DNA from: Polaribacter sp. KT25b | Lineage (GTDB): Bacteria > Bacteroidota > Bacteroidia > Flavobacteriales > Flavobacteriaceae | Assembly: GCF_900105145.1 (NCBI RefSeq) | Contig: NZ_LT629752.1 | Location: 2,018,001 to 2,082,000 of the forward strand | Direction of reading: 5' to 3' | DNA length: 64,000 nucleotides | In this document: positions 1-64,000 of the stretch, piece by piece | Layout of the letters: every line of letters starts with the position of its first letter | How positions within the stretch are numbered: position 1 is the first letter of the stretch | Translations under genes and position numbers: made by a program | The notes under the pieces: model-generated | Seen by the model: the letters and a program-made list of their open reading frames with translations, nothing else | The model's database searches: none | Told to the model about the DNA's origin: nothing

Positions 1-430
1 TTGTTTCATCATAAATAGTAACATTTGGATGAATTACACAATTTTTTCCTATTGAAACATTATTACCAACAAAAACATTTGGCTGAATAACTGTTCCCTC
101 ACCAATAATAGCACTTTCAGAAATACTTACTTTGGATGCAATAAAAGGATTAAAGTGTTTTGTTATTTTATTAAAATCACGAAATGGATCATCAGAAATT
201 AATAAAGCTTTGCCTTCTGGACAATCTACTTTTTTATTGATTAAAATAATTGTTGCAGCAGAATTTAATGCTTTATCATAATATTTAGGATGATCTACAA
301 AAACGATGTCGCCTTTTTCTACAACATGAATTTCGTTAATCCCTTTTATAGCAAATGATGCATCACCAATAAACTCACAATTTATAATTTGAGCTATTTC
401 TTCTAATGTTTGTGTTCTTGAGAAATTCAA
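1..430 (-). CDS. LpxD-like UDP-3-O-acylglucosamine N-acyltransferase, 3' end cut by window edge
   Basis: Reading from a TTG at 430 gives an uninterrupted frame to base 1 (about 143 residues). The N-terminal part resembles the LpxD uridine-binding domain (VVEKGDIVFVDHPKYYDKAL), followed by left-handed beta-helix hexapeptides (AIIGEGTVIQPNVFVGNNVSI). An in-frame TGA lies nine codons upstream with no ATG in between, so TTG is the likely start. LpxD-family enzymes add a 3-hydroxyacyl chain to UDP-acyl-glucosamine in lipid A synthesis. This is a second LpxD-type protein in the same operon as the canonical lpxD at 3319-4350; flavobacteria commonly keep such a paralogue beside efp, and its substrate is not established. 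Placement in the family is firm, the exact reaction is inferred. Confidence 0.8.
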   Translation of the reverse strand, partial: MNFSRTQTLEEIAQIINCEFIGDASFAIKGINEIHVVEKGDIVFVDHPKYYDKALNSAATIILINKKVDCPEGKALLISDDPFRDFNKITKHFNPFIASKVSISESAIIGEGTVIQPNVFVGNNVSIGKNCVIHPNVTIYDET

Positions 431-477
431 TTTAATTTTACAATTAAGTATTCAATAATCCTTTTTATCGGTAAAAA

Positions 478-1044
478 TTATTCTTTAATTCTTTCTTGAT
501 ACGTACCTTTTGTAGTCTCTACTTTAATTTTATCACCTTCATTAATAAATAAAGGTACATTTACACTTGCTCCTGTTTCTACAGTTGCAGGTTTTGTTGC
601 ATTTGTTGCAGTATTACCTTTAACACCTGGCTCTGTGTGTGTAACTTCTAAAATTACACTTTGAGGCATTTCTACAGAAAGTGGCATATTATCTTCAGAG
701 TTGATAATGATGGTAACAATTTCTCCTTCTTTCATTAATCCAGGATTATCTAAAGCTGCTTCTAATAAACGAATTTGAGTATAATCTGCTTCATTCATAA
801 AGTGATAAAACTCACCATCATGATATAAAAACTGAAATTTATGTGTTTCTACTCTTACGTCATCAATTTTTCTTCCTGCAGGAAATGTATTATCTACAAC
901 TTTACCATTTGTAACACTTTTTAATTTTGTTCTTACAAATGCAGGACCTTTACCTGGTTTTACGTGTAAAAATTCAATAATTTTATAAATATCGTTATTA
1001 TATCTAATACATAATCCGTTTCTAATATCTGATGTTGATGCCAT
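478..1044 (-). CDS. efp: Elongation factor P
   Basis: This 188-residue protein has the normal EF-P length and three-domain layout. EF-P enters the ribosomal E site and rescues ribosomes stalled on polyproline stretches. The tip of domain I carries the PGKGPAF loop with K32, the position that is modified or contacts the P-site tRNA in other bacteria. The C-terminal OB domain (SVILEVTHTEPGVKG, then NEGDKIKVETTKGTY) is intact. No EF-P modification gene is next to it. It lies 91 bases downstream of lpxA in the same direction and 47 bases upstream of the lpxD-like gene, so it is probably part of the lipid A operon. Confidence 0.96.
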   Translation of the reverse strand: MASTSDIRNGLCIRYNNDIYKIIEFLHVKPGKGPAFVRTKLKSVTNGKVVDNTFPAGRKIDDVRVETHKFQFLYHDGEFYHFMNEADYTQIRLLEAALDNPGLMKEGEIVTIIINSEDNMPLSVEMPQSVILEVTHTEPGVKGNTATNATKPATVETGASVNVPLFINEGDKIKVETTKGTYQERIKE

Positions 1045-1135
1045 TTTTATTTTTTAAGGCTTTTCTTTTTTAGCAGTATGCTTTAAGCGAAAAGCTATTA
1101 TTATTCTTAGTTAACTATCTTATTAATAAACTTTA

Positions 1136-1921
1136 TTAATTTACGTTGAAATATCCTTTCATGATTCCTCGATGAGAATCTTTTATAAATTGAATAATTT
1201 CATCGCGTTCTGGAGTTGCTTCCATTTCTGCTTCTATAATATCTATTCCTTGTGTGTAATTGTAATTTTTTTGGAATAATATTCTGTAAATATTTTGAAT
1301 TTCTCTTATTTTTTCTGTCGTATAACCTCTTCTTCTTAATCCAACAGAGTTAATACCAACATAAGACAAAGGTTCTCTTGCGGCTTTTACATAAGGTGGT
1401 ACATCTTTTCTAACCAAAGAACCACCTGTTACAAATGCATGTTTACCTACAGATGCAAATTGATGAACAGCAACCATACCTGCTAAAACAACATTATCGC
1501 CAATTGTTACATGACCTGCTAAAGTAGTATTGTTAGAGAAAATACAATTATTACCAACTAAGCAATCGTGTGCAATATGACAATATGCCATTATTAAACA
1601 ATTATCACCAACTACCGTTTTCATTCTATCTTTTGTACCTCTATTGATTGTTACACATTCACGAATTGTAACATTATCACCAATTTCTACAGTAGTTTCT
1701 TCGTCATCAAATTTTAAATCTTGCGGAATTGCAGAAATTACAGAACCGGGAAAAATTCTACAATTTTTACCAATTCTTGCCCCTTCCATTATTGTTACAT
1801 TAGATCCAATCCAAGTTCCAGAACCAATTATTACATTATTATGTATTGTTGTAAAAGGTTCAATTACAACATTTCTTGCAATTTTAGCTTGTGGATGAAC
1901 GTAAGCAAGTGGTTGATTCAT
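1136..1921 (-). CDS. lpxA: Acyl-ACP--UDP-N-acetylglucosamine O-acyltransferase
   Basis: LpxA catalyses the first step of lipid A synthesis: transfer of a 3-hydroxyacyl group from ACP to the 3-OH of UDP-GlcNAc, in the cytoplasm. The 261-residue product is a left-handed beta-helix of hexapeptide repeats (residues about 5-190) followed by a helical C-terminus. The catalytic-histidine segment AYCHIAHDCLVGNN and the HQFASVGKHAFVTGGS stretch are as in the family. It starts 2 bases after the stop of lpxC/fabZ, implying translational coupling. Confidence 0.96.
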   Translation of the reverse strand: MNQPLAYVHPQAKIARNVVIEPFTTIHNNVIIGSGTWIGSNVTIMEGARIGKNCRIFPGSVISAIPQDLKFDDEETTVEIGDNVTIRECVTINRGTKDRMKTVVGDNCLIMAYCHIAHDCLVGNNCIFSNNTTLAGHVTIGDNVVLAGMVAVHQFASVGKHAFVTGGSLVRKDVPPYVKAAREPLSYVGINSVGLRRRGYTTEKIREIQNIYRILFQKNYNYTQGIDIIEAEMEATPERDEIIQFIKDSHRGIMKGYFNVN

Positions 1922-1923
1922 AG

Positions 1924-3315
1924 TTATTTAATTTTTGAAATTTGAGCCATTAATTCAGCTTCTGCAACTAACTTGCCATTTGCATACGCATACGCCTGCA
2001 TATGACAAATACCTCTTCTTATTGGTGTAATTAAATCTGCTTTAAAAATTACAGTATCTCCCGGTAAAACTTTTTGTTTAAATTTAACATTGTTCATTTT
2101 CATGAAATATGTTAAATAATTTTCTGGATCAGGAACTGTACTTAAAACTAAAATTCCACCACATTGGGCCATTGCTTCAACAATTAAAACGCCAGGCATT
2201 ACAGGAGAACCTGGAAAATGACCTACAAAAAATCCTTCGTTCATAGTTACGTTTTTCATACCAACAACATGTCTGTCTGAAAGCTCTATAACTCTATCAA
2301 CCAATAAAAAAGGAGGTCTATGAGGAAGAATATCCATAATTTGATGAATATCTAATAAAGGTGGTAAATTTAAATCGTATGTAGGAACGTAATTTCTCTT
2401 TTCGGTTTTAATAATTTTAGCTAACTTTTTAGCAAATTGTGTATTTATTAAATGACCCGGTTTATTTGCAATTACTTTACCTCTAATTCTTGTACCAACT
2501 AAAGCTAAATCGCCAATTACATCTAATAATTTATGACGAGCAGCTTCATTTGCCCAATGTAAAGTTAGATTGTCTAAAATTCCATTTGGTTTTACTGCAA
2601 TATTATCTTTCTTAAAAGCCTTTTTTAATTTTAACATTGTATTTTCTGATAATTCTTTATCAACATATACAATTGCATTATTTAAATCTCCACCTTTAAT
2701 TAAATCGTGTTCTAATAACATTTCAATTTCATGTAAAAAACTGAAAGTTCTAGCATCTGCAATTTCCTTTTTAAAGTCAGAAATTTTATCTAAAGTAGCA
2801 TTTTGAGTACCTAAAATTTTAGTACCAAAATCTACCATTGTAGTTACTTGATATTCATCCGAAGGCATTAAAATAATTTCACTTCCGGTAACTTCATCTT
2901 TATAAGAAATTATTTCTTTTACAATATATTCTTCAATATCTGCATCTTGTTCTTCTATACCTGCTTTTTCTAAAGCTTCTACAAAATACTTAGACGAACC
3001 ATCCATAATTGGTGGTTCTGATGCATTAATTTCTATAATTAAATTATCAATATCTAAACCAACTGCTGCAGCTAAAACATGTTCTGATGTTTGAATCTGA
3101 ACGCCATTTTTTTCAAGATTTGTTCCTCTTTGAGTATTTACAACATATTCTGCTTTTGCCTCAATTATAGGAGAACCTTCTAAATCTACTCTAACAAATG
3201 TAAATCCATTTTTTACAGGAGCAGGTTTTAATGTCATTGATACTGTATTACCTGTATGTAAACCTACACCCGATAAAGTAATTTCCGATTTTATTGTTTT
3301 CTGTTTATTACTCAT
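1924..3315 (-). CDS. lpxC/fabZ: Bifunctional LpxC deacetylase / FabZ dehydratase fusion
   Basis: The 463-residue protein fuses UDP-3-O-acyl-GlcNAc deacetylase LpxC (about 1-305) to 3-hydroxyacyl-ACP dehydratase FabZ (about 315-463). LpxC is the committed zinc-dependent step of lipid A synthesis; zinc-ligand and catalytic segments are visible (TSEHVLAA near the start; HKLLDVIGDLALVG near 265). FabZ shows ILPHRPPFLLVDRV and the active-site GHFPGSPVMPGVLIVEAMAQ. This fusion is characteristic of Bacteroidota and ties lipid A flux to supply of hydroxyacyl-ACP. It is tightly packed between lpxD (3 bases) and lpxA (2 bases). Confidence 0.97.
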   Translation of the reverse strand: MSNKQKTIKSEITLSGVGLHTGNTVSMTLKPAPVKNGFTFVRVDLEGSPIIEAKAEYVVNTQRGTNLEKNGVQIQTSEHVLAAAVGLDIDNLIIEINASEPPIMDGSSKYFVEALEKAGIEEQDADIEEYIVKEIISYKDEVTGSEIILMPSDEYQVTTMVDFGTKILGTQNATLDKISDFKKEIADARTFSFLHEIEMLLEHDLIKGGDLNNAIVYVDKELSENTMLKLKKAFKKDNIAVKPNGILDNLTLHWANEAARHKLLDVIGDLALVGTRIRGKVIANKPGHLINTQFAKKLAKIIKTEKRNYVPTYDLNLPPLLDIHQIMDILPHRPPFLLVDRVIELSDRHVVGMKNVTMNEGFFVGHFPGSPVMPGVLIVEAMAQCGGILVLSTVPDPENYLTYFMKMNNVKFKQKVLPGDTVIFKADLITPIRRGICHMQAYAYANGKLVAEAELMAQISKIK

Positions 3316-3318
3316 GCT

Positions 3319-4350
3319 TTATTGATTTTGAGTATTTAATTCTTTTTCCATCTTATTAATTGCTGTTGCAATCTTTGGTAAATTTCTAAAATAAACGTAC
3401 GATTTACTATAATCTGAATAATTCATTGCTGGTGTTCCTTGTACTTTATCGCCATCTTTTAAGTTTTTGGCAATACCAGATTGTCCTTGAATCTTTACAT
3501 TATTACCAATTGTTAAATGACCTGCAAAACCAACTTGACCACCAATCATACAATTTTCTCCAATTTTTGTTGATCCTGCAATTCCTGTTTGAGCAGCAAT
3601 TACTGTATTTTTACCAACTTCTACATTATGTGCAATTTGTATTTGATTGTCTAATTTTACACCCTGTCTTATAATAGTAGATCCTAAAGTGGCTCTATCT
3701 ATTGTAGAAGCAGATCCAATATCTACATAATCTTCGATAATTACATTTCCTATTTGTGGTATTGCTTTATATTCTCCTGCTTCATTTGGCGCAAAACCAA
3801 ATCCGTCAGAACCAATTATACAACCAGAATGTATTTTACAATGGTTTCCTATTTGAGTTTCAGAATAAATTTTAACACCAGCAAAAAGAACACAATTATT
3901 ACCAATAATTGTATTATCGCCAATATAACAATTAGGGTAAATTTTAACATTGTCGCCAATACTAACATTTTCTCCTATATATGCAAAAGCTCCAATATAT
4001 TCATTTTTACCAATTTTTGCGGAATCAGAAATAAAATGAGGGTTTTCTCTACCTAATTTATTATTCTTTACTTCGTTATAAAATTCTAATAATTTAGAAA
4101 AAGATTTATATGCATTTTCTACTTTTATAAGTGTTGTAGAAATCTCTTTTTCTAACGTAATATTTTTATTTACGATAGCAATAGAAGCATCTGTTGTATA
4201 TAAAAATGGATGATACTTTGGGTTAGATAAAAAAGTTAAAGAACCTTTCTCCCCTTCTTCGATTTTAGATAATTTAGAAACTTCTTCATCAGGATTCCCA
4301 ACTACTTCACCTTCTAAAATATCTGCTATTTGTTGTGCTGTAAATTTCAT
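3319..4350 (-). CDS. lpxD: UDP-3-O-(3-hydroxyacyl)glucosamine N-acyltransferase
   Basis: LpxD adds the N-linked 3-hydroxyacyl chain to UDP-3-O-acylglucosamine, the third step of lipid A synthesis. The protein begins [16 protein letters not shown], a typical LpxD N-terminus; a TTG three codons earlier (4359) is possible but the ATG at 4350 matches family starts. A uridine-binding domain (about 1-100) is followed by about ten hexapeptide coils and the catalytic segment [16 protein letters not shown] (about 235-250). Length (343 aa) is normal. It is the canonical copy, distinct from the LpxD-like gene at 1-430. Confidence 0.95.
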
Positions 4351-4395
4351 TAAATGCAAAAGTATAAAAATTAAAGCTATCTGTCTAATATCATT

Positions 4396-5619
4396 TTACT
4401 TTGGATAACAAATAAAGTGTTTTACAACAGGTTTTGTTAATGCTTGTATGTTTAATTGATCTGAAGCTTTAGCAATATCTTTCAATTTACCCCTTTTATT
4501 TAAAATTAAAATAGGTTTTTCTGTATTATACGCTTGATTTCTGATTTCTTGTGAAAAAACAAAATAATTAATTTCTACTTCGGATAAACCTAATCTCTTA
4601 GAAAATTTTCTTCTCTTTTTGTTTATTACTTCTTCACTAAAAACATCCATTTTTAATTCAATTCTTAATAACTTTCTATCAACAATCATTTTAGATAATA
4701 AAGACAGTATTTTATCATCATGGTTTGTCCATTCTTTAATGGCTGATAAAACATCATAATCATCTAATTTAGAAAACATTTCTAAAGTTTCATCAGTAAA
4801 ATTATCTTGATTTATTTTATTGTACAAAAAGTATTTTAACGCAGAACTTGCAAACAACACTTCTCCTTTATCTGCTAATTCTTTGGCTCTTTTTAAAACA
4901 TTAACCAACATGTTTTCTGCAACCAAACCTGTTTTATGCAAATACACTTGCCAATACATTAATCTTCTAGCAATCAAAAACTTTTCTACAGAATAAATTC
5001 CTTTTTGTTCAATTACTAACTCTTCATTTTTAACATTCATCATAACAATTAACCGATCTGATGAAATATTACCTTCTGTAACTCCTGTATAAAAACTATC
5101 TCGTTTTAAGTAATCTAAACGATCAATATCTAACTGACTAGAAATTAACTGATATAAAAATTTACGATGATATTTACCTTCAAAAATTTCTATTGCTAAA
5201 CTTAATTTTCCATCAAATTCTTCATTTAATTTTTTCATAAATTTTAAAGAAATTTCTTCATGCGAAATTCCGCTAACAATACTATGTTCAAGCGCATGAG
5301 AAAATGCACCATGACCAATATCGTGCAACAAAATTGCCATACACAAGCCGTTTTCTTCTTCTTCGGATATTTCAATTTGCTTAAAACGTAAAACTCGTAC
5401 AGCTTTTTGCATTAAATGAATACAACCTAAAGCATGATGAAATCTTGTATGATTTGCGCCTGGATACACCAAATTAGAAAATCCCATTTGTGCAATTCGC
5501 CTTAATCGCTGAAAATATGGATGTTCTATAATATCAAAAATTAACGAATTTGGAATTTGTATAAAACCGTAAATAGGATCATTTAAAATCTTTAATTTGT
5601 TGGCTGTTTTTTTTTTCAA
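4396..5619 (-). CDS. HD-superfamily phosphohydrolase
   Basis: A 407-residue HD-domain metal-dependent phosphohydrolase related to dGTP triphosphohydrolase/SAMHD1-like proteins. The HD metal site is visible as FHHALGCIHL (about 60-70), LLHDIGHGAFSHALEH (about 97-112) and SSQLDIDRLDYLKRDS (about 160-175). The physiological substrate is unknown. The only start in a reasonable place is a TTG at 5619, just ahead of a lysine-rich N-terminus. It lies 45 bases upstream of lpxD and is divergent from porX across a 190-base gap, a flavobacterial gene order in which this gene precedes the lipid A genes. Confidence 0.85.
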   Translation of the reverse strand: MKKKTANKLKILNDPIYGFIQIPNSLIFDIIEHPYFQRLRRIAQMGFSNLVYPGANHTRFHHALGCIHLMQKAVRVLRFKQIEISEEEENGLCMAILLHDIGHGAFSHALEHSIVSGISHEEISLKFMKKLNEEFDGKLSLAIEIFEGKYHRKFLYQLISSQLDIDRLDYLKRDSFYTGVTEGNISSDRLIVMMNVKNEELVIEQKGIYSVEKFLIARRLMYWQVYLHKTGLVAENMLVNVLKRAKELADKGEVLFASSALKYFLYNKINQDNFTDETLEMFSKLDDYDVLSAIKEWTNHDDKILSLLSKMIVDRKLLRIELKMDVFSEEVINKKRRKFSKRLGLSEVEINYFVFSQEIRNQAYNTEKPILILNKRGKLKDIAKASDQLNIQALTKPVVKHFICYPK

Positions 5620-5808
5620 AAGAAATGTTTTATCAATCTAATGCAAAATACGACTTAATGCTACGAATTTGCAAATTTTTGATTTTGGATTTTATAAAAT
5701 TAATATCTAAATTTATTATAAAACCAAAATTGGCAATATTTTATCATTTTAAAGCTTCAAAAAATAGAACAAAACCCTATTTTTAACCTCACAAATTAAA
5801 AACGAAAT

Positions 5809-7356
5809 ATGAGCAGCATACAAATTTTATGGGTTGATGATGAAATTGAATTATTAAAACCTCACATTCTTTTTCTTGAACTTAAAAATTATAAAGTTAC
5901 TACTTGTACAAATGGTGCTGATGCTATAGATTTAGTTGGCGAAAATAATTTTGATATTGTTTTTTTAGATGAAAACATGCCTGGTTTAACCGGTTTAGAT
6001 ACACTTGCAGAAATTAAACAAAAACAGGCAAATTTACCTGTAGTTATGATTACTAAAAGTGAAGAGGAATATATTATGGAAGAAGCAATTGGTTCTAAAA
6101 TTGCAGATTATTTAATTAAACCTGTAAACCCAAGTCAGATTTTATTAACCTTAAAGAAAAATTTAGATCATTCTCGTTTGGTTTCAGAAAAAACAACCTC
6201 TAATTATCAACAAGAATTTAGAAAAATTTCTATGGATTTGGCCATGGTAAATTCTTACGAAGAATGGATAGATTTGTACAAAAAACTAATTCACTGGGAG
6301 CTAGAATTAGAAAACATTAGCGATCCTGGAATGTTGGGTATTTTAGAAAGTCAGAAACAAGAAGCTAATAATCAGTTTTTTAAATTCATCAAAAAGAATT
6401 ATGAAGATTTTTTAACATCAAACGATAAACCTACTTTTTCACATACTTTATTTAAAGATTATGTGGTACCTGAACTTAGTAAAGACCAAGGAGTTTTATG
6501 GGTTGTTATTGATAATTTACGTTACGATCAATACAGAATTTTAGAGCCATTAATTAATAATCATTACAAAAAAGACGAGGAATATTCTTATTTTTCTATT
6601 CTGCCAACAGCAACTCAATATGCTAGAAATGCTATTTTTTCTGGTTTAATGCCATCAGAAATGGAAAAACGTCATCCAAATTTTTGGAAAAATGATACTG
6701 ATGAAGGTGGAATGAATATGTATGAAGATGAGTTTTTATCAGCACAAATAAAAAGATTAAGTTTAAATATTAAACACGAATATTATAAAATTACTTCGTT
6801 AAAAAGTGGAAAAGAATTGGCCGATAATTTTAATGGAACCAAACAAAACGACCTAACAACAGTTGTTTATAATTTTGTGGATATGCTTTCGCATTCTAAA
6901 ACAGAAATGGAAGTAATTAAAGAATTGGCTGGCGATGATAAAGCCTATAGAAGTTTAACCTTAAGTTGGTTTAAGAATTCTCCTTTGTTCGAAATTATTC
7001 AAAAAGCACAGAATTTAGGTCAGAAATTGATTATTACAACAGATCATGGAACGATTAACTGTAAAAATCCTACGAAAGTAATTGGCGATAAAAACATTAG
7101 TTCTAATTTGCGTTATAAAACAGGTAGAAGTTTAAGCTACGAAGAAAAAGATGTGTATGCTGTAAGGAATCCTAAAGACATTTTTTTACCGACTATAGCT
7201 ATGAATAGTCCGTTTATTTTTGCCAAAGAAGATTTGTTTTTTGCGTACCCAAATAACTTTAATCACTTTGTAAAATATTACAAAAACACCTATCAACATG
7301 GTGGTGTTTCTTTAGAAGAAGTAATTATTCCGTGTGCAGTTTATAGCCCGAAGTAG
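5809..7356 (+). CDS. porX: PorX: response regulator with PglZ/alkaline-phosphatase-like effector domain
   Basis: PorX is the regulator of the type IX secretion system in Bacteroidota. The receiver domain (1-120) has the acidic pair D10/D11, phospho-acceptor D54 in VFLDENMPG and the conserved lysine in YLIKPVNPS. The rest (about 190-515) is an alkaline-phosphatase-superfamily (PglZ) domain with metal-site segments WVVIDNLRYDQY, LPTATQYARNAIFSGLMP, TTDHGTI and the C-terminal QHGGVSLEEVIIP. The cognate kinase PorY is not in the window. Immediately downstream lie T9SS cargo genes and a tandem duplication whose second copy begins with the last 45 bases of this gene (12668-12712). Confidence 0.95.
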   Translation: MSSIQILWVDDEIELLKPHILFLELKNYKVTTCTNGADAIDLVGENNFDIVFLDENMPGLTGLDTLAEIKQKQANLPVVMITKSEEEYIMEEAIGSKIADYLIKPVNPSQILLTLKKNLDHSRLVSEKTTSNYQQEFRKISMDLAMVNSYEEWIDLYKKLIHWELELENISDPGMLGILESQKQEANNQFFKFIKKNYEDFLTSNDKPTFSHTLFKDYVVPELSKDQGVLWVVIDNLRYDQYRILEPLINNHYKKDEEYSYFSILPTATQYARNAIFSGLMPSEMEKRHPNFWKNDTDEGGMNMYEDEFLSAQIKRLSLNIKHEYYKITSLKSGKELADNFNGTKQNDLTTVVYNFVDMLSHSKTEMEVIKELAGDDKAYRSLTLSWFKNSPLFEIIQKAQNLGQKLIITTDHGTINCKNPTKVIGDKNISSNLRYKTGRSLSYEEKDVYAVRNPKDIFLPTIAMNSPFIFAKEDLFFAYPNNFNHFVKYYKNTYQHGGVSLEEVIIPCAVYSPK

Positions 7357-7492
7357 TTTTTAACGATTAGTAAAAGTCAATCCGTTAATTACTTTTTCAT
7401 TTAGAAAAGGTACTCTTTAGTCAATTATATGTAATCAAAAAGAATATGCTTTTTAGAGTTTTAATTTGTTAAACATTAATGGTAAAAAATAA

Positions 7493-7523
7493 AACCTCAC
7501 AGTTTGTAAAAATCTGTGAGGTT
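7493..7523 (-). terminator. Rho-independent terminator of the 55-aa gene / surface-protein operon
   Basis: A perfect 10-bp stem (AACCTCACAG ... CTGTGAGGTT) with an 11-base loop. Read on the minus strand it is followed by a T-rich tract (complement of 7484-7492), so it ends transcripts from 7736. porX converges from the other side, and the hairpin may slow read-through from there too. Confidence 0.75.
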
Positions 7524-7568
7524 CATAAAAAGGATATTATTTTTGGATTTTTAAACTGCAATTTATTT

Positions 7569-7736
7569 TTACCAATTTCCACCTAAACCATCGAGGCCCG
7601 TTGTAGCACTAGAAGCTTGTGCTTTTTTAGGACTTAAAATTAAGTATGTTCCGATTGCTGTTAAAGCTGCATATTTACTGTAATTACCTATTTTCTTTAT
7701 TGCTTCTTTTCTTGAGATATCTTTCTTATTTTCCAT
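7569..7736 (-). CDS. 55-aa small protein with hydrophobic N-terminal segment, unknown function
   Basis: A short ORF of 55 residues starting MENKKDISRKEAIKKIGNYS, then a hydrophobic run (YAALTAIGTYLIL) ending in an Ala-x-Ala-type site (KKAQAS) and a short tail TTGLDGLGGNW. The N-terminus resembles a long signal peptide or a Tat-like leader with a single Arg-Lys, leaving an exported peptide of about 15 residues if cleaved. The ATG is 7 bases after the stop of the large surface-protein gene on the same strand, so the two are one transcript, closed by the hairpin at 7493-7523. Small proteins with this kind of leader occur beside T9SS cargo genes in flavobacteria; I do not know a function. Real coding status is likely because of the operon position and terminator. 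Confidence 0.65.
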   Translation of the reverse strand: MENKKDISRKEAIKKIGNYSKYAALTAIGTYLILSPKKAQASSATTGLDGLGGNW

Positions 7737-7743
7737 ATTATTT

Positions 7744-10700
7744 TTATTTAATTACAATCTTTTTGGTAACTATATTATTTTCTGAACTTAATTTTATGGT
7801 ATAAACACCTTCTTTTAAATTCATTGGTAAATTAATCTCTTGATCTTTAGTTAAGTTTAATTTAAAAACACTTTGACCTAAAACATTATACATTTCTAAG
7901 TCTGCACTATCCATTAAACCCTTTACATATAAATTTTTATTTGCCGAGTAGATTTGAATTTTATCAATGGCTGAATCAACTACACTTAATGCGCTAGAAT
8001 AAGAAATATGTAAGTAAAGTGTTTTTTGAATGTTTTGTTGATCGTTAAAAGATATTTTATAATCATTTTCTTTATTCGTGATATCTGTAAAAGCATCATT
8101 TTCTCTGTCTTCAAGTAGTAAAATTATATTTTCTGGTAAGTTTTCATGAAGCGATGAAAGATAAACTTCTGACTTATTAGATAATACACTTATTGGAATT
8201 ATAACTTCTTCTTTATTTTCTAACGGAAGTGATTGAATTGTATAATTGTTCGTAGTACTTTCATCAACTAAATGAGTATATAAATCAAATGAAGAAGCAC
8301 TAAAGTTCCCTATATCTAAGCCAACGTCAAAACCTTTTGTAGCATTGCTTAAAAACTTAACATCTGTTGTTACGGTATAAGAACCATTATTGGCTAATAA
8401 TTTTATATACTTATGTACTTCTTTACTAAACGTATTATCTCCTGTTGTTGGTTTTAAACTACGTTTTGCCTCCTTAAATTCAATTGTATTCTCACCTGCC
8501 TTTACTTTTATAAAAAATCCTTGCCCCGGTGTAATTGAACGATTTTGAATATCTACCTCACTAACAACAACATATTTATTTTGTGCACTATCCCAAATAT
8601 ATAAACCTTTAAATTCATCATCTAGAATATCATAATTATCATTTATAAAGCTGCTTGCACCATTTTTATTTGCAGGATAATAGGTTGTAAAAGGATTTCC
8701 AATGGCATTCCATTCACCAGGTTTTAAGGTCATAACACTATTATTGGTAGTTAATGTACCTGTAAAAGTTACAGAACCATCTGTAGCTCTTGACAAACCA
8801 TAACTTTCTCCAGCAGTAAAGGTCTCTTCTGAATCTATACTTTCTGTAAAATATTTCCATTTACTTCCTGATGGCTCTTTATCATCATAATACGAAATAG
8901 CATATCTTATTGGACTAACAGTTTCATTTTTACGGATATCATTATCTATATTAGTGGCAAATTCTTTTATTTTTTGCCCAGATACAGGTGGCGTAACCAA
9001 ACTCCATAAATTCGCTTTTAGACCACCACGCGAATATTTAACCTCTCCTGTAGAAGTACCGACAACAAATAATACAGAACTATCATCGTTATCAGAATTC
9101 ATAATTATAGTACCATTGTTAACCATATTACTATTAGATTTTAGAGAATATGTTGGGTTTATAACAATAGTCCCTTCATTTTCTAAGGAATTAATTTCTG
9201 AAATATCATCACTAATTTGTAAAGTGGTACCAGTTGGAATCACTACATTGTCTGTTGATGTGGGTACAACACCACTCGCCCAATTTGCTGGATCATTCCA
9301 CATGCCATTAATACTAACTGGAGAATCTATGGTAGAACAGTCTTTACTATCGCTTACAAATGTCCAATTGTAATCATTTATTAATTTTGTTCGTTCTGTT
9401 TCTGAGTTACAATAATTTATATTAAATGCGCCTAAATTAATATTAGGTTTTAAAGAAGATAATGCACTCCAACCTTTAAGAGTTTTGTCATAATTAATAA
9501 CAGACATTCCTGAGTTATCAAACATAGCATTCATATTAGTTACATTATTTATCTCCCATAGATCTAACGGTTGATTAAAAGATTCTGCTTTCTCAAAGAG
9601 ACTTATCATATTAACTACAGTGTTTACATTCCAATTATTTATATTTTGGTTGAAAACAATGTTGTTGGCAAAAACACGATTCATTAAGATTACCTTTCCA
9701 ACATTCCAATTATCTAATGGTTGATTGAAATTAGATCCACTAAACATACTTGAAATATTTGTAACATTACTAACATCCCAATTATTTAATGGTTTATCAA
9801 AAGATACTGTTTGATAAAACATACGAGGCATATTTTCTATACTACTAACATCCCAATGATTTATATTGGCATTAAAAGTTGAACACCCTTGAAACATTCC
9901 ATATAAATTAGTTGCGTTAGATAAATTTGGAGAATCAGTAGCTGAAATATTTAAATTCGTACAATCAAAAAATGCTAATTCCATAGAAGACCATTCATTT
10001 GATCCCCATTGTACAATATCTATTATCTTATCTTGATTTTGATTATTATAATAAAAATAAATCCTTGGAAAATCGCCAATAATACTTACTTCATAATCTC
10101 CAGCAACTGTATATGTATGAGTTGCATCTCCTGTAAAATTATTTTCAATAGTACCATCCCCCCAATCTACAGTATAATTATATCCAGTACCAGTTGTTGG
10201 TATTGTAATAGATTCGTTTGCAGCAGTTGTTTTCCATTTGGTGATAAATTCATCTTTATTGTCTACATTATCTTCTTCGTTACTTTCTATTAATAAACTC
10301 AATAGAAACCCATTATTATTAAGAGAAGAACCTGAAGTTATTATTTCTTGATTACTAGAACTATCAAAATCAACAGAACCTGCAAAAGAACCTGTACTTA
10401 GTATTTTTTTATTATCACTACTTATTAAAATATCTTCACCTCTAGTTGCTGTATTATCAGCTTTATAGTTTTCAATCCAAACTATATTTCCTTCTTTATC
10501 TATTTTTTTTATAAAAGTAGTTTCACCTGCACCTCTATCTGGAAAATTTTGAGATTCAAAAGTAGCTGAACCATAAAAGTAACCTATACTATAAATATTA
10601 TCATCTTTATCTAGGTCCACAGATAAATGAAATATAGCTGATGTTGCACTAAAAGTTTTAGCCCATAAAAAATTAGCATCTTTATCTATTTTAAGCATAA

Positions 10701-11730
10701 AGGCGTCAGGATATCCTGCACTGGAGCCTAAATTAAACTGATTTGACGAAAAATCAAAATCAGTACTAGAATCTATTGTACCAGTAATAATAATATTTTC
10801 ATCTGAATCAACTTTCACATTTACAGCCTGATCATATCCTTCATTTCCACCTATAGATTCAGCCCAAATAAAGTTCCCGTCAATATCTAATTTTATGATA
10901 GCCCCATTAAGAGAATCACCTGCATCTAAAGTGACTGTATTATTTGAAGGATCAGCATCTAAATCTTTGTTGAATGTGCTAACCAAATATATATTATTTT
11001 CATGCAGATCTATTGCACTAATGGTAGAAAAGTTTAGGCTACCAAATGTTTTAGAATATATATAGCCGCCATTTTTATTAAGCTTTAATAAAAACCCATT
11101 CCTACTGCTTGCTAATGAGGTTGCTGTTCCATTTAAATCATTATTATCAAAAACAACTATTTCTTCAAACCATCCACTTATATATAAGTTATCATTCGAA
11201 TCTATTTTTAGAGCACTAGCTGCATCAAAACCTAATCCTCCAAAAGATTTAGCCCAAATAAAGTTACCTTCACTATCAACCTTTACTACAAAAATATCTT
11301 TATCTCCATTGGAAGTTAAATTATATATTTCGTTGGAAGAATCAAAATCGACAGTAGAAGAGAAATAACCAACAATATAAATATTGTTATTACTGTCTGT
11401 TTTTACACTATAAGGTATATCACTTCCTAAGCCTCCAAAAGATTTCCCCCAAATTAAATTTCCATTACTATCTAGTTTTTGAAGATAGATATCACTTTCT
11501 CCTTTTGATATAAATTTTAATTCATTAGAAGAAGGATCTATATCAACATCTGATTTAAAGGACCCAAATGAAATAATATCTTTATTCGTATCCTCTGTGA
11601 TACTTTTGCTCTTTGAAATAGAGGTACTTGATGCATTATTTATAACCCAATTAAACCTTTCTGTTTCTTGTGCAGAAAAATTAAATCCAAACAATAGTAA
11701 TAAAGAAAATATTGAAATTTTAGTTTTCAT
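7744..11730 (-). CDS. Large T9SS-sorted surface protein with SBBP-like, PKD-like and BspA (DUF285) repeats
   Basis: A 1328-residue secreted protein. Signal peptide 1-20 (hydrophobic SIFSLLLLFGF, cleavage after FSA). Residues about 25-480 are beta-propeller (SBBP-type) repeats with the recurring pattern NLIWGKSFGGLGSD / NIYIVGYF. About 497-560 is a PKD-like domain (WGDGTIENNFTGDATHTY). About 590-770 are BspA/DUF285 leucine-rich repeats (SFNQPLDLWEINNVTNM and variants). About 1253-1328 is a type A T9SS C-terminal sorting domain (MYNVLGQSVFKLNL ... EGVYTIKL). It should be exported by Sec, then by T9SS, and anchored on the cell surface as an adhesin-like protein. It is cargo of the first copy of the porX-tsaE interval. 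A palindrome at -44 and a -7 box precede it. The ligand is unknown. Confidence 0.9.
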   Translation of the reverse strand: MKTKISIFSLLLLFGFNFSAQETERFNWVINNASSTSISKSKSITEDTNKDIISFGSFKSDVDIDPSSNELKFISKGESDIYLQKLDSNGNLIWGKSFGGLGSDIPYSVKTDSNNNIYIVGYFSSTVDFDSSNEIYNLTSNGDKDIFVVKVDSEGNFIWAKSFGGLGFDAASALKIDSNDNLYISGWFEEIVVFDNNDLNGTATSLASSRNGFLLKLNKNGGYIYSKTFGSLNFSTISAIDLHENNIYLVSTFNKDLDADPSNNTVTLDAGDSLNGAIIKLDIDGNFIWAESIGGNEGYDQAVNVKVDSDENIIITGTIDSSTDFDFSSNQFNLGSSAGYPDAFMLKIDKDANFLWAKTFSATSAIFHLSVDLDKDDNIYSIGYFYGSATFESQNFPDRGAGETTFIKKIDKEGNIVWIENYKADNTATRGEDILISSDNKKILSTGSFAGSVDFDSSSNQEIITSGSSLNNNGFLLSLLIESNEEDNVDNKDEFITKWKTTAANESITIPTTGTGYNYTVDWGDGTIENNFTGDATHTYTVAGDYEVSIIGDFPRIYFYYNNQNQDKIIDIVQWGSNEWSSMELAFFDCTNLNISATDSPNLSNATNLYGMFQGCSTFNANINHWDVSSIENMPRMFYQTVSFDKPLNNWDVSNVTNISSMFSGSNFNQPLDNWNVGKVILMNRVFANNIVFNQNINNWNVNTVVNMISLFEKAESFNQPLDLWEINNVTNMNAMFDNSGMSVINYDKTLKGWSALSSLKPNINLGAFNINYCNSETERTKLINDYNWTFVSDSKDCSTIDSPVSINGMWNDPANWASGVVPTSTDNVVIPTGTTLQISDDISEINSLENEGTIVINPTYSLKSNSNMVNNGTIIMNSDNDDSSVLFVVGTSTGEVKYSRGGLKANLWSLVTPPVSGQKIKEFATNIDNDIRKNETVSPIRYAISYYDDKEPSGSKWKYFTESIDSEETFTAGESYGLSRATDGSVTFTGTLTTNNSVMTLKPGEWNAIGNPFTTYYPANKNGASSFINDNYDILDDEFKGLYIWDSAQNKYVVVSEVDIQNRSITPGQGFFIKVKAGENTIEFKEAKRSLKPTTGDNTFSKEVHKYIKLLANNGSYTVTTDVKFLSNATKGFDVGLDIGNFSASSFDLYTHLVDESTTNNYTIQSLPLENKEEVIIPISVLSNKSEVYLSSLHENLPENIILLLEDRENDAFTDITNKENDYKISFNDQQNIQKTLYLHISYSSALSVVDSAIDKIQIYSANKNLYVKGLMDSADLEMYNVLGQSVFKLNLTKDQEINLPMNLKEGVYTIKLSSENNIVTKKIVIK

Positions 11731-11756
11731 AATTTATTTTTTTATATTAATAAATT

Positions 11757-11764
11757 CAAAAATA
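11757..11764 (-). promoter_or_regulatory. -7 promoter box of the surface-protein gene
   Basis: On the minus strand the bases read TATTTTTG, a full match to the Bacteroidota -7 consensus TAnnTTTG. The start codon is 26 bases downstream. There is no clear TTG at -33; the palindrome at 11785-11806 sits there instead, as expected for an activator-dependent promoter. Confidence 0.7.
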
Positions 11765-11784
11765 GATTTTACCATAAAGTTCTG

Positions 11785-11806
11785 AAATACCTACAATTAG
11801 GTATTT
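11785..11806. promoter_or_regulatory. Perfect palindrome AAATACCTA-N4-TAGGTATTT, putative activator site
   Basis: Two perfect 9-bp half-sites separated by CAAT. The centre (11795.5) is 31.5 bases upstream of the 5' end of the -7 box, about -44 relative to the inferred start. An almost identical palindrome with the same spacing precedes the two-component operon at 41.8 kb (41777-41798). The regulator is inferred to be the NarL-type protein encoded at 44371-45012. Confidence 0.6.
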
Positions 11807-11940
11807 TTATTAAAATGATTAATTTTTATTAAAATGATTTTTTTTACTATACATTATATGTTTTTTGATAAAATTTATAACGTTAAAATGTTATTAATTA
11901 AATTTCGAAATCAAATTTTCTAAAAAAAACTTTTGTTTAC

Positions 11941-11948
11941 TATTTTTG
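11941..11948 (+). promoter_or_regulatory. Relic -7 promoter box in front of the decayed tsaE copy
   Basis: TATTTTTG followed by CA, matching base for base the box that precedes the intact tsaE (15589-15596). It shows that the duplication includes the tsaE promoter. Confidence 0.6.
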
Positions 11949-11950
11949 CA

Positions 11951-12356
11951 TTAAGAACAATAACTATTCTTTAGAAAATTTATCTGAAGTTGCATCAGAA
12001 ATTATTTCATCAGTAAAAAAAACCTTTTGTTTTACGGACAAATGGGAGTTGGTAAAACAACACTTATTAAAGAAATTTGTAAACAACTTGGCGTTTTAAA
12101 TTCCATTTCTTCTCCTACTTTTTCGCTGGTAAATGAATATCAGACATCAAAAAAAGACAAAGTTTTTCATTTTGATTTTTATAGAATTACAGATGAAGAA
12201 GAAGCTTTAGATATGGAAATTGAAGAGTATCTTTACAATAACGACTGGTGTTTAATTGAATGTCCAGAAAATATAGAAAATTTATTACCTTTAGATGCTT
12301 CAGAAATTCATCTTTCACTTTTAGATGATGGAGAACGCAACATTCAACTAAAATAA
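11951..12356 (+). pseudogene. Decayed duplicate of tsaE
   Basis: This aligns along its whole length with the intact tsaE at 15604-16011 and is close to identical from the Walker A segment onward. The ATG is lost (TTAAGA replaces ATGAAT), four bases are missing in the A-rich stretch at about 12015-12025 (a frameshift), and the conserved Trp of IEWPEN has become Cys. An open frame persists from 12027 to 12356 but it lacks the first 30 residues. It arose by the tandem duplication described in the findings and is probably not functional. Confidence 0.9.
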
Positions 12357-12363
12357 CCAAACT

Positions 12364-12660
12364 ATGAGCCAATTTTCTCCTTTCAGTAAAGAAGAATTAC
12401 TTCCGCAAGAAGAAATGTTAAAAATTAAAAGACAAAAGGAGAACTATTTATAGGCTTACCTAAAGAAAGTTATTTAGGCGAAAAAAGAGTTTGTTTAACT
12501 CCAGATGCTGTTACAGCTTTAACTTCTCATGGTCATAGAATTGTAATAGAAACGGGGGCAGAAATTTCTTATGATGTAAAAGAGGCTTATAAATGCAAAA
12601 TAGTATTAAAAGTTACGCCACCAACAGAACAAGCAATCGAATATATAAATCCGCAAAACA
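12364..12660 (+). pseudogene. Truncated, frameshifted duplicate of the ald 5' part
   Basis: The start (MSQFSPFSKEELLPQEEML) matches the ald at 16019. A one-base loss in an A run near 12437 gives a stop within about 30 codons. A block of about 45 bases (the GDGANYTDKEYSDAG segment of the other copy) is deleted near 12558. Homology stops near 12658 after the EYINPQN segment, where it is joined directly to a fragment of porX. Dead on three counts. Confidence 0.9.
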
Positions 12661-12667
12661 GCGTATT

Positions 12668-12712
12668 TTTAGAAGAAGTAATTATTCCGTGTGCCTTTAT
12701 AGCCCAAAGTAG
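12668..12712 (+). pseudogene. 45-bp fragment of the porX 3' end
   Basis: It matches porX 7311-7356 (codons for LEEVIIPCAVYSPK and stop) with one base missing and two or three substitutions. It lies right after the truncated ald copy. This ald'::porX' junction is the breakpoint of a tandem duplication whose second unit began inside porX. Confidence 0.85.
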
Positions 12713-12839
12713 TTAAAAACTGATAGTATTTAGAATTAAAAAAACTATCAAAACTATTTTTTTTAATTGTGTCCCTTTGGTGTATTTAAATGAACAATTA
12801 AGTTATAATTTTCACTTTTTTATTAATTATCAATTTTAG

Positions 12840-13300
12840 TCTCTTACAAATTATAGAAGATAAGGCTATCATCTATAGCTTCAATTAAATTAATAAAAAT
12901 AACGTAATATACAACCCTAGATATTTTTCTATTGATTATCCAGATGGAGACCTGCTAAAAGGTAAAGGAGTTTGTACAGATATAATTATTAGGGCGTATA
13001 GAAATTTGGATATTAATTTACAAATGGAAGTTTGTTTAAATATGAAAATCAACTATAATCTCTATCCTAAAATTTGGAGATTAAATAGCAATGTTAAAAT
13101 AAATTCTAAAAAATCCAAATGATTATCTTCCTGAAAAATATTGTCTGTTGAAATTTAGATAGTGCAATTACCCATATATAGAATTGTCTTCAGTAAAAAA
13201 TTACAGGTTTTTAATTATTCATAATATTGGTTTTGGTCAAGTTATAGAAGACTGTATGCTTAGTTTTATAATATTCTATATCATTAAGTCTAAGAATTAA
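12840..13300 (+). pseudogene. Decayed DUF1287-family gene
   Basis: Pieces of one family are found in different frames. 12901-13122 encodes VIYNPRYFSIDYPDGD, then GKGVCTDIIIRAYRNLDINL and YPKIWRLN, all typical of DUF1287. After a frameshift there is NPNDYLPEKY, and 13155-13300 encodes RFLIIHNIGFGQVIEDCM, the family's C-terminal signature (normally IIHNIG.G...ED). The start codon, part of the middle and reading frame are lost. DUF1287 proteins are exported proteins of unknown role. The 12713-12840 stretch holds only AT-rich spacer with a weak GATAGT/ACTATC inverted repeat. Confidence 0.75.
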
Positions 13301-13404
13301 AACAACACAATAAATATTTTTTACCAAGGAATATAATCCTTACTATAAAAAGACAAAAATTATTCATAATTGTTATATATTGTTTAAAACAATAAAGTAT
13401 AAAA

Positions 13405-15426
13405 ATGCCAAAATCTAATATATCTATTATTTTATTATTTTATGTATCAATAACGTGGTCTCAAGAATTTATATCTAGCAACTTACCTATCATAATTATT
13501 ACCACCGACAAAGATCCAAATACAAATAATCCAATACCAATAATAGATAAGGAAAAGGTAATGGCAACAATGAAAATCATATATAGGCCAGACAATAGTC
13601 GTAATTACCTTGACGATCAAAACAATCCAGATTTTATCAATTATAATGGTAAAATCGGTATTGAATTTAGAGGTTCAACGTCTCAATCTTTACCTAAAAA
13701 ACCTTATAGTATTGAAACACGTAAAGAAGATGGTTCTAATAACAATGTAAAAATTTTAGGATTACCTAAAGAAAATGATTGGGTTTTAAATTCTTTGGCT
13801 TACGACAAAACTTTATTAAGAGATTTTATTACTTATGAATTAGCCAGAGAAATGGGTAATTATGCTTCTCGTGGAAAATATTGTGAAGTAATTATAAATG
13901 ATGAATATAAAGGATTGTATATTGTTGCAGAAAAAATAAAAATCGATTCTGATCGTATTAATATTGTAGAATTGGATACTATTGACAATAGTATCCCCTC
14001 AATAACAGGCGGTTACTTTATAAAAACAGATAAAACTACAGGAGATGATTCAATTGCATGGCAATATATAAATAGATTAAATAAAAAAGTAGATTTCATT
14101 TTCGGTAATCCTGAACCAACTGATATAACTTTTAAACAAAGTGCTTATATAAAATCTATTTTTGATGATTTATCTACAACTACTGCAAATCAAAATGGAT
14201 TAATTAAAGATGGATATCCTTCTTTAATTGACTTACCTTCTTTCATTGATTTTATAATACTTAATGAATTAACTTCTAATGTTGATGCTTATAAATTTAG
14301 TACTTTTTTTCATAAAGATCGTGCTGGAAAATTAAGAGCTGGTCCAATTTGGGATTTCAATTTTAGCTTTGGTAATGATAATAGAAGTGGAACAGATATT
14401 TGGCAATTTGATAATGGCAATAATATAGGTCCAGATTTTTGGAAAGACTTGTTTGACAATCCAACTTTTAATTGTTACTTACGTAAACGATGGAATGGAT
14501 TAATTAAAATTGGAGAACCTTTAGAATATATTAAAATTGAAGAAAAAATAAATAGTTTAGTAGCTCTACTATCTGAAGCAAAAAATAGAGAGAACCAACG
14601 TTGGGGAACCCTTTCTGGTTATGAATTAGAAATTAGCAATCTTAAGTTATGGCTTCAAAAAAGATATATTTGGTTAAACGAAAATTTAGGAAATATTACC
14701 GATTGTAGTTTCCCTGAACTTCCTAACTTAGTAATCTCAGAAATAAATTATCATCCGAAGGCAATTGACGATACTGATGATAATGATCTAGAATTTATTG
14801 CTATTGTAAATAATAGTAATATTAAAGTAAATCTGACAGGTTTTTATTTTAGAGCATTAGGTATAAGTTATCAGTTTCCTGATAATAAGTATATTGATTC
14901 TGGTCAAAAAATATATTTAGCTAATAATATTGAAGTTTTTGAAAATAATTATGGTTTTCCTGCTTTTGGTGAATATACAAGAAACTTATCTAACAAGAGT
15001 CAACAATTATTACTTACAGATGCGTATGGTAGTGTTATTGATGAAGTAACTTACACAGATGATAATCCTTGGAAAAAGGAAGCAGATGGAGATGGTTTTT
15101 TCTTAATTTTGAATAATTTAAATGATGATAATAGTTTAGCTGCTAATTGGAATGCAATTCCTCAAACAACTTTAAAGTTAAATAATACAAATTTTAATAC
15201 TTCTATCTACCCTAATCCTATAGAAAACTTAGTAGTTATAGAGAATAATAGAACAAATATAATTCAACTAACTCTTTATAATTTACAAGGAAAAAAAATA
15301 ATTTCTGTAGATAATAATTCACATAAAGTTGAATTGAGAATAGAAAACCTTCCTAAATCTATATATTTAATGAAAATAATTTTAGATAATAAACAATTAA
15401 TCTATCATAAAATAATAAAAGAATAA
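13405..15426 (+). CDS. CotH-family protein with lamin-tail domain and T9SS sorting domain
   Basis: A 673-residue secreted protein. Signal peptide 1-19 (SIILLFYVSITWSQ). Residues about 25-430 form a CotH (atypical protein-kinase-like) domain with the family segments KIGIEFRGSTSQ, DKTLLRDFITYELAREMG, EYKGLYIVAEKIK and GPIWDFNFSFGN. A lamin-tail domain follows at about 437-575 (NLVISEINYHPKAIDD) and a type A T9SS sorting domain at about 598-673 (SIYPNPIENLVVIEN). CotH proteins can phosphorylate secreted partners; activity here is not shown. It stands alone as cargo between the porX fragment and the intact tsaE. A short palindrome (ATTGTTT-A-AAACAAT, 13379-13393) lies just before the start; no clear -7 box was found. 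The 15427-15588 gap is AT-rich spacer. Confidence 0.88.
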   Translation: MPKSNISIILLFYVSITWSQEFISSNLPIIIITTDKDPNTNNPIPIIDKEKVMATMKIIYRPDNSRNYLDDQNNPDFINYNGKIGIEFRGSTSQSLPKKPYSIETRKEDGSNNNVKILGLPKENDWVLNSLAYDKTLLRDFITYELAREMGNYASRGKYCEVIINDEYKGLYIVAEKIKIDSDRINIVELDTIDNSIPSITGGYFIKTDKTTGDDSIAWQYINRLNKKVDFIFGNPEPTDITFKQSAYIKSIFDDLSTTTANQNGLIKDGYPSLIDLPSFIDFIILNELTSNVDAYKFSTFFHKDRAGKLRAGPIWDFNFSFGNDNRSGTDIWQFDNGNNIGPDFWKDLFDNPTFNCYLRKRWNGLIKIGEPLEYIKIEEKINSLVALLSEAKNRENQRWGTLSGYELEISNLKLWLQKRYIWLNENLGNITDCSFPELPNLVISEINYHPKAIDDTDDNDLEFIAIVNNSNIKVNLTGFYFRALGISYQFPDNKYIDSGQKIYLANNIEVFENNYGFPAFGEYTRNLSNKSQQLLLTDAYGSVIDEVTYTDDNPWKKEADGDGFFLILNNLNDDNSLAANWNAIPQTTLKLNNTNFNTSIYPNPIENLVVIENNRTNIIQLTLYNLQGKKIISVDNNSHKVELRIENLPKSIYLMKIILDNKQLIYHKIIKE

Positions 15427-15588
15427 TAAATACTAGCATATAAAAATATCCTTTTAAAATACTTATTTAAAATAAGAAACCATAAAAAAAAATCATTAAA
15501 TAAAAAAAACACTGGTACTCTTTTTAAAAAACATTTTATTATTTTTATTATTAGGTTCACATGTATACTATAAATAAATTTTCTCAAC

Positions 15589-15596
15589 TATTTTTG
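15589..15596 (+). promoter_or_regulatory. -7 promoter box of tsaE
   Basis: TATTTTTG, a full TAnnTTTG match, 7 bases before the ATG at 15604. The transcript would be leaderless or nearly so. Confidence 0.65.
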
Positions 15597-15603
15597 CACC
15601 AAT

Positions 15604-16011
15604 ATGAATAAAAACTATTCTTTAGAAAACTTAAAAGAAATTGCAAAAGAAATTATTGCATCAGCAAAAAACAAAACCCTTTTGTTTTACGGACAAATGG
15701 GAGTTGGTAAAACAACACTTATTAAAGAAATTTGTAAACAACTTGGCGTTTTAGATACCATATCTTCTCCTACTTTTTCGCTGGTAAATGAATATCAGAC
15801 ATCAAAAAAAGACAAAGTTTTTCATTTTGATTTTTATAGAATTACAGATGAAGAAGAAGCTTTAGATATGGGAATTGAAGAGTATCTTTACAATAACGAC
15901 TGGTGTTTAATTGAATGGCCAGAAAATATAGAAAATTTATTACCTTTAGAAGCTGTAGAAATTCATCTGTCAATTTTAGAAGATGGAGGACGCAACATTC
16001 AACTAAAATAA
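15604..16011 (+). CDS. tsaE: tRNA t6A threonylcarbamoyltransfer ATPase TsaE
   Basis: TsaE is the P-loop ATPase that works with TsaB and TsaD to make N6-threonylcarbamoyladenosine at A37 of ANN-decoding tRNAs. The 135-residue protein has a Walker A motif GQMGVGKTTL (about 33-42), SSPTFSLVNEY with the conserved Thr, and the Walker-B-like FHFDFYRI and CLIEWPEN. Length is normal. It is followed 7 bases later by ald. This is the functional copy; a decayed one lies at 11951-12356. Confidence 0.93.
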   Translation: MNKNYSLENLKEIAKEIIASAKNKTLLFYGQMGVGKTTLIKEICKQLGVLDTISSPTFSLVNEYQTSKKDKVFHFDFYRITDEEEALDMGIEEYLYNNDWCLIEWPENIENLLPLEAVEIHLSILEDGGRNIQLK

Positions 16012-16018
16012 CCAAACT

Positions 16019-17216
16019 ATGAGTCAATTTTCTCCTTTTAGTAAAGAAGAATTACTTCCGCAAGAAGAAATGTTAGAAATTAAAAGACAAAAAGGAGAAC
16101 TTTTTATAGGGTTACCCAAAGAAACTTATTTAGGAGAAAAACGAGTATGTTTAACTCCAGATGCAGTTACAGCTTTAATTTCTCACGGTCATAGAGTTGT
16201 AATAGAAACTGGTGCAGGAGATGGCGCAAACTATACAGACAAAGAATATTCTGATGCTGGTGCTAAAATAACTTACGATGTAGAAGAAGCTTTTAAATGC
16301 AAATATTGTATTAAAAGTTGCGCCACCAACAGAAGATGAAATAGAATATTTAAACCCACAAACAATTTTAATTTCTTCACTTCAGTTAAAAACACAAACA
16401 AAAAAATATTTTGAACTTTTAGCAAAAAAAAGAATTACAGCTGTAGCGTTCGATTTTATAAAAGACGAACATGAAACTTACCCAATTGTTAAATCTTTAA
16501 GTGAAATTGCAGGTACCGCTTCTGTATTAATTGCAGGTGAATTGATGAGCGGAGTTAACAAAGGAAATGGTTTATTATTTGGTAATATTTGTGGAGTTCC
16601 ACCATCTAGTGTTGTTATATTTGGTGCAGGAACCGTAGGTGAATATGCTGCTAGAACAGCTTTAGGATTAGGAGCAAGAGTAAAAGTTTTTGATAATTCT
16701 ATTACCAAACTTCGTAAATTACAGCATAGTTTAAACGCGCCTATTTATACTTCTACAGTACAACCAAAATCAATTACCAAAGCATTAATGAGATGCGATG
16801 TTGCTATTGGCGCAATAAGAGGTAAAAATAGATCGCCAATTATTGCTACAGAAACCATGATTGAACAAATGAAAGAAGGTGCAATTATTGTTGATGTAAG
16901 TATCGATCGTGGTGGTTGTTTTGAAACATCTAATGTAACAACACACAGCACACCTACTTTTGTAAAACATGGTGTAATACATTATTGTGTACCTAATATT
17001 CCTGCGCGTTATGCTAGAACAGCAACTCTATCTATTAGCAATATTTTTACACCTTATTTATTAAATATAGCCGAAGAAGGTGGTTTTGAAAACGCAGCTA
17101 TTTACGACAAAAGCTTAAGAAATGGCATGTATTTCTATCACGGAATTTTAACAAATAAAACTGTTGCAGATTGGTTTGACCTTCCTTTTAGAGATATTAA
17201 TTTGTTAATTTTATAA
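16019..17216 (+). pseudogene. Alanine dehydrogenase/PntA-family gene with a one-base frameshift
   Basis: Two frames together encode a protein of 398 residues of the alanine dehydrogenase/transhydrogenase-alpha family: frame 1 16019-16304 (MSQFSPFSKEELL ... FIGLPKETYLGEKRVCLTPD) and frame 2 from about 16305 to 17216 (KVAPPTEDEIEYLNPQ ... VVIFGAGTVGEYAA ... DVSIDRGGCFETS). An extra T near 16304 (AAATATTG, where the duplicate at 12364 has AAAATAG) causes the shift, and frame 1 stops at 16339. Everything else looks conserved, so this may be a recent mutation, a phase-variable site or a sequencing error. A distinct intact ald is present at 27385-28467. Confidence 0.85.
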
Positions 17217-17239
17217 GTCTCTTTTTTCTATAAAAGAAT

Positions 17240-17247
17240 TACTTTTG
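17240..17247 (+). promoter_or_regulatory. -7 promoter box of the DUF4258 gene
   Basis: TACTTTTG matches TAnnTTTG, 17 bases before the ATG at 17265. Confidence 0.55.
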
Positions 17248-17264
17248 CAATTCAAAAATAAATA

Positions 17265-17636
17265 ATGCAATTACTTAAAAGAATAGGATATTTTTTAATA
17301 GGAGTTTCAATTAGTTCTATAGGAGTTTACTTTTTTTGGCAAAAGAAAAAAGCAACTTTTGATTATGGAATGGATGCAAGAACTTTAAAAACTATCAGAA
17401 TAAAAAAAAGACTTTTTTCTGATGACGCAAAACAAGTCATGCTAAATTCTTATATTGATTCAATTAAAATTTCTACTATTTTATTAAATGGCGATGTTGA
17501 TTTTGGTAAAAGTAAACCAAGACAAAAACCTTGTGCAGAATATTATATTACAGGTAGCAGAGAATTAGAATACGTAAGTTTATATATTTCTAGATGTGAT
17601 TCTACTGCAACTATAGAAAAAATAATTATAGATTAA
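17265..17636 (+). CDS. DUF4258 domain-containing membrane-anchored protein
   Basis: A 123-residue protein with one N-terminal membrane segment (IGYFLIGVSISSIGVYFFW, about 7-25) and a periplasmic or cytoplasmic DUF4258-like domain (about 40-122) with YGMDARTLKTIRIKKR. Flavobacteria often carry this gene right after tsaE-ald, which is the arrangement here. Function is unknown. It has its own -7 box 48 bases after the ald stop. Confidence 0.7.
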   Translation: MQLLKRIGYFLIGVSISSIGVYFFWQKKKATFDYGMDARTLKTIRIKKRLFSDDAKQVMLNSYIDSIKISTILLNGDVDFGKSKPRQKPCAEYYITGSRELEYVSLYISRCDSTATIEKIIID

Positions 17637-17673
17637 ATTATACACTTTTATTTTGTTTGATCTAACTAAAGGA

Positions 17674-18270
17674 TTAACAATTCTTATATTTATCATATAA
17701 ACCAGTTCCATTTAATATTAATGGAATAATTTTTTTTAATCTAGTTTGTTTAGTATTTTCTCTTTTTGCTGATGAAATATACTCGCAAAACTCTCTTTGC
17801 TTACTATTAGTAAAATTTTCAAATTTTGATTTTAACTCCTCTTTTTCTGAAAATTTATTATTTAATTCATCTGGAATAATAATTTCTTTTTTAGACCTAT
17901 CAACTTTAATTTCTTTTCCCAATTTTATATTTTCTATAGCTTCTAAAACATAAGTTTTAATTAATGCTGCATTTATTTCTTCTAAATTATAAAATCGCCA
18001 TTGCAACATGGCTTTCGTCTTGCCTTCTTGTGCATTTATAAAAACTTTGTGTTTGTCATTTAACAAAGCTCCCTGAAAAAACCATAAACCACAATATTCT
18101 TTAAAAGCTGCTAAACCAACTATATTTTTATTGTTAAAAACATAGGTTGGTGCGCCCCATTTTATAGTTTCATCAACAGGTAAATCAGAAAAAACAGAAC
18201 GTAATAATTCTAATTCTTTACGCCAATTTTCCTTTTTAGAAATATATTCATCTACTTTCGAGTTCTTCAT
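17674..18270 (-). CDS. YdeI/OmdA-family protein (DUF1801 plus bacteriocin-protection-like C-terminus)
   Basis: A 198-residue protein. The N-terminal half (about 15-115) is a DUF1801 fold: ETIKWGAPTYVFNNKNIVGLAAFKEYCGLWFFQGA. The C-terminal half (about 125-190) has the OmdA/YdeI helical pattern ending in SAKRENTKQTRLKKIIPLIL. Members of this group are linked loosely to peptide or bacteriocin resistance and stress, but the biochemical role is unknown. It stands alone, converging on the DUF4258 gene. Confidence 0.7.
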   Translation of the reverse strand: MKNSKVDEYISKKENWRKELELLRSVFSDLPVDETIKWGAPTYVFNNKNIVGLAAFKEYCGLWFFQGALLNDKHKVFINAQEGKTKAMLQWRFYNLEEINAALIKTYVLEAIENIKLGKEIKVDRSKKEIIIPDELNNKFSEKEELKSKFENFTNSKQREFCEYISSAKRENTKQTRLKKIIPLILNGTGLYDKYKNC

Positions 18271-18325
18271 TTTTAAATCATTTTAAAGTCTATTTAACGT
18301 AAAATTATAGTTTTACACTTTAAAA

Positions 18326-18997
18326 CTACACATTATTATTTAGATAATTTTCTTCAATTTTATCAACGTTTTTAATAGATTCTTTTATCCAATTAAGATA
18401 TAGAATTTCTTTTTCTTCTTCTGATAATTGCCAATCAAGATTAGAATTTCTGAGTTTTGTTGTTACATCTTGCAAAATTATAGCCGCAGCTACAGAAATA
18501 TTTAAACTTTCTGTAAAACCAACCATCGGGATTTTCAAAAATCCGTCTGCGTTTTCTTTTGTAAAATCAGAAACACCTTCTGTTTCTTCTCCAAAGACAA
18601 AAGCTGTTTTTTTACTAATGTCAAAATCTTGTAAAAAACACGAATTATCATGAGGAGAAGTTGCTATAATTTGGTATCCTTGATTTCTTAAATTATCAAA
18701 ACAAACTTTTGTATTATTTCCATCCGATTTATAACGTTTAGTGGTAATCCATTTTTGAGAACCTTTTGCAACATATTTAGAAACTCTATTAATATATTTA
18801 TTTTCTACAGTATGTAATTCTTGAACACCAAAAATATCACAAGTTCTTAATACAGCACTTGCATTATGTGGCTGAGAAATATCTTCTAAAACAACTGTAA
18901 AATGTTGTGTTCTTTCTGATATAACTTTTTTAAAAAGTGCTTTTCTTTTATCAGTTAAATAACTTTCTAAGTAAATTAATAATTTTTTATCAATCAT
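18326..18997 (-). CDS. trmH: tRNA (guanosine-2'-O-)-methyltransferase, TrmH family
   Basis: SPOUT-family RNA 2'-O-ribose methyltransferase, probably acting on Gm18 of tRNA. The three motifs are present: ISQPHNASAVLRTCDIFG (motif 1), FVFGEETEGVSDF (motif 2) and IPMVGFTESLNISVAAAI (motif 3, with the knot). The frame is open upstream to a TTG at 19036, but a full -7 box (19003-19010) lies between that and the ATG at 18997. I therefore take MIDKKLLIYLESYL as the start, giving 223 residues and a leaderless or near-leaderless transcript. Confidence 0.85.
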   Translation of the reverse strand: MIDKKLLIYLESYLTDKRKALFKKVISERTQHFTVVLEDISQPHNASAVLRTCDIFGVQELHTVENKYINRVSKYVAKGSQKWITTKRYKSDGNNTKVCFDNLRNQGYQIIATSPHDNSCFLQDFDISKKTAFVFGEETEGVSDFTKENADGFLKIPMVGFTESLNISVAAAIILQDVTTKLRNSNLDWQLSEEEKEILYLNWIKESIKNVDKIEENYLNNNV

Positions 18998-19002
18998 AGT
19001 TA

Positions 19003-19010
19003 CAAACATA
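19003..19010 (-). promoter_or_regulatory. -7 promoter box of trmH
   Basis: Reads TATGTTTG on the minus strand (TAnnTTTG). Its 3' end is five bases from the ATG at 18997, so it decides the start and excludes the upstream TTG. Confidence 0.6.
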
Positions 19011-19058
19011 TAATTATTATTTTTACCTTCATGCAAAGAATTTAATATATTAAAATTG

Positions 19059-19745
19059 ATGAAAAAATTAGTTGTTTTAACGGGCGCAGGAATATCCGCA
19101 GAAAGCGGAATAGAAACTTTTAGAGATGCTGATGGTTTATGGGAAGGGCATGATGTTATGGAAGTTGCAACTCCAGAAGGTTTTAAAGCAAATCCAAAAT
19201 TAGTTTTAGATTTTTACAATGCACGTAGAAATCAATTATTAGAAGTGCAACCAAATAAAGCACATTATAATTTAGTTGATTTAGAAAATGATTTTGATGT
19301 AGAAATTATTACTCAAAATGTAGATGACTTGCATGAACGAGCTGGTAGTACAAAAGTTACTCATTTACATGGAGAACTTTTAAAGGTTAGAAGTTCTGTT
19401 GATGAATCTATAATTTTAGATTGGAAAAAGGATTTATTTCTAGGAGATTTATGCATCAAAAAAAGCCAATTAAGGCCACATATTGTTTGGTTCGGAGAAA
19501 TGGTACCAATGCTAGAAAAAGCAATTGAAATTACTGAAAAAGCTGATATTTTAGTAATTATTGGTACATCTATGCAAGTATATCCAGCGGCAAGTTTAAT
19601 AAATTATGTAAAATTAAATACTCCTATATATTTTATTGACCCAAAACCTTCAGTTTCTAAAAATAATTTTAATAAACTTACAATTATTACAGATTTAGCT
19701 AGCTTAGGAACAGATAAATTAAAAAAAATATTAATTAAAGAATAG
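19059..19745 (+). CDS. cobB: NAD-dependent protein deacylase, SIR2 family (sirtuin class III-like)
   Basis: Sirtuins remove acyl groups from lysine using NAD. The 228-residue protein has the NAD-binding GAGISAESGIETFRD (about 8-22), TQNVDDLHERAG (about 88-99), the catalytic His in THLHGEL, and the VWFGEMVP and IGTSMQVYPAA segments. The Cys4 zinc site is absent, as in many class III bacterial sirtuins, and the YxxR-type residues point to desuccinylase or demalonylase activity (inferred). ATG at 19059 is preferred to the TTG one codon earlier. It is divergent from trmH. Confidence 0.9.
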   Translation: MKKLVVLTGAGISAESGIETFRDADGLWEGHDVMEVATPEGFKANPKLVLDFYNARRNQLLEVQPNKAHYNLVDLENDFDVEIITQNVDDLHERAGSTKVTHLHGELLKVRSSVDESIILDWKKDLFLGDLCIKKSQLRPHIVWFGEMVPMLEKAIEITEKADILVIIGTSMQVYPAASLINYVKLNTPIYFIDPKPSVSKNNFNKLTIITDLASLGTDKLKKILIKE

Positions 19746-19748
19746 TTT

Positions 19749-19988
19749 TTAATGTGATATCTTTTTTCTACTTACTTCTGATATAAACATTATTTCAGCA
19801 AAATGTATTAATTTAAAAAGAGTTGAACCAAAACCCCAATTAATAGATTTTTTTAAAACATCTTTTTCCTTTTTTTCTAACTTATTAATTTTTGCCTTTT
19901 CAATAATAGAAGCGTCTAAATCACCATAAGAATTTATATTCAAAATTGTAATTACAACAGAAACAAGTATTATTAACATTTTACGCAT
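19749..19988 (-). CDS. 79-aa hypothetical protein with signal peptide or membrane segment
   Basis: The product begins MRKMLIILVSVVITILNINS, a hydrophobic leader, followed by a charged helix (EKAKINKLEKKEKDVLKKS) and a second hydrophobic patch (FGSTLFKLIHFAEIMFI). No family is recognised. A weak -7-like sequence (TATTTTTA on the minus strand) lies about 30 bases before the start. It converges with the sirtuin gene at a distance of 3 bases. It could be a small membrane protein; coding status is plausible only. The 19989-20097 stretch is AT-rich spacer. Confidence 0.45.
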   Translation of the reverse strand: MRKMLIILVSVVITILNINSYGDLDASIIEKAKINKLEKKEKDVLKKSINWGFGSTLFKLIHFAEIMFISEVSRKKISH

Positions 19989-20097
19989 AATATAATTATA
20001 TATATCGTAAAAATAATATCAATTAAAAATTTAAAATTAAATTTTCGACACAAACAACTTATCGTTCGATGAGATGCTCAATTAATTTCGATAAAAA

Positions 20098-20802
20098 TTA
20101 TAATAAATCTAAACGTTTCATCAATTCAGGTCTATTTGAACGACTAACAGGAACAACGTCTTTTTTAATTAGTACACTATTGTCTTCAATATCTATTATT
20201 TTTTTAACATTTATAATATAAGAACGATGTACTTTTAGAAACAAAGTATCTGGCAATTTTTCTTCAATTTTTTTTAATGTAGAATGTACTACATAATTTT
20301 TTTCTTCTGTTTTAATATTTATGTAATCTCCCTTAGCTTCAATTAAATAGATGGTTGACAAATCAATTTTAATTAACCTTCTGTCTATATTTACATAAAA
20401 ATCATTTTTAGGAGATACTTCTTTTGTATTGCTAATTTGGGTTTGCCTAAGTTGAAGTTTTTCTGCTTTTTTTACAGCTTTTTCAAAACGTGGAAACTCT
20501 ATTGGTTTTAACAAATAGTCTACAATAAAATCGTATTCGAAAGCTTCAATAGCAAATTTAGGATCTGAAGTAGTAAAGATTATTTTTGGTGGATCTTTTA
20601 GTGTTTTTATAAAATCTAAACCACTAAAATTAGGCATATGAATATCTAAAAAAATTAAATCTACATCATTTTCATTCAAGAATTTAATAGCTTCGATTGC
20701 ATTTGTAAATTCTTCTAAAATATCTAATGACTTTATTTCATTGCATAGAGTTCTAACAATAACTCTTGCCATTTGTTCATCATCAATAATAATACAGTTC
20801 AT
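20098..20802 (-). CDS. LytTR-family response regulator
   Basis: 234 residues: receiver domain 1-115 with acidic D7/D8, phospho-acceptor D53 in IFLDIHMPNFSG and Lys in DYLLKPIEF; LytTR DNA-binding domain about 135-234 (IYLIEAKGDYINIKT, FLKVHRSYIINVKKI). It is the last gene of the H-NOX/FIST operon and the only member with a DNA-binding domain, so it is the likely output of the phosphorelay. It starts 5 bases after the Hpt gene. The target promoters are unknown. Confidence 0.93.
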   Translation of the reverse strand: MNCIIIDDEQMARVIVRTLCNEIKSLDILEEFTNAIEAIKFLNENDVDLIFLDIHMPNFSGLDFIKTLKDPPKIIFTTSDPKFAIEAFEYDFIVDYLLKPIEFPRFEKAVKKAEKLQLRQTQISNTKEVSPKNDFYVNIDRRLIKIDLSTIYLIEAKGDYINIKTEEKNYVVHSTLKKIEEKLPDTLFLKVHRSYIINVKKIIDIEDNSVLIKKDVVPVSRSNRPELMKRLDLL

Positions 20803-20807
20803 GGGGG

Positions 20808-21131
20808 TTAAATAGTTTTCAAATATTTTGAAATTGCTATTAAAATTTTATCAAAATCTTTCTCTTCTTTTAAATTTAAAACTTGTTCACGAAGATTATG
20901 TTCAAACTCATTAGCCATTTTGTAACTCTTTTCAAGACCTAAAATACTAAATTTATGTTTAATTCTATGAACATTATCTTCAATTTTTCTAAAATCTTTA
21001 TTTTTAAGACTTTGGTAGTACTCTTCTTTCTCTCCGGGAAACTCACTTTTTATAACATCTATTAAGGTTTTCTTAATAGATTCGTCTCCTCTTGCTAGTT
21101 TATCTATGTAGATTAAATTAGGTTTTTCCAT
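20808..21131 (-). CDS. Histidine phosphotransfer (Hpt) protein
   Basis: A 107-residue, all-helical, single-domain Hpt protein. The phospho-acceptor is H55 in HRIKHKFSILG, which matches the Hpt pattern HxxKxxSxxxG. Hpt proteins shuttle phosphate between receivers. It lies 2 bases after the kinase and 5 before the LytTR regulator, so it probably carries phosphate from the stand-alone receiver (23977-24390) to the LytTR protein. Confidence 0.85.
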   Translation of the reverse strand: MEKPNLIYIDKLARGDESIKKTLIDVIKSEFPGEKEEYYQSLKNKDFRKIEDNVHRIKHKFSILGLEKSYKMANEFEHNLREQVLNLKEEKDFDKILIAISKYLKTI

Positions 21132-21133
21132 AT

Positions 21134-22180
21134 TTATTTTTTTATTGTAAAATAAAAGGTCGTTTCTATATTAGGTATAGATTTTAACCAAATTTCTCCT
21201 TGATATGTTTCTATGATTTTCTTTACAATTGATAAACCAATTCCAGTAGATTTATAATCATTTTCTAATTTTTGAAAAGCAATAAAAATTTTATCAAAAT
21301 ACTTTTGTTCAATCCCTTTTCCATTATCTGTTATAGAAAATTGCCAATATTTATTTTTGTCTTCAAATCTAATCTCTACAAAACCTTTACTCTTTTTATC
21401 ATTAAATTTTACAGCATTATTAATTAAATTATAAAAAAGCAACTCTAATCTATGTTGATCTCCTTTTATTCTGGGTAAATCACTAGTTACTAAAACATCA
21501 ACATCATTAGGGTTATCTATAGTAACTAAAACATCTTCTATTAAAAGATTTAAATCGATATCATAAAGAGCCATTTTTGTTTTACCAATTGTAGAATATT
21601 CTAAAATACCTTGAATTAAGGTGTCCATTTTTTCTACATTTTCTCTAATTAAATCTACAACTTCACTACCAGACTCACCTAAAACATCAGAAAAATCATC
21701 CTTAATCCAAACTGTTAATGCATCTATACTTTGTAATGGCGATTTTAAATCATGAGAAACCATATGAGCATATTCATTTAATTCTTGATTTTGACGCTCT
21801 AAATCTAGTACAAGTTTATCTTTTAGTTTGTTTATTTCTATAATTTCTTTAGTTTGAATTTCAATAAAATCTACTAATTCTAAAGAATCTTGTCCTTCTA
21901 AATTATTATCACCTTTTAAGTTATAAAACTTTAAAGTATTAATTACACTATTAAGTTTTTCTATAATTTCTTTTTGTGATTCTGATTCTTCTCTTAATTG
22001 TTTATTAGAATTAAAAAGTTCTTCAGAACTAATAGAAGCTGCTCTTTGAAGCATCGTAAACTGCTCACCTGATGTATTATAAGATTTATTTATTGCATCT
22101 AAAAAATCTTGCATATCTTTATTAGATTGCAAATTTTTAGGTAAATATTTTCTTATTTGTCTTTTTAAAAGTGGATTCAT
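21134..22180 (-). CDS. Soluble sensor histidine kinase with NosP/H-NOX-associated N-terminal helix
   Basis: 348 residues with no membrane segment. The N-terminal part (about 4-64: LLKRQIRKYLPKNL, then QFTMLQRAASISSEELFNSN) resembles the helical region found at the start of many hybrid kinases encoded beside FIST proteins. A coiled coil follows (about 105-135), then HisKA with H143 in YAHMVSHDLKSPLQS and HATPase with N box, DNGKGIEQKYFDKIF and TGIGLSIVKKI. It lacks its own receiver, so phosphate must go to a separate protein. Its ATG overlaps the FIST gene stop by one base, a sign of coupled partners. Regulation by the FIST and/or H-NOX proteins is inferred. Confidence 0.9.
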   Translation of the reverse strand: MNPLLKRQIRKYLPKNLQSNKDMQDFLDAINKSYNTSGEQFTMLQRAASISSEELFNSNKQLREESESQKEIIEKLNSVINTLKFYNLKGDNNLEGQDSLELVDFIEIQTKEIIEINKLKDKLVLDLERQNQELNEYAHMVSHDLKSPLQSIDALTVWIKDDFSDVLGESGSEVVDLIRENVEKMDTLIQGILEYSTIGKTKMALYDIDLNLLIEDVLVTIDNPNDVDVLVTSDLPRIKGDQHRLELLFYNLINNAVKFNDKKSKGFVEIRFEDKNKYWQFSITDNGKGIEQKYFDKIFIAFQKLENDYKSTGIGLSIVKKIIETYQGEIWLKSIPNIETTFYFTIKK

Positions 22181-23319
22181 TATTCACTTATTAGCGTAAT
22201 TGCCATTGTTTGATTGTGTAAATGACAGTTCATTTCTCCATTAAAAGGAGCAATTTCTCCATAAGAATAAAAACCGGAAATTGTAGTGTCTTTACCAACT
22301 ACTTCCATTACTTCTTCTATCTCTTCTTCTACTCTTTGATCTAAAACTAATTTTCTACCAATACAGCTTATTAAAATTGCTAATTCTGGTTTACTTTTTC
22401 TCAATTCTAATGCTTGTGCTGCTCCTAATTCTGCAGCATTTACAATACTATCTACATTAGTCATCATTAATTGAACTTTAGAATTCTCAAAAATATCACC
22501 AGCCAAAATCATAGAATTTTCTTCTTCATTAATGTTTAAAATAGTTCTTACAATAGATTTTTTTTCATGCTTAGATTTAACTTTCATAGGATATAATAAA
22601 GCTGCTCCCGGTAATTCTTTAGATTTTTCTCCTAAATAAGTTTTATATAAATCTAAAGCAGGTTTTCCATCTAATTCAAATAATATATTATCCTTAGATT
22701 TTGTAACTATTCTTTCTGGCCCAAAAGGAATCCAACCTCCTTTTGTAGCAAATGAAACTTCTAGTGTTTCTCCATAAAAACCAATTGCTACTATTTTTCC
22801 TTCTTTTGGGTTTTCGTTATATGAACATAAAGTGGTTTCAAACCTTGCAGCATCACCACATAAAGCACCTGTAATTATTAAGTTATCGTCTGTTGCAGCA
22901 TTCATCCCTTTAGTAAGTTGACTACCGTTAGTAAAACTTCCATCAGAAACAACAAAAACATATTTTAAACCTTCTTTTGGCAATTGCTCTATTAGTTCTT
23001 TACCAGATTTAAAACTATTTATTTCTACATTAGAATTTAAAACATTTGCTGTTTTAATTATAAATGAACTTCTTTCAAATTCTATTGCAGTAATAGTAAT
23101 ACTTTCATCATCTACAGATTCTGATGTTATGTCTCCAGAAGTTGATCCAAAAATAATTTCACCATCTTCAAAAATATCTCTAATTTCATTATAAATATTT
23201 TTTTCTTGCAGCATGTATCTATTACCAAAAACCAAAACTAATGGTTTTTTTAGAGTACATTGTTTACTTAAATATTTAAATTTATTTGTCCCCCTTTTTT
23301 TTAGTTGTACTGTTTTCAT
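22180..23319 (-). CDS. FIST domain sensory protein (NosP-like)
   Basis: 379 residues with FIST_N (about 20-220: VLVFGNRYMLQEKNIYNEI, GEIIFGSTSGDITSE, FVVSDGSFTNGSQL) and FIST_C (about 225-375: ALDLYKTYLGEKSKELPGAA, ILISCIGRKLVL, SGFYSYGEIAP). FIST proteins are cytoplasmic sensors; some, called NosP, bind heme and nitric oxide and control a co-encoded kinase. Here it is translationally coupled to a kinase, exactly that arrangement. Whether this one binds heme cannot be told from sequence. Confidence 0.88.
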   Translation of the reverse strand: MKTVQLKKRGTNKFKYLSKQCTLKKPLVLVFGNRYMLQEKNIYNEIRDIFEDGEIIFGSTSGDITSESVDDESITITAIEFERSSFIIKTANVLNSNVEINSFKSGKELIEQLPKEGLKYVFVVSDGSFTNGSQLTKGMNAATDDNLIITGALCGDAARFETTLCSYNENPKEGKIVAIGFYGETLEVSFATKGGWIPFGPERIVTKSKDNILFELDGKPALDLYKTYLGEKSKELPGAALLYPMKVKSKHEKKSIVRTILNINEEENSMILAGDIFENSKVQLMMTNVDSIVNAAELGAAQALELRKSKPELAILISCIGRKLVLDQRVEEEIEEVMEVVGKDTTISGFYSYGEIAPFNGEMNCHLHNQTMAITLISE

Positions 23320-23429
23320 TTATTTATTCTCTTAAGGGGACTCTTTAAATTATAATATCTATATTATATTTCTTCTTAATTGCTAAATTTACAAAATTTA
23401 ACAATTATTAAAGTAATATTTAGTAAGTT

Positions 23430-23975
23430 TTAAATTGCTTTTTTTTGGATGTTAAATCTTACCTCTGTACCAACTTCTTTTATTTTTTCTAATTTTATAA
23501 TGGCTTCAGAATTAAAATGTTCAAATGTTTTATTCATTAAACCTAAACCAAAATAGTGCATTGCTCTACTAGATTTATAGATTAAAGTTAACGAATTTAC
23601 ATTCTTTTCTTCAACAATAAATGTTGGTAAATCTGCGTCTGGGTAAATTTTTCTAACTTCTATGTGAATATGATTTTCTATAGATGAAATCATATCTATA
23701 GGTTCTTTATAAGATTCAATAATATCTGGATAACTGTTTTTTAATACTGCAAAAAAATGTTCTCCATAAACTAATAATAAATTATCGATTGAAATTTTTG
23801 TGTTAATACTTAAATTTTTAAGTAAACTAAGCATTTCGGAAAAACTGTAAGTACCAATAGTTGTATAAATGCCTTCTGAAGTTAAATTTGATTGAGAAAT
23901 AATTGTATCAACCATTTCTAACCCAAATTTATCTTCAACCAAATCTAAAAATTCAGTAAATACAATTCCTTTCAT
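23430..23975 (-). CDS. H-NOX heme nitric-oxide-binding sensor
   Basis: A 181-residue stand-alone H-NOX (HNOB) protein. The heme-propionate motif YxSxR is present as YKSSR (Y133, S135, R137), and H104 in NHIHIEVRKIYPDA aligns with the proximal heme-ligand histidine. H-NOX proteins without a distal Tyr bind NO but not oxygen and usually control a neighbouring kinase or cyclase. It starts one base after the receiver gene stop and is followed, after a 110-base gap (23320-23429, no gene seen), by the FIST gene. Confidence 0.9.
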   Translation of the reverse strand: MKGIVFTEFLDLVEDKFGLEMVDTIISQSNLTSEGIYTTIGTYSFSEMLSLLKNLSINTKISIDNLLLVYGEHFFAVLKNSYPDIIESYKEPIDMISSIENHIHIEVRKIYPDADLPTFIVEEKNVNSLTLIYKSSRAMHYFGLGLMNKTFEHFNSEAIIKLEKIKEVGTEVRFNIQKKAI

Positions 23976-23976
23976 T

Positions 23977-24390
23977 TTAAGATTTAATCAATTCATTAAC
24001 GCTCCAATAAGATAAAACTATTTCAATTTTCTTAACGTAATCTTCATATTTTAATGGTTTTAAAATATAGCCAGACATACCAGTTCTATAACATTCAAGT
24101 AAATCTTTTTGATTGCTAGAAGTGGTTAAAATTATGGTAGGAATATGTTTTAAATCATCATTAGCTTTTAAAATTCTAAGAAATTCTATACCATTTATTT
24201 TAGGCATATTTAAATCTAATAAAATTATATCTGGAATATTAGATCTATTGTCTAAGAAATTTAATGCTTCTTCGCCATTTTTAGCTTCATACATTATGTG
24301 ATTTAATTTTAATAACGAAAGAGTTCTTTTCATTTTCATTATTTCAATCAAATTATCTTCAACCAATAAAATCTTTAAACTTTTCTCCAT
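23977..24390 (-). CDS. Stand-alone CheY-like response regulator
   Basis: 137 residues, one receiver domain and no output. Acidic residues in LLVEDN, phospho-acceptor D59 in ILLDLNMPKING, Thr/Ser in LTTSSNQ and Lys in YILKPLKYEDY are all present. The frame extends to a TTG at 24411, but ATG at 24390 (MEKSLKILLVEDN) is the typical start. It is the first gene of the operon. It is the natural first acceptor of phosphate from the operon's kinase, which has no receiver of its own. 24391-24576 is AT-rich spacer with a possible weak promoter (TATTTTG on the minus strand). Confidence 0.88.
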   Translation of the reverse strand: MEKSLKILLVEDNLIEIMKMKRTLSLLKLNHIMYEAKNGEEALNFLDNRSNIPDIILLDLNMPKINGIEFLRILKANDDLKHIPTIILTTSSNQKDLLECYRTGMSGYILKPLKYEDYVKKIEIVLSYWSVNELIKS

Positions 24391-24576
24391 CCCATTTATT
24401 TTTTTAAACAATTTTGGTATTACAAAATAAGTTTAAAGAAAAACAAATTTTGCTAAAGAATGATAACAGGTATTATTGTGGGGTTAAAATGCAGATTACT
24501 GTCGATGAACTGTATTTTTTACTTAAAAAAAAGATTTGAATGTTTTTATAAAAAATATAATTTTGAAGAGATAAAT

Positions 24577-25044
24577 TTAGCTTATTAAGCCATTAAAATA
24601 TTCAAAAATTTCTCCTTTAGAAATATTACTTCCTTTTTCAATTAAATCAAAAATTTCTAAATTTCTTTCTAAATTATATGCTTTAGACCCTTTAAATATT
24701 TCTACAGAACTATCTAAAGGATTTTTCAATAACCACTCAAAACCAGCTTGTTCTAATAAATTAATATCCGTATTAATTTTTATTGCTATTCTATGCATTT
24801 CTTTAGCTTCACATTTAAATAAATTTGCCGAAGTTTTAGAAAAATGTTCTACATAGTTTGTTTTAGATAAAACATCATCCCAAACAACATCAGAAAACAC
24901 ATTCATTTCATCATCTGCTACAGTTGGTTTCTCTTTTTTAATTTGATTCCATTCTTTTACATCTATACTTTGAGTAGCTAAAAAACGAGCAAACTCTTCA
25001 TTTAAACTTTCAAATTGCTCTTTGGTAAGTTGTCTATATTTCAT
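24577..25044 (-). CDS. DUF6495 family protein
   Basis: 155 residues, soluble and acidic, beginning MKYRQLTKEQFESLNEEFARFLA and containing DEMNVFSDVVWDDVLSK and EMHRIAIKIN. It matches a flavobacterial family (DUF6495) that is usually found just downstream of rplI, as here. Function is unknown. It is separated from rplI by a terminator hairpin (25121-25148), so it probably has its own promoter. Confidence 0.65.
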   Translation of the reverse strand: MKYRQLTKEQFESLNEEFARFLATQSIDVKEWNQIKKEKPTVADDEMNVFSDVVWDDVLSKTNYVEHFSKTSANLFKCEAKEMHRIAIKINTDINLLEQAGFEWLLKNPLDSSVEIFKGSKAYNLERNLEIFDLIEKGSNISKGEIFEYFNGLIS

Positions 25045-25120
25045 ATTAAAAAAAATAATTAAACTTTCTAATTTTAATAATTATTTTGTGATTTTAAAAT
25101 TAAATCTTTCACTAAAATAA

Positions 25121-25148
25121 AAAAGCTCGTTATTTCTAACGAGCTTTT
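25121..25148 (-). terminator. Terminator of the rpsF-rpsR-rplI operon
   Basis: A perfect 12-bp inverted repeat (AAAAGCTCGTTA / TAACGAGCTTTT) with a 4-base loop. On the minus strand the stem ends in a T run. It lies 21 bases after the rplI stop. Confidence 0.85.
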
Positions 25149-25169
25149 TGTAAATTATTTAAAGTAATA

Positions 25170-25616
25170 CTACTCAGAAACTACTTCAAAAGTAATATCA
25201 GTAACTACTGCTCTGTGTAATCTTACAGAAGCTTCATATTTACCTAATCTTTTTACAGAACCACCAACAACTTTTATAAATTTCTTGTCTAATTCTGTTC
25301 CTGCTTTTACAAGAGCTGCAGCTAAATCGATGTTATTTACAGAACCAAATAATTTGTCTCCTGAACCAACTTTAGATGCAATTTTAATTTCATATCCTTT
25401 AATTGTTTCTGCTATTGCATTAGCGTCTTCAATTAATTTAGCTTCTTTATAAGCACGTTGTTTTAAATTCTCTGCTAATACTTTCTTTGCAGATGAAGTC
25501 GCTAAAACTGCTTTTCCTGTAGGGATTAAAAAATTTCTAGCATATCCGTTTTTAACGACTACGATATCATCAGTAAATCCTAAATTTTCTACGTCTTGTC
25601 TTAATATCAATTCCAT
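25170..25616 (-). CDS. rplI: 50S ribosomal protein L9
   Basis: 148 residues, normal length. The N-terminal domain MELILRQDVENLGFTDDIVVVKNGYARNFLIP is the L9 signature, followed by the connecting helix and C-terminal RNA-binding domain (KVGSGDKLFGSVNNIDLAAAL). L9 binds 23S rRNA and protrudes from the large subunit. Last gene of the rpsF-rpsR-rplI operon. Confidence 0.98.
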   Translation of the reverse strand: MELILRQDVENLGFTDDIVVVKNGYARNFLIPTGKAVLATSSAKKVLAENLKQRAYKEAKLIEDANAIAETIKGYEIKIASKVGSGDKLFGSVNNIDLAAALVKAGTELDKKFIKVVGGSVKRLGKYEASVRLHRAVVTDITFEVVSE

Positions 25617-25631
25617 GTCTCTACTTCTTTA

Positions 25632-25928
25632 TTATTTTAACATATCTCCAACGTAAGGCATTAACGCTAAATGACGCGCTCTTTTAATTGCTTGCGCAAC
25701 TTTACGTTGATATTTTAATGAAGTTCCTGTTAAACGTCTTGGTAAAATTTTACCTTGTTCGTTTACTAAATACATTAAGAAATCTGCATCTTTATAATCG
25801 ATATACTTGATATCTTTCTTTTTAAATCTACAGTATTTTGCTTCTTTTTTAGTATCTATATCTAATGGCGTTAAATATCTAACGTCAGCAGATTTACCAC
25901 CTTTTGCTTGTTGTTCTATTGATGCCAT
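25632..25928 (-). CDS. rpsR: 30S ribosomal protein S18
   Basis: 98 residues, with the S18 signature ([21 protein letters not shown], then [20 protein letters not shown]). It forms a heterodimer with S6 in the 30S platform. It starts 3 bases after rpsF and ends 15 bases before rplI. Confidence 0.98.
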
Positions 25929-25931
25929 TTC

Positions 25932-26273
25932 TTATTTTTTAGTAGATTTAACACGTTCTGTTCTAACTTTAGCCCAAGCTGCAGCATGTTTGTCTAATTT
26001 AACAGAAAGGTAACGCATAACGCTATCATCTCTTCTAAATTCTAACTCAAATGCAGAGATTTCTTCTCCAGCAACTTTGTACTCTAGTAAGTGATAAAAA
26101 CCACTTTTTTTCTTTTGAATTGGGTACGCTAATTTCTTTAAGCCCCAATCTTCTTTTGAGATCATTTCAGCTCCTTTAGAAACTAAATAATCTTCGAATT
26201 TTTGTACTGTCTCCTTTATCTGAGTATCAGATAAAACGGGATTCAAAATGAAAACAGTTTCGTAATGATTCAT
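25932..26273 (-). CDS. rpsF: 30S ribosomal protein S6
   Basis: 113 residues, with the S6 signature (MNHYETVFILNPVLSD, EDWGLKKLAYPIQKKKSGFYHLLEY) and a basic C-terminal tail. First gene of the operon; its -7 box is at 26307-26314. Confidence 0.98.
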   Translation of the reverse strand: MNHYETVFILNPVLSDTQIKETVQKFEDYLVSKGAEMISKEDWGLKKLAYPIQKKKSGFYHLLEYKVAGEEISAFELEFRRDDSVMRYLSVKLDKHAAAWAKVRTERVKSTKK

Positions 26274-26306
26274 AAATTAAATATTTATTGTTTATTTTTA
26301 AGGCTG

Positions 26307-26314
26307 CAAATATA
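26307..26314 (-). promoter_or_regulatory. -7 promoter box of the rpsF operon
   Basis: TATATTTG on the minus strand, a full TAnnTTTG match, followed by CAGCC and a 33-base leader to the rpsF ATG. Confidence 0.7.
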
Positions 26315-26398
26315 CTAACTTTTTTACATATAAAAGAATCTTTTTTACATTAAAATTACAACATTTTTGCACTAAATAAAACCTTTTAAAACACTGAT

Positions 26399-27286
26399 AT
26401 GCAAATACCTGATATACCAAATTTAATTCATTACGCAATTCCCTTTTTTGCTTTAACGGTAATTATTGAAGTAATTTTAACCATAAAAGTAAAATTAGAA
26501 GATTACGATTTTAAGGATGCTAGCACTTCCCTTTTAATGGGGTTTGGAAATGTTTTACTAGGAATAATTACAAAAGCAATTGTTTTAACTGCCTTTTTAT
26601 TTCTTTATAAATATAGGTTTTTTACTATTTCTGTTACATTATGGACTTGGGTTATACTTCTTTTTGCAGAAGATTTTATGTATTATTGGTTTCATAGAAT
26701 TAGCCATGAAAGTAGATTGTTTTGGGCAAGTCATGTGGTGCATCACTCATCAAAAAAATATAATTTAAGTACTGCTTTAAGGCAAACTTGGTCTGGTGGT
26801 TTTTATACTTTTATCTTTTGGATTCCTTTAATTTTAGTAGGCTTTCATCCAATAATGGTAATGGCACAAATGTCTATTAGTTTAATTTATCAATATTGGA
26901 TTCATACAGAATTAATAAAAAAAATGCCAAAATGGTTTGAAGCTATTTTTAACACACCAAGTCATCACAGGGTTCATCATGCTACAAACCCTCAATATTT
27001 AGATAGAAATCATGCAGGAATTTTTATTATTTGGGATAAACTTTTTGGTACTTTTGAACCCGAAATTGAAAAACCTGTTTATGGTTTAGTATCAAATATT
27101 AATACTTATAATCCTCTAAAAATTGCTTTTATTGAATGGTATAATATGCTTACAGATTTTTTTAATTCAAAAACATCTATCTTTAATAAATTTAAATATT
27201 TAATAAAACCTCCTGGCTGGAAACACGACGGAACAAGTATTTTATCAACAGATTTAAGAAAAGAATGGGAAGAAAAAAATAAATAA
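26399..27286 (+). CDS. Sterol desaturase / fatty acid hydroxylase family membrane protein
   Basis: 295 residues, with about four membrane segments and the eight-histidine di-iron motif: WFHRISHES (about 105), ASHVVHHSS (about 117) and PSHHRVHHATNP (about 195-206). These enzymes use di-iron and oxygen to hydroxylate or desaturate lipids at the membrane surface. The substrate is not predictable. Monocistronic; a near-consensus -7 box (CATTTTTG, 26362-26369) precedes it by 29 bases. Confidence 0.85.
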   Translation: MQIPDIPNLIHYAIPFFALTVIIEVILTIKVKLEDYDFKDASTSLLMGFGNVLLGIITKAIVLTAFLFLYKYRFFTISVTLWTWVILLFAEDFMYYWFHRISHESRLFWASHVVHHSSKKYNLSTALRQTWSGGFYTFIFWIPLILVGFHPIMVMAQMSISLIYQYWIHTELIKKMPKWFEAIFNTPSHHRVHHATNPQYLDRNHAGIFIIWDKLFGTFEPEIEKPVYGLVSNINTYNPLKIAFIEWYNMLTDFFNSKTSIFNKFKYLIKPPGWKHDGTSILSTDLRKEWEEKNK

Positions 27287-27290
27287 ACTT

Positions 27291-27349
27291 ATTGTCTTAT
27301 GAGTGAAATCGGAACAATTTTAAATTCCAATTTCACTCAAGTTGACAAT
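27291..27349. terminator. Long inverted repeat between convergent genes, likely bidirectional terminator
   Basis: A 14-bp stem with one mismatch (GAGTGAAATCGGAA / TTCCAATTTCACTC) inside an outer 6-bp stem (ATTGTC / GACAAT). It lies just after the sterol desaturase gene and before the end of the convergent ald. Confidence 0.6.
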
Positions 27350-27384
27350 AAAAACTATCTTTAATTTGTTATACAGATTTTATT

Positions 27385-28467
27385 TTAATCAAAAATACCT
27401 TCTAATTCTTTGTAAACAATTTCACCTTTTACAATGTTTAATCCTTTTGATAAACTTTTATCAAATTCACAAGCTTTTTCCCAACCTAAATTAGCTATTT
27501 TTAAAATGTATGAAAGTGTAACATTTGTTAAAGCAATTGTAGAAGTATAAGGTACTGCTCCTGGCATATTTGCTACACAATAATGCACAACATCATCTAT
27601 AATATACGTTGGATGCTCGTGTGTAGTAGCTTTTGTAGTTTCAAAACATCCACCTTGATCTACAGCAACATCAACAACAACAGTACCAGGTCTCATCTCT
27701 TTTAACATGTCTCTAGTTATTAATTTTGGTGCTTTACCTCCTTTTACTAAAACTCCACCAATAATTAAATCGTGAGTTTTTATAAGCTGCCTAATACTAT
27801 ATTCACTAGAAAAAGCAGTGATAACATGGTTTGGTAAAACATCATTTACATAACGTAACCGTTTCATATTAATATCCATAATAGTAACATGAGCTCCTAA
27901 ACCTGCAGCCATTTTTGCCGCTTGAACTCCTACAACTCCAGCGCCTAGAACTAACACTTTTCCTGGTGCGACTCCTGGAACTCCACCTAATAATATTCCA
28001 CGTCCTTTAATTGGTTTTTCTAAATATTTTGCTCCTTGTTGCACTGCCATTCTACCTGCTACTTCAGACATTGGTGTTAATAAAGGCAAAGTTCCTTCAT
28101 TATCTTCTACAGTTTCGTAAGCAATACAAATAGACTTACTTTGAATCATTGCTTTTGTAAGCGGTTCACTTGATGCAAAATGAAAATACGTAAAAACAAT
28201 TTGGTTTTCTTTAATTAACGGATATTCTTCTGCAATTGGTTCTTTAACTTTTACAATCATATCGCTTTGACTGTAGATGTCTTCAATTGTAGGTAAAATT
28301 ATTGCACCAACTTCTTGATAATGTTTATCAAAAAAACCACTTCCTTCTCCTGCAGTAGCTTGTACAAAAACAGTATGATTTTTTTTAGTAAGTTCAAAAA
28401 CTCCTGCAGGAGTCATACCAACTCTGCTTTCATTGTTTTTAATTTCTTTGGGAATTCCAATTTTCAT
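27385..28467 (-). CDS. ald: Alanine dehydrogenase
   Basis: Ald reversibly oxidises L-alanine to pyruvate and ammonia with NAD. 360 residues, near the usual 370. The substrate-binding MKIGIPKEIKNNESRVGMTP, catalytic His/Asp regions (VFTYFHFASSE; DVAVDQGGCFETTKATTHE) and the Rossmann motif VLGAGVVGVQAAKMAAGLGA are present. This is the intact Ald of the window; the longer homologue at 16019-17216 is frameshifted. Monocistronic, with AT-rich spacer upstream (28468-28671). Confidence 0.93.
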   Translation of the reverse strand: MKIGIPKEIKNNESRVGMTPAGVFELTKKNHTVFVQATAGEGSGFFDKHYQEVGAIILPTIEDIYSQSDMIVKVKEPIAEEYPLIKENQIVFTYFHFASSEPLTKAMIQSKSICIAYETVEDNEGTLPLLTPMSEVAGRMAVQQGAKYLEKPIKGRGILLGGVPGVAPGKVLVLGAGVVGVQAAKMAAGLGAHVTIMDINMKRLRYVNDVLPNHVITAFSSEYSIRQLIKTHDLIIGGVLVKGGKAPKLITRDMLKEMRPGTVVVDVAVDQGGCFETTKATTHEHPTYIIDDVVHYCVANMPGAVPYTSTIALTNVTLSYILKIANLGWEKACEFDKSLSKGLNIVKGEIVYKELEGIFD

Positions 28468-28671
28468 TTTGCTTAATTTGAATATTTAAGCAAGTAAATC
28501 TACACCGTTTTTGTTTGTAATTTAACAAAAAAACAAAGATTTGTTATTTTTACTGATGCACTATTTTTTTTAGATTAAAAATGACTTTATAAAAATTTCT
28601 ATTGATATTTATTATCAAATATTTAATAATTAACATAATATATTGACCTCAACAATATATTCTTTAACGTT

Positions 28672-29784
28672 TTAATTCAAATCTAAACGAAGCCCTAAAG
28701 AAATATTTCTTGTTTTTGTATTTTTAAACAGCGGATTCAAATCATATTTTACATAAAAACTGGTAGATTTATATCCTAAATATGCACTTAATCCATAATT
28801 TACGGTATTCATATTAAAATTATCAAATTGAACCTCTTCTACTTCTACTCCATTAGCATCGTTATATTCTAAATACTGTCTTGTTCCTAATTTAAAACCA
28901 AAAAAACCACCAACTCCTAAACGAACAGCATTATTTGTTCTATCTCTAACACGACCATCATCATAGATTTTATTTTTTGATAAATCCCATTCTAAATGCA
29001 TCGGGAAATTCATTTGTACATGTCTTAATCTGCTATCTGATAATTTATTTTCATACGTTTCAATTTCTGTTACATCGCCGTTTTTAACATGAATTCTATT
29101 ATCTTCTAATCGTAAATTATTCCAAAGAAAAGAAAAACCATATTTAAAATACAACTGAGAAGGCTCTCTGGTTAAACGAGTTTTCCAGGTCCAACCTAAC
29201 TCATAAAAATGCGATTGCCAAAATTTATACTCAGAGTCATTTAAAGAAGAAAATTTATCATTATTTAAAACATTATTTACACCCATTGCAAACACAAACT
29301 GAGTTGTTGTACTTCTTTGTTTTTTATTTTTTTCTTTCCATCTTTCTTTTCTTTTATTATTTCTTTCCTCTAAGTCACCTTCCGTAATATTTAGTTTAAA
29401 AATTTTATTACCAATAGAAAAAGTATTGTCATCATCCTCACCTGTAATTGTTTCATTTTCTTCTGATGTTGCGATTTTTCCGTTAGTTTTATCCTGCACT
29501 AAAAGCTGTAGCAAACGTTCTTGTTCGCCAACCAATATTTCTATTCTTCTTGCATGATACGCCGCTACCTCTTGTTTTAAAGTTTCTGAGGTAACTTTAG
29601 TTATTTCTCCTTTTTCTAGCTTTTTATCAATATCAATTATTTTAGATTTTAAAGAATCCTTTTGCTGATTGGTTATAATTTCTATTCTTTTTGATATTTT
29701 AATTACTTCTTTCTCAAATGTTTTTTCTTGAGATTGTGCCATAGTTGTACATAACAACACTAAAATTAATAGTATTCTTTTCAT
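28672..29784 (-). CDS. Outer-membrane beta-barrel protein with coiled-coil N-terminal part
   Basis: 370 residues with a signal peptide (1-19, ILLILVLLCTTMAQSQ). Residues about 25-90 form a charged coiled coil (EVIKISKRIEIITNQQKD ... AYHARRIEILVGEQERLLQLL). The C-terminal half (about 155-370) shows alternating beta strands ending in ISLGLRLDLN, as in outer-membrane barrels. No named family is recognised. It is downstream of an ECF sigma factor and a membrane-anchored protein, so it is likely a member or target of that regulatory operon. A short palindromic repeat (29818-29890) separates it from the middle gene. Confidence 0.65.
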   Translation of the reverse strand: MKRILLILVLLCTTMAQSQEKTFEKEVIKISKRIEIITNQQKDSLKSKIIDIDKKLEKGEITKVTSETLKQEVAAYHARRIEILVGEQERLLQLLVQDKTNGKIATSEENETITGEDDDNTFSIGNKIFKLNITEGDLEERNNKRKERWKEKNKKQRSTTTQFVFAMGVNNVLNNDKFSSLNDSEYKFWQSHFYELGWTWKTRLTREPSQLYFKYGFSFLWNNLRLEDNRIHVKNGDVTEIETYENKLSDSRLRHVQMNFPMHLEWDLSKNKIYDDGRVRDRTNNAVRLGVGGFFGFKLGTRQYLEYNDANGVEVEEVQFDNFNMNTVNYGLSAYLGYKSTSFYVKYDLNPLFKNTKTRNISLGLRLDLN

Positions 29785-29817
29785 TTTTATTGATTTTAAA
29801 ATTTTGAGTTTGAATTC

Positions 29818-29890
29818 GTCATTACGAAGAGTTTTCGACGATATAATCTGCTAATCCATATAAAAGATTACTTCGTAAACTCGCAATGAC
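29818..29890. repeat. Interspersed imperfect palindromic repeat (GTCATTACGA ... TCGCAATGAC)
   Basis: A 73-base imperfect inverted repeat with ends GTCATTACGA and TCGCAATGAC (one mismatch) and inner arms ATAATCT / AGATTA. Elements of this shape (GTCATTGCGA ... TCGCAATGAC) are common dispersed repeats in flavobacterial genomes. It sits between two genes of the sigma operon and could affect read-through. Confidence 0.6.
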
Positions 29891-29899
29891 ACTTGTTTT

Positions 29900-30682
29900 T
29901 TAATTATTTCTACTTGCAATTACCGTGGCAATATCTGATATTTTATTCTTTAATGATTTCATAAAATTATTCTGAAAATCTTCATCGTCAATTGTACGTT
30001 CCACTTCTGCCAAAATAGTTTCTGGATTTACTTTAATATTCGATTTTTTGAGCTCACTTTTAATCGTTTTTAAAACATCATCTCTATTTAAATTATACTT
30101 GGCATAATAGGTTTTTACTTCTTCTGGTGTGTGTGTTACAGCATACAATAAATCTTCACTATTTATTTTAATTCTGCTATTTGGGTTTTGCTGTAAGTCT
30201 ACTTTTTTTATTGCTGATGCACTTTTTTCTGATGGATTTTCATCAACATTAGTAATTGAAATTTGATCATCTGTTTTAGCAATTATATTCTTTTTCTTCG
30301 GATGCATTTCTTTATATGATTTTGCAATAACATCTTTATTTATTTTTTGATCCTCTTCTATTTCATCAACCTTTACAAGTGCTTTTTCAACAGGAATTAC
30401 ATTTATAATTTTATTTATTTTGTTATCAATAATTGTTGTATCAATAGGATTATCAACAATAATTTCTGATGGTTTTGTTTCTACATTTTTATTAAAAAAC
30501 ACAACACTAATTAAAAGTAAAATACTTGCTGCTACGCCAATATAAAAAAACCAACCTTTTTTCTTTTGTTTAGGTTGCTCATCTAATTGTGTAGATAAAC
30601 GTTCCCAAGCAGAAGCAGAGGGTTCAAAAGTTCTATTTTCGAACTTTTCTTTTATATTTTTATCTATATTATTTGTCTCCAT
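29900..30682 (-). CDS. Single-pass membrane protein, probable anti-sigma-like partner
   Basis: 260 residues. A cytoplasmic N-terminus (about 1-42, with FEPSASAWERLSTQLDEQP), one membrane segment (about 45-64: FFYIGVAASILLLISVVFF), then a long lysine-rich periplasmic part with no recognised domain. The gene overlaps the ECF sigma gene by 14 bases. The short helical cytoplasmic part, single membrane pass and coupling to a sigma factor are typical of anti-sigma factors in Bacteroidota, but there is no clear zinc motif; the role is inferred. Confidence 0.6.
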   Translation of the reverse strand: METNNIDKNIKEKFENRTFEPSASAWERLSTQLDEQPKQKKKGWFFYIGVAASILLLISVVFFNKNVETKPSEIIVDNPIDTTIIDNKINKIINVIPVEKALVKVDEIEEDQKINKDVIAKSYKEMHPKKKNIIAKTDDQISITNVDENPSEKSASAIKKVDLQQNPNSRIKINSEDLLYAVTHTPEEVKTYYAKYNLNRDDVLKTIKSELKKSNIKVNPETILAEVERTIDDEDFQNNFMKSLKNKISDIATVIASRNN

Positions 30683-31229
30683 TAATCGTTTTATTCATTT
30701 TGTAATAATTCTCTTGCAATAATTTACGTGCTTTAAATAATTGCGATTTTGATGTACTTTCAGAAATGCCTAATTGTTCTGCAATTTCCGAATGTTTATA
30801 ACCTTCAATGGCGAATAAATTAAACACCATTTTGTAACCGTCTGGCAATTTATCAATCAGTTTTTGAATGTCTTCTACAGAAGTATTTTCTAAACTTTCT
30901 GTTGCTGCATCATTAAAAACATAGTCTTCATCAGATAAATCTACCAAGTTTTTTTTGCGGAGATAAGAAAGACAGGTATTTACCATAATTCTTCGAATCC
31001 AACCTTCAAAACTACCTTCGTTTTTAAACTTATGTAAGTTGGTAAAAACTTTTAAAAACCCTTGTAAAAGCAAATCTTCTGCATGATGCAAATCTTTTAC
31101 ATATTGTCTGCAAACACCCAACATTTTAGGAGAATGTTTCTCAAACAATTGCTGTTGAGCTTCTCTGTTATTGGCTATTGCTTTTTTAATAAGCGATGTT
31201 TGGTTGTTATGTAATGATATAATTTTCAA
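30669..31229 (-). CDS. ECF-type RNA polymerase sigma factor
   Basis: 186 residues, with sigma-70 region 2 (about 25-90: LFEKHSPKMLGVCRQYV, DLLLQGFLKVFTNLHKF, FEGWIRRIMVNTCLSYLRK) and region 4 (about 125-175: LPDGYKMVFNLFAIEGYKHSEIAEQLGISESTSKSQLFKAR). Regions 1.2 and 3 are missing, as in ECF sigmas. It is the first gene of an operon with the membrane protein (overlap 14 bases) and the outer-membrane protein. The signal is unknown. Confidence 0.92.
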   Translation of the reverse strand: MKIISLHNNQTSLIKKAIANNREAQQQLFEKHSPKMLGVCRQYVKDLHHAEDLLLQGFLKVFTNLHKFKNEGSFEGWIRRIMVNTCLSYLRKKNLVDLSDEDYVFNDAATESLENTSVEDIQKLIDKLPDGYKMVFNLFAIEGYKHSEIAEQLGISESTSKSQLFKARKLLQENYYKMNKTINGDK

Positions 31230-31257
31230 GCCTCTCGTTTCTATTTTTATTGCCTTA

Positions 31258-31265
31258 CAAATATA
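31258..31265 (-). promoter_or_regulatory. -7 promoter box of the ECF sigma operon
   Basis: TATATTTG on the minus strand, a full TAnnTTTG match, 28 bases before the ATG. The operon therefore has a housekeeping-type promoter. Confidence 0.6.
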
Positions 31266-31355
31266 TAGACTACAGAAGTTTTAAAAAGGTTGCTTGGAGT
31301 AAAAAAGTTTTTGATTTTTTTAAATTGATTAGATTTTGTTGGTATCTTTATAATT

Positions 31356-32312
31356 ATGAATTATAGCTTTCTACTTGATAATAATATTTATAGAGAAATT
31401 GTAAAATATGGAAATGAAATAGTATTTGAAAATTTTAATTCTGATATTAAAAATCATAGAATAATTAAAAATATTCCTGTTGAAAATATAATTTATTCCC
31501 TTACGCCATTTACAATAATGGAAGCTTTAGGTATAACAATTCCATATCCGAAAATAATACTTCCATTAGAATTAAAAAGTCCTAAAAAATATAACGAAGC
31601 CTTTATATTTATTAATGATGAAGCCAAAAAATATTTTAGTAATTTAAGTTTGATTAAACCTAAAGAATTATTAAAAAAAGTAAAGCAGCAAAAAAAATTT
31701 ACTTCTTTAAAAGCAAAAAAAACAGAACAAATATTTATCGAAAATCCATTAAAAACAAAAGAATTTTATGATTATTTTTTGGAATCCTTAGTATTTGATT
31801 ACACTTGTAAATATGAGTTTCCAAGAGAAGTTCAAAAAAGAATATTTAGCGAATATTTATTGCCAACATTCTTTTTAAATAATCATACAATTTCAAGATT
31901 TAGTAAATTTAGAATCATTAAAAGACTATGGGATAATTCATATACTGGATTAAAAAAATCACCAGTTTTTCCCAAAGGATATTTTGAAGAAATAAATAAT
32001 TCTATGAAACTAAAAGGAAATCAAGATTTCTTAGATTGTGAAATTATACATTTTGCTTGTGTTGGTGATTGCGTTGAAAGTAAACACAATCCTGTTTTTG
32101 TATTTACTCAAGATGACAAGAAAACTATAATTAACAGAATAATTGTTTATAAATCAATGATTAAAACCATTTTAAATGATTTATCAGAAGATAACTATAA
32201 AATTAATAAACCAATAATTAATAATTGGGAACAAGGAATGATTATCTTTTGTAATAGTGATGGTTCAATTAAAGAATCCATTGACGTTAGTGATATAAAA
32301 ACTATAAATTAA
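31356..32312 (+). CDS. PIN-like domain protein of unknown function
   Basis: A 318-residue soluble protein I do not recognise by name. Acidic residues are placed as in PIN-like nucleases: D8 in FLLDNNIYREI at the N-terminus, E56 in FTIMEALG, then DFLDCEIIHFA and VFVFTQDDKKT near the C-terminus. This supports a metal-dependent RNase fold, but it is weak evidence. It is very AT-rich and has no partner gene, so a toxin-antitoxin pair is not evident. Its last four bases overlap the convergent mqo stop. It looks like a single-gene insertion between the sigma operon and mqo. Confidence 0.55.
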   Translation: MNYSFLLDNNIYREIVKYGNEIVFENFNSDIKNHRIIKNIPVENIIYSLTPFTIMEALGITIPYPKIILPLELKSPKKYNEAFIFINDEAKKYFSNLSLIKPKELLKKVKQQKKFTSLKAKKTEQIFIENPLKTKEFYDYFLESLVFDYTCKYEFPREVQKRIFSEYLLPTFFLNNHTISRFSKFRIIKRLWDNSYTGLKKSPVFPKGYFEEINNSMKLKGNQDFLDCEIIHFACVGDCVESKHNPVFVFTQDDKKTIINRIIVYKSMIKTILNDLSEDNYKINKPIINNWEQGMIIFCNSDGSIKESIDVSDIKTIN

Positions 32313-33781
32313 AGTCCCAAAGAAATCTTACTCTTCTCCAACTCTTTATCAAATAATTCTTTTGTAACTTTTGATTTATAAAAAGGTACAATTTCTTTTA
32401 AAAGTTGTTTTCCTTTTTTAGAATTTATCAATTCTGGAAATGCTTTTTCAATAACTTCTAACATTATGGATGTTGCTGTAGAAGCTCCTGGAGAAGCGCC
32501 TAATAAACAAGTAATACTTCCGTCTTTGCTAGAAATTACTTCTGTACCAAATTGTAGTTTTCCTCCTTCAAATTCATCCTTTTTAATAATTTGTACTCGT
32601 TGACCTGCTTTTACAACTTCCCAATCATCAGAATTAGCATTTTTAACAAACTTGCGTAAAGAATCCATTCTATCTTCTTTACTCATCATAACTTGTTCTA
32701 CCAGATACTTGGTTAAAGGTAAATTATGCCAAAATGCACCTAACATTGATGGAATATTATCAAACTGAATAGATTTAAACAAATCTAAATTAGAACCTTC
32801 TTTTAAAAACTTCGGACTAAATCCTGCAAAAGGACCAAACATTAATTGACGTTTTCCATCAATATAACGCGTGTCTAAATGCGGTGTAGACATTGGTGGA
32901 TCGCCAAGACCTGCTTTACTATATACTTTTGCATCGTGCTGTTTTATAATATCTTCATTTGTACAAACCAACCATTCGCCACTTACAGGAAAACCTCCAT
33001 AACCTTCTTTTTCATCAATTTCTACTTTCTGTAATAACAACAAACTTCCTCCTCCTGCTCCAATAAAAACATGTTCTGCATCTAATTGATGTACTTTTTT
33101 TGTTTTTAAATTCTTAATTTCTACAGTCCAATCTAAATCTGTATCAGGATCAATATCTAACACTTCCATATTACAATGAACTGGCGTGTTAAATTTGGTT
33201 TTTAAAATATGAAATAACTTTTCTGTTAACGAACCGTAATTCATTTCTGTGCCTCTATCAATTCTAGAAGCCGCCATAATTTCGTCTTCAGTTCTATCAT
33301 TTGCAATTAAAGGAAACCATTCTTTCATTTTGTCGATTTCTCTTGTAAACTCAATAGAATCGAACATAAAATGCTCTTTTAAAGTTTTAAAACGTTCTTC
33401 TAAATAATCTGCATTTTCTTTTCCTAAAACCCAACTATGATGTTTTACTGTACTTATAAATTCATTCGGATTTTCAATCAATCCTTTTTCTGTTAAATAA
33501 GACCAAAACTGCTTAGAAGTTTCATATTGAGTACAAATATCAATTGCTTTTTTGATGGAAACTTTTCCGTTTTCTTCCGGACAATAATTTAATTCGCACA
33601 AAGCAGAATGACCAGTTCCTGCGTTATTCCAAGCTGCAGAACTTTCTTGAGCAACATTTTTTAAACGCTCTACAATTAAAATATTCATTTCTGGTTTTAG
33701 CAATTTTGTTATTAACGCTAAAGTTGCGCTCATAATTCCGCCACCAACACAAATTAAATCGTATTCTTTTTTGAATCTCAT
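32309..33781 (-). CDS. mqo: Malate:quinone oxidoreductase
   Basis: FAD-dependent membrane-peripheral enzyme that oxidises malate to oxaloacetate and passes electrons to quinone. The FAD-binding YDLICVGGGIMSATLAL is at the start, followed by the family segments AAWNNAGTGHSALCELNY and FGPFAGFSPKFLKEGS and the C-terminal LLGASPGASTA. The frame is open to a TTG at 33835, but ATG at 33781 places the Rossmann motif at the usual position and gives 490 residues, the normal length. Confidence 0.94.
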   Translation of the reverse strand: MRFKKEYDLICVGGGIMSATLALITKLLKPEMNILIVERLKNVAQESSAAWNNAGTGHSALCELNYCPEENGKVSIKKAIDICTQYETSKQFWSYLTEKGLIENPNEFISTVKHHSWVLGKENADYLEERFKTLKEHFMFDSIEFTREIDKMKEWFPLIANDRTEDEIMAASRIDRGTEMNYGSLTEKLFHILKTKFNTPVHCNMEVLDIDPDTDLDWTVEIKNLKTKKVHQLDAEHVFIGAGGGSLLLLQKVEIDEKEGYGGFPVSGEWLVCTNEDIIKQHDAKVYSKAGLGDPPMSTPHLDTRYIDGKRQLMFGPFAGFSPKFLKEGSNLDLFKSIQFDNIPSMLGAFWHNLPLTKYLVEQVMMSKEDRMDSLRKFVKNANSDDWEVVKAGQRVQIIKKDEFEGGKLQFGTEVISSKDGSITCLLGASPGASTATSIMLEVIEKAFPELINSKKGKQLLKEIVPFYKSKVTKELFDKELEKSKISLGL

Positions 33782-33861
33782 ACTATATTTTAGTTTTTGT
33801 TCAATTCTGCAATCAAAATCAAATTCTAACTGCAAATTGAAACTGATTACTGTAAACTTTT

Positions 33862-36303
33862 TTAATAAGCATCTACATCTATAATAAAGCGAATTGGTCT
33901 AAAATCTTTTACAGCTTCAAACGAATTTCTAATTTTAGAAACGTGATTTTTTGTATTTACTAAACTTTGTTTTGGCGGAATCTTAATCACAATATTCTTG
34001 ATATACTGATTTCTAATTCTTGAAACGGCTGGTGCTGTAGGACCTAAAACATTTTCGCCAAACGAATTGTGTAACGATTTAAAAAGCCAATTTACACCGC
34101 TGTCAACTTTGTTATAATCTTTGTGTTTTAGTGTAATTTTTATCAATCGATAATAAGGCGGATACTTATATTGCCAACGCTCTTGCAACTGTTCTTTATA
34201 CATTTCTGTATAATTTGTCGTAGAAACTTGCTGTAATATTTGATGATAAGGATTGTAGGTTTGTATAGCAACATTTCCTTGTTTTTTGCTTCTTCCTGCT
34301 CTTCCAGAAACCTGTACCATCATATCATAAGCACGTTCGTGCGCTCTAAAATCTGGGAAATTTAACATAGAATCTGCATTTATAATACCAACTAACGAAA
34401 CATTCTCAAAATCTAATCCTTTTGATAACATTTGCGTACCAACTAAAACATCAATTTCTCTGGCTTCGAAAGCACCAATTATTTTCTGATAGCCAAATTT
34501 TCCACGAGTCGTGTCTAAATCCATTCTTCCTATTTTAAAATCAGGAAAAAGCTCTTTCAATTCCAACTCAATTTGCTCTGTTCCAAAACCTTTTGTATCT
34601 AAAGTATTGCTTCCACAAGCACCACAACTATTTGGCATTGCTCTTTGATAATTGCAATAATGACAGCGCAATTCGTTTCTAAACTTATGAAACGTAAGTG
34701 TAACATCGCAATTAGGACATTGAGGAGAAACTCCGCATGTTTTACATTCTACAACTGGCGAAAAACCACGTCTATTTTGAAATAAAATTACTTGTTCTTT
34801 TAAATCTAAAGCTTCTTGAATTAACTTTAGTAATCTATCAGAAAAATGACCATTCATTTCTTTTTTCCGATGCTTTTCTTTTACGTCAATTAATTCAATT
34901 TTAGGTAATTGAACATTTCCATGACGTCTGTTTAATTCTACAAAACCATATTTTTTTTGTTGTGCATTAAAGTAACTTTCTAAAGATGGCGTTGCAGAAC
35001 CTAATAATAATTTTGCTCGATGAATTTTTGCTAAAACAATGGCAGAATCTCGCGCATTATATCTAGGTGAAGGTTCAAATTGTTTGTAAGAAGTTTCATG
35101 TTCTTCATCAACAACAATTAAACCTAAATTAGAAAAAGGTAAAAAGATAGATGATCTTGCGCCTAAAATAATTTGGGCTTTTGTTTTATTTTCTGATACA
35201 TTATTCCACACTTCTACCCTTTCGTTCATAGAATATTTAGAATGAAAAACAGAAATTTGATCTCCAAAATAAAATTGTAAACGTGTAATAATTTGTGTTG
35301 TTAAAGCAATTTCTGGCAATAAAAATAGCACTTGTTTGCCTTCATCTAAAATGTCTTGAATCAGTTTTGTATAGACTTCTGTTTTTCCAGAACTTGTAAT
35401 TCCGTGTAACAATGTAACATCTTTTTCTTTGAATGTTTCTTTAATTTCTACAAGTGCTTTTTGCTGATGTTCATTCAACACTTTTAAATCATTTGTATCG
35501 CCTTTAAACTGAATTCTGTCTGTTTGAATGTGATAAAACTCAAAGATATTTTTATCAACCAAAGACTTTAAAATTGATTGAGAAACCTGTGCTTTTGTTT
35601 CTAAATCTTTTGCCTTAATTGGCTTTTTACTTGTTGATAATTGAAAAAAAGTTAATACAGCTTCTCGTTGTTTTTTTGCTCTTGATAATTCTTCTAATAA
35701 TTTTCCTAGAGAATCATCATCAAAATAATTTGCATTTAAGCGAATATATTTTACTAATTTGGGTTTGTATTGTTCGTAAATCTCTTCCTTAATATATATA
35801 GCAGATTTTTTTATCAATTCATTTACAATTGGCATTACTTTTTTCTTGCCTAAAATATCTGCAACTTGATGTATTGTTAATTGCGATTGATGTTGTAATG
35901 CTTCAAAAATTAAAAACTCTTCATCAGCTAAAATAGATTCCTCTAAAAAAGCTTCATTTTTATAAATAATAGTTTCACTTTCTAATAAAAAAGCAGATGG
36001 TAAAGATGCTCTATAAACATCGCCCAAAGAACACATATAATAATTAGCAATCCATTGCCAATGTTTTAATTGAAGCTCATTTACAATTGGTTTTTCATCT
36101 AAAATTTGATGTATTTCTTTGGCTTCGTATAAAACTGGTGCAGTTTGATGGATGTTAAAAACCAAACCTGTATACATTTTAGTTTTCCCAAAAGAAACAG
36201 CAACTCGCATTCCTTTTTGCAGAAAATTAAACTCGTCTTCAGTTACAGAATACGTAAATGTTTTCTGAATAGGAATTGGTAATATTACGTCTATAAAGTG
36301 CAT
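33862..36303 (-). CDS. priA: Primosomal protein N' (replication restart helicase)
   Basis: PriA reloads the replisome at stalled forks. 813 residues: N-terminal 3'-DNA-binding domain (FIDVILPIPIQKTFTY), helicase with Walker A GITSSGKTEVYTKL (about 308-321), DEEH box (VVDEEHETSYKQ), motif III GSATPSLES, the zinc-binding cysteine cluster (CKTCGVSPQCPNC, RCHYCNYQ, SCGACGS) and C-terminal helicase motifs QMLSKGLDF and QVSGRAGR. ATG at 36303 is preferred over the GTG two codons upstream. It lies 80 bases before mqo. Confidence 0.96.
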   Translation of the reverse strand: MHFIDVILPIPIQKTFTYSVTEDEFNFLQKGMRVAVSFGKTKMYTGLVFNIHQTAPVLYEAKEIHQILDEKPIVNELQLKHWQWIANYYMCSLGDVYRASLPSAFLLESETIIYKNEAFLEESILADEEFLIFEALQHQSQLTIHQVADILGKKKVMPIVNELIKKSAIYIKEEIYEQYKPKLVKYIRLNANYFDDDSLGKLLEELSRAKKQREAVLTFFQLSTSKKPIKAKDLETKAQVSQSILKSLVDKNIFEFYHIQTDRIQFKGDTNDLKVLNEHQQKALVEIKETFKEKDVTLLHGITSSGKTEVYTKLIQDILDEGKQVLFLLPEIALTTQIITRLQFYFGDQISVFHSKYSMNERVEVWNNVSENKTKAQIILGARSSIFLPFSNLGLIVVDEEHETSYKQFEPSPRYNARDSAIVLAKIHRAKLLLGSATPSLESYFNAQQKKYGFVELNRRHGNVQLPKIELIDVKEKHRKKEMNGHFSDRLLKLIQEALDLKEQVILFQNRRGFSPVVECKTCGVSPQCPNCDVTLTFHKFRNELRCHYCNYQRAMPNSCGACGSNTLDTKGFGTEQIELELKELFPDFKIGRMDLDTTRGKFGYQKIIGAFEAREIDVLVGTQMLSKGLDFENVSLVGIINADSMLNFPDFRAHERAYDMMVQVSGRAGRSKKQGNVAIQTYNPYHQILQQVSTTNYTEMYKEQLQERWQYKYPPYYRLIKITLKHKDYNKVDSGVNWLFKSLHNSFGENVLGPTAPAVSRIRNQYIKNIVIKIPPKQSLVNTKNHVSKIRNSFEAVKDFRPIRFIIDVDAY

Positions 36304-36485
36304 AGTCACTTCGAGTAGTTTTACGATTTAAATAAGTAGAATTGTAATGAATAGTCGTCTTTTAAAAAGTTTTCGGGATAAACCCAATAGAAAAAACCAA
36401 AATCTTTCAAACTGATATTCGTCCAAAATACTATAAGCCAAAACTACATAAAATTCACTACATTGTAATTAGAAATTATAAACAA

Positions 36486-36803
36486 ATGGAACAAATAAAA
36501 GAACTTATAGACTATTATTTAACTTTTAAAAACGTATATCTTGTGAAAAACACTTTAGTTAAAATTGTAAGTTTAACTACTAAAGATAATTATGCGTAAA
36601 TAATCGAAACTTTGGATAACTTTAAAGAGAACAAATTAGAGACTGAAATTACTCTTTACATTCTTTAAATTGCTGATAAAAATTTAATCGGATTTAAAGA
36701 AAATATACAAAATAGAATAAATTCTACTTCAAATATAGATGCTATAGAAGACTTAAAAATCTTTATTAAAAATAGTTTAACCCATAAATTATTATTCTTT
36801 TAA
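36486..36803 (+). pseudogene. Decayed ORF with two in-frame stops
   Basis: One frame of 105 codons from ATG 36486 to TAA 36801 encodes a plausible soluble helical protein (MEQIKELIDYYLTFKNV ... IQNRINSTSNIDAIEDLKIF) except for TAA codons at positions 38 (36597) and 61 (36666). Composition and codon use are gene-like. No family is recognised. The flanks (36304-36485 and 36804-36901) hold AT-rich spacer; the first begins with GTCACTTCGAG, which resembles the start of a dispersed flavobacterial repeat. Confidence 0.5.
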
Positions 36804-36901
36804 AGTTTTAACATTTAAAGATTTGAGATTAATTATTAATTTGTACCTTTCACTTAATTTAAAAAAACATAAAAAAGCTAATAATTAACCCCCCAAAAAT
36901 T

Positions 36902-37777
36902 ATGACTGCAGATAACTGGAAAAGCAGAGGAAAATTTTATACAATTGCAGATAAAAAAATATTTGTTGTCGATGAAGGTTCATCTCTACAAACCATTGTA
37001 ATCTTACATGGTTACCCAACTTCTTCTTTCGATTACTCAAGAATTTTACCAGAATTAAGTAAGCATTATAGAGTTATTATTCATGATCATTTAGGTTTTG
37101 GTTTTTCTGACAAACCTAAGTCTTACACCTATTCTTTAATAGATCAAGCAGATTTTGCTTTGCAATTATGGCATAAAATGGGCTTAAAAGAAGTTACTAT
37201 TTTAGCACATGATTATGGTGCTTCTGTTGCAAAAGAAATTTTAGCCAGAAAAAATCATAACCTTATTCCGTTAAAAATAAAACGTATACTTTTATGTAAT
37301 AGTAGCATGAGACTTGAGTATTTGCATTTAAGAAACATGGACAAACTACTTAAAGACAAAAAGTTAGGTAGATATATTGCAAGACTTACAAACTATGGTT
37401 TTAAAAAAATTAAAGATAAATTTAAAAACAAAAATTTAAATCCAGAAATTCATACAAACTACGATATTAATAAAGTTTGGGATCAATTAGATACTTCTGA
37501 AGGTAAAAATGAAATTCATCTTTTAAGTAATTTTATTAATGAGCGTTACACATTTTGGCATAGATGGACAGAAGCTTTAAAAGAATCTGAAATTCCGATA
37601 AAAATTGTATGGGAAAAAAGTGATCCAGTTGCCATTAAAGAGATTGCTATTGTTTTAGCAACAGAAAATATTAATGAGAATTTAGAGTGGATTGAAAATG
37701 AAAGACACTTTTCTATATTAGAAAACCCAACAAATTGGTTGAATTTAGTTTTTAATATTAATAAATCTAAAATTTAA
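36902..37777 (+). CDS. Alpha/beta hydrolase, MEST/haloalkane-dehalogenase-like (copy A)
   Basis: 291 residues. HGYPTSSFDYSRILPEL (oxyanion loop), DHLGFGFSDKP, and the nucleophile elbow AHDYGAS with Asp in the nucleophile position, as in haloalkane dehalogenases, epoxide hydrolases and the MEST group; catalytic His in ERHFSILENP. The overall pattern fits MEST-like hydrolases best; the substrate is unknown. It is followed 5 bases later by a paralogue, forming a tandem pair with a strong terminator after the second gene. Confidence 0.8.
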   Translation: MTADNWKSRGKFYTIADKKIFVVDEGSSLQTIVILHGYPTSSFDYSRILPELSKHYRVIIHDHLGFGFSDKPKSYTYSLIDQADFALQLWHKMGLKEVTILAHDYGASVAKEILARKNHNLIPLKIKRILLCNSSMRLEYLHLRNMDKLLKDKKLGRYIARLTNYGFKKIKDKFKNKNLNPEIHTNYDINKVWDQLDTSEGKNEIHLLSNFINERYTFWHRWTEALKESEIPIKIVWEKSDPVAIKEIAIVLATENINENLEWIENERHFSILENPTNWLNLVFNINKSKI

Positions 37778-37782
37778 TAATT

Positions 37783-38667
37783 ATGGATTCTCTAAATGAC
37801 AATGCCATAGTTATGACTTCTAGTGAATGGGAAAAAAAAGGAAATTTAATACCTGTTTTTGATAAAGAAATTTTTACTATTGATATTGGAACTCATAAAA
37901 AAACCTTGGTAATTCTGCATGGTTACCTTACTTCTTCTTATGATTATTATAAAGTTTTACCAGAATTAAGTAAACATTATAGAGTTGTTTTACTCGATTT
38001 TATAGGATTTGGATTTTCTGAAAAATTAGACAAACAATATTTTACAATTATAGATCAAACAGATTATGTTTTAGAATTATGTAGATTATTGGATTTAACC
38101 AATATTACAATATTTGCACATGATTACGGAACAGAAATTGCGCAAGAAATTATAGCTAGACAAAATTATTCTCTAATAAACACACCAATAGAAAATTATA
38201 TATTTTGCAATAGTAACATGCCAATATACCACTCGTATTTTTTAGATTATCATAAAAGTTTAAAGCAACAAGTTGCTAAAAAACTTATAGCAATGGTAGC
38301 TTCTTTTGGTATTTATAAAAAAACAATTAAAGGAGTTTTCTGTGATGATAGTAAAATAGCCGATGAAGAACTAAGAGAAATGTGGTATCAATTAGAACTA
38401 AATAAAGGTAGAGACGTAATTAATTTTGCAGATAATTATGTAAGAGAACGCAATATTTTTTGGAATAGATGGATTGCTGCATTAAAAGAAAATAAAGTTC
38501 CTTTAAAATTAGTTTTAGGAAGAAAAGATGTCATTAATACTGTTGAAAAACTTGAACCTCTAACCGAAAAATTTGATGGTAACAACATTCATTGGATTGA
38601 AAAATGTGGACATTACCCAATGTTAGAAAATCCTAAAGAATGGATTGAAGCTGTATTAAAAGCATAA
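37783..38667 (+). CDS. Alpha/beta hydrolase, MEST-like (copy B)
   Basis: 294 residues, a diverged tandem paralogue of the gene at 36902. HGYLTSSYDYYKVLPEL, DFIGFGFSEKL, nucleophile elbow AHDYGTE and catalytic His in CGHYPMLENP are kept. The two copies differ most in the cap domain, which suggests different substrates. Operon mate of copy A. Confidence 0.8.
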   Translation: MDSLNDNAIVMTSSEWEKKGNLIPVFDKEIFTIDIGTHKKTLVILHGYLTSSYDYYKVLPELSKHYRVVLLDFIGFGFSEKLDKQYFTIIDQTDYVLELCRLLDLTNITIFAHDYGTEIAQEIIARQNYSLINTPIENYIFCNSNMPIYHSYFLDYHKSLKQQVAKKLIAMVASFGIYKKTIKGVFCDDSKIADEELREMWYQLELNKGRDVINFADNYVRERNIFWNRWIAALKENKVPLKLVLGRKDVINTVEKLEPLTEKFDGNNIHWIEKCGHYPMLENPKEWIEAVLKA

Positions 38668-38685
38668 AATTATTATTGAAATAAG

Positions 38686-38730
38686 TGAAGTTAAGAAAAT
38701 TTAAAATTGATTCTTAACTTCATTTTTTTT
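38686..38730 (+). terminator. Rho-independent terminator of the MEST-like pair
   Basis: A perfect 12-bp stem (TGAAGTTAAGAA / TTCTTAACTTCA, 38686-38697 and 38711-38722) followed by eight T residues. Confidence 0.85.
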
Positions 38731-38824
38731 TACCTTAAAATTGGGCAATTTCACAAAAAAAAATTCGTTTTAAACAATTAATAAAGCCTGTAAAAAAGCT
38801 TAGCCGTGATTGAAACGGCATCCT

Positions 38825-38870
38825 TTTTATAAATAAGAATTCTATGCTAACAGAAATCTTATTTATAAAA
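38825..38870. repeat. Perfect 14-bp inverted repeat next to a TTCGACTTCGCTCAAT repeat scrap
   Basis: TTTTATAAATAAGA and TCTTATTTATAAAA pair perfectly around an 18-base loop. It is followed at 38880-38896 by TTCGACTTCGCTCAAT, a motif like the dispersed flavobacterial repeat TTCGACTGCGCTCAAT (another scrap is at 58381-58397). The hairpin may also end transcription from the minus-strand methyltransferase in the reverse sense, but it lies downstream of that gene's stop by 60 bases. Confidence 0.5.
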
Positions 38871-38930
38871 GATATAGCATTTCGACTTCGCTCAATATAA
38901 ATTCCAAGCAGGAAAAAGCTTCAAAAAAAA

Positions 38931-40115
38931 CTACTCTTCTTTAGAACAGAAATTATTATTGTTCTTTTTAAATTTACGTGAACCTTCATATAAATCGTAT
39001 CTTACAAACTTACAATCTAAATCTCCATTTCGTAAATCGATTCTTTTTGACGTTCGTAAACCAACATGTTTTAAAGCTGGTATATCTGAAGTAATAAACC
39101 AGGCTGTAGAATCTGGATAATTATGTTTTAAAGTATCACCAATTTTTTTATAAAACTCTTGAGTATCAACATTTAAACGCTCACCATAAGGCGGATTAAA
39201 TAAAATTGTTGTTTTACCAAAAACCTCTTTTGTAGAGTTAAAAAAGTTAACATGATGCACGCCAATAAACTCATCTAAATTTGCTTCTTTTATATTTGCA
39301 TTTGCTTTAACAATTGCAGAAGGCGCTTTATCAAAGCCCATAATTTTAAAATGAGAACTTCTAATTTTCTTTAATAAAGAGTCTTGAATTGTAAAATATA
39401 AATCCTCATCATAATCTTTCCAGCTTTCAAAACCAAAACGTTTTCTATTAATATTAGCAGGAATATTATTGGCAATCATTGCTGCTTCTATTAAAATTGT
39501 ACCAGAACCACACATTGGATCTATAAAGTTTTCATCGCCTCTATAACCAGAAAGTAAAATCATTCCTGCTGCTAAAACTTCATTAATTGGCGCAATATTA
39601 GTTGCCGTTCTATAACCACGTTTGTGCAAAGAATCGCCCGAAGAATCTAAAGAAATGGTTAGAAGATCTTTGTTAATATGAATGTGAATTTTTAAATCTG
39701 GATAATCTAGATCTACATCTGGTCTTTTCCCAAAATTATCTCTAAAATAATCTGCAATTGCATCTTTAGATTTTAAAGCAATGTAATGAGAATGATTTGG
39801 TAAATTTTTAGAATTAGAAACAGCACCAATTGCAAAAGTGCCATCGATATCTAAATATTTTTCCCATTTTATCTTTTTTACAGTGTCGTATAAATCTTCT
39901 TCATCGTAAATTTTAGTAACTTTTATTGGTTTTAAAATACGAATTGCAGTTCTTAAAGCAATATTTGCTTTATACATAAAACCTTCATCGCCCTTAAAAG
40001 AAACGCTTCTTATTGATTCTTGAACGTCTTTTGCACCTAAATTTTTTAACTCTTCTGCTAAAATGCTTTCTAAACCAAACATGGTGGTTGCCACCATTTT
40101 AAAATCTTTATTCAT
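38931..40115 (-). CDS. THUMP-domain class I rRNA/RNA methyltransferase (RlmL/YpsC-like)
   Basis: 394 residues from ATG 40115 (MNKDFKMVATTMFGLES); the open frame upstream to 40202 lacks family similarity. N-terminal ferredoxin-like and THUMP domains (about 1-155) are followed by a Rossmann methyltransferase with FIDPMCGSGTILIEAA (SAM-binding motif I) and the catalytic NPPY in LFNPPYGERLN. The family methylates guanine N2 in 23S rRNA (G2445-type). Exact site is inferred. Confidence 0.9.
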   Translation of the reverse strand: MNKDFKMVATTMFGLESILAEELKNLGAKDVQESIRSVSFKGDEGFMYKANIALRTAIRILKPIKVTKIYDEEDLYDTVKKIKWEKYLDIDGTFAIGAVSNSKNLPNHSHYIALKSKDAIADYFRDNFGKRPDVDLDYPDLKIHIHINKDLLTISLDSSGDSLHKRGYRTATNIAPINEVLAAGMILLSGYRGDENFIDPMCGSGTILIEAAMIANNIPANINRKRFGFESWKDYDEDLYFTIQDSLLKKIRSSHFKIMGFDKAPSAIVKANANIKEANLDEFIGVHHVNFFNSTKEVFGKTTILFNPPYGERLNVDTQEFYKKIGDTLKHNYPDSTAWFITSDIPALKHVGLRTSKRIDLRNGDLDCKFVRYDLYEGSRKFKKNNNNFCSKEE

Positions 40116-40351
40116 ACTTGTAAAATTGACTGCAAAAATACACTGAAACAATGAATTAAAAGAACAATTTAGCAACGAATTAATTTTACAATAATGTAAC
40201 AATAAAAGTAAACTAAAAACAAGTTTAGAAAAACGTAAGTTTTAGTTACTTTTACAGACTTAAATTTCACAATGAGTATTTTACAAAAAAAAACCAATAT
40301 CAATCAATATAATTATTTTATTAAACACCTAGTTATTGCAATTTTATAGAG

Positions 40352-41077
40352 ATGAAAAAAAAAGATTGGTTTACAGATTGGTTTAACACACCTTATTATC
40401 ATGTGTTATATAAGGAAAGAAATTATAAGGAAGCACAGTTATTTATGAAAAATATAACTACTTTTTTAGCATTGCCAAAAATAACTCATATTTTAGATTT
40501 ACCTTGTGGTAAAGGACGACATTCGGTTTTTTTAAATTCTTTAGGATACAAAGTTACTGGTGGAGATTTATCTGAAAACAGTATTGAATATGCTAAACAA
40601 TTTGAAAATGATACTTTAAATTTTAGTGTTCATGATATGCGTAAACCCTTTAAAAATAGATACAATGCAGTCTTTAATTTATTTACAAGTTTTGGTTATT
40701 TTGAAGATGATGATGAAGATATTTTAATTTTACAAAATATTAAAAACGGATTGAAAAAAGATGGTGTTTTTGTGTTCGATTTTTTAAATGCAACATTTGT
40801 AAAAAACACACTAGTTACAAAAGAAACTAAAATTGTAGACGATATTACTTTTAATATTACAAGAGAAATTAAAAATAATTTTATCATAAAAAATATTTCT
40901 TTTTTTGCAGATGAAGAAAATCATAAATACATAGAAAGAGTAAAGTATTTGGATATTGAGAAAATGAAAAAATATTTTGAAAAAGTTGGTTTTACAATCA
41001 CTGCTATTTTTGGTGATTATAATTTATCTAATTTTAATGCACAAACATCAAATAGATTAATATTAGTTGCAAAGTGA
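40352..41077 (+). CDS. Class I SAM-dependent methyltransferase
   Basis: 241 residues. SAM-binding motif LDLPCGKGRHSVFLNSLG (about 49-66), acidic GGDLSENSIEYAK, and FNLFTSFGYFEDDDED; the fold is that of small-molecule methyltransferases (Methyltransf_25 type). The substrate is unknown. It overlaps the ZIP transporter gene by 4 bases, so the two are cotranscribed. A 25-codon ORF (40272-40349) ends 2 bases before the ATG. Confidence 0.85.
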   Translation: MKKKDWFTDWFNTPYYHVLYKERNYKEAQLFMKNITTFLALPKITHILDLPCGKGRHSVFLNSLGYKVTGGDLSENSIEYAKQFENDTLNFSVHDMRKPFKNRYNAVFNLFTSFGYFEDDDEDILILQNIKNGLKKDGVFVFDFLNATFVKNTLVTKETKIVDDITFNITREIKNNFIIKNISFFADEENHKYIERVKYLDIEKMKKYFEKVGFTITAIFGDYNLSNFNAQTSNRLILVAK

Positions 41078-41751
41078 ATTATATCTTATTAGTTTTATCA
41101 GTTTTAATAGGTTCTTTGTTGGTTTTTATAATAAAACCAAGTAATAAAATTGTACGTTTACTATTAGCTTTTAGTGGTGCTTACCTGTTATCTGTAACAG
41201 TTTTACATTTATTACCAGAAGTTTACACTATAAATTCTAATCATAAATCAATAGGTATTTTTATATTAATTGGTATTCTTTTACAATCGGTTTTAGAGTC
41301 ATTTTCTAAGGGTGCAGAACATGGTCACATTCATATTCACACTGATGGGAAAAAGTTTCCAGCCTTACTTTTTGTAAGTTTATGTTTGCATGCTTTTTCT
41401 GAAGGATTGCCAATTCATAATTCTGATAGTAATTTATTATGGGCAATTGTTGTGCATAAAATACCAATTGCCATTGTATTAACTACATTTTTAATCAACA
41501 CAAAATATACAAAAAAAACAGTTTTTGGTTTTCTGTTTTTCTTCGGATTAATGAGTCCTTTAGGTGTTTTAGTTGGTGATAAAATTCCGTTTTTCACAAC
41601 TTATGGATCAGAAATTACTGCTTTAATTATTGGTGTTTTCCTACATATTTCTACAATTATTCTTTTTGAAAGTTCAGAAAATCATAAATTTAATTTGCAA
41701 AAATTTACAGCTATCCTTTTAGGTATTTTACTTACTATCTTTACTTTATAG
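41074..41751 (+). CDS. ZIP-family metal transporter
   Basis: 225 residues with about seven membrane segments. The histidine-rich cytoplasmic loop AEHGHIHIHTDGKK and the metal-site helices (LHAFSEGLPI; VVHKIPIAIVL) are those of ZIP divalent metal importers or exporters (Zn/Fe). Starts with GTG overlapping the TGA of the methyltransferase gene (GTGA), giving translational coupling. Confidence 0.85.
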   Translation: MNYILLVLSVLIGSLLVFIIKPSNKIVRLLLAFSGAYLLSVTVLHLLPEVYTINSNHKSIGIFILIGILLQSVLESFSKGAEHGHIHIHTDGKKFPALLFVSLCLHAFSEGLPIHNSDSNLLWAIVVHKIPIAIVLTTFLINTKYTKKTVFGFLFFFGLMSPLGVLVGDKIPFFTTYGSEITALIIGVFLHISTIILFESSENHKFNLQKFTAILLGILLTIFTL

Positions 41752-41776
41752 TTTTTTCTTATATTTATAGTTGAAA

Positions 41777-41798
41777 ATATACCTACTTGTAGGTATAT
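41777..41798. promoter_or_regulatory. Perfect palindrome ATATACCTAC-TT-GTAGGTATAT, putative operator
   Basis: Perfect 22-base palindrome. Its core TACCTA-N4-TAGGTA is the same as at 11785-11806, and its centre (41787.5) is again 31.5 bases from the 5' end of the -7-like box. It precedes the accessory/kinase/NarL operon, so autoregulation by the NarL-type regulator is the simplest reading. Confidence 0.6.
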
Positions 41799-41818
41799 GT
41801 ATACTTATATCTTTTTTG

Positions 41819-41826
41819 GATATTTG
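41819..41826 (+). promoter_or_regulatory. -7-like box of the two-component operon
   Basis: GATATTTG differs from TAnnTTTG only in the first base, fits an activator-dependent promoter, and is 38 bases before the ATG at 41864. Confidence 0.5.
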
Positions 41827-41863
41827 AGATATTACTAACCAACTAACTTAAAAATAAAAAAAA

Positions 41864-42412
41864 ATGAAAAAAACTAATTTTAAAAATTTAGATCCTAAAG
41901 AATATGCTTGTATACATAATAAGATAGGAAAAAGAACATATCTAAATAGGCCTTCTGAACCTGAAGAACAAGAAATTCTTTATAGATTATATTCTCCTAG
42001 AGTTCAACTTTTAGATAATATAAAAAATGGCAACTCTTATATTTCAATAGAATATTTATCAGCAGGAAGTAAAAAAATTTCAAATATCAAGTGTGAGTTT
42101 AAGGATAATATTTTAAGTATAATTATAGATATAAATGCTTTAAATAATAATGGTAATGATAAAAATACAATGTCACATATAGTTTTTAATGTTAGTGAAA
42201 CTTGTAAAGATCTTATTACTAAAGAAGATTCAATTGATAAAATTACTGTCTTACTCCAAAACAATAATAAATTAAAAGCAGAAAGTTTAACTGAAAATTT
42301 ATTAATAATTAAAGGTACTACTACAATAACCGATCCTTATGAAGAATATCCTCCATTTGCTCCAACATCAATTAGTTTAGGCGAATACCCTATAGAAGAG
42401 GAAGAAAAGTAA
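41864..42412 (+). CDS. 182-aa protein of unknown function, first gene of a two-component operon
   Basis: Soluble, no signal peptide or membrane segment. Begins MKKTNFKNLDPKEYACIHNKIG and has a conserved-looking middle (SYISIEYLSAGSKKIS) with alternating beta strands and an acidic tail (SISLGEYPIEEEEK). No family is recognised. It is 5 bases upstream of the histidine kinase gene and behind the palindrome, so it is part of the signalling operon, perhaps a ligand-binding or scaffold protein (inferred). Confidence 0.65.
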   Translation: MKKTNFKNLDPKEYACIHNKIGKRTYLNRPSEPEEQEILYRLYSPRVQLLDNIKNGNSYISIEYLSAGSKKISNIKCEFKDNILSIIIDINALNNNGNDKNTMSHIVFNVSETCKDLITKEDSIDKITVLLQNNNKLKAESLTENLLIIKGTTTITDPYEEYPPFAPTSISLGEYPIEEEEK

Positions 42413-42417
42413 GATTA

Positions 42418-44307
42418 ATGAAATATAATATTTTACTATTTTTATTATTATTTTCTGGTAAAGCTATTTTTTCTCAAGTTTTACCAGAAAATAAAAATTT
42501 ATATGATTCAATATCAAAACATATAAGACAAAGAAATTTTAGTAAAATAAAATCTTTTTTAAATAATAATAAAAAAAAATTTAATAAAAATGATAAATAC
42601 TTAATAATAGATATCAATGATTTTTATTATCATTATTTAAAAAAAAATTACGACAACTGTTATATCGTTTTAAATAGAATTGAGAAATATAAGGACAAAC
42701 TTAATTATGAAAATTTAAACCAATATTTTACCTCTAAAGGATACTTATTTAAAGCAGAGAACAAAATTGATTCAGCAACAATTTATTTTACAAAATCACT
42801 TTCATTTTTTGAAAAAGATAAAATAAAATACTCTTCAGAATTAGCAAACATATATCAAGGTTTAGCCACGATTTATCGCTTATCAAATAACACAAGTAAA
42901 GAATTAAAATATTTAAACGATTACTTAGAGATAGCTAAAAAAACTGGTAATGAATACAAGATAAGCAGTGCTTACAATAGTCTAGGTGTTTATTATGATA
43001 AAAACAATAATCCCAAAAATTCACTTGAAAATTTTAAAAAATCCTTAAATTATAAACAAAGAAATATTTCAAGAAACACAACACTACAAAATATAGGTTC
43101 TATTTATTTAAAATATTTTAATAATGTAGATTCTGCTTTTTATTATAACCAAAAAGCTATTAACGAATATACATCAAAAAGGAACCTAGCTTTTATCCAT
43201 TACGACCTATCTCTTATTGCCTCAAGAAAAAATAATTTAAACCAAGAAAATAAAGAGCTCCAAACTTCTCTAAAATACATTAAACTAGATCCGTTTCCAG
43301 AGCTTGAAATTAAACTTTACAAAGATTTATCTGAAAATAATAAAAAACTTAAAAACTATAAAGAATCATTACGCTTTTTAGAAAAGTATGATTCTTTAAA
43401 TAATGTTGTAAAAAATCAATCTTTAATAGAAAAAGTTGAAGAAATAGAAATTAAATACCAATCAGAAAAAAAAGAAAAAGAAAATCTTCAACTTAAAATA
43501 GAAAAAGAGAAAACCAATAATTTTTTAATCGCTTCTCTCTTATTTATTTTTCTAAGTAGTATTATTACTGTTTTAATATTTAAAAACTCAAACAAAAAAA
43601 GAAAAGTTGCTGAGCAACAAAAAGAATTAGAGACTCAAAAAAATCTAACACTTTTAAAAGAACAAGAAATTACGACCATAAATGCAATGGTAGATGGTCA
43701 AGAAAAAGAACGTAAACAAATTGCAGAAGATTTACATGATAATTTAGGTTCTGTTTTAGCTACTTTAAAATTACATTTTGAAAAATTGAAAATTAATTGT
43801 GAAAAGAATTTAATAGATCCAGAAATATTATTTAATAAAACAGAAAATTTAATTGATGAAGCTTATATAAAAGTTAGAAGTATTGCACATGCAAAAAACT
43901 CAGGAGTAATTGCAAATCAAGGTTTATTAGTTGCTATAAAATTAATGGCTGATAAAATTTCATCTGCAGATAATATTAAGATAGATGTTATAGATTTTGG
44001 ATTAAACAAACGTTTAAAAAATAGTTTAGAAATTACAGTTTTTAGAATTATACAAGAACTAATAACAAATATTATAAAACATGCAGAAGCAAAAAACGCA
44101 ACCATTAATATTTCTTTATATGATAAAAATCTAAATATTATTATTGAAGATGATGGAAAAGGTTTTAATTTTAAAAAAGGTAATTTAAAAAAAGGTATGG
44201 GAATAAATTCTATAGAAACCAGAGTAGCACATTTAGAGGGTACTTTTGAAATAGATTCTACACTAGGAAAAGGTAGTTCTATAATCATTAACATTCCTAT
44301 TTCTTAA
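42418..44307 (+). CDS. TPR-containing membrane sensor histidine kinase (HisKA_3 type)
   Basis: 629 residues. Signal peptide 1-19 (ILLFLLLFSGKAIFSQ), periplasmic tetratricopeptide repeats about 60-340 (YLNDYLEIAKKTGNEYK ...), one membrane segment about 367-388 (FLIASLLFIFLSSIITVLIF), coiled coil, then a HisKA_3 domain with phospho-acceptor H440 in KQIAEDLHDNLGSVLA and a HATPase domain (ELITNIIKHAEA, DDGKGFNF, GMGINSIETRV). This architecture is the usual partner of NarL-type regulators, as here. The signal is unknown. Confidence 0.92.
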   Translation: MKYNILLFLLLFSGKAIFSQVLPENKNLYDSISKHIRQRNFSKIKSFLNNNKKKFNKNDKYLIIDINDFYYHYLKKNYDNCYIVLNRIEKYKDKLNYENLNQYFTSKGYLFKAENKIDSATIYFTKSLSFFEKDKIKYSSELANIYQGLATIYRLSNNTSKELKYLNDYLEIAKKTGNEYKISSAYNSLGVYYDKNNNPKNSLENFKKSLNYKQRNISRNTTLQNIGSIYLKYFNNVDSAFYYNQKAINEYTSKRNLAFIHYDLSLIASRKNNLNQENKELQTSLKYIKLDPFPELEIKLYKDLSENNKKLKNYKESLRFLEKYDSLNNVVKNQSLIEKVEEIEIKYQSEKKEKENLQLKIEKEKTNNFLIASLLFIFLSSIITVLIFKNSNKKRKVAEQQKELETQKNLTLLKEQEITTINAMVDGQEKERKQIAEDLHDNLGSVLATLKLHFEKLKINCEKNLIDPEILFNKTENLIDEAYIKVRSIAHAKNSGVIANQGLLVAIKLMADKISSADNIKIDVIDFGLNKRLKNSLEITVFRIIQELITNIIKHAEAKNATINISLYDKNLNIIIEDDGKGFNFKKGNLKKGMGINSIETRVAHLEGTFEIDSTLGKGSSIIINIPIS

Positions 44308-44370
44308 AATCCCTATTTATAGTGATTTTTTAATTACTTAAAAACCTTATTTTTATAAAAACATAAAACT

Positions 44371-45012
44371 ATGATCACAATCATTATGGCAGAAGATCAT
44401 CAAATGTTAATTGATGGTGTACAATCTTTTTTTGAATATAGTGATGAAATTAGCTTTATCGCAACTGCAAATAATGGAGAAGATCTTGTAAAATTAGTTG
44501 ATTTAAAAAAACCAAAATTAGTACTTACAGATATTAGAATGCCAAGAGTGGATGGTATTGAAGCTACCAAAATTATCAAAAAAAAACATCCCTATATTTA
44601 TGTTTTAGCCATGACAATGTTTGATCAGCCAGATGCAATAAAACAAATGTTAGATGCTGGCGCAACAGGTTATATTTTAAAAAATTCAGGAATTAAAATG
44701 CTTTCAAAAGCAATTCAAACTGTAGCAAATGGTGAAACTTTTTTTGACCCAAATGTGGCTTTTAATTTTATGAATAATTACATTGATGACAACGTAACCA
44801 TTGGTAAAACAGATAAAATTGTTTTATCAAATAGAGAAAAAGAAATCTTAACCTTAATTGCAAACGGAAATACTTCTAAAAATATTGCTGAAATATTATT
44901 TATAGCAAAAAGTACAGTTGATACACATAGAAAAAATATGATTCGAAAACTAGACCTAAAATCTGGTAGTGAGCTAGTTAAATATGCTATCGATAAAAAA
45001 TATAAATTCTAA
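44371..45012 (+). CDS. NarL/FixJ-family response regulator
   Basis: 213 residues: receiver 1-120 with D9, phospho-acceptor D54 in VLTDIRMPRVDG and Lys in YILKNSG; LuxR-type helix-turn-helix about 145-205 (SNREKEILTLIANGNTSKNIAEILFIAKSTVDTHRKNM). Cognate partner of the TPR kinase 63 bases upstream. Its likely binding site is the palindrome shared by 41777-41798 and 11785-11806. The last 4 bases overlap the convergent recQ. Confidence 0.92.
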   Translation: MITIIMAEDHQMLIDGVQSFFEYSDEISFIATANNGEDLVKLVDLKKPKLVLTDIRMPRVDGIEATKIIKKKHPYIYVLAMTMFDQPDAIKQMLDAGATGYILKNSGIKMLSKAIQTVANGETFFDPNVAFNFMNNYIDDNVTIGKTDKIVLSNREKEILTLIANGNTSKNIAEILFIAKSTVDTHRKNMIRKLDLKSGSELVKYAIDKKYKF

Positions 45013-47192
45013 TTCGCTACTTCATTTATAAATTTAATTCTCATTAAACGCAATTCTTCTTCATCATAATCACCATCAAATTCATCTAAAGCTACCTGAA
45101 TTTTATCTGTACTAGCTTCCATAAAATAATCATGAATTTCTTCTTGCTGATCTTCATCTAATAAATCATCTAAAGCATAATCTATATTTAATTTAGTTCC
45201 AGAAAAAATAATTACTTCCATTTCCTTAATTAATTCATTCATTTCTAAACCTTTTGACTTAGCAATATCTTCTAATGGTAATTTTCTATCTGTATTTTGA
45301 ATAATGTATAATTTTAATCCAGAATTAACACCAGTACTTTTTACAATTAAATCATCTGGTCTTAAAATATCATTTTCATCAACATAAGTTGTAATTAATT
45401 TTACAAATTCTTTACCAAACTTTCTAGATTTTCCTTCTCCAACACCATGCACTTTAGAGAGTTCTTCTAAACTCATTGGGTATTTTAAAGCCATATCATC
45501 TAAAGATGGATCTTGAAAAACAGCAAAAGGAGGCACACCTTGTTTAGATGCAACTCTTTTTCGTAAATCTTTTAGTAACTTTATAAGTTTTTCATCAGCA
45601 GCTCCTCCAGAAGATTTTGAATTAGTAATAATTAAATTATCTCCAGTTTCTGTATACGAATGATCTTCTGTCATCATAAATGAAGTTGGATTTTCTAAAT
45701 AATCTTCTCCTACTTTATTTAACTTTATAACTCCGTATTGCTCAATTTCTTTTTTAATAAAATTTACAACCAATATTTGTCTTAAAAGCGCCATCCAATA
45801 AGCGGCAGATTTATCTTTACCAATACCAAAAAAAGGTTGTAAATGTGTTTTATGAGAAGTTAATAATGCATTTTCTTTACCAATTAACGTGTTTACAACT
45901 TCTTTAGATTTATATTGTTGTAATGTATTTTTTACTACAGATAGTAATTTAACAACATCTTCTTTTGCTTCATGTTTTTTCTTCGGATTTCTAGAATTAT
46001 CATCCATATCTGCTCCTTCTCCATTAACATCATCAAATTCTTCTCCAAAATAATGCAATAAATATTTACGCCTATTCATAGAAGTTTCTGCATAACCAAC
46101 CACTTCTTGTAATAATGCATGACCAATTTCTTGTTCTGCAACTGGTTTACTAGACATAAATTTTTCTAACTTTTCGATGTCTTTATACGCGTAAAAAGCC
46201 AAACAATATCCTTCACCATCATCTCTACCTGCTCTACCTGTTTCTTGATAATAACTTTCTAAACTTTTCGGAATATCATGATGAATTACAAAACGAACAT
46301 CTGGTTTATCAATTCCCATTCCAAAAGCAATCGTTGCAACAACAACATCACAGTCTTCCATCAAAAACATATCTTGATGTTTTACTCTTGTTTTAGCATC
46401 TAAACCTGCATGATAAGGAACTGCCTTTATACCATTTACTTGTAAAATTTGAGCAACTTCCTCAACTTTTTTTCTACTTAAACAATAAATAATTCCAGAT
46501 TTCCCTTCTCTTTGTTTTACAAAACGAATAATATCTTTTTCAACTTCTTTCGTTTTTGGTCTAACTTCATAAAACAAATTTGCTCTATTAAAAGAAGCTT
46601 TAAATCTATTTGCATCTGTAATACCTAAAGTTTTTAAAATATCTTCTTGTACTTTTTCTGTAGCAGTTGCTGTCAAACAAATTACCGGAACGCTATCAAT
46701 AGCTTTAATTATGTGTTTTAAATTTCTATATTCTGGTCTAAAATCATGACCCCATTCTGATATACAATGAGCCTCATCAATAGCTACAAAAGAAATTTTT
46801 TGATTTCTTAAAAAAGCAACATATTCTTCTTTAATTAAAGATTCTGGCGCAACATACAAGAGTTTTGTAATTCCGTTAGTAATATCTTCTTTTACTTGAG
46901 CAACTTCAGTTTTATTTAAAGAAGAATTTAAAACATGAGCAACTCCATTATGCTCAGAAATACCTCTAATTGCATCTACTTGATTTTTCATCAATGCAAT
47001 TAAAGGAGAAACAACAATAGCTGTTCCTTCTGCCATTAAAGCTGGTAGTTGATAGCAAAGTGACTTACCACCACCTGTTGGCATTATTACAAAAGTGTTT
47101 TCGTTATTTACGATACTTTTAATAACTTGCTCTTGCAGTCCTTTAAACTTATTAAATCCAAAAAACTTTTTAAGAGGGCTATGTAAATCCAT
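45009..47192 (-). CDS. recQ: ATP-dependent DNA helicase RecQ
   Basis: 727 residues. Walker A PTGGGKSLCYQLPA, DEAHCISEWGHDFRPEY, motif VI YYQETGRAGRDDGEG, followed by a RecQ-C-terminal/winged-helix region and an HRDC domain (about 535-610: RKRVASKQGVPPFAVFQDPSL). A long acidic tail (about 640-727) is extra compared with E. coli RecQ but common in Bacteroidota. Divergent from kdsD, a conserved flavobacterial pair. Confidence 0.95.
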   Translation of the reverse strand: MDLHSPLKKFFGFNKFKGLQEQVIKSIVNNENTFVIMPTGGGKSLCYQLPALMAEGTAIVVSPLIALMKNQVDAIRGISEHNGVAHVLNSSLNKTEVAQVKEDITNGITKLLYVAPESLIKEEYVAFLRNQKISFVAIDEAHCISEWGHDFRPEYRNLKHIIKAIDSVPVICLTATATEKVQEDILKTLGITDANRFKASFNRANLFYEVRPKTKEVEKDIIRFVKQREGKSGIIYCLSRKKVEEVAQILQVNGIKAVPYHAGLDAKTRVKHQDMFLMEDCDVVVATIAFGMGIDKPDVRFVIHHDIPKSLESYYQETGRAGRDDGEGYCLAFYAYKDIEKLEKFMSSKPVAEQEIGHALLQEVVGYAETSMNRRKYLLHYFGEEFDDVNGEGADMDDNSRNPKKKHEAKEDVVKLLSVVKNTLQQYKSKEVVNTLIGKENALLTSHKTHLQPFFGIGKDKSAAYWMALLRQILVVNFIKKEIEQYGVIKLNKVGEDYLENPTSFMMTEDHSYTETGDNLIITNSKSSGGAADEKLIKLLKDLRKRVASKQGVPPFAVFQDPSLDDMALKYPMSLEELSKVHGVGEGKSRKFGKEFVKLITTYVDENDILRPDDLIVKSTGVNSGLKLYIIQNTDRKLPLEDIAKSKGLEMNELIKEMEVIIFSGTKLNIDYALDDLLDEDQQEEIHDYFMEASTDKIQVALDEFDGDYDEEELRLMRIKFINEVAN

Positions 47193-47331
47193 ATATATTA
47201 ATTTTCAATTATAAATAAAGAAACCAAAACCGATTACTATATAGTTTCAAGAAACTTTTTTTTGTAGTAAATTTGCTCGTTTTCTTTATATAAAGATATA
47301 ACTTTTTTTTATTCTGATAAAAACATAAAGC

Positions 47332-48300
47332 TTGAAAGATAAACCTAACATTATTGCCAATGCCAAAAAAACAATTTTAGCAGAAAGCAAAGCTATTGCT
47401 AATTTAGCAAATTTTATAGATTCTGCATTTGAAAATGCTGTTAAATATATCTATAAATCTAAAGGAAGAGTAATTGTAACAGGTATTGGCAAAAGCGCAA
47501 ATATTGCCACAAAAATTGTTGCAACCTTTAACTCAACAGGAACTCCAGCTGTTTTTATGCATGCTGCAGATGCTATTCATGGAGATTTAGGAAACGTTTT
47601 AAAAGACGATGTAGTTATTTGCATTTCTAAAAGTGGAAATACTCCAGAAATAAAAGTTTTAGTTCCGTTAATAAAGAATTATGGAAATAAAATAATTGCA
47701 ATCACAGGAAATACTGATTCCTTTTTAGGAAAAAATGCAGATTTTCCTTTAAATACTTTTGTAGAAAAAGAAGCTTGCCCTAACAATTTAGCACCAACAA
47801 CTAGTACAACTGCACAATTAGTTATGGGTGATGCTCTTGCTGTTTGTTTATTAGAATTAAAAGGTTTTACAAGTAAAGATTTTGCAAAATATCATCCAGG
47901 TGGTGCTTTAGGAAAACGTTTATACTTGAAAGTTTCTGATTTAACAACAAATAATGAACTACCTAAAGTTTTAGAAAATGATTCAATAGCTAAAGTAATT
48001 ATAGAAATTTCTGAAAAACGTTTAGGAGTAACAGCTGTTTTAAAAGATGATAAAATTGTTGGTATTATTACTGATGGAGATATTAGACGAATGTTAAGTA
48101 AAACAACAGAAATAAGTAATTTTAAAGCCAAAGATATTATGGGTAAAAACCCAAAATCTATTCATAAAGATGCAATGGCAATTGAAGCTTTAGATGCTTT
48201 AGAAAATAATAGTATTACTCAAATTTTAGTAAAAGATGATAATAATAACTATGTAGGTGTTGTACATTTACATGATTTAATTAAAGAAGGAATTTTCTAA
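47332..48300 (+). CDS. kdsD: Arabinose-5-phosphate isomerase, KpsF/GutQ family
   Basis: KdsD converts ribulose-5-P to arabinose-5-P for KDO synthesis. 322 residues: SIS domain 1-205 (VIVTGIGKSANIATKIVATFN, AADAIHGDLGNV, KYHPGGALGKRL) and two CBS domains about 210-320. The start is a TTG; there is no ATG in a suitable position. The stop overlaps tatC by one base. Links to the lipid A genes at the left end by pathway, not by location. Confidence 0.93.
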   Translation: MKDKPNIIANAKKTILAESKAIANLANFIDSAFENAVKYIYKSKGRVIVTGIGKSANIATKIVATFNSTGTPAVFMHAADAIHGDLGNVLKDDVVICISKSGNTPEIKVLVPLIKNYGNKIIAITGNTDSFLGKNADFPLNTFVEKEACPNNLAPTTSTTAQLVMGDALAVCLLELKGFTSKDFAKYHPGGALGKRLYLKVSDLTTNNELPKVLENDSIAKVIIEISEKRLGVTAVLKDDKIVGIITDGDIRRMLSKTTEISNFKAKDIMGKNPKSIHKDAMAIEALDALENNSITQILVKDDNNNYVGVVHLHDLIKEGIF

Positions 48301-49115
48301 TGGCAGAAACACAAAAAGAAATGTCCTTTTTAGGGCACTTAGAAGAATTAAGATGGCATTTAGTAAGAGGCGTTTCAGCAATATTTATTTTAGCAATTGT
48401 CTTTTTTATTTTTGCAGAAGAAGTTTACAACAACTTTTTACTAGCTCACATACAACCAGATTTTATAACATATCAATTATTTTGCGATTTTTTTAACTTT
48501 TTTGGAATGGATAGTGAATTCTGTCATATTAATTTTGCTGATAAAAAATTACAAAGTATCGAAGTAACATCACAATTAATGAACTCCATTTGGTCTTCTT
48601 TAATTTTAGGGTTTATAGCTTCTTTCCCTTATATTTTATGGGAATTTTGGCGTTTTGTTTCACCCGGATTAACAAAAAGTGAAATAAATAAATCTAGAGG
48701 ATTTATTTTTATTGCATCTTTCTTATTCTTTATAGGAGTCGTATTTAGTTTTTATGTAATTGCACCAATATCTGTACAATTTTTATATAATTATCAAATT
48801 TCTGATGCCATTGTAAATAGCTTCACTTTAGAATCTCATATAGGATTAATTACCAATATGTTACTTGGAGTTTCAATTTTATTTGAATTACCCGTTCTAA
48901 TTTATTTTTTAACCAAAATTGGATTAATTACACCAGAATTTTTAAAAAAATACAGAAAACATGCGCTAGTAATTGTTTTAATTGCAGCGGCAATTATAAC
49001 ACCACCAGATGTTGCTAGTCAAGTTATTGTAGCAATACCAATTCTTATTTTATACGAAATAAGCATTAAAGTTTCAAGAAGAGTTATCAAAAACCAGCAA
49101 AAAAATGCCAACTAA
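48300..49115 (+). CDS. tatC: Sec-independent translocase subunit TatC
   Basis: 271 residues with six membrane segments. The N-terminal EMSFLGHLEELRWHLVR, the FWRFVSPGLTKSE loop and the later NMLLGVSILFELP region are typical TatC signatures. TatC recognises twin-arginine signal peptides. Overlaps the kdsD stop by one base and the next gene by 11 bases. Confidence 0.95.
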   Translation: MAETQKEMSFLGHLEELRWHLVRGVSAIFILAIVFFIFAEEVYNNFLLAHIQPDFITYQLFCDFFNFFGMDSEFCHINFADKKLQSIEVTSQLMNSIWSSLILGFIASFPYILWEFWRFVSPGLTKSEINKSRGFIFIASFLFFIGVVFSFYVIAPISVQFLYNYQISDAIVNSFTLESHIGLITNMLLGVSILFELPVLIYFLTKIGLITPEFLKKYRKHALVIVLIAAAIITPPDVASQVIVAIPILILYEISIKVSRRVIKNQQKNAN

Positions 49116-49449
49116 AGTCCAAGAGTTTAATGAGTATCGTCAAAAAATGAACGATAAAATTTTAGCTTCTGATAATAAAATAGTTAAACGAATTTTTAAT
49201 TTAGATACAAATGCTTTTTCAGAAGGGCATTTGCCAGTAAAAACAAAAGAATTGTTAGGCTTAGTGGCATCCGCAGTTTTAAGATGTGATGATTGTATAG
49301 CATATCATTTAGAAACTGCACACAAAAACGGCGTAACAAAAGCAGAAATGATGGAAACAATGTCTATAGCTACCTTAGTTGGTGGTACAATTGTTATACC
49401 TCATTTAAGAAGAGCAGTTGAGTATTGGGAAGCGTTAGAAAATGAGTAA
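49105..49449 (+). CDS. Carboxymuconolactone decarboxylase/AhpD-family protein
   Basis: 114 residues of the AhpD-like fold. The redox motif CDDCIAYHLETAHKNG (Cys-x-x-Cys plus His) is intact, which favours a peroxidase-related activity rather than decarboxylase. It overlaps the 3' end of tatC by 11 bases, so it is cotranslated with the kdsD-tatC operon. Confidence 0.85.
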   Translation: MPTKVQEFNEYRQKMNDKILASDNKIVKRIFNLDTNAFSEGHLPVKTKELLGLVASAVLRCDDCIAYHLETAHKNGVTKAEMMETMSIATLVGGTIVIPHLRRAVEYWEALENE

Positions 49450-49504
49450 TTAGTAAAATAATAAATGTTATGAATCTATTAAGATTTAAAAAAACATAAT
49501 TTAT

Positions 49505-49512
49505 TACTTTTA
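49505..49512 (+). promoter_or_regulatory. -7-like box of lptB
   Basis: TACTTTTA matches TAnnTTTG except the last base; 31 bases before the ATG at 49544. Confidence 0.4.
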
Positions 49513-49543
49513 CACAATCTACAATTACACATATTTATAATAT

Positions 49544-50287
49544 ATGATTTTAAGAGCAGAAAAAATTGAAAAAATTTACGGGAGTAGAAAAGTTGTACAA
49601 GACATTTCTTTAGAAGTTAAACAAGGCGAAATTATTGGTCTTTTAGGTCCTAATGGGGCAGGTAAAACAACTTCTTTTTATATGATTGTTGGTATGATTA
49701 AACCAAATTTTGGACGTATTTTTTTAAATGATGAAGATATAACTAATGATGCCATGTACAAACGTGCACAAAAAGGTATTGGTTATTTAGCTCAAGAGGC
49801 TTCTGTTTTTCGAAAACTATCTGTAGAAGAAAATATTTTGTCTGTTTTACAATTCACTAATTTATCTAAAAAAGAACAAAAAATAGAATTAGAATCTTTA
49901 ATCGAAGAGTTTAATATTGGTCATGTTCGTAAAAATAGAGGAGATTTACTTTCTGGTGGAGAAAGACGTAGAACAGAAATTGCGCGTTGTTTAGCTTCAA
50001 ACCCTAATTTTATTTTATTAGATGAACCTTTTGCCGGTGTAGACCCTATTGCTGTAGAAGATATACAAAGTATTGTTGCTCAATTAAAAAACAAAAATAT
50101 AGGTATTTTAATTACAGATCATGATGTACAAGCAACTTTAGCTATTACAGATAAAACTTATTTAATGTATAATGGAAGTATCTTAAAAGAAGGAACTCCA
50201 GAGGAATTAGCTGCAGATGAAATGGTTCGTAAAGTATATTTAGGAAAAGACTTTGAGCTAAAAAAGAAGAAATTTTTTACTCCTTAA
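49544..50287 (+). CDS. lptB: LPS export ABC transporter ATP-binding protein LptB
   Basis: LptB powers extraction of lipopolysaccharide from the inner membrane with LptF/LptG. 247 residues: Walker A GPNGAGKTT, Q-loop, signature LLSGGERRRTEIARCLA, Walker B FILLDEPFAGVDP and H-loop ITDHDVQ. Length and sequence fit LptB closely. LptFG are not in the window. Confidence 0.94.
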   Translation: MILRAEKIEKIYGSRKVVQDISLEVKQGEIIGLLGPNGAGKTTSFYMIVGMIKPNFGRIFLNDEDITNDAMYKRAQKGIGYLAQEASVFRKLSVEENILSVLQFTNLSKKEQKIELESLIEEFNIGHVRKNRGDLLSGGERRRTEIARCLASNPNFILLDEPFAGVDPIAVEDIQSIVAQLKNKNIGILITDHDVQATLAITDKTYLMYNGSILKEGTPEELAADEMVRKVYLGKDFELKKKKFFTP

Positions 50288-50636
50288 AATTACCAAAATG
50301 CCAAAGAATTCCAGATGGATCATGCAAAAAGAATTCTTTTCCCCAATCATTATATACAATTTTAGATAATTTAACTTTTGTATATTTTTCTATAAGATTT
50401 TTTTCTTTAATTATATTAAAATAAGATTCTAGATCTTCCACTTCTAGAAACAGCATAGAATTATCTATCCAATCTTTTACAAAAGCTTTTTGTAGATAAA
50501 AACCTAATTTTTCATCAATCTTAAAATAAGATAAATTATCTGATAAAATAGTTTCTATAAAACCTACATCTTTATAAAAGTTTTTTGATGTTTCAAAATT
50601 TTTTGCTCCAATAAAAGTTCTTATCGATTTAAACAT
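50277..50636 (-). CDS. VOC-family (glyoxalase/bleomycin-resistance-like) protein
   Basis: 119 residues of two beta-alpha-beta-beta-beta units: SIRTFIGAKNFETSKNFYKDVGF and a C-terminal DWGKEFFLHDPSGILWHFG. The metal ligands of a true glyoxalase are only partly visible, so the activity is unknown. It converges with lptB, overlapping by 11 bases. Confidence 0.75.
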   Translation of the reverse strand: MFKSIRTFIGAKNFETSKNFYKDVGFIETILSDNLSYFKIDEKLGFYLQKAFVKDWIDNSMLFLEVEDLESYFNIIKEKNLIEKYTKVKLSKIVYNDWGKEFFLHDPSGILWHFGNFKE

Positions 50637-50657
50637 TGTGTTAAACTAACTAAAGTT

Positions 50658-51872
50658 TTAATTCGTTTTTTTCTTATAAATATAAAAATAGAAACAAACT
50701 CCTTTTTTCTCATCTGCTCTTTTCTTTAAATTAATTTTACCTCCTAATCTTTTAATAATAGCTTTTACAGTGGCTAAACCAATTCCTGTATTATTTGTAT
50801 TTTTTGAACTTCCTAAAGTTTCAAATAATGCAAATACTTTATCCCAATATTTTTCTTCAATTCCTGGGCCATTATCCTCGTAAGTAAAATAATACTTATC
50901 AGCATCTTCTTTAAAATTTACTGAAATTATAGATTTTTCTTCATCACAGAATTTTCTAGAATTAGATATCAAATTTTGAAAAACTTGTAAAAGTCCTATT
51001 TTAGAACTAAAAATTTCTAAATCTAAATTATTAGCTTCTAAAGTAATTTTATTTTCAAAATCAATATTATTTATAATTGTATCTAAAAGTATTTTAATAT
51101 TAAAGTTTTCGTAAATAATATTTTCGCTAGTTACTTTAGAGTAATTTAAAATCTCGTTTATTAAATCATCTATGTAAAGAATTCTATCAGAAATTAAACT
51201 TAAATGTTCTTCTGCTTCTGTATTTTTAAAAAGTGCTAAATGATCTTCTTTTAAAACATTTAACAAAAAATGAACGCCATTAATTGGCGATTTTAAATCG
51301 TGCGTTAATCTAAAAGCAAAATTATTTAATTGCTCATTTAATTTTTTTACTTTTAAATTAGAGGCTTCAAGTTCTTTATTCTTTTTTCTTAATTCTAGAA
51401 GTCTTACTACTTGTTTTGAAAGTAATACTAAAGATTCTTTTTGATTTTCTGTAAGTACTTTTGGCTTATTATCAATAACACATAAAGTTCCTAAAGGATA
51501 GCCTTCTGTACTATTTAAAGGAGCACCAGCGTAAAAAACAACATTAGGTTCATTTATCGTTAAAGGATTATCAAAAAAACGATCATCTTTTGTAGCGTCA
51601 TTAATTATAAATAATTCATCTGGATTTAAAATACTGTGGGCGCAAAAAGCAATATCTCTTGGAGTTTCTGTTGCATTTACACCATGAGCAGATTTAAACC
51701 ATTGTCTATCTTTATCAACTATAGATACTAGTGCTATTTGCGTATTACAAATACCAGAAGCTATTTTGGTTATAGCATCATATTCTTCTTCTGGTAAAGT
51801 GTCTAAAATTGAATATTCTTTTAAAACTGCTAACCTTTCTTTTTCATTATGGGGGATTTTAGCTGATTTCAT
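50658..51872 (-). CDS. GAF-domain soluble sensor histidine kinase
   Basis: 404 residues: GAF domain about 22-160 (ITKIASGICNTQIALVSIVDKDRQWFK; PLGTLCVIDNKPK), coiled coil, HisKA with H191 in FAFRLTHDLKSPING, and HATPase (DNGPGIEEKYWDKVFALFETLG, GIGLATVKAI). No membrane segment and no adjacent response regulator. The GAF part is of the type that responds to small molecules or redox state; the ligand is unknown. It lies 12 bases after the pssA stop. Confidence 0.9.
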   Translation of the reverse strand: MKSAKIPHNEKERLAVLKEYSILDTLPEEEYDAITKIASGICNTQIALVSIVDKDRQWFKSAHGVNATETPRDIAFCAHSILNPDELFIINDATKDDRFFDNPLTINEPNVVFYAGAPLNSTEGYPLGTLCVIDNKPKVLTENQKESLVLLSKQVVRLLELRKKNKELEASNLKVKKLNEQLNNFAFRLTHDLKSPINGVHFLLNVLKEDHLALFKNTEAEEHLSLISDRILYIDDLINEILNYSKVTSENIIYENFNIKILLDTIINNIDFENKITLEANNLDLEIFSSKIGLLQVFQNLISNSRKFCDEEKSIISVNFKEDADKYYFTYEDNGPGIEEKYWDKVFALFETLGSSKNTNNTGIGLATVKAIIKRLGGKINLKKRADEKKGVCFYFYIYKKKTN

Positions 51873-51884
51873 TTGTATTATAAT

Positions 51885-52610
51885 TTACAAAAATCTTTTT
51901 TTTACTACTGATAAAATAATGTACAATATAATAATTAATGGGACAGCAAGAAAATTTAAAGTAAACATTAACAAAACAGATGCTAAAAGAAATGCGTATT
52001 TAACATAATTATTTTTAAAAGAATAGTCTTTGAATTTTAAAGAAAACAAATGCATTTCTACATTCATTAAAAAACTTAAAAACCAAGTTAAAGCAATTAA
52101 AAAGTAATTATTACTTATCAAATCTTTAACAAATTCTATGTCAGTTTCCATTTGTATTAACGGTAAAGAAACTACAAATAAACACATAGCAGGTGTAGGT
52201 AACCCAATAAAAGATTCTGTTTGTCGTGTATCTAAATTAAAACGCGCCAACCTATAACAAGCTGCTAATGTTAATATTAAACCTATTAACTGTACATCTA
52301 ATATTTGTGCTGTTTTTTCTTCAAAAAGATTATCTGCAATTAAATTATTTTGTATTAATTTAAACATAATAATACCCGGCACAACACCGCTTGTAACCAT
52401 GTCTGCTAAGGAATCTAATTGTTTTCCTAGCTCTCCAGAAACATTTAATAATCGTGCAACAAAACCATCAAAAAAATCAAAAATAATTCCTACAAGTACA
52501 AAGATTCCTGCCGTTTTAAAATCTCCTTCAACAGCAAAAATTGCTGCAACTGTTCCAGAAAATAAATTTCCTAAAGTTATGTAATTTGGAATTTTCTCCC
52601 CTACTGCCAT
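51885..52610 (-). CDS. pssA: CDP-diacylglycerol--serine O-phosphatidyltransferase
   Basis: PssA makes phosphatidylserine, precursor of phosphatidylethanolamine, at the inner membrane. About six membrane segments; the CDP-alcohol phosphotransferase motif is present as FFDGFVARLLNVSGELGKQLDSLADM (D-G-x2-A-R-x8-G-x3-D-x3-D; positions about 39-65). The frame is open to ATG 52643, but ATG 52610 (MAVGEKIPNYITLGNLFSG) matches family starts and gives 241 residues. Confidence 0.92.
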   Translation of the reverse strand: MAVGEKIPNYITLGNLFSGTVAAIFAVEGDFKTAGIFVLVGIIFDFFDGFVARLLNVSGELGKQLDSLADMVTSGVVPGIIMFKLIQNNLIADNLFEEKTAQILDVQLIGLILTLAACYRLARFNLDTRQTESFIGLPTPAMCLFVVSLPLIQMETDIEFVKDLISNNYFLIALTWFLSFLMNVEMHLFSLKFKDYSFKNNYVKYAFLLASVLLMFTLNFLAVPLIIILYIILSVVKKRFL

Positions 52611-52705
52611 ATAAAATAATTTTTCAACCGCTAAAATAAGCATTCAAAATTAGCTAATTTTCTAAATAGTTATTTTTTTGTCATATTTGTATAAAATAAA
52701 AACCT

Positions 52706-53689
52706 ATGCCAGTTTTTTCTTCAGATTTTCTACCTACAATTCCTTTTAGAAACGGTTATTTTAACACTACTTTCAGGCCACTTTTCATGAAAGATAAAGC
52801 AACCTACACTAGAAAAAGGGTTTCAACTTGGGATCATGATTTTTTTGATTTAGATTTTACTTTTGTTGGTTCTAAAACAATAGTTGTATTAATTCATGGT
52901 TTAGAAGGTAGTTCTAATTCTAAATATATGGCTTCGAACGTCAATCATTTAAAAAATAAAGGCATAGATACCGTTTGTTTTAATTTAAGAGGTTGCAGTG
53001 GAGAGGATAATTTACTCCTTTCTACATATCACAGTGGAAAAACAGAAGATGTAGATTTTGTAGTAAATTATTTATTAGAAAATTACAAGTATAAAAATAT
53101 TATAATTGCTGGTTTTAGTTTAGGAGGCAATTTAACGTTAAAATATATTGGTGAAAAAGGTGAAAATATTTCGCCAATAATTAAAGGTGCAATTGCAGTT
53201 TCAGTTCCAATAGATATTGGATCGGCAGAAATTGAAATGGATAAATTTAAAAACAAGTTGTATATGGAGATGTTTTTTAAAACAATGAAAAACAAAATAT
53301 TAGAAAAATCTTATAAATTTCCAGAATACAAATTAGATCAAGATAAACTCTCTAAAGCTACAAAATTTAAACATCTAGAACATTTATATACTGTACCTGT
53401 TTTTGGTTTTAAAAATCCAGAAGATTATTGGGAAAAAGCAAGTTCTAAACAATATCTTTCAAATATAAAAAAGCCAACTTTGCTTATTAATGCAAAAGAC
53501 GATAGTTTCTTATCAAGAGATTGTTACCCTTATGAAGAAGCAGAAAACTCAAATTTTTTCTTTTTTGAAGAAACAAAATATGGTGGTCATTGTGGTTTTA
53601 TGACTTCTTTTAAACCAAATGAAAATAAATGGTTAGAGTTTAGAATTGAGCGTTTTATAAAAGAAAATATTCAATTAGATATTTTATAA
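52706..53689 (+). CDS. YheT-family alpha/beta hydrolase
   Basis: 327 residues. HGLEGSSNSKYMASN (oxyanion region), NLRGCSGEDN, nucleophile elbow AGFSLGGNLTL with Ser, and catalytic Asp/His in NAKDDSFL and KYGGHCGFM are as in YheT/abhydrolase_1 proteins. Substrate unknown; the family are mostly carboxylesterases. Near-consensus -7 box CATATTTG at 52682-52689. Confidence 0.85.
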   Translation: MPVFSSDFLPTIPFRNGYFNTTFRPLFMKDKATYTRKRVSTWDHDFFDLDFTFVGSKTIVVLIHGLEGSSNSKYMASNVNHLKNKGIDTVCFNLRGCSGEDNLLLSTYHSGKTEDVDFVVNYLLENYKYKNIIIAGFSLGGNLTLKYIGEKGENISPIIKGAIAVSVPIDIGSAEIEMDKFKNKLYMEMFFKTMKNKILEKSYKFPEYKLDQDKLSKATKFKHLEHLYTVPVFGFKNPEDYWEKASSKQYLSNIKKPTLLINAKDDSFLSRDCYPYEEAENSNFFFFEETKYGGHCGFMTSFKPNENKWLEFRIERFIKENIQLDIL

Positions 53690-53761
53690 ACAATATCTAG
53701 TAAAAACAACAGTTATTTTAGTAGGTTTTTAGATATTTGTTATCCATAATTTTAAATATTT

Positions 53762-54829
53762 GTGAAATACAAAATAGTACTTTTTTTAGTTGCCTTTCCG
53801 CTTTTTTTAAAGGCGCAATCCTTTAGAAATTATTCAAACGAATTTTTAAATATTGGTGTGGATGCTGCTGCTTTAGGAATGAGTAAAGCTGTGGTTGCAA
53901 CAACTAATAATGTAAATGCAATTTACTGGAATCCAGCGGGTTTAGTTGGTATTAAGGATTATCAAGGTTCTTTAATGTATGCCTCTTATTTTGCAGGCAT
54001 CTCTAATTACAATCATGCCGCTTTTGCAATGCCAATTGATAAAATTAGTGCCATTGGTATTTCAGTTATTCGTTTTGGGGTTGATGATATTTTAAACACT
54101 ACAGAATTAATTGATAGCGAAGGAAACATCGATTTTAATAGAATTAGTTTGTTTTCTGCTGCTGATTATGCTTTTAACTTTGCTTATGCTAGAAATTTAA
54201 TTTTTAAGGATGTTAAAATAGGAGTAAATGCAAAAATTGTTCGAAGAATTATTGGCGAATTTGCTACTTCTTGGGGGTTTGGGTTTGATGCCGGCCTACA
54301 GTTTGAAAGAAATAATTGGAAATTTGGATTGATGGCAAGAGATATAACAACAACTTATAATAGTTGGATTATTAATGAAGATGAATTCAATAAAATTAAA
54401 GATGCAATTCCGGGTCAAAACCAAGAATTGCCAGAAACTACAGAAATTACAAAACCAAAAATACAATTAGGTGTTGCCAAAGATTTTAGAATTGGGCGTT
54501 TATTTAATCTTCAAACAGAAGCCGATTTAAATATTCGTTTTGAGCAAACAAATGATATTTTCTCATCAGAAGTTGGTAGTATAGATCCTGCAATTGGTTT
54601 TCAATTAGATTATGATCAATTAGTTTATTTACGTTTAGGTGTTGGTAATTTTCAATACATTACAGAGTACGATAACTCAAAATCGCTTTCTACACAACCT
54701 AATTTTGGCGTTGGTTTTAACTACAGAGGTGTTCAAGTTGATTATGCTTTAACAAATATTGGTAGTGTCGGTAACGCTTTATATTCAAATATTTTTTCAA
54801 TTACTTTTGATTATAGTTTCTTTAGATGA
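53762..54829 (+). CDS. PorV/PorQ-family outer-membrane protein
   Basis: 355 residues with a signal peptide (1-18, IVLFLVAFPLFLKAQS). The mature part is a FadL-like beta barrel of the PorV/PorQ family: NIGVDAAALGMSKAVVATTNNVNAIYWNPAGL near the N-terminus is the family hallmark. PorV and PorQ carry cargo for the type IX system, but this group also has members outside secretion, so the exact role is inferred. GTG start. Followed 10 bases later by the DUF4105 gene. Confidence 0.82.
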   Translation: MKYKIVLFLVAFPLFLKAQSFRNYSNEFLNIGVDAAALGMSKAVVATTNNVNAIYWNPAGLVGIKDYQGSLMYASYFAGISNYNHAAFAMPIDKISAIGISVIRFGVDDILNTTELIDSEGNIDFNRISLFSAADYAFNFAYARNLIFKDVKIGVNAKIVRRIIGEFATSWGFGFDAGLQFERNNWKFGLMARDITTTYNSWIINEDEFNKIKDAIPGQNQELPETTEITKPKIQLGVAKDFRIGRLFNLQTEADLNIRFEQTNDIFSSEVGSIDPAIGFQLDYDQLVYLRLGVGNFQYITEYDNSKSLSTQPNFGVGFNYRGVQVDYALTNIGSVGNALYSNIFSITFDYSFFR

Positions 54830-54838
54830 TACTAATTT

Positions 54839-56008
54839 ATGAAAAAAAAATACTTACTACTACTCTTCCTTTTTGCATTTATAAAACCTTATAATTCTCA
54901 AGTAAATCTTTCTGTATATTCAGAAGTTAGTATTGTTACTGCAGGTCCTGGATCAGAATTATATGAAGCTTTTGGCCATTCTGCTATCAGAATAAAAGAT
55001 CCTGTATTACAATTAGATGTAATTTATAATTATGGAATGTTTGATTTTGATGCTCCAAATTTTTATTCAAATTTCACGAAAGGAAACATGATTTATATGC
55101 TTGCTAGCTACGATTTTAAATACTTTTTGGCAAGTTATAAAAGAGATAAACGTTGGGTAAAACAACAAGTGTTAAATTTAACATCACAAGAAAGACAAAA
55201 GTTTTTTATGTATTTAGAAAACAATGCTTTGCCAGAAAATAGAAATTATAATTATGACCCCTATTTTAATAATTGTGCCACAAAATTAAAAGATATTACA
55301 ATTTCAATTTTAGGAGATAAAGTGGTTTTAATTGATGAAAATATAGAAAAAAATCTATCATTTAGACAATTAATGAACAAAGAAATTCCTTGGAATTCTT
55401 GGGGAAATTTTGGCATCAATTTAGCTTTAGGAAGCAAATTAGATCAAAAAGCTACTTCTGAACAATATATGTATTTGCCTAAATATGTGTATACTATTTT
55501 TAAAGACAGTAAATTATTTGTTAGAAATCAGCCAGAAAACCTAATAAAAAGAGAAGATATTCTATTAGATTTTGAAGAACAAAAACCTAAAATTTCATTT
55601 TTTAATCCTTTTTTAATTTTTAGTATCTTTTCTTTAATTGGATTATTTATTACTTTTTCTGATTTTAAAAAGAAGAAAATATCAAAATGGTTAGATTTCA
55701 CCATCCTTTCTACAACCGGAATTTTAGGTGTTTTAATCATTTTTCTTTGGTTTTTCACAGATCATTCTACAGCTCCCAATAATTTCAATTTTTTATGGGC
55801 TTTTGCTCCAAACTTGATAATTGCTTTTATAATGCTCAAAGAAAATCAGCAAAAAAGGATCAAATACTACTTTATATTTTTGACTTTTTTACTATTTACA
55901 ATTCCTATTCTTTGGATTCTTGAAGTACAATTATTCCCTGTTGCTGTAATTCCTTTATTGGTTTTATTGTTTTTTAGATATTTATTTTTATCAAAAACCT
56001 TAAAATAA
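54839..56008 (+). CDS. DUF4105 domain-containing membrane protein
   Basis: 389 residues with a signal peptide (1-20), a periplasmic DUF4105 (Lnb N-terminal-like) domain about 25-250 with GSELYEAFGHSAIRIKDP and FNNCATKLKDI (His and Cys as in papain-like proteins), and a C-terminal membrane region of about five helices (about 262-385). The Lnb-type fold suggests a cysteine protease or transferase role at the envelope, not shown. Cotranscribed with the PorV-like gene. Confidence 0.75.
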   Translation: MKKKYLLLLFLFAFIKPYNSQVNLSVYSEVSIVTAGPGSELYEAFGHSAIRIKDPVLQLDVIYNYGMFDFDAPNFYSNFTKGNMIYMLASYDFKYFLASYKRDKRWVKQQVLNLTSQERQKFFMYLENNALPENRNYNYDPYFNNCATKLKDITISILGDKVVLIDENIEKNLSFRQLMNKEIPWNSWGNFGINLALGSKLDQKATSEQYMYLPKYVYTIFKDSKLFVRNQPENLIKREDILLDFEEQKPKISFFNPFLIFSIFSLIGLFITFSDFKKKKISKWLDFTILSTTGILGVLIIFLWFFTDHSTAPNNFNFLWAFAPNLIIAFIMLKENQQKRIKYYFIFLTFLLFTIPILWILEVQLFPVAVIPLLVLLFFRYLFLSKTLK

Positions 56009-56062
56009 GTAACAAACTTTATTGTATTGATAATTTGTAAAGTTTATTTTTGATAAATATTT

Positions 56063-56070
56063 TACATTTG
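56063..56070 (+). promoter_or_regulatory. -7 promoter box of ftcD
   Basis: TACATTTG matches TAnnTTTG fully; 19 bases before the ATG at 56090. Confidence 0.55.
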
Positions 56071-56089
56071 GTAATTAAATTCATCAATT

Positions 56090-57772
56090 ATGAACAAACA
56101 ACTTATAGAATGCGTTCCTAATATTAGCGAAGGTAAAGACATCAATAAAATAAATGCAATTGCAAACGTTGTAAAAACGGTTGAAGGTGTAAAATTATTA
56201 GATATAGATCCTGGTAAAGCAACAAATAGAACTGTAATTACTTTTGTTGGCGAGCCAAAAAATGTAATTGAAGCTGCTTTTAGATTGATAAAAAAAGCAT
56301 CAGAACTTATTGATATGAGCAAACAAAAAGGTGAGCATCCTCGTTTTGGAGCTACAGATGTTTGTCCTTTAGTGCCAATTGCAAATATTTCTATGGAAGA
56401 AACTGCAAAACATGCGCATCAATTAGGTAAAAGAGTTGGTGAAGAATTAGGCATTTCTGGTTATTATTATGAAAATGCAGCAACTACATCAGAAAGAAAA
56501 AACCTTGCTACCGTTCGTTCTGGAGAATATGAAGGTTTAAAAGAAAAACTTTCTAAGCCAAATTGGAAACCAGATTTTGGTCCATCAGCATATAATCAAC
56601 AAATAATTTCATCCGGAGTTACAGCAATTTCTGCACGTGACTTTTTAATTGCATATAATATAAACTTAAACTCAACTTCTACAAGAAGAGCAAATGCCAT
56701 TGCTTTTGATATTCGTGAAAACGGAAGAGTAAAATTAGTTAACGGAAAAAAAGTATTGGATAAAAACGGAAATCCAGAAAGAATTCCAGGAAAATTAAAA
56801 GCCGTAAAAGGTATTGGTTGGTTTATAGAAGAATACGGAATTGCTCAAATTTCGTACAATTTAACCAACATTACGATCACTTCGATGCACGAAGCTTTTT
56901 ATGAAACAGATTTGGCTGCAACTAAACGGGGTTTACGAGTAACTGGCTCTGAATTAGTTGGTTTAGTTCCTTTACAAGCAATGTTAGATACTGCTGATTT
57001 TTACCTAAAAAAACAAGAGCGATCTTTAGGAATATCAGAAAGTGAGAAGATTAAAATCGCTATAAAATCTCTAGGTTTAGACGATTTAAAACCATTTCAT
57101 CCGCAAGAAAGAATCATAGAATATGTAATGAATTCTAATGCTGATAAAAAATTAATTGATTTAACAATTACAAATTTTGCAGAAGAAACTGCATCAGAAT
57201 CTATGGCTCCTGGAGGTGGAAGTATTGCTGCTTATGTGGGTACTTTGGGCGTTTCTTTAGGCACAATGGTTGCGAATCTTTCTGCAAATAAACAAGGTTG
57301 GGACAAAAAATGGGAATATTTTTCTGATTGGGCAGTAAAAGGTCAAAAATATAAAAATGAATTGTTGTTTTTAGTGGATGAAGATACCAATGCTTTTAAC
57401 AAAATTATTGACGGTTTTAGAATGCCAAAAACCAATCCTGAAGAAATTGAAGCAAGAAAACAAGCCATTGAAGATGCTACAAAATATGCAACCGAAATTC
57501 CGTTTAAAGTGATGCAAACTGCATACAATTCCATTGAAGTGATGTTAGAAATGATGAAAACCGGAATTCAAAATTCTCTTTCTGATGCTGGTGTTGGTAT
57601 TTTATGTGCAAAAACAGCTGTTACAGGAGCTTATTTTAATGTACGAATTAATGCAAAAGACATAAAAGACAGAAAATTTGCGGAAGAAATTATTGCAAAA
57701 GCAGAAGACATCTATCAAAAAACTATTGTTCTAGAAAACGAAATGATGAAAATTATCAATGCTAAAATTTAA
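56090..57772 (+). CDS. ftcD: Glutamate formimidoyltransferase / formiminotetrahydrofolate cyclodeaminase fusion
   Basis: 560 residues. The N-terminal formimidoyltransferase (about 1-300: MNKQLIECVPNISEGKD, KGEHPRFGATDVCPLVPI) moves the formimino group from formiminoglutamate to tetrahydrofolate; the C-terminal cyclodeaminase (about 355-560: ETASESMAPGGGSIAAYVGTLGVSL) releases ammonia to give methenyl-THF. The fused form is like the mammalian enzyme. No hut genes are in the window. Has its own -7 box and a long hairpin after the stop. Confidence 0.95.
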   Translation: MNKQLIECVPNISEGKDINKINAIANVVKTVEGVKLLDIDPGKATNRTVITFVGEPKNVIEAAFRLIKKASELIDMSKQKGEHPRFGATDVCPLVPIANISMEETAKHAHQLGKRVGEELGISGYYYENAATTSERKNLATVRSGEYEGLKEKLSKPNWKPDFGPSAYNQQIISSGVTAISARDFLIAYNINLNSTSTRRANAIAFDIRENGRVKLVNGKKVLDKNGNPERIPGKLKAVKGIGWFIEEYGIAQISYNLTNITITSMHEAFYETDLAATKRGLRVTGSELVGLVPLQAMLDTADFYLKKQERSLGISESEKIKIAIKSLGLDDLKPFHPQERIIEYVMNSNADKKLIDLTITNFAEETASESMAPGGGSIAAYVGTLGVSLGTMVANLSANKQGWDKKWEYFSDWAVKGQKYKNELLFLVDEDTNAFNKIIDGFRMPKTNPEEIEARKQAIEDATKYATEIPFKVMQTAYNSIEVMLEMMKTGIQNSLSDAGVGILCAKTAVTGAYFNVRINAKDIKDRKFAEEIIAKAEDIYQKTIVLENEMMKIINAKI

Positions 57773-57787
57773 AATATTTTGGGCATT

Positions 57788-57827
57788 CTTTTCTACACTA
57801 AAACAAAAAAGTTTTAGTGTAGAAAAG
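57788..57827 (+). terminator. Long perfect hairpin after ftcD
   Basis: A 17-bp perfect stem (CTTTTCTACACTAAAAC / GTTTTAGTGTAGAAAAG) with a 6-base A-rich loop, starting 16 bases after the ftcD stop. No strong T tract follows, so termination is probable but not certain. Confidence 0.6.
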
Positions 57828-57907
57828 TCGGGCTTTCTGTTACAATCTTTTTGTTCATTCTTCACAAAAAGGATTTTCACGTCAATCCTTAATGCAACTT
57901 ATTTATT

Positions 57908-58375
57908 ATGGAATTAGAAAACTTAGAAATTATAGCATATCAACCAGAATTTGCTAATGACTTTTATAGTTTAAATGTAGAATGGTTAGAAAAATATTTT
58001 TATGTAGAACCTTATGACGAAAAGGTTTTAAGAAATCCACAAAAATATGTTTTAGATCCTGGAGGATTTATCTTCTTTGCAAAATATAACAATGAAATTG
58101 TAGGAGTTGTTTCGATTATCAACCAAAAAAATTTTTTTGAATTGAGTAAAATGGCAGTTTTACCAAAATATCAAGGTTTAAAAATTGGTTTACAATTAAT
58201 GAATTTCTGCATTGAATTTGCTAAAAATCAACAATGGAAAAGCATCACTTTATACTCTCACAGAAAATTAGTTCCGGCAATTAATTTATATAAAAAAATA
58301 GGGTTTAAAGAAATTCCTGTCGAAGAAAATTCACATTATGAGCGTTCTGATATTAAAATGCTTTTAAATTTATAA
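57908..58375 (+). CDS. GNAT-family N-acetyltransferase
   Basis: 155 residues. Acetyl-CoA-binding motif LPKYQGLKIGLQLMNFCIEFA (Q/R-x-x-G-x-G/A pattern as QGLKIG) and the C-terminal SITLYSHRKLVPAINLYKKIGF are those of GNAT acetyltransferases. Substrate unknown. Stands alone. Confidence 0.85.
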   Translation: MELENLEIIAYQPEFANDFYSLNVEWLEKYFYVEPYDEKVLRNPQKYVLDPGGFIFFAKYNNEIVGVVSIINQKNFFELSKMAVLPKYQGLKIGLQLMNFCIEFAKNQQWKSITLYSHRKLVPAINLYKKIGFKEIPVEENSHYERSDIKMLLNL

Positions 58376-58432
58376 ATAGGTTTCGACTGCACTGAACCAG
58401 ACAAAACTAACTTAAAACTTAGAAAGTAAAAT

Positions 58433-58846
58433 TTATAGAAAACTCTGAATTGCTAATTCATAACTTTTTAACCCAAAACCCAAAATTACTCCTTTACAAA
58501 CTGGTGATAAAAACGAATGATGTCTAAACGTTTCTCTTTTATGCACATTAGAAATATGCACTTCTATAACCGGTGTTGTTATTCCACTTATCGCATCAGC
58601 AATAGCCACAGAAGTATGTGTGTATGCACCAGCGTTTAAGATAACTCCATCATAATTAAAACCAATTTCATGTAATTTATCAATAATTTCGCCTTCAATA
58701 TTCGATTGATAATAATGTAATTCTACCTCTTTAAATTTTAATTGAAGTTCTTTAAAAAATTCTTCGAAGGTTTTAGAACCATATATTTCTGGCTCTCTTT
58801 TCCCTAATAAATTTAAATTTGGGCCGTTTATTATAATTAACTTCAT
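58433..58846 (-). CDS. aroQ: Type II 3-dehydroquinate dehydratase
   Basis: AroQ catalyses the third step of the shikimate pathway. 137 residues, normal length. GPNLNLLGKREPEIYG with the catalytic Tyr, ILNAGAYTHTSVAI, EVHISNVHKRETFRHHS with the catalytic His/Arg are complete. Convergent with the GNAT gene. Confidence 0.96.
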   Translation of the reverse strand: MKLIIINGPNLNLLGKREPEIYGSKTFEEFFKELQLKFKEVELHYYQSNIEGEIIDKLHEIGFNYDGVILNAGAYTHTSVAIADAISGITTPVIEVHISNVHKRETFRHHSFLSPVCKGVILGFGLKSYELAIQSFL

Positions 58847-58876
58847 GATTCAAAAATACATTTTTTAAACAAAAAA

Positions 58877-58898
58877 ACGGAAGCTTTTTTGCTTCCGT
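58877..58898 (-). terminator. Rho-independent terminator of the outer-membrane protein gene
   Basis: 8-bp stem ACGGAAGC / GCTTCCGT with a 6-T loop; on the minus strand it is followed by a run of T (complement of 58871-58876). Confidence 0.8.
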
Positions 58899-58924
58899 TC
58901 GTAAATATAATCAATATTTATATT

Positions 58925-59425
58925 TTAAATTCCAAACATGAACCCCAAATTAACACTATTAAGATCTACACCTTCATTTGAAATTCCTGAGTATGACATG
59001 TTTAATTGTGTTCTTTCACCAACTTTATAACCAACCACTGGTCTATAATAAAAACCACCATCATAATCATTACTTAAACCTATTGCGTAACCAACATTTG
59101 CACCCACCACAAATTTCTCTGAAACATTAAATCTTGCAGCACCAGAAATTGGTAAAAAAGATGCATCTTCAGTTTCAAAAGTTATACCTCCAAAATCATG
59201 ATCTTTCCCAAAAAAGTGAGAATATTGTACAGATGGACCTAAAGTAAAACCTTCTGCCACAGGAAACATATAATTTAATTCTGCGCCTAATGTTAATCCA
59301 TAAAAATCATTTGTATCTCCTGTAGGTATTCCTACGTTTAACCCTCCATTTAAAACACCTTCTTGTGCATGTATACTACTTACACCTATAATTGCTACAA
59401 AAGCAGCTAATAATAATTTCTTCAT
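58925..59425 (-). CDS. Small outer-membrane beta-barrel protein
   Basis: 166 residues: signal peptide 1-20 (LLLAAFVAIIGVSSIHAQ), then eight alternating strands with many aromatic and Gly residues (LGAELNYMFPVAEGFTLGPSV), ending SVNLGFMFGI with a C-terminal hydrophobic residue. OmpW/OMP_b-brl-like. Function unknown. A full -7 box (59451-59458) and a terminator bracket it, so it is a single-gene transcript, probably strongly expressed. Confidence 0.8.
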   Translation of the reverse strand: MKKLLLAAFVAIIGVSSIHAQEGVLNGGLNVGIPTGDTNDFYGLTLGAELNYMFPVAEGFTLGPSVQYSHFFGKDHDFGGITFETEDASFLPISGAARFNVSEKFVVGANVGYAIGLSNDYDGGFYYRPVVGYKVGERTQLNMSYSGISNEGVDLNSVNLGFMFGI

Positions 59426-59450
59426 TTTTTTTATGTTTTTAAGTTCTATA

Positions 59451-59458
59451 CAAAAGTA
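59451..59458 (-). promoter_or_regulatory. -7 promoter box of the outer-membrane protein gene
   Basis: TACTTTTG on the minus strand, a full TAnnTTTG match; 25 bases before the ATG. Confidence 0.6.
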
Positions 59459-59595
59459 AATGAGTACTCTTTTTTACATTAACTTAATTGCTTTAAAAGT
59501 TAACTCAAATGAAATTCTTACAATTTTGGATATAAAAATTTCTTGTATTCTTAATTTTTATCAATTGAATACTTAAGTTTTAATATCTTTATATT

Positions 59596-60501
59596 ATGAA
59601 ATGGCAAAACGCAATTAGAGATTATCGGTTGTATTTAAAAATTGAAAGAGGTTTATCTAAAAACACAATTGATAGTTATACAAGAGATTTAGATAAACTA
59701 ATTTTATTTTTGGCTGAAAATGAAATCAGCTTCACTCCTATTTCTATTGATAATAATACTATTCAACAATTTAATTATGAAGTTGCAAAGAAAGTAAATC
59801 CAAGAAGCCAAGCACGCATAATTTCTGGTTTGCGAAGTTTTTTTGATTATTTAGTTTTTGAAGATTATAGAGAAACAAATCCTACAGATTTAATTGAAGC
59901 GCCAAAAATTGGTAGAAAATTACCAGATACTTTATCCGAAGAAGAAATAAACGAACTTATTTCTGCTGTTGATTTAAGTCATCCGCAAGGAGAAAGAAAT
60001 AGAACCATTTTAGAAACCTTATATAGTTGTGGTTTGCGAGTTAGCGAATTAATCACCCTAAAAATTTCTGATTTATTTTTTAATGAAGGCTTTATAAAAG
60101 TTACAGGAAAAGGGAATAAAGAACGTTTTGTACCTATTCATTACAATGCGCAAAAATATATTACTATTTATATTAATGAAATTAGAATTCATCTAAAACC
60201 AGCAAAAAGTTTTGAAGATACTTTGTTTTTAAACCGACGTGGCAAAGGTTTAACTCGACAAATGATATTTACTATTTTAAAAGATTTAGCTGTTAAAATC
60301 AACTTGAATAAAAAAATAAGTCCGCATACTTTAAGGCATTCTTTTGCAACCCATTTATTAAAAAATGGCGCAGATTTAAGAGCAATTCAACTTATGTTAG
60401 GTCATGAAAGTATTACAACTACAGAAGTTTATGTACATTTAGATACTAGTTATTTAAAAGAAATTGTAGAAACTTATCATCCAAGAAAAAGCACTTTTTA
60501 G
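59596..60501 (+). CDS. xerD: Tyrosine recombinase XerD
   Basis: 301 residues: SAM-like core-binding domain (about 5-90) and catalytic domain with R in YSCGLRVSEL, K in VTGKGNKERFVP, HTLRHSFATHL, H in LGHESITTTEVY, and nucleophile Tyr in EVYVHLDTSY. With XerC it resolves chromosome dimers at dif. Genuine chromosomal Xer by length and motifs, not an integrase with extra domains. Confidence 0.95.
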   Translation: MKWQNAIRDYRLYLKIERGLSKNTIDSYTRDLDKLILFLAENEISFTPISIDNNTIQQFNYEVAKKVNPRSQARIISGLRSFFDYLVFEDYRETNPTDLIEAPKIGRKLPDTLSEEEINELISAVDLSHPQGERNRTILETLYSCGLRVSELITLKISDLFFNEGFIKVTGKGNKERFVPIHYNAQKYITIYINEIRIHLKPAKSFEDTLFLNRRGKGLTRQMIFTILKDLAVKINLNKKISPHTLRHSFATHLLKNGADLRAIQLMLGHESITTTEVYVHLDTSYLKEIVETYHPRKSTF

Positions 60502-60555
60502 TAAAATACATGTAAGAAAATCTGACTCAAAAAAGCTAGATAAAAAAGCACAAAA

Positions 60556-60580
60556 AAACCAAGCAAAAATTGCTTGGTTT
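60556..60580. terminator. Bidirectional terminator between xerD and guaB
   Basis: 11-bp perfect stem AAACCAAGCAA / TTGCTTGGTTT with a 3-base loop and A/T tracts on both sides, between the convergent stops. Confidence 0.85.
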
Positions 60581-60598
60581 TATATTTTATAAAAAAAA

Positions 60599-62074
60599 TT
60601 ACCTTCTACTATAATTTGGTGATTCTTTTGTAATTGCTACATCATGAGGATGACTTTCATTAATTCCGCTTGCGGTAATTCTAATAAATTTACCATTTTC
60701 TTTAAGTGTTTCAATATCTTTTGCTCCACAATATCCCATTCCTGCACGTAAACCTCCAATAAACTGATGAATGCTTTCAAACAATTCTCCTTTATAAGGT
60801 ACACGTCCAACAATTCCTTCTGGAACTAATTTTTTAATATCATCTTCTACATCTTGAAAATAACGATCTTTTGAGCCTTTTTTCATTGCTTCAATTGATC
60901 CCATTCCTCTGTAAGATTTAAATTTTCTTCCTTCGTAAATAATAGTTTCTCCTGGCGATTCTTTTGTACCAGCCAATAACGAACCTAACATTACTGTATC
61001 TGCACCGGCAGCAATTGCTTTAGGAATATCACCTGTGTAACGAATTCCACCATCTGCAATAACAGGAACTCCACTACCTTTTATAGCTTCTGCAACTTCT
61101 AAAACTGCAGAAAACTGAGGAAATCCAACACCTGCAACAACTCTCGTTGTACAAATAGAACCTGGACCAATACCTACTTTTATAGCATCTGCTCCAGCAG
61201 CAACTAAAAATTGCGCAGCTTCGGGAGTTGCTATATTACCAACAACTACATCTAAATTTGGGAACTTTTCTTTAATTGCTTTTAAAACATTTACCACACC
61301 TTCTGTATGGCCATGAGCTGTATCTACAACAACTGCATCTACACCTGCATTTACTAATGCTTCTGCTCTTTCAACAGCGTCTCCAGTTACACCTAAAGCT
61401 GCTGCAACTCTTAATCTACCAAAAGTGTCTTTGTTAGCAATTGGTTTTTGCGTTACTTTAGTAATATCTCTAAAAGTTATTAATCCTTTTAATTTGTAGT
61501 CTTTATCAACAATTAAAAGTTTTTCAATTTTATAATTCTGAAGAATTTTTTCTGCATCTGATAAAGAAGTTCCAACATCTGCAGTAACCAAATTTTCACT
61601 TGTCATTACTTCTACAATTGGTCTGGCATTGTTATGCTCAAAACGTAAATCTCTGTTTGTTACAATTCCTTGTAAAATTCCGTCTTTATCAACAATTGGG
61701 ATTCCACCAATACCATGTTCTCTCATGTTTTGTTTGGCATCAGAAACTACAGCAGTTAAAGGTAAAGTAACAGGATCTAAAATCATTCCGCTTTCTGCAC
61801 GTTTTACTTTTCTAACTTCTTGAGCTTGCTGCTCAATAGTCATATTTTTATGTAAAACTCCAATACCACCTTCTCTAGCTATCGCTATTGCTAAAGCAGA
61901 TTCTGTAACTGTATCCATAGCCGCAGAAACGATGGGTACATTTATAGTAATATTTCTAGTAAATTTTGTTTGAATACTTACTTCTCTTGGAAGTACTTTA
62001 GAAAAAGCTGGAACTAATAATACATCATCGTATGTTAAGCCTTCTCCTAAAATTTTGTTGTTGTGTGCTATCAT
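60599..62074 (-). CDS. guaB: IMP dehydrogenase
   Basis: GuaB oxidises IMP to XMP, the first committed step to GMP. 491 residues: TIM barrel with two CBS domains inserted at about 95-205; catalytic Cys in [13 protein letters not shown], loop [18 protein letters not shown], flap with [13 protein letters not shown]. Its -7 box is 62100-62107. Confidence 0.97.
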
Positions 62075-62076
62075 GT

Positions 62077-62097
62077 CGCAATTAAGGTATAATTGCG
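62077..62097. promoter_or_regulatory. Inverted repeat at the guaB start site
   Basis: 8-bp perfect palindrome CGCAATTA-AGGTA-TAATTGCG. It lies between the -7 box and the guaB ATG and spans the inferred transcription start, so it could be a repressor site or a 5' hairpin. Confidence 0.4.
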
Positions 62098-62099
62098 TG

Positions 62100-62107
62100 C
62101 AAATTTA
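62100..62107 (-). promoter_or_regulatory. -7 promoter box of guaB
   Basis: TAAATTTG on the minus strand, a full TAnnTTTG match; 25 bases before the ATG at 62074. Confidence 0.6.
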
Positions 62108-62266
62108 CAACTTATTAATGAATTAAATGCTAATAATTCTATCTCTTATTATATCTCAGTATTAATTAAAGATTAAATTTTACCTCATACGTAAATGATA
62201 TTCATAAAGTCACGTACCTTATTTTTATTTGTTCTAAATAAAATTTGCATAAGTGATAATACTTTA

Positions 62267-62274
62267 TATATTTG
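62267..62274 (+). promoter_or_regulatory. Promoter of the imelysin locus
   Basis: TATATTTG matches TAnnTTTG, and TTTG 19 bases upstream (62244-62247) fits the -33 element. The ATG is at 62315. This is the best two-part Bacteroidota promoter in the window. Confidence 0.7.
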
Positions 62275-62314
62275 CCATTGAAAAACAATATTATTTTTAA
62301 TCAATCTAAATAAA

Positions 62315-63484
62315 ATGAATTTAAAATTATCCAAATTAATATTTGCAATTGGAATTACAACTATACTTTCTTGTACAAGCGAAAGTGAACCAATACCAGA
62401 AATTACAATTGAAAAATCTTCTGTTCTAGATAACTATGCTACAATTGTTTTTGCAAATTATTCAGACGCAAAAACAGATGCAGAAAGTTTACAAACAGCA
62501 ATTAATGTTTTTGTTACAACACCTACAGAAGCAAACTTTACAGCAGCAAAAGATGCTTGGTTAAATGCTAGAGAATCTTATGGACAAACAGAAGCGTTTC
62601 GTTTTGCAAGTGGCCCAATTGATGACACTGATGGACCTGAAGGTTTATTAAATGCTTGGCCTTTGGATGAAAATTATGTAGATTATGTTGTTGGAGAAGC
62701 AAACTCAGGAATCATTAATAATCTTGTTGATTATCCAACAATAGATAAAGCAACTTTAGAAAGTTTAAATGAAGTTGGTAGCGAAACAAATATTAGTGTT
62801 GGTTACCATGCAATTGAGTTTCTTTTATGGGGACAAGATACAACTGTACCTTCAGAAAAATTAGCAGGACAAAGACCTTATACAGATTTTGTTGATGGCG
62901 GAACTGCTGATAATCAAGATAGAAGAAGAGATTATTTAGCAGCTTGTGCAGATTTATTAATAGATCATTTACAATTAATGATTACTGAATGGCAAGTTGG
63001 TGGTGCTTATAGAACAACTTTTTTAGCGTTGGATGAAGATACTGCTATCAAAAATATTTTAACAGCTTTGGCTACTTTATCAAAATCTGAATTAGGTGGA
63101 GAAAGAATATTTGTAGCTTATGACAATCAAGATCAAGAAGATGAGCATTCTTGTTTTTCTGATAATACACATAGAGATATTCGTTTAAACTTAGCAGGAA
63201 TTGCAAATGTTTATAGAGGTTCTTATGGAAGTATTTCTGGCGATTCTTTAGAGGATTTAATATCAGAAACAAACCCAACTTTAGCAGCAGAAATTACAGC
63301 ACAATTAGTTGCTGCAGAAAATGCAATAGATGCTACTGCTACTCCTTTTGATTTTGCTATTTCTGATACATCAGAAAGACCATTTGTATTAGCTTCTGTA
63401 AATGCTTTACAAGATTTGGGTGATAAATTTGTTGAAGGTGGAAGTGCTTTAGGAATTTCTATTTCTTCTCAATTACCTGATTAA
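62315..63484 (+). CDS. Imelysin-family lipoprotein
   Basis: 389 residues. Lipoprotein signal: LIFAIGITTILSC with Cys at about 20. The imelysin signature GxHxxE is GYHAIEFLLWGQ (about 168). Imelysins are helical-bundle proteins tied to iron or copper uptake, alongside EfeO-like proteins. Followed by a di-heme oxidoreductase gene, a common arrangement in flavobacterial iron-responsive loci. A hairpin follows the stop. Confidence 0.9.
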   Translation: MNLKLSKLIFAIGITTILSCTSESEPIPEITIEKSSVLDNYATIVFANYSDAKTDAESLQTAINVFVTTPTEANFTAAKDAWLNARESYGQTEAFRFASGPIDDTDGPEGLLNAWPLDENYVDYVVGEANSGIINNLVDYPTIDKATLESLNEVGSETNISVGYHAIEFLLWGQDTTVPSEKLAGQRPYTDFVDGGTADNQDRRRDYLAACADLLIDHLQLMITEWQVGGAYRTTFLALDEDTAIKNILTALATLSKSELGGERIFVAYDNQDQEDEHSCFSDNTHRDIRLNLAGIANVYRGSYGSISGDSLEDLISETNPTLAAEITAQLVAAENAIDATATPFDFAISDTSERPFVLASVNALQDLGDKFVEGGSALGISISSQLPD

Positions 63485-63507
63485 TTTATAAAATTTTTAA
63501 TTATTTT

Positions 63508-63540
63508 GTCAGAATTTCAATTTTTATTGGAATTCTGACT
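63508..63540 (+). terminator. Terminator or attenuator between imelysin and di-heme oxidoreductase genes
   Basis: 14-bp stem (GTCAGAATTTCAAT / ATTGGAATTCTGAC, with one G-T pair) followed by TTTTG. It would reduce expression of the downstream gene relative to the imelysin gene. Confidence 0.7.
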
Positions 63541-63555
63541 TTTGTATTACATACT

Positions 63556-64000
63556 ATGACTAATAAAACAAAACCATTTTTAATACTACTAATCTTAATT
63601 ATGATTAGTTGTTCTAATAATGAAGAAATTTATATTCCTTTAGTTGCTGAAGAAAATGAAGCTTTTTCTGGTGGAGAAACTACCATTTTTGATGTTTCTG
63701 TAAATGCATTTGGATTTCAAGCACCTAATTTAGTAGGAGATAATTCGTTGTTTTTCTTTACAGGAAACTCTTTATTTAATCAGAATTGGGTAACTGCGCC
63801 AGCATCTACAACTGCAAGAGATGGATTAGGTCCATTTTTTAATGCGAGAGCTTGTTCTACTTGTCACTTTAAAGACGGAAGAGGAAAAGCTCCTGAATCT
63901 ATTGGAGATTTAAATCATGGTTTATTATTAAGGTTAAGTATTCCTGGTACAGATTTAAATGGAGGCAATAAACCAGATCCAATTTATGGAGGTCAATTAC
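63556..64000 (+). CDS. Di-heme oxidoreductase-family lipoprotein, 3' part beyond window
   Basis: The first 148 codons are visible. Lipoprotein signal LILLILIMISC (Cys at about 19), followed by FFNARACSTCHFKDGRG, which contains a CxxCH heme c motif, and GLLLRLSIPGTD. This fits the DUF1111/di-heme oxidoreductase family found beside imelysin genes. Probably anchored in the periplasm and involved in metal handling; the function is not established. Confidence 0.85.
   Translation, partial: MTNKTKPFLILLILIMISCSNNEEIYIPLVAEENEAFSGGETTIFDVSVNAFGFQAPNLVGDNSLFFFTGNSLFNQNWVTAPASTTARDGLGPFFNARACSTCHFKDGRGKAPESIGDLNHGLLLRLSIPGTDLNGGNKPDPIYGGQL

Follow-up and report, generated by a model that had tools for sequence, protein, structure and literature searches.

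Within the window analyzed here, a 64,000-nucleotide stretch of the Polaribacter sp. KT25b genome, six minus-strand ORFs at 20098–24390 form an operon that is a reduced copy of an operon widespread in marine bacteria. We consider it probable, if well short of certain, that this operon (operon A) is a reduced flavobacterial two-sensor relay that forms one network with another operon of this genome, copy B (operon B).

Gene families in the window were assigned by Pfam profile scores against curated cut-offs. The operon opens, as it does in relatives, with a stand-alone receiver (D59; 23977–24390; Response_reg 83.1 bits, above cut-off), followed by an H-NOX protein of 181 residues (23430–23975; HNOB 131.5 bits against a cut-off of 25.5) and, across a gap of 110 bases (23320–23429), by a FIST/FIST_C protein of 379 residues (22180–23319; FIST 136.2 and FIST_C 116.7 bits, above cut-off). 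The start of a soluble histidine kinase, HK2 (H143; 21134–22180; HisKA 36.9 and HATPase_c 80.9 bits, above cut-off), shares a single base with the stop of FIST, and the last two genes encode an Hpt protein (H55; 20808–21131) and a response regulator with receiver and LytTR domains (D53; 20098–20802; LytTR 74.8 and Response_reg 65.9 bits, above cut-off). The Hpt protein scored 23.3 bits with PF01627, below the cut-off of 24.6; its conserved histidine lies in an HxxK context, with H55, K58, H59, K60, S62 and G65 invariant in all 25 Hpt proteins aligned out of 76 collected. All four sites of a His-Asp-His-Asp relay are present (H143, D59, H55 and D53), and we infer that phosphate would pass along them in this order. 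The ORF check bore out the first-pass annotation in the existence, place, strand and spacing of the six genes (successive gaps of +1, +110, -1, +2 and +5), and the residues that it named (D59, H104, YKSSR at 133–137, H143, H55 and D53) are all there. Its central proposal, two sensor families and relay parts in one operon with a DNA-binding output rather than c-di-GMP enzymes, also holds, and a LytTR-type operator was found. It had further called the relay complete, which is true of the four phospho-sites but not of the kinases: the canonical operon has two, and one of them, HK1, appears to have been lost from the window.

The canonical form was established from 80 of 184 H-NOX relatives, with a conserved order of receiver, H-NOX, HK1, FIST, HK2, Hpt and LytTR. 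Among the 80 related loci listed, HK1 follows H-NOX in 79 and FIST follows HK1 in 58 (with a divergent FIST in five of these). The exact full operon occurs 47 times, always with HK2 behind FIST. The idea that HK1 is a hybrid kinase was rejected, as the three HK1 proteins scanned (L003, L007 and L083) have PAS or GAF, HisKA and HATPase domains and no receiver. A phylum-wide search for co-occurrence of HNOB and FIST, part of a broader search that the first-pass annotation had proposed, found both families in 14 of 296 Bacteroidota genomes. In eight of the 14, the window's genome included, the two genes lie on the same strand no more than 4 kb apart, so that their pairing is not attributable to chance. 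The full seven-gene order is present in all five neighbouring pairs fetched from this survey (L112–L116; two-family genomes other than the five G079, G269, G333, G361 and G400) and is kept even at 27–28% H-NOX identity. Within the genus, 12 of 70 genomes were set aside because their FIST match was a fragment or less than 50% identical; H-NOX is present in 55 of the 58 genomes with a close FIST. FIST follows H-NOX at a distance of 1.2–2.5 kb in 34 genomes, which leaves room for HK1, and the spacing is below 450 bases in four (G000, G016, G032 and G062).

By this comparison HK1 is missing from the window operon, and the 110-base gap marks its presumed former place. The first-pass annotation had noted a one-base coupling of the kinase to FIST rather than H-NOX; the overlap is real, but that the remaining kinase is coupled to FIST reflects the loss of HK1 and not a design of the relay. 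A tblastn search of the window gap found no relic of HK1 (best match 11 residues, E 0.13). In the equivalent gap of G062 we observed 29 residues at 52% identity to HK1 (E 0.15) on the right strand and in the right order, a relic that must be regarded as weak because an unrelated query gave a better E value there (0.067). The window gap also contains TGTAAATTT (23385–23393, minus strand), a candidate promoter element located 74 bases before the FIST start. Of the 13 relatives compared, six share this element at -72 to -85 before FIST, and this recurrence makes it possible to likely that FIST has its own promoter; read-through from upstream is possible as well. A promoter in this gap had been named beforehand as a finding that would speak against a single transcript for both sensors; the candidate element is present in the window and in the six relatives and absent from the other seven. 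A scan with the sigma-70 consensus was uninformative, yielding 48 sites against 44.9 in shuffles.

Copy B lies about 65 kb from the window operon, encodes a receiver, H-NOX, HK1 and LytTR, and adjoins what looks like a cbb3 oxidase gene cluster. It appears to supply the HK1 (hereafter HK1b) that the window operon lacks. In G016, G032 and G062 the only H-NOX match is in an operon A without HK1, and HK1 is found in an operon B without H-NOX (G032 is an assembly of 75% completeness in which a contig end truncates copy B). HK1b of G062 was found at full length and 68% identity; we had expected this before the search, although the expectation was not recorded. In the seven other genomes searched along with it, five of which have the canonical H-NOX–FIST spacing, HK1b was not detected beyond the operon itself at E 1e-60. 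HK1b is thus far retained in every one of the four genomes in which an HK1-less H-NOX was found. Nine of 11 split genomes have kept Hpt in just one operon, A or B, and neither Hpt nor LytTR is lost from both operons in any split genome. Double losses are fewer than in shuffles (P 0.0075, in a permutation that ignores shared descent and whose components do not pass singly, at 0.09, 0.11 and 0.65). The permutation set aside G032 for its cut copy B, G078 (whose second locus is of another kind and whose H-NOX is split between two frames), G041 (at 76% completeness, with no sign of copy B) and members of other clades in which FIST and H-NOX lie apart. G009 keeps HK1b and has lost H-NOX from both operons, and a third Hpt–LytTR pair is located elsewhere in the window's genome.

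These patterns bear on whether H-NOX has instead been rewired to HK2 after the loss of HK1, such that a single kinase integrates H-NOX and FIST. HK2 is the sole kinase left in the window operon and its kinase core is related to that of HK1b (39–46%), as rewiring would require, yet the retention of HK1b in all four genomes, the invariable place of HK2 behind FIST in the full operons listed and the possible promoter separating H-NOX from FIST and HK2 make this improbable. We favor the view that the operon has a second, type B copy in the window's lineage, and that the window operon has lost HK1 while copy B has lost Hpt; with these complementary losses the two operons would thus act as one network, with the window's Hpt serving copy B. 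The window's H-NOX, if it signals at all, could then signal only to HK1b, in trans. Such action in trans is not needed, since copy B has its own H-NOX.

The window's H-NOX has H104 and Y133-K-S135-S-R137, which we take to be the heme-pocket histidine and the YxSxR motif of this family; H102 is present too. Its closest solved chains are 6bde and 6bdd, and it is 76% identical to the Kordia algicida protein of solved structure; it may bind heme and NO. It is also the longest ingroup branch (0.36 against a median of 0.085, in a tree whose bootstrap is not settled) and gives relative-rate chi-square values of 9.3–14.2 against three canonical copies. The nearest relative, G128, whose LytTR protein is 95% identical to the window's, has a decayed H-NOX at the same place, and the gene is gone from the equivalent place in eight relatives (G004, G096, G047, G042, G024, G009, G078 and G041). 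Fast evolution together with the decayed copy in G128 therefore suggests that the window's H-NOX may be on its way out. That it is a redundant copy being lost, with copy B supplying its function and a FIST-only relay left, falls in our judgment a little short of an even chance, as its reading frame is intact, its motif residues are kept and dN/dS is about 0.11–0.21 in eleven pairs (the twelfth being saturated). Moreover, its rate is not significantly different from those of L083, L084 and L088 (chi-square 2.8–3.8), and the H-NOX of L029 is fast as well (5.1 and 11.6) in a locus that keeps FIST and a shortened HK1, so fast evolution need not mean decay. The HK1-less gene is, in addition, the sole H-NOX of G016, G032 and G062. 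A supposed decayed copy in G032 was withdrawn, as the stretch contains a run of N.

The second sensor is harder to assign. The FIST protein has the FIST plus FIST_C architecture of NosP, but it scored 59.4 bits with the NosP model (NCBIfam NF041558) against an equivalog cut-off of 450, and for this reason we do not file it as NosP, as the earlier label "NosP-like" would have it. No heme ligand could be assigned from residue conservation, and the protein is a candidate NO sensor. A sequence-profile search did not find a solved FIST relative; a structure model (pLDDT 86) aligned with VIA-align ranked FBXO22 FIST chains first and Toblerone-fold enzymes next. A FIST that senses a signal other than NO, in an operon joining an NO input with a different one, is thus an explanation we hold nearly as credible as its opposite. 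Its co-location with H-NOX argues for NO, as does the order of FIST and a sensor-less soluble kinase, which matches the NosP–NosK order described in PMC12570481.

On the output side, a LytTR-type operator is predicted upstream of the operon (24475–24513, minus strand) as a 39-bp motif of two direct half-sites at a 21-bp offset, the second half being weak. The site scores 17.1 bits against a maximum of 1.0 in 400 shuffles; it is outside the PWM training set, although the first probe came from it, and it is the best match in its own genome with model R1, which includes it. Scores of at least 12 bits were obtained in 77 of 80 training regions; among 20 regions that were not used for training, 11 reached this score and 16 exceeded the best shuffle. 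In relatives the predicted operator lies upstream of 41 of 63 genes for secreted proteins of the DUF4114 family, compared with 30 of 719 other genes, placing paired direct repeats near predicted LytTR targets. In the window's genome no other strong site was seen among the 150 of 8,340 first-look candidates scored, and the copy-B promoter scores -9.3 bits. The best new matches among these 150 are weak (E 0.003–0.03): the first is located 74 bases upstream of a pAdhesive_15 adhesin gene (L144), another crosses the end of a carbamoyl-phosphate-synthase-like gene and two fall within genes. A DUF4114 target in this genome was rejected, as its two weak DUF4114 matches are in proteins that are mainly DUF4842. 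One DUF4842 gene has a weak operator match about 99 bases upstream on its own strand (434604–434630, 12.8 bits, E 0.58) and the other has one on the opposite strand; both are leads only.

Taken together, we propose that ancestrally H-NOX would control HK1 and FIST would control HK2, and that both kinases would feed the stand-alone receiver, Hpt and LytTR. The LytTR protein would bind the repeats that precede its own operon and, in many relatives, those that precede a gene for a T9SS-secreted DUF4114 protein; judging from the motif, gas signals would therefore be carried to surface-gene transcription, and the relay is probably an on/off switch for surface-protein genes. The H-NOX and NosP pathways known so far act mostly via c-di-GMP enzymes. 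We advance more tentatively, as an idea somewhat likelier to fail than to hold, that c-di-GMP-independent control of surface genes by NO is common in marine Flavobacteriaceae, with H-NOX and FIST each acting through its own kinase on one Hpt–LytTR relay with secreted T9SS proteins under its direct control, and that a split of the operon within one genus has left two loci that make up one circuit and H-NOX acts in trans on the kinase of a distant locus. The operon type would represent a transcriptional route to surface genes in common marine bacteria, whose predicted operator and target are directly testable, and relatives with complementary losses are natural experiments on whether a kinase from another locus can be served by an H-NOX.

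The first-pass annotation regarded this combination as not well described. A published survey of hnox neighbourhoods (PMC8738867) does mention FIST genes close by, and PDB entry 6bdd matches the Kordia algicida H-NOX of a full operon (L007) at every one of 179 residues, so the statement stands only for the H-NOX/FIST arrangement with LytTR output, which was not found in the literature searched. The Kordia H-NOX (6bdd, 6bde) thus belongs to the full form of the operon, where HK1 adjoins it, and has a hinge Ala where the window has Gly71. LytTR regulators described in PMC11347149 bind paired direct 9-bp repeats spaced 10–13 bp, comparable to the 21-bp offset here; repeat sequence and target genes differ. 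The HnoX–HnoK–HnoB/HnoD network described for Shewanella oneidensis and Vibrio cholerae (PMC8846402, PMC8738867) likewise has a stand-alone H-NOX controlling a kinase and a transcriptional feedback arm (HnoC is a transcription factor in S. oneidensis), but its main output is a c-di-GMP phosphodiesterase, whereas the window operon carries FIST and has LytTR and a lone receiver with Hpt as outputs. NosP–NahK/NosK–NarR/NosR shares a FIST protein encoded with a soluble kinase without a sensor domain (PMC12570481) and differs in its c-di-GMP-type response regulator. In V. cholerae, according to PMC8738867, H-NOX and NosP are two heme NO sensors whose intersecting pathways form one signalling web; those pathways are separate, with c-di-GMP and quorum-sensing outputs, whereas both sensor families of the window lie in one operon with a LytTR output.

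Six minus-strand ORFs at 20098-24390 encode, in order, a receiver, H-NOX, FIST, a histidine kinase, an Hpt protein and a LytTR regulator, as the first-pass annotation had proposed, and the phospho- and motif residues that it listed all proved correct when the window ORFs were re-read. The intergenic gaps are 1, 110, -1, 2 and 5 bases. In domain scans every protein of the operon passed its curated cut-off except Hpt, which lies 1.3 bits under it and has a phospho-His context that is invariant across 25 sequences. The predicted model of FIST (22180-23319) has a likeness to the Toblerone fold seen in cyanuric acid hydrolase and chorismatase. Nitric oxide would be the signal of this relay.

A search with the window H-NOX protein returned 184 relatives, and we analyzed the best 80 of these 184 loci, all of them flavobacterial by title. 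In 79 of the best 80, a kinase (HK1) directly follows H-NOX, mostly with a one-base overlap; the remaining locus, L080, stops at most 60 bases from the H-NOX gene and neither HK1 nor FIST can be read there. The HK1 frame is broken or late-starting in L013, L029 and L052, and three scanned HK1 proteins combine PAS or GAF with HisKA and HATPase domains and carry no receiver. The commonest order is receiver, H-NOX, HK1, FIST, a second kinase (HK2), Hpt and LytTR, found exactly in 47 of the best 80 loci and in 53 when cut or altered variants are included; five further loci have a divergent FIST (∼27% identity), and 21 have an H-NOX operon without FIST. Each sensor is thus typically followed by its own kinase, and the window operon has lost HK1. 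The pairing of sensors with kinases, and the order in which phosphate would flow through the relay, are inferred. In L011, L034, L053, L079 and L082 the FIST slot holds the divergent FIST (∼27% identity) together with a diverged HK2, where the sensor has apparently been swapped in place. An upstream DUF6495 gene is common to the window and eight Polaribacter loci (L006, L018, L020, L021, L029, L043, L049 and L060).

Across 296 Bacteroidota genomes HNOB was found in 22, FIST in 70 and both in 14. The two lie at most 4 kb apart on the same strand in 8 of these 14, picked out by hand; seven belong to the window's family, its own genome included, and one (G301) to another. All five newly fetched close pairs (L112-L116) have the full seven-gene order, even those whose H-NOX is only 27-28% identical to the window's. 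Among 146 genomes of the window's genus, H-NOX matches occur in 87 and FIST matches in 70. A script fed with hand-entered coordinates gave 58 genomes with a close FIST, of which 55 carry H-NOX as well; in these 55, H-NOX precedes FIST with space enough for HK1 in 34 and with a short gap in 4, FIST is upstream in 5, and the genes are apart or on different contigs in 12.

The sole other H-NOX of the window's genome lies ∼65 kb away in a second operon, copy B (L083, G000:C1:2097500-2117400), comprising receiver, H-NOX, HK1 and LytTR. Its neighbors read by eye as cbb3 oxidase (cco) genes and a hemN-like gene, and one scanned neighbor is a DsbD_2-family membrane protein, which suggests a respiratory or oxygen/NO context. 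A similar operon stands beside the same neighbor genes in seven relatives (L092, L094, L096, L106, L107, L109 and L150); H-NOX is absent from it in L106, L107 and L150 and present only as fragments in L094. The LytTR tree is compatible with window-type and B-type groups at modest support. In L020 (1242-11787) a FIST operon runs directly into an H-NOX operon with a DUF4114-family gene after it, an arrangement that resembles a tandem-duplication intermediate and is a likely stage of the operon split. A third Hpt-LytTR pair (L151, G000:C1:3550316-3551348; 37% and 61% identity, respectively) has no directly adjoining sensor gene and lies near UDP-glucose-dehydrogenase-like genes; a third Hpt occurs in 13 of 14 genomes searched (G032 being the exception) and a third LytTR in 11 of 14 at E 1e-60.

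The window-type operon (A) and operon B have undergone complementary losses. The window's genome (G000) has H-NOX in both, HK1 only in B and Hpt only in A. G016 has H-NOX and Hpt only in A and HK1 only in B, and G032 (75% complete) has a partly N-masked H-NOX only in A and HK1 only in B, at a contig end. In G062, H-NOX, FIST and HK2 are confined to A and HK1, Hpt and LytTR to B; this HK1 was expected from the short H-NOX-FIST gap (an expectation unrecorded before the search) and then found. G145 has H-NOX and an HK1 without the usual start in A, and HK1 and Hpt without H-NOX in B. G128, G004, G096 and G047 have H-NOX and HK1 in B and Hpt in A; G042 and G024 have H-NOX and HK1 in B, Hpt in both and LytTR in A. 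G009 has lost H-NOX from both (fragments remain in B) and has Hpt in A and LytTR in B. In 11 of these genomes, loss of H-NOX, Hpt or LytTR from both operons occurred once, against 4.2 expected (permutation P 0.0075, uncorrected for descent; by single gene, 0.09 for H-NOX, 0.11 for Hpt and 0.65 for LytTR). We infer that H-NOX acts in trans.

A still working window H-NOX is favored by its intact frame, its retained motif residues and a dN/dS of ∼0.11-0.21 in eleven pairs, a twelfth being saturated. Against it, the protein sits on the longest branch of the ingroup (the bootstrap of this tree is not settled), and relative-rate chi-squares are 9.3-14.2 versus L018, L033 and L008, although just 2.8-3.8 versus L084, L083 and L088. 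Furthermore, the nearest relative, G128, has a decayed H-NOX at the same place (213 nt at 69%, with E 4e-19 against 6e-4 for the best shuffle).

A 39-bp operator-like motif with two direct half-sites 21 bp apart lies upstream of the receiver gene. Of the 80 training regions, which come from 79 loci (two from L020, none from L005), 77 score at least 12 bits; the maximum among 400 shuffles is 1.0. In 20 regions not used for training, the score is at least 12 bits in 11 and above every shuffle in 16; the remaining four are L083 (copy B of the window's genome, -9.3), L085 (at a contig end), L088 and L099. The window candidate (24475-24513) has a weak second half-site and scores 17.1 bits, a value not wholly independent as the first probe derived from this site. 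Several members of the window's clade have an operon A operator whose second half-site has drifted to ATTTTAAC, and TCTA-type repeats are retained in some B operons; the operators of the two copies may be becoming insulated from each other.

The same motif, trained solely on receiver upstream regions, precedes 41 of 63 DUF4114-family genes versus 30 of 719 other genes in the same loci, mostly 49-51 or 69-79 bases from the start codon. In 61 of the best 80 of 184 loci the operon has such a gene downstream of it, and the two family members scanned combine DUF4114 with a T9SS sorting domain. There is none downstream of the operon at the window locus, and no strong second operator site was found in its genome among the 150 of 8,340 candidates scored. 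Weak matches lie 74 bases 5' of a large pAdhesive_15 adhesin-like gene (E 0.01; L144, G000:C1:1025500-1031000) and, with E 0.58, ∼99 bases 5' of a DUF4842 gene whose product also matches DUF4114 weakly. Surface genes would be the likely targets of the LytTR output. In 41 of the best 80 loci a convergent TPR gene with, by eye, a barrel-like C-terminal part lies downstream (e.g. L019:16178-18364), with seven operator matches near this gene; beyond it are STAS-like genes (16 loci, below cut-off) and flippase-like genes (7 loci, by eye), possibly an exopolysaccharide cluster.

A literature search, with most subscription journals outside it, found no paper on this operon type with LytTR. PMC8738867 places FIST genes near hnox in one survey group, its taxa unnamed in the text; PMC8846402 and PMC12570481 describe known c-di-GMP pathways; and PMC7356049 uses 6BDD and cites Kordia H-NOX work. 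The form of our operator motif agrees with the paired direct repeats of the published LytTR operator, given in PMC11347149 as two 9-bp repeats 10-13 bp apart.
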